Shown here: positions 1 to 39,671 of the stretch, one piece after another
How the letters are laid out: every line of letters starts with the position of its first letter
Numbering within the stretch: position 1 is the first letter of the stretch
Assembly (NCBI GenBank): GCA_024280495.1
Contig: JAJRPZ010000052.1
Location: forward strand, 1-39,671
From: Alphaproteobacteria bacterium
GTDB taxonomy: Bacteria > Pseudomonadota > Alphaproteobacteria > Caedimonadales > UBA9215
Reading direction: 5' to 3'
DNA: 39,671 nucleotides
Program-made: the position numbers and the translations under genes
The notes under the pieces: model-generated
What the model saw: the letters and a program-made list of their open reading frames with translations, nothing else
The model's database searches: none
Told to the model about the DNA's origin: nothing

Positions 1-108
1 CACCCCTGTGACCTTAAAATCGCTGCAAACCTGTCCTAAAACTAGGACCACCTTATCTCCCTGCGTTTGTGTTAATATATTCATTAAGCTATTATTATCT
101 AGAGTCAT
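1..108 (-). CDS. N-terminal fragment of an unrecognised protein (runs off the left edge)
   Basis: An open frame of 36 codons begins with ATG at 108 on the minus strand and has no stop before the window edge. A good ribosome binding site (GAAAGGA, about 7 bases before the ATG) supports the start. The product begins MTLDNNSLMNILTQTQGDKV and has no signal peptide or membrane helix in the visible part. It lies 109 bases downstream of the ABC solute-binding protein gene on the same strand, where a permease gene would be expected, but what is visible does not look like a permease. I do not recognise the family. Confidence 0.55.
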   Translation of the reverse strand, partial: MTLDNNSLMNILTQTQGDKVVLVLGQVCSDFKVTGV

Positions 109-217
109 ATGTTTTTCCTTTCAGAATTAATATGACTCACCTTCTCGATTCACATCAAGATTTTTACACCACGGTTCCAGACGTATACACGCCTCTTGTA
201 GACAAAAAACTAATTAC

Positions 218-1147
218 CTATAAAAAAACCTTGATTTTATCGGTTAATCCTTTTTCCGCAGCCATCTTTTCATTGATATAAAGCCTTGAGTTATTCATTA
301 AATGCGGCGGTGGAAGTGGTGTCCCTTTTTCTTTTTTAAGGATTTTGATGGCAAGTTCTCCAACGGTTTTGCCAATTTGATATTGATCAAAGGCAAAGGC
401 GGCGAAGGCTCCACGTCGGACAGATTCGGGATCACTGACATATACCAGTTTGTTTTTTGCATTGGCGATTTTTAAAATACTTTCAATGGCGGAAATGACA
501 AGATTATCATTGGGTAAAAAGAAACAATCAACTTTTTCAATAATACTGTTGGTTGCCAGTTGAATATCAGATGATTTTGCAACGGGGACTTCGACAATTT
601 CGATGTTTTTTTTATCTGCTTCTTTGCGCAACATGGCTATTTGAAATTCAGAATTTGATTCTCCTGCGTTGTAAATAACACCAATTTTTTTTACTTGAGG
701 ATTTATATGTTTAATGAGACGCAAAGTATCACTTATGGGAGGTTGATCCACAACGCCAGTTAATTTTTCTGTTGGCAATTCTAGGGATTTTAGGAGATTT
801 GCTCCGATAGGATCGGTGACCGCCGCAAATACAATTGGCGTTGGAGAGCCCCTAAAATTTTTTACTATAGTTTGGGCAGAAGGTGTCGTTATGGGGACTA
901 CTATATCAGGTTGAAGACTTGCAAATTTTTGGGCGATTTGAGCCGCGATTGTGATGTTACCCTGAGCCGTATTAATAATGAACCTTGTATCAGGATATTC
1001 TTGTTTTAAGGTATCAACGATTCCTTCTTCAATGAGATTCAACGAAGGATGGGACATGATCTTGGTGATAGCAATGGTCAGGTTGTTTGCATGAATAATT
1101 GTTGTGGAAAAAATGAGAATGAAAAAAATTTTTTTAAAAAAAGACAT
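218..1147 (-). CDS. ABC transporter substrate-binding protein (PF04392 / TrpX-like)
   Basis: This is a periplasmic solute-binding protein of 309 residues. The N-terminus (MSFFKKIFFILIFSTTIIHA) is a signal peptide. The rest follows the ABC_sub_bind family: an 'ITKIMSHPSLN' first strand, 'PDIVVPITTPSAQ', 'PIVFAAVTDPIGANL', 'TGVVDQPP', and a second lobe starting 'KKIGVIYNAGESNS'. Relatives bind tryptophan or other aromatic or amino-acid-like solutes, but the ligand cannot be read from sequence. An AAGGA ribosome binding site lies 8 bases before the ATG. It starts 15 bases after the DMT exporter gene, so the two are probably co-transcribed. No cognate permease or ATPase gene is visible in the window. 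Confidence 0.88.
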   Translation of the reverse strand: MSFFKKIFFILIFSTTIIHANNLTIAITKIMSHPSLNLIEEGIVDTLKQEYPDTRFIINTAQGNITIAAQIAQKFASLQPDIVVPITTPSAQTIVKNFRGSPTPIVFAAVTDPIGANLLKSLELPTEKLTGVVDQPPISDTLRLIKHINPQVKKIGVIYNAGESNSEFQIAMLRKEADKKNIEIVEVPVAKSSDIQLATNSIIEKVDCFFLPNDNLVISAIESILKIANAKNKLVYVSDPESVRRGAFAAFAFDQYQIGKTVGELAIKILKKEKGTPLPPPHLMNNSRLYINEKMAAEKGLTDKIKVFL

Positions 1148-1162
1148 AAGGAAATTCCTTGT

Positions 1163-2056
1163 TTAAGTCACGTCAATATGGGGGGCATTGCGTTCTATAT
1201 TTTCGCGATAAATAATATAAAGGCTGCTTAAAATAACTATAATACCGCCACTAATAAGGTGAATGGTGAGGGATTCTCCAAAAAAGAGAATGCCAAAAAG
1301 TCCTCCCCAAATCATGGACGTATAAATCATAGGGGCCACTGCAACGGCAGGAGCAATGCTATAGGCTCTTGTTAAAAAGATCTGACCAACGCCCCCACTA
1401 ACGCCAATAAAAATCAAAATAAGAGCATCTTTCATGGAAACAGGCATAATAAACTCACCTAGCATAAAAGGGAGGGCCGTTAGGGCTGCAAAACTTGCCA
1501 TATAAAATACTGTTGTGCTGACTTTATTGTGAGCCGTTGAAAGACGCAAAAGGATCATAATAACCGCATCAATGAAGGCAAAACCAATGGCGAGAAGGCT
1601 TCCCACCTGGATATTTGTATCGGGGCTTGCCATTAATAGAATACCTGAAAAGCCAACCAGTACCGCTGTCCATCGTCGCCAACCTACTTTTTCCTTTAAG
1701 AAAGGGACGGATAAGGCCGTTAAAAATAAAATGGAAGAATAAGCAAGGGCCGTGACATCGGCTAAGCGCCCAATTTGAAATGCTTTGAATAGAATAAAGA
1801 CACCAACGGCACCAATTACGCCTGTAATGGCAAGAAGGTGCAGCTTTTTCGGTTTGAGAGCAGGTATTCCCCCATCTTTTTTAAGGAGGTAGATAATGGG
1901 GATAAGGACAAAAAAGAAACGACAAAAAACAATCTGCCAGATGCCGTAGGTGTCGGCTATCTCTTTTACAAAGACGTTACTAATGGCAAAAAGGAACATG
2001 GCGAGAAGCATGCTAAGAATACCGCCTTTAATGTTTTGAGTGCGTGTTAGGGACAT
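1163..2056 (-). CDS. EamA/DMT-family transporter
   Basis: The 297-residue protein has about ten hydrophobic segments and two EamA repeats, roughly residues 12-145 and 155-285. Diagnostic stretches are 'AMFLFAISNVFVKEIADTYG' near the N-terminus and 'VAPMIYTSMIWGGLFGILFF' in the second repeat. Drug/metabolite family members export or exchange metabolites across the inner membrane, and some Rickettsia members carry S-adenosylmethionine. The substrate here is unknown. The gene sits 29 bases downstream of tolB and 15 bases upstream of the solute-binding protein gene, inside the same minus-strand operon. A purine-rich AAGAAAG precedes the ATG. Confidence 0.9.
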   Translation of the reverse strand: MSLTRTQNIKGGILSMLLAMFLFAISNVFVKEIADTYGIWQIVFCRFFFVLIPIIYLLKKDGGIPALKPKKLHLLAITGVIGAVGVFILFKAFQIGRLADVTALAYSSILFLTALSVPFLKEKVGWRRWTAVLVGFSGILLMASPDTNIQVGSLLAIGFAFIDAVIMILLRLSTAHNKVSTTVFYMASFAALTALPFMLGEFIMPVSMKDALILIFIGVSGGVGQIFLTRAYSIAPAVAVAPMIYTSMIWGGLFGILFFGESLTIHLISGGIIVILSSLYIIYRENIERNAPHIDVT

Positions 2057-2085
2057 TTTTTTTCTTTCTTATTTATCAAGTGTTT

Positions 2086-3378
2086 TTAGCGTTTTTGAGA
2101 CCAGGAAGATTGAAGAGCGCTGCCAGGTGTTTTGACAAGGCGTTCATTAAATCCAGTGATATCGATACTATAAAGTTGAGGTGATCCTTTTCGGTCATCA
2201 CGTGTGTATAAAATCACACGGCCATTGGGTGCCCAAGATGGGCCCTCAACTAAGAATCCTTTGGTTATGAGACGTTCACCTGAGCCATCTGTTCTCATGA
2301 TTCCAATATAAAATTCACCTCTCCAAATTTTTGTAAAGGCAATAAGGTCCCCACGGGGAGACCAGACAGGTGTGCGATAACCTCCACTGCCAAAACTGAT
2401 GCGCCTTGCACTGCCGCCTTTTGCTGGCATCACATAAAGTTGTGTTCTTCCTGATCTGTCAGAGGTGAAAACAATTTGTTCATCATCGGGAGAGTAACAG
2501 GGAGACGTGTCGATAACTGGATTGAAAGTTAGTCGTTTTATTTTGAGAGTTTTAAGGTTGATTTCGAATAAAGAGGTGTTGCCATTATGGGCAAAACTCA
2601 TAACCATCTTGTTTCCATCATGTGAAAAACGTGGCGCAAATGTCATGCCAGAAAAACTTCCCACAAGTCTGGTTTTCTTTGTGTCGCGATTATAAATATA
2701 AACGCGAGGTTTATTATTGGTGAAATTTAAAAATGCTAAATACCTAAGATCAGGAGAAAAACGAGGGCTCATAACGAGGTTTTTACCGTCCGTTAAATAC
2801 GCGTGATTTTCCCCATCTTGATCCATAATCGCAAGACGTTCTGTTCGTTTGTTTCCTTTTTCCGTGCGGGCAACATAGGCAATTTGTGTGTCAAAATATC
2901 CTGGGTCTCCAATAAGGCGTTGATAAATGGCATCAGAAATTTTGTGGGCCATACGGCGCCAATCTTCAACCTTACCCGTATAAGCCTTGCCTTCGATTTG
3001 TTGTTCACGGACGGTGTCAATAACACGAAGTTCAATGCGAAATTCCCCGTTATTTTTCGATAGAGATACGGAAACAAGGTTATCTGCTTTGATGAGGCGC
3101 CATTCATTGTAACGCACGGCTTTTTGGATGTCTTGAATGTTCTGAATATGGGCTGATTTAGGAATGATATTAAAAAGCCCCGAGCTTTTAAGGTCTGCTA
3201 GAATAACGTCTCTCATGTTTATGGAAATTTGGGCGCTATGATCAGAGTCTGCAACGAAATCAGGAATGGCAAGAGGGATAGGGTTTAAATGGCCCCGTGT
3301 GATTTTTATGTCAAGTGCAGCCCGAAGTGGGGAGAAAGTAATGAAAATTGCTAGAAAAAAGAGAGGAATAGCACGCAT
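2086..3378 (-). CDS. tolB: Tol-Pal system protein TolB
   Basis: TolB is the periplasmic beta-propeller of the Tol-Pal complex, which keeps the outer membrane attached and helps constrict it at division. The 430-residue length is typical. It has a signal peptide (about 1-20, ending 'FSPLRA'), an N-terminal TolB_N domain (about 22-125, 'DIKITRGHLNPIPLAIPDF'), and PD40/WD40-like propeller repeats to the C-terminus, each with 'SPD..' or 'SPR..' turns ('MSPRFSPDLRYLAF', 'PCYSPDDEQIVFTSDRSG', 'PVWSPRGDLIAFTK'). The usual tolQRA and pal neighbours are absent. It sits instead between the CoA hydrolase gene (57 bases upstream) and a transporter gene. Confidence 0.97.
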   Translation of the reverse strand: MRAIPLFFLAIFITFSPLRAALDIKITRGHLNPIPLAIPDFVADSDHSAQISINMRDVILADLKSSGLFNIIPKSAHIQNIQDIQKAVRYNEWRLIKADNLVSVSLSKNNGEFRIELRVIDTVREQQIEGKAYTGKVEDWRRMAHKISDAIYQRLIGDPGYFDTQIAYVARTEKGNKRTERLAIMDQDGENHAYLTDGKNLVMSPRFSPDLRYLAFLNFTNNKPRVYIYNRDTKKTRLVGSFSGMTFAPRFSHDGNKMVMSFAHNGNTSLFEINLKTLKIKRLTFNPVIDTSPCYSPDDEQIVFTSDRSGRTQLYVMPAKGGSARRISFGSGGYRTPVWSPRGDLIAFTKIWRGEFYIGIMRTDGSGERLITKGFLVEGPSWAPNGRVILYTRDDRKGSPQLYSIDITGFNERLVKTPGSALQSSWSQKR

Positions 3379-3435
3379 TTAAAAATAACTTACCTTAGGG
3401 ACATGTCCGTCAAATATAGCATGGTTTTAAAATGC

Positions 3436-4623
3436 TCATAAGGGAAAAAGTCCAGGGGTGAAGGGTTTAAAATAACTCTCAAAGTCGAGATCAAAAACAT
3501 CTTCAATCTTTTTGTGCTGCCAGTTGGGGGTATTATCTTTGTCGATGATAATAGAACGGATTCCCTCAAAGAAATCGGGTGTTTTTAAAAAGGTTTGAGA
3601 TAGGGAGAATTCCAATGCCATAACCTCATTAATATCCTTTGGGTGACGTCCTTTTTGCAATTGATAAAAAGTTATTAAGAGGCTGAAAGGCGATCTTTTT
3701 TGAAAGATATCTAAGGTTTCTTTTGCAAATAAATAATGAGGATCATCGAGGTCATTTTTTGCAGCTTTTAGTTTATTTATGAGGTCTTTAAAAGTTTCCG
3801 CACAAAAAAAATGGTCGATGGGCTTTTGTTTTTTCTCAAGGGACGAGTGCCCCTTCAGGAGAGCCGTCTGTTGTGTGAAATTTTCAATTATTTGATCAAT
3901 TTCATGGGAACGATTCACGGGGTTATCTGTTCTTAATTTTAAAATTTCAGCCAAGGCTAAGTCCTGATTGTGGCGGGACATATAGTGCGTTGCAAAACCT
4001 GCATAAAGGCTATCATTGATATCGCATATATTGCCAGTCATACCGAGGTAAAGACCTATATTTCCTGGGCATTTTTGAAGGAATGCAGTGGCGCCAGCAT
4101 CTGGGAAAAAACCGATTTTTGTTTCTGGCATAGCTGCAATAGTATTGTTCCCCATCAGTCGATAACTGCCATTTTGAGTAATACCCATGCCGCCGCCCAT
4201 GACGATGCCATCAATAAATGAAAGATAAGGCTTTGGATAAGAGGCAATGAGGGCGTCTAATTGATATTCTTCCCGAAAAAGAAATTCCAATAAAGAGTGT
4301 TTATTATGGCTCCAAGATTCATAAAGGGCCTTGATATCTCCGCCAGCGCAAAAAGAACGATCATTGCTGGAGAGAAGGACAACGGCATGAATTTTGGTGT
4401 CATTTTTCCATAAATTCAATTGATGTCGCAAGGTATACATCATGTAGGGGCTCAAGGCATTTAGGGCTTTAGGGCGATTTAGTTCAAGGGACCCTATATG
4501 GTTTTTGACGGATATATTGATAAAATGTTTATCGTCAGACCTCTTTTCATATGACTTCATTTCTTCAAGGTAATTTTGAATGGAAAAATGTTCATTTCTT
4601 TGTGACCGTACGGTACCTATCAT
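3436..4623 (-). CDS. 3-hydroxyisobutyryl-CoA hydrolase / enoyl-CoA hydratase family
   Basis: This 395-residue protein belongs to the crotonase superfamily, HIBCH (ECH_2) branch. HIBCH releases 3-hydroxyisobutyrate from its CoA ester in valine breakdown. Evidence: 'LNRPKALNALS', the oxyanion-hole stretches 'FCAGGDIKALYE' and 'GIVMGGGMGI', the acid stretch 'PETKIGFFPDAGATAF', and the C-terminal 'FFEGIRSIIIDKDNTPNW' that marks hydrolases rather than short enoyl-CoA hydratases. Start: ATG at 4623 has AAAGGGA about 8 bases upstream. An internal ATG at 4560, nearer the usual family N-terminus, also has GAAG, so the first 21 residues are uncertain. No other valine catabolism gene is in the window. 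Confidence 0.88.
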   Translation of the reverse strand: MIGTVRSQRNEHFSIQNYLEEMKSYEKRSDDKHFINISVKNHIGSLELNRPKALNALSPYMMYTLRHQLNLWKNDTKIHAVVLLSSNDRSFCAGGDIKALYESWSHNKHSLLEFLFREEYQLDALIASYPKPYLSFIDGIVMGGGMGITQNGSYRLMGNNTIAAMPETKIGFFPDAGATAFLQKCPGNIGLYLGMTGNICDINDSLYAGFATHYMSRHNQDLALAEILKLRTDNPVNRSHEIDQIIENFTQQTALLKGHSSLEKKQKPIDHFFCAETFKDLINKLKAAKNDLDDPHYLFAKETLDIFQKRSPFSLLITFYQLQKGRHPKDINEVMALEFSLSQTFLKTPDFFEGIRSIIIDKDNTPNWQHKKIEDVFDLDFESYFKPFTPGLFPL

Positions 4624-4643
4624 AGTGTGTTCCCTTTGTTATA

Positions 4644-4694
4644 TAGTCATTCCAAAAAGGTTCCAGACGTCGTCAATCATTCCCTCGCCTATAA
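4644..4694 (+). repeat. Partial copy of the 70-bp dispersed repeat
   Basis: This 51-bp stretch between trxB and the CoA hydrolase gene begins TAGTCATTCCAAAAAGG and ends CGCCTATAA. It lines up without gaps with the first two-thirds of the repeats at 13582-13651 and, in reverse, 26510-26579. It stops in the middle of the CGCCTATAAGTTATAGGCG palindrome that the other copies carry. It lies within the transcribed spacer of the minus-strand operon. Confidence 0.6.
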
Positions 4695-4700
4695 ATGGAG

Positions 4701-5666
4701 TTATTTTCCCCCAGGAGCATGGGCATTTAATACCGCAAGATAACGCTCTGCATCAAGGGCAGCCATACAGCCAAAACCAGCTGCCACAATGGCTTGACGG
4801 TAAGTTTTATCCTGAACATCCCCTGCTGCGAAAACACCAGGGATATTTGTATTTGCCGTGCCAGGGGCGCAAATAATATAGCCATCATTATCCATATCAA
4901 GTTGGCTTTTGAATATTTTGGTTGCAGGATCATGACCGATGGCAATGAAAACACCCGTTGTATCAAGTTCTGTAATATCGCCTGTTTTAACGTTTTTAGC
5001 TTTTAAGCCAGTGACGGACTTTGGTTGATCGGTACCTAAAACTTCTTCCAAAGTATGATTCCAAAGGACTTCAATTTTAGGATGGGCCAGCAAGCGATCT
5101 TGCATGACTTTTTCAGCACGTAAAGAATCGCGCCTATGGATAAGGGTTACCTTTGAGGCAAAATTTGTGAGGTAAATGGCTTCTTCGACGGCTGTATCTC
5201 CACCACCAATGACGGCAACATGTTGATTTTTGAAAAAGAATCCATCACATGTGGCACAACCAGAAACACCAAAGCCTTGAAATTTGGTTTCGCTTTCAAT
5301 GCCGAGCCATCTAGCTTGGGCCCCCGTTGAAATAATGACGGCATCGGCAGTATAAGTATCCCCCATATCAGTTCTAAGAATAAAGGGACGAACAGAAAAG
5401 TCCACAAATTCGATAAAATCTGAAATAAGGTTTGCTCCAACATTTTTTGCTTGGCTTTGAAATTGCTCCATGAGCCAAGGGCCTTGAATCACATCGGCGA
5501 AACCTGGATAATTTTCAACATCTGTTGTTATGGTGAGTTGTCCGCCAGGCTGATGACCTAAGAATAGAGAGGGTTTTAGGTTCGCCCGTGCTGTGTAAAT
5601 GGCGGCTGAGTAACCAGCGGGTCCTGAACCAATAATTGCAACGGGAAGGTGTTTTGTTTGAGTCAT
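4701..5666 (-). CDS. trxB: Thioredoxin-disulfide reductase
   Basis: TrxB uses NADPH and FAD to reduce thioredoxin in the cytoplasm. From ATG 5666 the product is 321 residues, the usual length. It shows the FAD-binding 'GSGPAGYSAAIY', the redox-active 'CATC' (about residues 137-140), the NADPH-binding 'GGGDTAVEEA', and 'GVFAAGDVQDKTYRQA' near the C-terminus. This start is chosen because AAAGGAG sits 8 bases upstream and the protein then begins where relatives do. The frame stays open upstream to an ATG at 5771, overlapping the tlpA-like gene; that extension is noted as a finding. A partner thioredoxin gene lies at 34180. Confidence 0.96.
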   Translation of the reverse strand: MTQTKHLPVAIIGSGPAGYSAAIYTARANLKPSLFLGHQPGGQLTITTDVENYPGFADVIQGPWLMEQFQSQAKNVGANLISDFIEFVDFSVRPFILRTDMGDTYTADAVIISTGAQARWLGIESETKFQGFGVSGCATCDGFFFKNQHVAVIGGGDTAVEEAIYLTNFASKVTLIHRRDSLRAEKVMQDRLLAHPKIEVLWNHTLEEVLGTDQPKSVTGLKAKNVKTGDITELDTTGVFIAIGHDPATKIFKSQLDMDNDGYIICAPGTANTNIPGVFAAGDVQDKTYRQAIVAAGFGCMAALDAERYLAVLNAHAPGGK

Positions 5667-5758
5667 GGCTTGCGCTCCTTTGTCAGCGTAAATAAATGAA
5701 GGGGTAAAGAGACTAAGTGTACAATAGAATAAAAAAATCCTTTGGAATAGGGGGGGGC

Positions 5759-6370
5759 TTAGGAAAACCATGCTTGTATCCTATTGTAAAAAAGGGTGTA
5801 AAAGGCAGTGTTTTTTTTTGGTTTCTGAAAAGGCGTTTCCAATATGCGCTTAATAAGCTTGGTCATTTCAGCTCCTTGCCAGTTTGCAGGTCCTTCAATG
5901 CGGCCAATGAGTTTACCGTTTCTATTGAAAAAAAGGGTGGTAGGGAGGCCCTTGATCGGTGGGCGCTTTGAGCTGGCACGGTGATAAGGTTTGAGGTGGG
6001 TGTAACGTTGGTTGTTGAAATAATTACGCAAGACACCAGGTCTTGGATCATTAAGGGATAGGGAAATAATCTGGATAGGGTTGTTTTTATGTTTTTTAGC
6101 TAATAATTCTAAAGATTTTAGTTCTTTGATACAGCTGCGACAAGAGGTTGCCCAGAGGTGTAGAATTGTAATTTTTTCATTTGAAATAATATCTTGAAAA
6201 GATATTTTTCTGGGGGATTTTATCCAGGGTTGATCCTCTTGAAAGGTGAAATTGCGTATTTCTTCTTGGGCAATAATTGTATATTTTTGTGGGAGGGCAA
6301 GGGCGTTATTGGGGAGGGCAGTATACCAAAAGAAAAAAAACAATGGAAATGCGCGATGTATCTGTCTCAT
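5759..6370 (-). CDS. tlpA: TlpA/ResA-like periplasmic thiol-disulfide protein
   Basis: This is a membrane-anchored or secreted thioredoxin-fold protein. From ATG 6370 it is 203 residues, starting with a hydrophobic leader (MRQIHRAFPLFFFFWY, with a possible cleavage site at NNALA). The active site is C-R-S-C (about residues 77-80) in 'LHLWATSCRSCIKELKSL', and the cis-proline loop is 'GLPTTLFFNRNGKLIG'. 'GRIEGPANW' is typical of alphaproteobacterial TlpA. Such proteins act as reductants in the periplasm, for example in cytochrome assembly. A TTG at 6382 in frame is a possible alternative start; neither start has a strong ribosome binding site. It is probably the first gene of the minus-strand operon and overlaps any extended trxB. 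Confidence 0.85.
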   Translation of the reverse strand: MRQIHRAFPLFFFFWYTALPNNALALPQKYTIIAQEEIRNFTFQEDQPWIKSPRKISFQDIISNEKITILHLWATSCRSCIKELKSLELLAKKHKNNPIQIISLSLNDPRPGVLRNYFNNQRYTHLKPYHRASSKRPPIKGLPTTLFFNRNGKLIGRIEGPANWQGAEMTKLIKRILETPFQKPKKNTAFYTLFYNRIQAWFS

Positions 6371-6438
6371 AGGTATGTTCAAAGAATCTACTTTATGCTA
6401 AAAAGAATAGGAGATTAATAAAGTTTAGGCAATCAGTG

Positions 6439-6579
6439 ATGTTCTTTTTTCCGACTTTTTTTCGAAATATTTTTTTGAAAAAATATTTTTTTATGGCCTG
6501 GATAGCACTTGTGCTATCGGGAATGACTTTGAGTCTTCAGGGTTGTGGTAAAAGAGGTAATCCACAAGCTCATTGTTAA
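6439..6579 (+). CDS. Small LptM-like lipoprotein
   Basis: A 46-codon frame encodes a hydrophobic segment followed by 'LSLQGCGKRGNP', a clear lipobox with the Cys-Gly-(Lys/Arg)-(Lys/Arg)-Gly-x-Pro pattern of the small LptM (YifL)-type lipoproteins that assist LptD in the outer membrane. The mature part is very short, ending after 'PQAHC'. An internal ATG at 6493 would still give leader plus lipobox (28 residues), but it lacks a ribosome binding site, whereas AGG precedes 6439. An 11-bp perfect inverted repeat (6465-6488, A/T only) lies inside the frame. Function is inferred from the motif alone. Confidence 0.6.
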   Translation: MFFFPTFFRNIFLKKYFFMAWIALVLSGMTLSLQGCGKRGNPQAHC

Positions 6580-6634
6580 ATGAAAGATACCTTGCCATTT
6601 AATGATCAATAATTACAAAAGAAAGTTTTAAAAT

Positions 6635-7309
6635 ATGGCTTTACCTACTATTCATCACCATTTAGGAGATTTACCTGAAGGGATACTATTTCCAAATGGC
6701 GTCGCCATTGATACAGAAGCCATGGGGCTGAATCCTCATCGAGACCGTTTGTGTGTTGTACAGCTTTCTGGTGGTGATAATATGGCTCATGTCGTGCAGG
6801 TTAATTTGGATCATAACTATGATTGTCCTAATTTGAAAAAAATCTTAAACGATAATAACGTTCAAAAAATTTATCATTATGGTCGCTTTGATATTGCCAT
6901 TTTGTACCAATACTTGGGGATCTTAACTACCAATGTTTTTTGTACTAAAATTGCCGCAAAGCTCGTGCGGACTTACACGTCAAGGCATGGTCTTAAGAAT
7001 CTTTGCAGTGAAATGCTCTCTGTCGAACTCTCAAAACAATCTCAAACATCAGATTGGGGAAGTAAAACCCTGACAAAAGAACAGCTGGCCTATGCTGCCA
7101 GTGATGTTTTGTATTTGCATAAGTTAAAAGAACAATTTGATGACGTTTTGATCCGTGAAGGACGTGTGGATTTGGCAAAACGTTGTTTTGATTTTTGCCA
7201 ACGGTGGCTCAATTGGACTTGTTGGGGTATGAAGATTTGTCTCTTTTTAATCATAAATAATAATGAATCAGAAATTGGGTCTAGAAAAAGAGATGGGCTT
7301 GAAAAATAG
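6635..7309 (+). CDS. rnd: Ribonuclease D (short alphaproteobacterial type), frameshifted near the C-terminus
   Basis: This is a 3'-5' exoribonuclease of the DEDDy family that trims structured RNAs. Visible motifs are Exo I 'VAIDTEAMGL', Exo II 'KIYHYGRFDIAIL' and Exo III 'LAYAASDVLYLHKL', so the catalytic acidic residues and the tyrosine are present. There are no HRDC domains, as usual for the short form of about 205 residues. The last ~40 residues are wrong for the family: after 'RCFDF' the frame changes, and adding one T to the T run at 7192-7196 restores 'LPTVAQLDLLGYEDLSLF' with a stop at 7258-7260, just before the next gene. AAGAAAG precedes the ATG. The catalytic core is intact whichever end is real. 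Confidence 0.9.
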   Translation: MALPTIHHHLGDLPEGILFPNGVAIDTEAMGLNPHRDRLCVVQLSGGDNMAHVVQVNLDHNYDCPNLKKILNDNNVQKIYHYGRFDIAILYQYLGILTTNVFCTKIAAKLVRTYTSRHGLKNLCSEMLSVELSKQSQTSDWGSKTLTKEQLAYAASDVLYLHKLKEQFDDVLIREGRVDLAKRCFDFCQRWLNWTCWGMKICLFLIINNNESEIGSRKRDGLEK

Positions 7310-8351
7310 TACTAACTCCCATGAAATCAACTCTCAAAAAATTTTGAAATTGCCTATGACTAAAAAACAAACAAAAGCTTTCTTAGAAAAAGCACAAAAT
7401 ACACTGTTAATTGAGGCAGGGGCTTTAACGTCCTTAGCTTCTGCTATTATGCTTGATTTATCGGAGCCTTTTGAAAAAGCGGTGGAAGCTTTATATGCAA
7501 CCAAAGGTCGTGTTGTGATTACGGGTATGGGGAAAAGCGGTCATATTGGCAATAAAATTGCGGCGACCCTATCCTCCACTGGAACGCCAAGCTTCTTTGT
7601 ACACCCAGCAGAAGCAAGCCACGGTGACCTTGGTATGATTACGCCACAGGATACGATTATTGCCATGTCTAACTCTGGTGAAACCACCGAACTTTCTGAT
7701 ATTATGGGGTATGCAAAGCGTTATCATATGCCGTTAATTTCTTTCACGTCAAACCCTAACTCTACATTGGCGACTTTGGCTGATATTTCTTTGGTGTTAC
7801 CTAAACACAAAGAAGCCTGTCCCCATGGTCTAGCACCGACGACATCATCCACAATGATGATTGCTTTGGGGGATGCTTTGGCCGTGGCCGTTTTGGAGAA
7901 GCGTGGTTTTTCTGCGGCTGATTTTAGTTTGCTCCACCCAGGTGGTAAGCTTGGTCAGCGTTTAACACCTGTTGAGAAATTAATGCATGGAAAAAAAGAC
8001 CTGCCTTTGTTGTTTCCAGAGGCCTCCATGGCTGAGGCTCTGTTACAAATGACGTCAAAAGGTTTTGGGTGTGTTGGTATTTTGGGTGAGGATCAGGACC
8101 TCATTGGTATCATCACCGACGGTGATTTGCGTCGTCATATGGAAGGGGATCTCATGGGGGCCTCTATCAAGGACGTTATGACACCGACACCGAAACTTAT
8201 CAGGCAGTCTCTTTTGGCTCAGGAGGCTTTGACCATGATGAACGACTTTGGGATTACTTGCTTATTTGTGCGGAAATCAGAAAATGAAATGGATCGTGTC
8301 CCCATAGGAATTTTACATGTTCATGATTGCTTACGTGTGGGATTGACTTAA
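7263..8351 (+). CDS. kdsD: Arabinose-5-phosphate isomerase (KdsD/KpsF)
   Basis: KdsD converts ribulose-5-phosphate to arabinose-5-phosphate, the first step toward Kdo for the LPS core. It has a SIS domain (about residues 80-215: 'VVITGMGKSGHIGNKIAATL', 'GTPSFFVHPAEASHGDLGMI', 'AMSNSGETTE') and two CBS domains (about 240-295 and 305-360: 'GIITDGDLRRHME', 'DVMTPTPKLI'). The start is uncertain: ATG 7263 immediately follows the restored rnd stop, ATG 7293 has a poorly spaced GAG, and ATG 7356 best fits the family N-terminus but has no ribosome binding site. It lies between rnd and the lptC-lptA fusion, the usual alphaproteobacterial order, and supplies the LPS that the next genes export. Confidence 0.93.
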   Translation: MNQKLGLEKEMGLKNSTNSHEINSQKILKLPMTKKQTKAFLEKAQNTLLIEAGALTSLASAIMLDLSEPFEKAVEALYATKGRVVITGMGKSGHIGNKIAATLSSTGTPSFFVHPAEASHGDLGMITPQDTIIAMSNSGETTELSDIMGYAKRYHMPLISFTSNPNSTLATLADISLVLPKHKEACPHGLAPTTSSTMMIALGDALAVAVLEKRGFSAADFSLLHPGGKLGQRLTPVEKLMHGKKDLPLLFPEASMAEALLQMTSKGFGCVGILGEDQDLIGIITDGDLRRHMEGDLMGASIKDVMTPTPKLIRQSLLAQEALTMMNDFGITCLFVRKSENEMDRVPIGILHVHDCLRVGLT

Positions 8352-8373
8352 CATTAATATGAAAAAGTAATAT

Positions 8374-9765
8374 ATGACTTTGATTGATACGTCTTCTTTG
8401 AAAACAAAAAAAAGTCTCTCCAATGATGCTTTGCGTAAAATGAAACGTCATTCTATACGTGTGAAAAATCTTAGACGTGTCTTGCCTGCACTTTCTATTT
8501 TTCTCATTTTAGGTGTTATTCTCTGGATTAACTTGGATTCTTTTTTAGAAGAAAAAATTGAGGGTATTCCACAGACTGTTAAAAGAATAAGCGTTCTAAA
8601 CAAAGTAAAAAAACCACGTTTTCATATGACCGATAATGACGGAAATCCCATCCGCATTCAGGCAAAGTCTGGCACACAAAAAAGTGACACAAAGACTCAT
8701 CTGGTTGCGCCATCTGCTGATTTTGTTGGACCAGATGGCGAACAAATAACCTTAACGGCTAATAAGGCTTTTATTGATCAAGAAACTCAGAAGTTTGTTT
8801 ATGTGGGGGATGTGCGCTTTATTTCTGATCAAGGGTCTAATAAGGGTTTTGATGTACGAACAGACAAGATTACTGTGAATTTAAAAACTAAAAATATTTC
8901 AAGTGAGACACCGGTTATTGCTTTAGTATCCATGGGGCGCTTGACGTCGCCACAGGGTTTTTTCTTTAAGGGAAAGGATCAAGAATTAACGTTTATTGGT
9001 GAAACCCGCCTAATTATCTCCCGAGAAAAATATATTGAAACAGAAATTGTTGCTCAGGATGGCATTATTTGTCAGCTCAAGGATAAAATATGCAGGGCTA
9101 AGGGAGGGGTTGTGACCATCAGAAAATCACCAGGTGGCAGAACTAAAATGACCAGTGATTTTTTGCAGGCCTCTTTTAGTAAAGAATCTGGCACAACCGT
9201 ATTGGAAAATCTTATAGCAGAAAAAAATGTGAAAATAATACATGGAAAATTGGGTTTTAAAGCAGTGTCACAGTTTGCTCGTTATAATGTAGCCGAAGGA
9301 GGGACTCTTTTATTAACGGGAAAACCTATTTTGTCTCAAGGTGAAAATGTCCTTTATGTTGGGCGAGAACTCGTTATTAATGAACGGAATCTCACGGCAA
9401 AAACAAAAGGGCGTTCAACCCTCAAAATTATAGATAAATTATTGCAAGCCGATCACATGACTCTTTTTTTTAAAAAGAATTTGGAGGGACGTTTGAAAAT
9501 GGATCATTTGACAGTAAATAGCAATGTAAAACTTTCGACTCCCCATGAGTTTGTCACTGCCCAAAAAGGTGTGTACTATGCAGGCATAAAAGTGGCAGAA
9601 TTATTTGGTAAAGTGCATATTAAGCGAGACATCGGAATCGTTCAAGGTCAATATGCACGATTTGATATGGTCACTGGAGAGAGCCAATTGAAAAGCACCG
9701 TGAAAAAGACAGGGGTGAAAATGCCCCTTGATGAAAGAGTACATTTGGTTTTAGAGCCTTTATAG
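8374..9765 (+). CDS. lptC: LptC-LptA fusion protein, LPS export
   Basis: One uninterrupted 463-residue frame carries both periplasmic LPS-transport parts. A basic cytoplasmic N-terminus and one membrane helix (about 38-54, 'LPALSIFLILGVILWIN') are followed by an LptC domain (about 80-215: 'FHMTDNDGNPIRIQAKSG', 'ITLTANKAFIDQETQKFVYV', 'GFDVRTDKITVNLKTK', 'GRLTSPQGFFF'). From about 220 it continues as an LptA/OstA beta-jellyroll with repeated motifs ('LIAEKNVKIIHGKLGFKA', 'HLTVNSNVKLSTPHEFVTAQ', 'GKVHIKRDIGIVQGQYARFD'). There is no stop, new start or signal peptide between them; separate LptA normally has its own signal peptide. LptC recruits LPS from LptB2FG and LptA forms the bridge to LptDE. 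lptB follows after a small inserted element. Confidence 0.85.
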   Translation: MTLIDTSSLKTKKSLSNDALRKMKRHSIRVKNLRRVLPALSIFLILGVILWINLDSFLEEKIEGIPQTVKRISVLNKVKKPRFHMTDNDGNPIRIQAKSGTQKSDTKTHLVAPSADFVGPDGEQITLTANKAFIDQETQKFVYVGDVRFISDQGSNKGFDVRTDKITVNLKTKNISSETPVIALVSMGRLTSPQGFFFKGKDQELTFIGETRLIISREKYIETEIVAQDGIICQLKDKICRAKGGVVTIRKSPGGRTKMTSDFLQASFSKESGTTVLENLIAEKNVKIIHGKLGFKAVSQFARYNVAEGGTLLLTGKPILSQGENVLYVGRELVINERNLTAKTKGRSTLKIIDKLLQADHMTLFFKKNLEGRLKMDHLTVNSNVKLSTPHEFVTAQKGVYYAGIKVAELFGKVHIKRDIGIVQGQYARFDMVTGESQLKSTVKKTGVKMPLDERVHLVLEPL

Positions 9766-9772
9766 CTAATCA

Positions 9773-9851
9773 TTTTTTGTTTACACTTTGTTGCTTCGCT
9801 CCTTGGCTATAAATATAGCCGTCGTCCCTTACGCCTCGTGTAAACAAAAAA
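9773..9851. mobile_element. 79-bp MITE-like insertion with perfect inverted repeats and target duplication
   Basis: The element is bounded by 14-bp perfect terminal inverted repeats, TTTTTTGTTTACAC at 9773-9786 and its complement at 9838-9851. A 7-bp direct repeat CTAATCA flanks it exactly on both sides (9766-9772 and 9852-9858), as left by transposition. An inner 16-bp palindrome, GGCTATAAATATAGCC (9805-9820), could fold as a second hairpin. It has no coding capacity. It lies between the lptC-lptA fusion, whose stop is at 9763-9765, and lptB, so the hairpin would sit in the joint transcript. Confidence 0.75.
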
Positions 9852-9896
9852 CTAATCAATTATACAACCCAAAAGAATGATGAAAAAGTAGAGAAT

Positions 9897-10640
9897 ATGA
9901 AGAAAAAAATGGATTTTGATACAACCGTTGGGCTGACCGTTATAGGGGCAGCTAAAACCTATGGTAATAAACCAGTGGTTCGTAATATTAATTTGCATAT
10001 CCAGCGCGGTGAAGCCGTGGGTCTTTTGGGACCTAATGGTGCTGGAAAAACCACAACTTTTTCTATGATATCTGGTCTTATTTCGCCAACTCAAGGGCGT
10101 ATTTATTTGGATAATATGGATATTACCGATTTGCCCATGTATCGTCGAGCAAGGCTTGGTATTGGATATTTACCCCAAGAATCGTCTATTTTTAGAGGGA
10201 TGACCGTTGAAGAAAATTTAAGGGCTGTTCTTGAAATTTATGAGCCTGACCCCACAACCCGAGAAGACCGTCTTGAAAACCTTTTAGGTGAATTTTTGAT
10301 TGCGCATTTAAGATCTTCGCCAGCTATGACCTTGTCTGGAGGTGAACGCCGACGTGTTGAAATCGCAAGGGCTCTTGCAAGCCAACCTCATTTTATTTTA
10401 TTGGATGAACCTTTGGCGGGTATTGATCCCATTGCAGTCAAAGATATTCGTGAAATGATTTCACATCTTAAAGAACGTGATATAGGTGTGTTGATCACTG
10501 ATCATAACGTGCGTGAAACCCTTTCCATTGTGGATCGTGCATATATCATTAGCGAAGGTCAGGTTCTCATGGAAGGCACACCAGGGGACGTTATTGCCGA
10601 TGAAAATGTGAAACGCGTTTATTTAGGCGACACTTTTTAA
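9897..10640 (+). CDS. lptB: LPS export ABC transporter ATP-binding protein LptB
   Basis: LptB is the ATPase of the LptB2FG inner-membrane LPS extractor. The 247-residue protein has Walker A 'GPNGAGKTT' (45-53), Q-loop '[17 protein letters not shown]' (Q94), signature '[15 protein letters not shown]' (146 on), Walker B '[13 protein letters not shown]' and H-loop '[10 protein letters not shown]'. The 'QESSIFR' and '[11 protein letters not shown]' stretches are characteristic of LptB. GAG lies about 6 bases before the ATG. In related genomes rpoN often follows; here a convergent PAS gene ends 31 bases downstream, so the block stops at lptB. lptF, lptG and lptD are not in the window. Confidence 0.96.
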
Positions 10641-10671
10641 TTAGGTAACTTTTGGGGCATGACTGTATGTT

Positions 10672-12270
10672 TCACTGGTTTACGGTGAAAGCGACGGCTT
10701 CTTCTAATTTTAGTTGATTGGTGATGTCATGATAGCTCATGAGATTAGAGCCATCGGGGAGGGGGATGTAAGAAAATTCAATGATTTTTCCGTCACTGCG
10801 GTGGATCTTTCGTGTCTTTTGTTGACGCTCATTTACTAATCCCATGACACGGTTTTTATATTCTTCCCAGTTATTAGTAGGAGAAATAAGATGTCGAACA
10901 TGCTCTGCCAAAGTAGAAATATGCTCGCCGCGCTTCATGATATCTTTAGGAATATTCCAAATATCGGAGAATGCTTGATTAGAGAATTGGAGACGATTAT
11001 CGCTACCAAAAACAGCGACGCCTTCAAAAAGATTGTCTAAGGTAGCACGATGCACGGCTAATTGAGTGTTGTATTTTGCTTCAAGTTTAAGGCGATCGGT
11101 GAGGTCTTCAAAAATATAAAAACTCCCTCCTCTGGGGTGGGGAGACGCAATGATTCTCATGGCACGACCATCGGGTAAATGATTAAGGGTTTCGTGGGGA
11201 GTTGTAATGTTTTTGACGAGGTTAATTTGTTCTTTTTTATAAGCATTGTAGTCTGCGTATTCTGTTAAAAGACGACGGCTACGTAAATTATCTAAAACTT
11301 CACCAAGGTGAGGGGCAGATAATAGCCAGTTTTCGTCAAAATCAAAAGTTCGAGCATAGGATTTATTGTAGTAGGACAATTTTTGTTCTTCATCATAAAT
11401 CGCAACCCCCGCAGAGAGAGATTCTAGAACTTCTCGATAAGAAAAAAGATGTTGACTTAATAGTTTTTCTTTTTCATGTAGGTTTGTTAAATCTTCACCG
11501 TAACCTAATGTGACTCTGCCTGGGAATGGAATTTCTTTAAAATGAAAAAGGTGTCGAGTTCCCTCAAAAACAACGGCTTTAGGTTGATTATCCCCCAAAA
11601 AAATACGATTTAAGGTGGTAAAGGTGAGGGGGGTATCTGAGTAGGAAGCACTTTTGAAGTTTCTTTGTTCAAAGAGTCTAGAACAGGCTGGATTGCAATA
11701 TAAAAGTTCGTGGTTCTCGCGAATCCAGAGAGGCCATGGAAGGTGATCAAAGGCTTGTTTATAAAGCTTAATAGAACTTGAAATCATTTTAGCTTCAAGT
11801 CGTAATGCCGCTTTTTCCGTTTCTTGCTTAGTTGTATCGTGGAGCATGATCACGGCCCACTTGCTGTTTCCTCTAAATGCATGGGCATTCAGTCGATAGG
11901 AATGATGCCCCTTTTTTGTGGTAAGAGTTAAACTAATGGGGCGTTTTTGTTGCTTTAAAGATTGGAAGGCAAAGCGAATTCCCCCATGCTCTGCTTCTTC
12001 AAAATGATTCATAAATTCATTGAAAGTTTTAAAACTAAGCTCCCGGAATTTAAGAATTTCCTTACGTTTAGTAAGATAAGAGAAAACTTTCTTTTCTTGG
12101 TGGAAAAAAGTTATAAAAACATTGCCTCGTTTGAGAGTGCGTAGGAGCTTTTTGTAAATAAAATTTGAATACAAAATATATCCTAGAAGTCCTAAGATCG
12201 TGATGCTTAAAAAACTAATGAGCATAAGGTGAGGTGGAAAGTCAAAGTAAGTCGAGAAAAACGCTGGCAT
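10672..12270 (-). CDS. Membrane-anchored PAS-domain protein, apparently a sensor kinase lacking its kinase domain
   Basis: From ATG 12270 the product is 532 residues: a membrane helix near the N-terminus ('LMLISFLSITILGLLGYILY'), then about three or four PAS-type segments ('YKQAFDHLPWPLWIRENHEL', 'LESLSAGVAIYDEEQKLSYY', 'ATLDNLFEGVAVFGSDNRLQ'). It ends 'SYHDITNQLKLEEAV' and stops ten residues later. In alphaproteobacterial relatives this last motif leads straight into the HisKA phosphoacceptor helix and an ATPase domain; both are missing. Start 12270 is preferred over 12363 because AGGAAGG lies about 11 bases upstream, and an extended -10 at 12366-12371 would place the transcript start after 12363. 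It may be a remnant or a signal-binding subunit. Confidence 0.75.
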   Translation of the reverse strand: MPAFFSTYFDFPPHLMLISFLSITILGLLGYILYSNFIYKKLLRTLKRGNVFITFFHQEKKVFSYLTKRKEILKFRELSFKTFNEFMNHFEEAEHGGIRFAFQSLKQQKRPISLTLTTKKGHHSYRLNAHAFRGNSKWAVIMLHDTTKQETEKAALRLEAKMISSSIKLYKQAFDHLPWPLWIRENHELLYCNPACSRLFEQRNFKSASYSDTPLTFTTLNRIFLGDNQPKAVVFEGTRHLFHFKEIPFPGRVTLGYGEDLTNLHEKEKLLSQHLFSYREVLESLSAGVAIYDEEQKLSYYNKSYARTFDFDENWLLSAPHLGEVLDNLRSRRLLTEYADYNAYKKEQINLVKNITTPHETLNHLPDGRAMRIIASPHPRGGSFYIFEDLTDRLKLEAKYNTQLAVHRATLDNLFEGVAVFGSDNRLQFSNQAFSDIWNIPKDIMKRGEHISTLAEHVRHLISPTNNWEEYKNRVMGLVNERQQKTRKIHRSDGKIIEFSYIPLPDGSNLMSYHDITNQLKLEEAVAFTVNQ

Positions 12271-12335
12271 TTTATACGAAGCCTTCCTGTTGTGGTCTGT
12301 TTTCCATGACTCTTTCTTAAGGGGACGTAATGGAT

Positions 12336-12364
12336 TTGATTGATTATAGAATACATTATACAAT
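12336..12364 (+). promoter_or_regulatory. Sigma70-type promoter for the glycosyltransferase gene
   Basis: TTGATT (12336-12341) and TACAAT (12359-12364) are separated by exactly 17 bases, a near-consensus arrangement, with the expected transcript start around 12371 and the ATG at 12397. It overlaps the divergent promoter for the PAS gene. Confidence 0.6.
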
Positions 12365-12365
12365 G

Positions 12366-12371
12366 ATTATA
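12366..12371 (-). promoter_or_regulatory. Extended -10 element for the PAS-domain gene
   Basis: On the minus strand the sequence reads TGTTATAAT, a TGnTATAAT extended -10 box. No good -35 is present. Transcription would begin near 12359, which is why the PAS protein start is placed at 12270. It is interleaved with the opposite-strand promoter, so the two genes may compete or be co-controlled. Confidence 0.45.
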
Positions 12372-12396
12372 ACAAATATTTTTTTGCGAAGGTTTC

Positions 12397-13578
12397 ATGG
12401 TCGAGATTCAGGGTGGGAATATTAATCGAGATCAAAAGTCAAAAGGGACCATTGCCGTTGTGGCATCTGATCTCCGATCCTTAGTGCGCTCTCGCCTGGA
12501 TTTGCTTTTGCTTTTTCAAAAACAAGGTATTAAAATTAAAATTTTTGCCCCTTATGTGTCTTATAAGGATGCTTCCTATCAAAAAATTCTTCGAAAATAC
12601 AAAATTGATTTAATAAAACTCTCTCCTTTTTCTAAAAAAAGGGTGTTTGGTAAATATTTTACGGTTTTTAGATCTTTTTTTCGACTTATCAGGCTTTTTA
12701 AAAAAAATAAAATCACAGATGTTATTACGGTTCACGGAGCCTTAAGCCACTTTGGTATTTTAGCTGCTGCATGGGCTGGCATAGAGAAACGATTTTCCAT
12801 CTTAGGAAGTGCTGGATTGGTTGTGCCGCCAGATACGACATTGGGAAAAACAAAGAGCTGGTTTCATAAAAAAATGTTAAAGAGAATGGGGCATTTATCC
12901 ACAAAAATTTTAGTACAAAATCAAAAAGATGCAAAGTTATTAGTGAAGGGAAATCTGGTACCACAGGAGAAAATTGTGGTGGTAAAAGGTGCCGGCATTA
13001 ATTTGAAAAATTTTAAACAGGAACCTTTGAACCAAATAACGCCTTTAACTTTTTTGTATGTGGGACGTTTGAATCGTGAAAAGGGATTTGTGGAATTTTG
13101 TGAGGCAGTACAACTGGTGCGCAAAAAATATCCAGGGATGATTTTTAATGCCATTGGAGGACTTGCAAGGGTACCAGGTAAAAAGAAAGATTATTATCAA
13201 GAACTCGCCCTTGATTCTGGTGTGAATTATGTAGGTGACGTAGATGATGTCTTGCCTTATTTTAAGGCGTCACATGTTGTAGTTTTGCCGAGTTATGGTG
13301 AGGCAACACCAAAAGCTTTGTCAGAAGCCCTTGCTATTGGACGGCCTATTATTACAACTAATGTTTCAGGCTGTGAAGAAACGGTAACCCCTGAAAAAAA
13401 TGGTCTACTCGTACACACTCATGATCCCTGGGCCATTTCACAGGCCATGGTATATTTTATCGAGACCCCTGAAAAATTGCAAGAAATGGCAATGGCGAGC
13501 CGCCAGCTCGCCGAGGAAGAATTTGATGTTAAGGGTGTTAATACCCTTATTACGGATACTGTTTTCACTTATAGCTAA
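12397..13578 (+). CDS. GT4-family glycosyltransferase
   Basis: This 393-residue GT-B fold enzyme is of the type that adds sugars to lipid carriers or LPS cores. The N-terminal domain starts 'IAVVASDLRSLVRSRLDLLL', followed by 'DVITVHGALSHFGILAA'. The C-terminal Glycos_transf_1 domain has 'FLYVGRLNREKGFVEFCEA' and the donor-site E-x7-E motif in 'SYGEATPKALSEALAIGRPI' and 'NVSGCEE'. It resembles the branch whose members make bacillosamine- or O-antigen-type glycans, but donor and acceptor cannot be assigned. AAGG precedes the ATG. It is monocistronic under the promoter at 12336, and its stop is directly followed by a dispersed repeat and an IS remnant. Confidence 0.88.
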   Translation: MVEIQGGNINRDQKSKGTIAVVASDLRSLVRSRLDLLLLFQKQGIKIKIFAPYVSYKDASYQKILRKYKIDLIKLSPFSKKRVFGKYFTVFRSFFRLIRLFKKNKITDVITVHGALSHFGILAAAWAGIEKRFSILGSAGLVVPPDTTLGKTKSWFHKKMLKRMGHLSTKILVQNQKDAKLLVKGNLVPQEKIVVVKGAGINLKNFKQEPLNQITPLTFLYVGRLNREKGFVEFCEAVQLVRKKYPGMIFNAIGGLARVPGKKKDYYQELALDSGVNYVGDVDDVLPYFKASHVVVLPSYGEATPKALSEALAIGRPIITTNVSGCEETVTPEKNGLLVHTHDPWAISQAMVYFIETPEKLQEMAMASRQLAEEEFDVKGVNTLITDTVFTYS

Positions 13579-13581
13579 TCA

Positions 13582-13651
13582 TAGTCATTGAAAAAAGGTT
13601 CCAGCCGCCGTTAATCACTTTCGCACCTATAAGTTATAGGCGTTGCTCCTT
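13582..13651 (+). repeat. 70-bp palindrome-bearing repeat abutting an IS5-family remnant
   Basis: The unit begins TAGTCATTG and contains CGcaCCTATAAGTTATAGGCG (13622-13642), a near-perfect palindrome, ending GTTGCTCCTT. It aligns over its whole length with the reverse complement of 26510-26579, and over its first 51 bases with 4644-4694. It joins directly to the end of the IS5-family element at 13652. Confidence 0.65.
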
Positions 13652-14151
13652 GGCTATGGTGCATAAATAAAACTTTGGCCGCGAAGGTGCAATTTCTTAA
13701 AAATATCAAATTGAACGGGTAGCATTAGATTTACCCAAACCATTCATGCGGTTCAATATTTGAACGGCGATCTGTGTTTCTTTAACCTGTCCTTTTGTAG
13801 TTCTTGCTTTGAGTTTGTTTCCTATAATTGCCTTATATCTATGCATTGTGTTCTCGACCTGGGCTCTTTTTCCATAGTCGTGATTGTTCTGCCAAGCCAA
13901 TATTTCCTTATCTTTAAAGTCCTTAAAGTTCTTTAAACGTTTTGGATTATCAGAGTCTTGGGCTTCTTGAAAGCCTGTGTTTGGCGGCAGAGCGCTTTAA
14001 TATCTTGCCCCTCTTATGATCCCGAAATGCCTTATATGTACTGGGAAAATCATACCCTCCATCCCCAAAAAAAGTATCAATGGGATGGTCAATATTCATA
14101 AATTGGAAAATAACACAATTGCCAAACTTTGACTATTTATGCACCACAGCC
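13652..14151 (-). mobile_element. Internally deleted IS5-family insertion sequence (copy 1)
   Basis: A 500-bp element lies between inverted ends: GGCTATGGTGCATAAAT at 13652 and the complement of GGCTGTGGTGCATAAAT ending at 14151. It holds only the second half of an IS5-type transposase on the minus strand. The first half is gone; the join lies near 14105, just inside the right end. Copy 2 at 26170-26509 has the same two ends but keeps a different interior. No target duplication is obvious. Together with the repeat at 13582 it fills the 693-bp gap between the glycosyltransferase and the M23 peptidase genes. Confidence 0.8.
13706..14100 (-). pseudogene. IS5-family transposase remnant (C-terminal half, frameshifted)
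   Basis: Reading from 14100 the frame gives 'IDTFFGDGGYDFPSTYKAF', the second catalytic Asp region of IS5-type DDE transposases. A frameshift near 13995 then breaks the frame; the other frame continues 'ALPPNTGFQEAQDSDN' and on to 'RAQVENTMHRYKAI', holding the catalytic Glu, and ends 'ILNRMNGLGKSNATRSI' at 13706. The N-terminal half with the first Asp is deleted. It cannot make an active enzyme. Confidence 0.8.
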
Positions 14152-14271
14152 ATATGAGAGAGCCATGATGGATATTCCTTCTAGAAACGCCAAATATCTC
14201 AAATTTTCCAATGGACGTCGAAAGGAATTATGAGTAAAACATAAAGGTAACAGTTAAATAATGACTTTTAA

Positions 14272-15564
14272 ATGATCCATTTTCCGACCATATCTCCAAC
14301 GTCTCTTCGTCTGATCTTTGTATCTATTTTGCTTTTTTGTGCTTACAGTATTGGTCTTTGGGATTACGGTAATCAAAAATTAAATTCTTTTAATTTTTCA
14401 ACCCCACCAAGCATTTCACTCGATGCACCAACAGATACCATTGAAAGTTTGGAACCTGAATTTACAGACGAAACCCTTGAGGTGAAAAGCGGCGATAGTT
14501 TTTCATCAGTTTTGAACAGAGCTGGGCTCAGCAACAATCAAATATATGCTATTGTTAAAGTGTTAAGGCTTATTTTCAATCCCCGAGATCTTCGCACTGA
14601 TCATAAGCTTTTCATTAGTTATCGCACGAACCAAAAAGAAAAAAACGAGAAAGAAATTGACCGCCTCGTTATTCAACTTTCCATTGAAAAAGAAATAATT
14701 GTTGAACTTGGTGAAGATGGTCTTTTGAAAGCCAAACTTCATACTAAAAAATTAATTCATGATTATCGTCACGCCGAAGGCAAAATAAAAAACTCTCTTT
14801 ATGTTGATGCGGTTAGGCAAGGGGCTCATCCAAAAATTATCCATGATATGATTCAGGCCTTTTCCTATGATGTCGACTTTCAACGTTCTTTTCATTCAGG
14901 TGACAGTTATGTCCTCCTTTTTGATTTTCACAAGAACCCCAACACTCTTGAAGAAAAACCAGGTCATATTCTTTTTGCACGCCTTACTTTAAAGGGTGTT
15001 GATATTTCCATTTATCGTCATAAATCCAAAAATGGCGTTATTCAATATTACAATGAAAAAGGTGAAGCCGTTAAAAAAGGGCTTCTAATGACACCCGTTG
15101 ATGGTGCGCGCATTTCAGGGACCTTTGGGCGACGCAAACACCCTGTTTTGGGTTATACAAAGATGCATAAAGGTATTGATTTTGCTGCCCCTACAGGCAC
15201 TCCCATTATGGCGGCTGGTGCGGGTAAAATAATGAGAATAGGTCGCTTTAGTTCCTATGGAAATTACATTAAAATAAAACATAACTCGAAATATTCAACG
15301 GCCTATGCGCATATATCTCGTTTTGCAAAAGGCCTCAAAGTCGGAAGTTCCGTTCGTCAAGGTCAAGTCATAGCCTATGTTGGACGGACAGGACGAGCCA
15401 CAGGACCGCACCTGCATTATGAGCTTCTCGCCAATGGAAAGCAAATTAATCCGCGTCGCGTAAAAATGATGCCTGCAAGAAAACTTAAAGGAAAAGAACT
15501 TCAAACATTTTTGGCCAACAAAGATATTATAGATAAACGGCTTGAAAATTTACGTGCAGGATAA
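14272..15564 (+). CDS. M23-family peptidoglycan endopeptidase with OapA/LysM-like domain
   Basis: This is a secreted or membrane-anchored murein hydrolase of 430 residues. It has an N-terminal hydrophobic anchor (about 12-30), an OapA/LysM-like domain ('TLEVKSGDSFSSVLNRAGLS', about 67-120), and a C-terminal LytM/M23 domain from about 280. Zinc ligands are H299 and D303 ('HKGIDF') and H382 in 'GPHLHYEL'; H347 ('YAHIS') is the catalytic histidine. All are present, so it should cleave peptidoglycan cross-links during growth or division. No clear ribosome binding site precedes ATG 14272. The IS5 remnant lies 120 bases upstream and may have separated the gene from its original promoter. Confidence 0.92.
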   Translation: MIHFPTISPTSLRLIFVSILLFCAYSIGLWDYGNQKLNSFNFSTPPSISLDAPTDTIESLEPEFTDETLEVKSGDSFSSVLNRAGLSNNQIYAIVKVLRLIFNPRDLRTDHKLFISYRTNQKEKNEKEIDRLVIQLSIEKEIIVELGEDGLLKAKLHTKKLIHDYRHAEGKIKNSLYVDAVRQGAHPKIIHDMIQAFSYDVDFQRSFHSGDSYVLLFDFHKNPNTLEEKPGHILFARLTLKGVDISIYRHKSKNGVIQYYNEKGEAVKKGLLMTPVDGARISGTFGRRKHPVLGYTKMHKGIDFAAPTGTPIMAAGAGKIMRIGRFSSYGNYIKIKHNSKYSTAYAHISRFAKGLKVGSSVRQGQVIAYVGRTGRATGPHLHYELLANGKQINPRRVKMMPARKLKGKELQTFLANKDIIDKRLENLRAG

Positions 15565-15720
15565 AGTGCCCTCCGTGGAAGTATGGTTTTTTAAGGAGTT
15601 GTTTTACGTAGAGATTTCATTAAATGGTTAATGCAGATTAAATCAGGGCCTGTTGCCAGCCTTGTCAAAAAGAGATATTATTATTCTTAAAATAATCGAG
15701 TTAAAAAGAAGGTGTTTCTT

Positions 15721-33416: not shown

Positions 33417-34022
33417 TTGTCACAGGAACCCCTTGCCCCTCTCATCAAACTCCTCTCGAAACTTCCTGGTCTTGGGCCACGAAGTGCAAGACGTGCCGTC
33501 ATTCATCTTTTATTGGGCAAGGAAAATTTGATGGCACCCCTTGCAGTTGAAATGCAAAAAGCCGTTGAGGAAATTGAATCTTGTGACACCTGTGGTAATC
33601 TAGACCTCAAGAGCCCTTGTCATATCTGTACTCACCCGGTTCGTGATCAAAACGTGTTGTGTGTGGTGGAATCAGTGGCTGATCTTTGGGCCTTGGAGCG
33701 AAATGCCGTTTTCAAAGGACAGTTTCATGTTTTGGGCGGCAATCTATCAGCCCTTGACGGCGTGGGACCCGATGATTTACGCATCAAAAAGTTATTGGAA
33801 CGTCTCCAAAAAGGGGAAATCCACGAGGTCATTCTTGCCTTAAGCGCGACAATTGATGGGCAAACAACAGCGCATTATATTCAAGATCAAATTCAAGAAT
33901 CAAAGTTTAAAAATAACATTATTATCACTGCCATTGCCCACGGTGTCCCCGTGGGAGGTGAGCTTGACTATCTTGATGAAGGCACCCTCTCAACGGCCCT
34001 TAAATCAAGACGTACCTTTTAG
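33417..34022 (+). CDS. recR: Recombination mediator RecR
   Basis: RecR works with RecO (and RecF) to load RecA at gaps. It has an N-terminal helix-hairpin-helix ('LSKLPGLGPRSARRAVIHLL'), a zinc finger with CxxC pairs ('CDTCGNLDLKSPCHIC'), a Toprim domain ('VLCVVESVADLWALE') and the C-terminal 'ITAIAHGVPVGGELDYLDEG'. No ATG is available: candidates are TTG at 33405, which touches the AAGGA, and TTG at 33417, 12 bases after it. The latter gives 201 residues and workable spacing. A weak TTG start would keep RecR low relative to YbaB. Confidence 0.95.
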   Translation: MSQEPLAPLIKLLSKLPGLGPRSARRAVIHLLLGKENLMAPLAVEMQKAVEEIESCDTCGNLDLKSPCHICTHPVRDQNVLCVVESVADLWALERNAVFKGQFHVLGGNLSALDGVGPDDLRIKKLLERLQKGEIHEVILALSATIDGQTTAHYIQDQIQESKFKNNIIITAIAHGVPVGGELDYLDEGTLSTALKSRRTF

Positions 34023-34179
34023 AATATTCTTTTATGTACTACTACTCATTTCAGAATCGCGGTCTGAAAATCTTGAAGTGAATTGAGAATAAAAAAATAA
34101 GATCGAATTTGCCATTGATGAAGTGAGTTTGGTTGTTTAAACTACAGTCAATGCAACCTGAAATGAAAAGAGGGCTCCC

Positions 34180-34500
34180 ATGAGTTTACAAGCTGTAACT
34201 GATAGCAATTTTGAACAAGATGTTTTAAAACATGATACCCTTGTCCTGGTGGATTTTTGGGCGGAGTGGTGTGGCCCTTGCCGTGCAGTTGCCCCCGTTC
34301 TTGAAGAATTGGCCAGTGAATACCAAGGTCGTGTGAGAATTGTAAAATTGAACATCGATGAAAACCCTGATGCACCTGTGCAACATGGCGTTCGTAGCAT
34401 ACCAACTTTGATGTTATTTAAGGACGGTCAAGTTCTTGAAACACAAGTTGGGGCATTGCCTAAACTTGCTTTATCTGATTGGTTAAATCGCTCCCTTTAA
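34180..34500 (+). CDS. trxA: Thioredoxin
   Basis: This is a 106-residue cytoplasmic thioredoxin with the canonical active site in 'VDFWAEWCGPCRAVAPVL' and cis-proline loop 'VRSIPTLMLFKDG'. It is reduced by TrxB (4701-5666) and supplies electrons to ribonucleotide reductase and other enzymes. AAGAGGG lies about 6 bases before the ATG. It stands alone; a hairpin (34049-34069, 7-bp stem, no T tract) in the 157-bp gap after recR may separate the units, and a terminator overlaps its stop codon. Confidence 0.97.
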   Translation: MSLQAVTDSNFEQDVLKHDTLVLVDFWAEWCGPCRAVAPVLEELASEYQGRVRIVKLNIDENPDAPVQHGVRSIPTLMLFKDGQVLETQVGALPKLALSDWLNRSL

Positions 34501-34513
34501 AAGGAGCTTTTTT
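34490..34513 (+). terminator. Rho-independent terminator of trxA
   Basis: GCTCC (34490-34494) pairs with GGAGC (34503-34507) around an 8-base loop whose TTT/AAA can also pair, followed by six T residues (34508-34513). The trxA stop codon lies inside the loop, so the hairpin begins within the last codons. Confidence 0.8.
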
Positions 34514-34565
34514 CTTGAGGTTATAGTCGTTCCAAAATAAATGACTAAAAATAGGGAGCATTTTT

Positions 34566-36755
34566 CTGAGTATTATACGGAGTAAATCTTTTTTTTCGCG
34601 GTTTAACCGTATTATTGCCCTTATTTACGGATCAGTTACTATTTCTGCTGTTGTTTTATTTAGTTTTCTTTATAGCGACAACTATGAATCCAATATCCAA
34701 AGTATTAATTTACGTCTCTTGGAACAAACTCAATCTTTTAACAATATTTTGCGTGTGCGCTATGACGCCATTAAAGCTATGCAGCGTCAGGCTCAAAAAT
34801 TTTTGAGTCGTGAGTTTGAAGTGTTTGGTAGTCACCTTGAATTTAATATAACTAAAGGAGAAAACACATATTACTTATCAGCACGGGGCGGTGGGCGTGA
34901 GAGCCCCTATGGTATTTTAGTGGGGAAGGGAGATCGGGATAGTATTCCCCATCCCATATTTAAAGAATTACAGATGACCTATTCTTTAATTCCCCTAGTG
35001 AGTGTTTTGAAAAACAGTATCCAAAGTGTGACTGGATTTCACTATACATCAGCCAGCAATTTTTATTTTAGATACCCTTGGAATAATTCTGAGGAAGTTA
35101 AATTTCCGTCACAAATTTATGAAAAAGAATATTACATACGTTCTTTACCAGCTAATAACCGTGAAGATAAAGTTTTTTGGACAGATGTTTTTTTGTCGCC
35201 CATTGAAAAAAAGCTGCTGGTTACCGTCGCGGCACCTGTTTATGAAAACCGTCAGTACAAAGGTGTTGTTGGCCTTGATTTTACTCTGAGTTCCGTTGAT
35301 TTCTTTGTGGAGAATCTCCATCATAATTTAGGTGATTTTTTGGTGGTAAATGATAGTAATACAGTGATTGCCGACCTTGCTATTCGGGATAATCAACACC
35401 ATGAAATTATCCACCTTGATAATACTATCCCAAAAGATTTACTTAGTAACAGTTTTTCAAAAGTGAGCGAGGCAACATTAACCCGCATTGGCGATTATTG
35501 GATTTATGTTGCACACACCTCTTTTGCTCCATGGAAAGTGATTTATTACGTTGATAATAAAAGCGTTGCCCTTCAAACCATTAAAAATATTCTACCAAGC
35601 TTACTCATGGTTATTCTGTTTACGACGATTTTTTTACTTCTAGCAACGCGTTTAGTCGCCCGTGAATTTATTAATCCAGCAGGATTATTAGTGCGTCATA
35701 TTGAAAGACGGGGGCAATTAGATCCTAAAATTATTTCCGAAGTCAGTGCTCCTTGGAAACCGTGGTTCACAGCGATTTCTAATGTATTTTTAGACAATAA
35801 AACCTTGGTTGAAAAACTGGAAAAACACATTGATAAATTAGATGATCAGGTTGCCAAGAGAACGAAAGACCTTTCTCGTCAAAATCAAAAGCTTGAGCTT
35901 GCCCTCCATGATCTTCAAAATGCTCAGTCTCAAATTATCACTCAAGAAAAACTCGCAGGTCTAGGGTCTTTAACTGCTGGTATTGCCCATGAAATACGTA
36001 ATCCTCTAAATTTCATAGTAAATTTTGCCGATAATTCTCGAGTATTTGGAGAAGAAATATCGGAGACCATACAAGGAATTGAATCTCAAATTTCACCTGG
36101 AAATTATGAATCTTTAAAGTATTTAACCCATCATCTTATTAAAAATATGACTAAAATTGAAGAACATGGACGCCGTGCTGATACCATCGTCAATTCTATG
36201 TTAACCCACGCCCATGGAGGAAATGATATTTTGAGGGAGGCTAATTTACAAGAGCTTCTCGATGAAAATATCCTCCTTGGTTTAGCGTCATTTAAACAAA
36301 AAGGATTTAGTCCAGAAGTTACTAGATACTATACAAAAAGCATGACCAATATTTCTGTATATCCTAAGGACTTAGGACGTGTTTTCTTAAATTTAATCAA
36401 TAATGCCTGTTTTATTTTACATGAAAAAAAGAAAAAAAAATCCAGTTTTAAACCAAAAATTCAAGTCAAAATAGAAGATTCTGACAATCATTTAACTATT
36501 CGTGTTCGGGATAATGGAATGGGGATGTCTGATTCCGTAAAGAATAAAATTTTCGAACCCTTTTTTACAACAAAGCCAACGGGGCAAGGCACTGGTTTGG
36601 GTTTGTCCCTGAGTTATGAAATTATAGTACAGCAACATCGGGGGCGTATTTTCATCGAAACTGAATATAAAGAATTTACAGAATTTACCATAGTCTTACC
36701 TAAGGACCTTGCTAATTTACTCAATGATGACGATAATGCAACCATTAGAGTTTAA
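34566..36755 (+). CDS. Cache-domain sensor histidine kinase with a likely CTG start
   Basis: This membrane sensor kinase is 729 residues if started at CTG 34566. Order: first membrane helix (about 13-35, 'RIIALIYGSVTISAVVLFSF'), a periplasmic double-Cache-like sensor ('FWTDVFLSPIEKKLLVTVAA', 'ENRQYKGVVGLDFTLSSVDF'), a second helix (about 340-361), a coiled coil, the phosphoacceptor in 'AGIAHEIRNPLNFIVNF' (H about 475), then ATPase motifs 'LNLINNACFI', 'VRDNGMGMSD', 'EPFFTTK' and 'GTGLGLSLS'. The first standard in-frame start, TTG 34719, would remove the first helix and has no ribosome binding site; AGGGAG lies 7 bases before CTG 34566. No response regulator is adjacent. Confidence 0.8.
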   Translation: MSIIRSKSFFSRFNRIIALIYGSVTISAVVLFSFLYSDNYESNIQSINLRLLEQTQSFNNILRVRYDAIKAMQRQAQKFLSREFEVFGSHLEFNITKGENTYYLSARGGGRESPYGILVGKGDRDSIPHPIFKELQMTYSLIPLVSVLKNSIQSVTGFHYTSASNFYFRYPWNNSEEVKFPSQIYEKEYYIRSLPANNREDKVFWTDVFLSPIEKKLLVTVAAPVYENRQYKGVVGLDFTLSSVDFFVENLHHNLGDFLVVNDSNTVIADLAIRDNQHHEIIHLDNTIPKDLLSNSFSKVSEATLTRIGDYWIYVAHTSFAPWKVIYYVDNKSVALQTIKNILPSLLMVILFTTIFLLLATRLVAREFINPAGLLVRHIERRGQLDPKIISEVSAPWKPWFTAISNVFLDNKTLVEKLEKHIDKLDDQVAKRTKDLSRQNQKLELALHDLQNAQSQIITQEKLAGLGSLTAGIAHEIRNPLNFIVNFADNSRVFGEEISETIQGIESQISPGNYESLKYLTHHLIKNMTKIEEHGRRADTIVNSMLTHAHGGNDILREANLQELLDENILLGLASFKQKGFSPEVTRYYTKSMTNISVYPKDLGRVFLNLINNACFILHEKKKKKSSFKPKIQVKIEDSDNHLTIRVRDNGMGMSDSVKNKIFEPFFTTKPTGQGTGLGLSLSYEIIVQQHRGRIFIETEYKEFTEFTIVLPKDLANLLNDDDNATIRV

Positions 36756-36772
36756 TAGAAAATGAGTAAATT

Positions 36773-38650
36773 ATGAATAACAAACCCGCTCTAGCAGAAA
36801 AAATTTCCTCCCAAGGAAAAATGGCAAACTTAACCCAAGAAGGGCTATTACAGCTTACAGCTTATTTGCTTTCTCAAGGTTTTTCTGGGCTGCTATTACC
36901 TAAAACAGACGCTCATCGCTCAGAATATTGCCCTGATCGGGATAACCTGGTTCAATTTTTAACGGGATTTACTGGAAGTACTGGGTGTGCAGGTCTTGTT
37001 TCAAAGGACTCTCTCCAGGTAAAAGGCGCTGTATTTGTTGATGGTCGTTATACCACCCAAGCCCATGATGAAGTGAATACGGATCAATTTTCCGTTGTGA
37101 ATTACACTGTAAAAGACGTGGCATCTTGGTTTTCAGATTCTTTGAACTCTGGTGATAAAATTGCCTTTGATCCACAACTCTTCTCTCTAAAAGAATATGA
37201 GGCCTATGGCGACCTGCTTTCTCATTATGGTATTGACCTTGTGCCCTTGTCTGAAAATCCTTTGTATGAATTATGGAAAAAACGCCCCGTCGCTGATAAA
37301 TATCCTTTGTCACTTCATCCTATTCAGTATTCAGGTGTGAGTTTTACGGATAAATTACAAGTTATCAGAGATCAAATGAAAAAGGTGAGCTCTTCAAAAA
37401 AAATACCCCTTGATGGTTTCTTTTTAAATTATTCGGAAAGCATTGCTTGGCTTTTCAATGTGCGTGCCCATGATCGCTTGATAACACCTGTTGCTCCCTT
37501 ATATGCTTATGTGCCGTCCAGCGGACCTTGCACGATTTTCATGGATAAATCACAGGATATGAGCGCCTTAATATCTGCATTCGGTATCTCTGTTGTCTTT
37601 AAAGATTATAAAGTTGCTTTTGAAAATAACGGATTATTTTCAGGGAAAAAAATTGCCCTTGATGCTGGAAATGCCACGATATCTATGAAAAATTGCATTG
37701 AATCACAAGGAGGAGAGGTTGTGAAATGCTCTGATTTCTGTGATATTCCACGCTCCTGCAAAAACAAAACAGAACAAGAAGGCGCAGTGGCCGCCCATGT
37801 GCGAGATGGCGTTGCAGTTTGTCATTTATTATCATGGTTAGAGTCGGCAATTGCCAATGATATCATCACTGAATTAGATGTGGTTAACCGTCTGTGGCAA
37901 TGCAGACTCGAGCAAAACCATATCAAAGGATACAGTTTTGATACAATCTCAGGGTCTGGTCCCAATGGTGCCATCGTGCATTATCGTGTATCTGAAAAAA
38001 CAAATCGCACCCTTAAACCTGACGATATTTTTCTTTTGGATTCTGGGGGGCAATATTTGGATGGCACAACGGATATCACCCGTACTATTTCCTTGAATAA
38101 AAAGCCGACTTCGGAACAAAAAGACAGATACACCCGTGTTTTAAAAGGACATATTGCCCTTTCCAGTGTGACGTTTCCAACGGGGACAACGGGATCAAAA
38201 TTGGACCCTCTCGCACGACAATATCTGTGGCAAATTGGAGAAGATTACGCCCACGGAACGGGGCATGGCGTTGGATCTTATTTGGGGGTACACGAAGGCC
38301 CACAACGTATTTCTCCAATTCATAACACCGTGCCTTTGTTACCAGGAATGATCCTCAGTAATGAACCTGGATATTACAAGGTGAATGCCTATGGGATTCG
38401 CATTGAAAATTTGGTGCTTGTTAAAAAGGTAATGGTTAAGTCGTCTCTTAATACTGATGAGTTGTTGTGTTTTGAGAACTTAACCATGGTCCCCATGGAT
38501 AAGTCCTTAATGGAAGTGACTCTTATGTCTCAGCAAGAGGTCAACTGGGTGAATGACTATCATCAACGGGTACACGACACATTGATACCCCTTGTCAATG
38601 AAGAGACTAAAAAATGGCTGCGCCTTGCTACGGAGCCTCTAACTCATTAA
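36773..38650 (+). CDS. pepP: Xaa-Pro aminopeptidase (aminopeptidase P, M24B)
   Basis: This 625-residue cytoplasmic metallopeptidase removes N-terminal residues preceding proline. It is of the long, eukaryote-like three-domain type: two creatinase-like N-terminal domains (about 25-150 and 180-320) and a C-terminal pita-bread domain. Metal ligands are visible in 'LLDSGGQYLDGTTDITRT' (two Asp), 'GTGHGVGSYLGVHEGP' (His), 'LSNEPGYY' (Glu) and 'GIRIENLVLV' (Glu). It starts 18 bases after the kinase stop, so they may be co-transcribed. The symbol is by function; the E. coli PepP form is shorter. Confidence 0.92.
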   Translation: MNNKPALAEKISSQGKMANLTQEGLLQLTAYLLSQGFSGLLLPKTDAHRSEYCPDRDNLVQFLTGFTGSTGCAGLVSKDSLQVKGAVFVDGRYTTQAHDEVNTDQFSVVNYTVKDVASWFSDSLNSGDKIAFDPQLFSLKEYEAYGDLLSHYGIDLVPLSENPLYELWKKRPVADKYPLSLHPIQYSGVSFTDKLQVIRDQMKKVSSSKKIPLDGFFLNYSESIAWLFNVRAHDRLITPVAPLYAYVPSSGPCTIFMDKSQDMSALISAFGISVVFKDYKVAFENNGLFSGKKIALDAGNATISMKNCIESQGGEVVKCSDFCDIPRSCKNKTEQEGAVAAHVRDGVAVCHLLSWLESAIANDIITELDVVNRLWQCRLEQNHIKGYSFDTISGSGPNGAIVHYRVSEKTNRTLKPDDIFLLDSGGQYLDGTTDITRTISLNKKPTSEQKDRYTRVLKGHIALSSVTFPTGTTGSKLDPLARQYLWQIGEDYAHGTGHGVGSYLGVHEGPQRISPIHNTVPLLPGMILSNEPGYYKVNAYGIRIENLVLVKKVMVKSSLNTDELLCFENLTMVPMDKSLMEVTLMSQQEVNWVNDYHQRVHDTLIPLVNEETKKWLRLATEPLTH

Positions 38651-38676
38651 CACTTTAATAAAAACAGGAAATTAAA

Positions 38677-39408
38677 ATGATAAAATTTTTTAAGACAATG
38701 ACTCTCGTTTCAGGAACCATCTTTTTGGCGACTAATGCCGCAAGTGCCCTGACGGCGGAAGCCCGCGATGAAATCGGACGTGCGGCCGTGGATTATATGA
38801 AAAATAACCCTAAATCTTTTACGGAAATAGTAACGGCCGTTCAAGAACATTCTCAAAAAATTGAAAAAAAACGCCAATTGGATTTACTTGCAAAACATCA
38901 AGATGATTTATTTAAGAAAATAACAAATGTACCCATTATTGGCAATAAAAAGGGCACCACGGAAATAGTTCTTTTCATGGATCCTTTCTGTCATTTTTGT
39001 CGCAAATTCGAGAAAACCATTAAGGTTGCTATCAAAGAGAATAAAAACATTAAATTCATTTCTCGTGATATTGCCATCATGCATCCAAAATCTATCATGC
39101 TGATCAAGGCTTTATTAGCTGCGGATCGTCAAGGAAAATACATGGAAATGCAGACCTTGGTTCATAAAGTTACCCCAAAAGTAGAGTCACAAGACCTTTT
39201 AAAATTTGCCGCTGACCTTAAAATGGATGTTACAAAATTCAAGGCAGATATGGATGATAAAAAAACCACAGAAATTCTAAAATCTAATATGGATCTAGCC
39301 GATAACCTTAATATTGAAGCCACTCCAACTTTTATTATTAAAGGAAAAAAATCTATAAATGCAGGATATGTATCATTTGATGAACTAAAAATCCTATTAA
39401 AGAAGTAA
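38677..39408 (+). CDS. DsbA-family thiol-disulfide protein (Com1/BdbD-like)
   Basis: This 243-residue exported thioredoxin-fold oxidoreductase has a signal peptide (about 1-24, ending 'NAASA'), a helical N-terminal region ('RDEIGRAAVDYMKNN', about 29-80), then the DsbA-type domain with active site C105-H-F-C108 in 'FMDPFCHFCRKFE' and cis-proline loop 'IEATPTFIIKG'. Relatives such as Coxiella Com1 sit in the periplasm or outer membrane and form or rearrange disulfides. An AGGAAA motif lies about 7 bases before the ATG. It is 26 bases after the aminopeptidase gene. Confidence 0.92.
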   Translation: MIKFFKTMTLVSGTIFLATNAASALTAEARDEIGRAAVDYMKNNPKSFTEIVTAVQEHSQKIEKKRQLDLLAKHQDDLFKKITNVPIIGNKKGTTEIVLFMDPFCHFCRKFEKTIKVAIKENKNIKFISRDIAIMHPKSIMLIKALLAADRQGKYMEMQTLVHKVTPKVESQDLLKFAADLKMDVTKFKADMDDKKTTEILKSNMDLADNLNIEATPTFIIKGKKSINAGYVSFDELKILLKK

Positions 39409-39417
39409 ATTATATTG

Positions 39418-39440
39418 GCTCTCACTTAAATAATGTGGAC
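39418..39440 (+). repeat. 23-bp repeat (copy of 29204-29226)
   Basis: This is the second copy of the 23-bp unit ending AAATAATGTGGAC, 21 of 23 bases identical. It starts 10 bases after the DsbA-like gene and continues ACCCCCTAATTCTGC, which looks like an insertion-sequence end. The 158 bases from here to the IS256-type gene show no coding frame. Confidence 0.45.
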
Positions 39441-39598
39441 CCCCTAATTCTGCTCAAACCCTTATTTAGAAAGGAATACATCATATCCCTCCGTGTCTAA
39501 AAAGAGTTATAGCTAAAAGTTGTGTATGGGTATTTTTGAGAGAGATTTAGTGGTGTATTCTTAGATGTCCTGAAAAAACGGAATAGGAACACACCACC

Positions 39599-39671
39599 AT
39601 GTCACAAGATAATATAATTTCTTTCAAAAATCCAGCTTCTGAAGTCCCAGATTTACTCACTGAAATTGCGC
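39599..39671 (+). CDS. IS256-family transposase, N-terminal fragment (runs off the right edge)
   Basis: ATG 39599 opens a frame that begins MSQDNIISFKNPASEVPDLL and continues to the window edge with no stop. The opening 'QDNIIS-KNP' followed by 'LTEI' resembles IS256-family transposases of endosymbionts, recalled rather than searched. Only 24 codons are visible, so family and completeness are tentative. The element's left end should lie between about 39440 and 39580, but I cannot place it. Confidence 0.55.
   Translation, partial: MSQDNIISFKNPASEVPDLLTEIA

Follow-up and report, generated by a model that had tools for sequence, protein, structure and literature searches.

A predicted LptC-LptA fusion protein in an alphaproteobacterial genome, with counterparts in other alphaproteobacterial groups

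LptC and LptA are normally two proteins that carry lipopolysaccharide (LPS) across the cell envelope, and the contact between them normally forms and breaks. Here we describe an alphaproteobacterial gene, lying between kdsD and lptB, in which both are encoded by a single open reading frame. Taking all the evidence together, we consider it very probable that the product is an inner-membrane-anchored LptC that continues, after a turn of three residues, as a stack of LptA jellyrolls and carries LPS to LptD. Judging from their sequences, LptC-LptA fusions are also present in two or three other alphaproteobacterial lineages (the groups f42, f94, and f184).

Results

One reading frame encodes LptC followed by LptA

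The window, by which we mean the whole stretch of 39,671 nucleotides that was analyzed, is an entire contig (C75) of the draft genome G000 (1.14 Mb, 99 contigs, 89% complete). The fusion gene starts at an ATG at position 8374, ends with a stop codon closing at position 9765, and contains no internal stop. The features discussed below are as follows.

7263..8351, + strand: kdsD (arabinose-5-phosphate isomerase, with SIS and CBS domains), by Pfam
8374..9765, + strand: lptC-lptA fusion gene, 463 codons, by open frame, Pfam, NCBIfam, and relative-built profiles
8461..8550, + strand: LptC transmembrane helix, residues ~30-58, by hydropathy; helix 11-64 in the model
8548..9009, + strand: LptC jellyroll domain, Pfam 59-212, by Pfam, model pLDDT, and PDB LptC matches (3my2, 6mit_C)
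9019..9042, + strand: junction, residues ~216-223, with a short turn at 218-220, by strands in both models and alignment to the congeners' genes
9034..9693, + strand: LptA part, predicted long form, residues 221-440, by Pfam (354-435), profiles (225-440), and pLDDT
9897..10640, + strand: lptB (ABC ATPase of the LPS transporter), by Pfam

When the 463-residue product was searched against Pfam, with gathering scores as cut-offs, an LptC domain (PF06835) was found at residues 59-212 (63.3 bits versus a cut-off of 21, E 2.9e-17) and an LptD_N/LptA domain (PF03968) at residues 354-435 (33.5 bits versus 20.4, E 5.5e-8). The NCBIfam model LptC_YrbK (TIGR04409) also matched above its cut-off (68.2 bits versus 38), and the full-length equivalog model LptA_YhbN (TIGR03002) scored 42.1 bits, under its cut-off of 71.7. 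Profiles built from alphaproteobacterial relatives assigned residues 30-214 to LptC and residues 225-440 to LptA. By hydropathy, the sole hydrophobic segment lies at about residues 28-62 (first residues of the 19-residue spans, 28-44); beyond residue 70 the highest 19-residue value is 0.96, which leaves no further membrane helix or signal peptide, and a hydrophobic segment that could represent an LptA signal peptide was not found near residues 200-230. The protein thereby has the single N-terminal membrane helix and the predicted periplasmic jellyroll of an LptC, as seen by hydropathy, modeling, and PDB matches, and it lacks the signal peptide and soluble periplasmic location of an LptA. Neither G+C nor third-position G+C shows a break along the gene.

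These results bear out the initial annotation in reading one 463-codon frame as LptC and then LptA, in placing an LptC part with a membrane helix at about residues 38-215, and in seeing no stop, start, or signal peptide between the halves. It had put the LptA part at about 220-445; the domain family holds, the start is refined to about residue 221, and this part appears to be a long, double-length form. It spans about 220 residues, whereas the E. coli chains of known structure have about 130. Since two LptD_N matches are found in the separate LptA of both congeners (G001 and G002) and in the f42 fusions, the LptA half is read from sequence as the long, two-unit form, of which only the second LptD_N unit is above the Pfam threshold in the fusion itself.

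The fusion is probably the only LptA of its genome

The order kdsD, fusion gene, lptB is the same as in the congeners, with SIS and CBS domains upstream and an ABC ATPase downstream, so the locus is in its normal place, as had been proposed. The kdsD frame as called begins 46 bases within an upstream 3'-5' exonuclease frame (6635-7309; overlap 7263-7309). Since its similarity to the congeners starts only at about residue 30-43, kdsD probably begins at a start codon downstream of the called one. Separately, the gap between the fusion gene and lptB holds a perfect 14-nt inverted repeat (window 9773-9851; TTTTTTGTTTACAC / GTGTAAACAAAAAA, arms 51 nt apart). It occurs once in the window and may be a small palindromic element.

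Profile searches of the contigs of G000 found the fusion as the only LptC. One other LptA-type domain was present, within an 826-residue frame on contig C51 that we take as LptD, and lptF and lptG adjoin it there. The Lpt genes found are then the fusion, lptB, lptF, lptG, and lptD, and no separate lptA was found in the 99 contigs of this 89% complete genome, in line with the initial annotation's proposed check for a second copy. Since the only other LptA-type domain sits in LptD, the fusion is probably the sole LptA of the genome; a separate lptA could, strictly speaking, still lie in the missing part of the draft.

Predicted structures join the two halves strand to strand

Two structure predictions were made, model 1 with LptA relatives aligned and model 2 with LptC relatives, because a joint alignment put the LptA rows onto LptC. 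Model 1 has pLDDT values mostly above 90 over residues 221-440 and is poor at 58-104 and 172-201, while model 2 is mostly above 90 at about 75-210, good across the junction to about 250, and poor over much of 261-453. By Foldseek, model 1 matches E. coli LptA and P. aeruginosa LptH, and model 2 matches the LptC chains 3my2 (TM-score 0.81 by target length) and 6mit_C; a phmmer search of the fusion against PDB sequences gave no match. Both models have strands at residues 211-217/218 and 221-227, and they predict that the last LptC strand passes through a turn of about three residues into the first LptA strand, giving an unbroken strand stack. Two jellyrolls in line had been anticipated by the initial annotation, and this stands for the junction, where both models join strands, but is not confidently modeled over both halves in either prediction.

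The same geometry bears on whether the protein stays in one piece. Exported proteins can be processed, so the fusion might be made as one chain and then cut in the periplasm, leaving LptA to work as the usual free protein, although nothing direct points to this. We consider it improbable, since both models show two strands separated at the junction by only about three residues rather than by a long flexible linker, and a freed LptA would start inside its own first strand.

The junction differs from the congeners' genes by an in-frame loss

The other nine genomes of the order, two congeners and seven more, all have lptC and lptA as separate genes; the two genes occupy this locus in each congener and are on different contigs in G006 and G008. 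In each congener, a TAATG overlap joins an lptC of about 218 codons to an lptA of 283-289 codons, with lptA in a different frame and an N-terminal hydrophobic signal peptide on its product by hydropathy. When aligned to the congeners' LptC and LptA joined end to end, the fusion lacks 34-37 residues, in frame, comprising the LptC tail, the LptA signal peptide, and the first mature LptA residues; the stop is also gone. Conserved residues are kept on both sides of the junction and along the whole length of the fusion. Since lptA lies in another frame and has a hydrophobic start, a lost stop or a one-base sequencing error would not produce this protein. The number of missing residues, which is not that of a single-base change, argues against the missed stop or frameshift near residues 205-225 that had been named as a possible cause. 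In the proposed course of events, a deletion within the genus would have removed the end of lptC, its stop codon, and the stretch of lptA that encodes the signal peptide, thereby fusing an overlapping lptC-lptA pair.

LptC-LptA fusions recur in other alphaproteobacterial groups

A survey of related genomes, which the initial annotation had called for, returned the separate genes of the order described above and fusions in f42, f94, and f184, and from these sequences the fusion appears not to be unique to the window genome. In f42, which belongs to another order, LptC and LptA are fused in both genomes (G047 and G140). Among the genomes sampled, 29 of 43 in f94 gave a single match covering almost the entire protein (28 of these stop-free), and in ten more a longer frame held matches to both LptC and LptA; in f184, a 25-genus alphaproteobacterial family, a single match beginning at or before residue 50 and ending at or after residue 590 was obtained in 44 of the 60 sampled, 42 of them stop-free. 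At least 12 fused genomes of these three groups, several of them 97-100% complete, were searched for LptA, and the above-cut-off matches were either the fusion or a frame that we take as LptD, about 800-1100 codons long; no separate LptA was found in them. Candidate fusions with equal open-frame lengths in G082, G199, G114, and G291 were rejected, as a stop lies between both genes.

The f184 fusion (e.g., in G771, G757, and G760) has an LptA part with two or three LptD_N (OstA) matches, no separate LptA was found in six f184 genomes checked, and an alanine-rich stretch before the LptA part is possibly the relic of a signal peptide. In several f94 genomes (e.g., G812, G813, and G832-G835), LptC and multiple LptA-like matches occur in one frame of 457-714 codons, which suggests that the number of jellyroll units varies among these fusions. 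Separate alphaproteobacterial LptA proteins come in two sizes, long (domain of about 210 residues or more) and short (about 130), each making up roughly half of the loci collected, which are partly redundant.

The fusion most likely arose within its own genus

In a concatenated LptC and LptA tree, the window protein clusters with those of both congeners (support 100/100). A clade of its own (96/95) unites the fusions of f42 and f94, and those of f184 fall elsewhere on a long, unsure branch; three changes are required. From these positions, with the window protein beside its congeners and the f42/f94 clade apart, an independent event within its genus is the most likely origin.

A fusion that is ancestral, common to f42 and f94, and split again in the congeners would account for part of this pattern, and constraining the window, f42, and f94 fusions to one clade, while 45.7 log-likelihood units worse, gave a p-AU of 0.068, short of formal rejection. 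On the other hand, the tree sets the window protein with the congeners' separate genes, every other genome of the order keeps the genes separate, and re-splitting would need a new signal peptide gained more than once. We regard such an ancestry as unlikely and favor the origin within the genus.

The gene is diverged but intact

The genome is smaller than those of the congeners (1.14 Mb, at 89% completeness, versus 1.7-1.8 Mb), and its lptC, lptA, and kdsD sequences have diverged more from the congeners than the congeners have from each other, which are signs of genome reduction with faster evolution. The fusion itself is about 40% identical to the congeners' proteins, while these are 60-68% identical to each other. 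Both the small genome and the fast-evolving copy would suit a non-functional fusion decaying in a shrinking genome, with LPS transport being dispensable or performed by another LptA. However, the frame is intact over all 463 codons with conserved positions kept in both halves, lptB is 83-85% identical to the congeners, lptF, lptG, and lptD are intact, and no other LptA was found in G000, so we judge decay to be very unlikely and a working fusion the better reading.

Finally, an assembly or sequencing artifact that joined two separate genes would fit a 99-contig, 89% complete draft that is the one genome for its species, but it is scarcely credible, since a one-base error would keep the signal peptide in frame whereas about 34-37 codons are missing in frame from a pair overlapping as TAATG in different frames, base composition does not break along the gene, and unrelated, more complete genomes (up to 100%) have the same architecture.

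Discussion

Because its LptC anchor and its LptA end belong to a single chain, the fusion would make the LptC-LptA contact permanent, and its LptA part could neither diffuse nor gain further free units, so the bridge would have a fixed length. LPS extracted by LptB2FG would enter the LptC part and slide on to the LptA part in a single continuous groove; LptA would dock through its free C-terminal edge on the N-terminal jellyroll of LptD. LPS transport by the fused protein is a prediction from sequence, as are association of the LptC part with LptB2FG, for which lptB is adjacent and lptF and lptG are on C51, and binding of the LptA part to LPS and to LptD, whose gene is present. The initial annotation had proposed a fixed LptC:LptA ratio of 1:1; this is better put as one anchored long LptA per LptC, with the stoichiometry a predicted consequence of the fusion.

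In E. coli, the N-terminal edge of LptA is where LptC is located (PMC5575297), and this is the geometry that the fusion needs. Monomeric LptA (LptAm) supports E. coli growth, and a bridge of one LptA with LptC and the LptF/G and LptDE parts is put at about 16 nm in a periplasm of 21 nm (PMC5575297); by our estimate, a longer LptA would lengthen this bridge. A 2023 review states that the LptA copy number in the LPS bridge is unknown (PMC10094684). In organisms whose sole LptA is part of such a fusion, the gene itself sets the LptA count per LptC, and they offer natural tests of the number of LptA units required by the bridge. The same organisms are relevant to the stability needed in the LptC-LptA contact, which is presented as an antibiotic target in a report on thanatin (PMC7237710).

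Phrase searches and broader title and abstract searches found no paper on a natural LptC-LptA fusion, with subscription journals and preprints outside their scope. The component families LptC and LptA are well known, and since the fusion is common in f184, domain databases very likely list the combination already. We lean toward the broader view that covalent LptC-LptA has arisen several times in Alphaproteobacteria and is normal in whole families, where the LPS bridge would work without free LptA and the number of units would be set by the gene. Recurrence in other genomes is established, and selection for the fused state does not follow from it.

Compared to known systems, the fusion resembles LptC (YrbK; PF06835, TIGR04409) in its membrane helix, jellyroll, position between kdsD and lptB, and scores above curated cut-offs, but LptC ends after the jellyroll while the fusion runs on into LptA. 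It shares an LptA-family jellyroll with LptA (YhbN/OstA; PF03968, TIGR03002), with model matches to E. coli LptA and P. aeruginosa LptH, but has no signal peptide, is not soluble, is about 220 rather than about 130 residues long in this part, and falls below the NCBIfam full-length cut-off. Like the window's fusion, those of f42, f94, and f184 have LptC and then an in-frame LptA in place of separate genes, as the only LptA where checked. On the other hand, the LptA part is mostly short (about 120 residues) in f94, there are two or three OstA units with linkers between them in f184, and these fusions are common to whole clades, whereas the window's is so far limited to one species. E. coli LptC with monomeric LptA (LptAm, PMC5575297) likewise gives a bridge without the need for LptA oligomers, but LptAm is an engineered truncation of a free protein, while the window's protein is predicted to be a covalent fusion.
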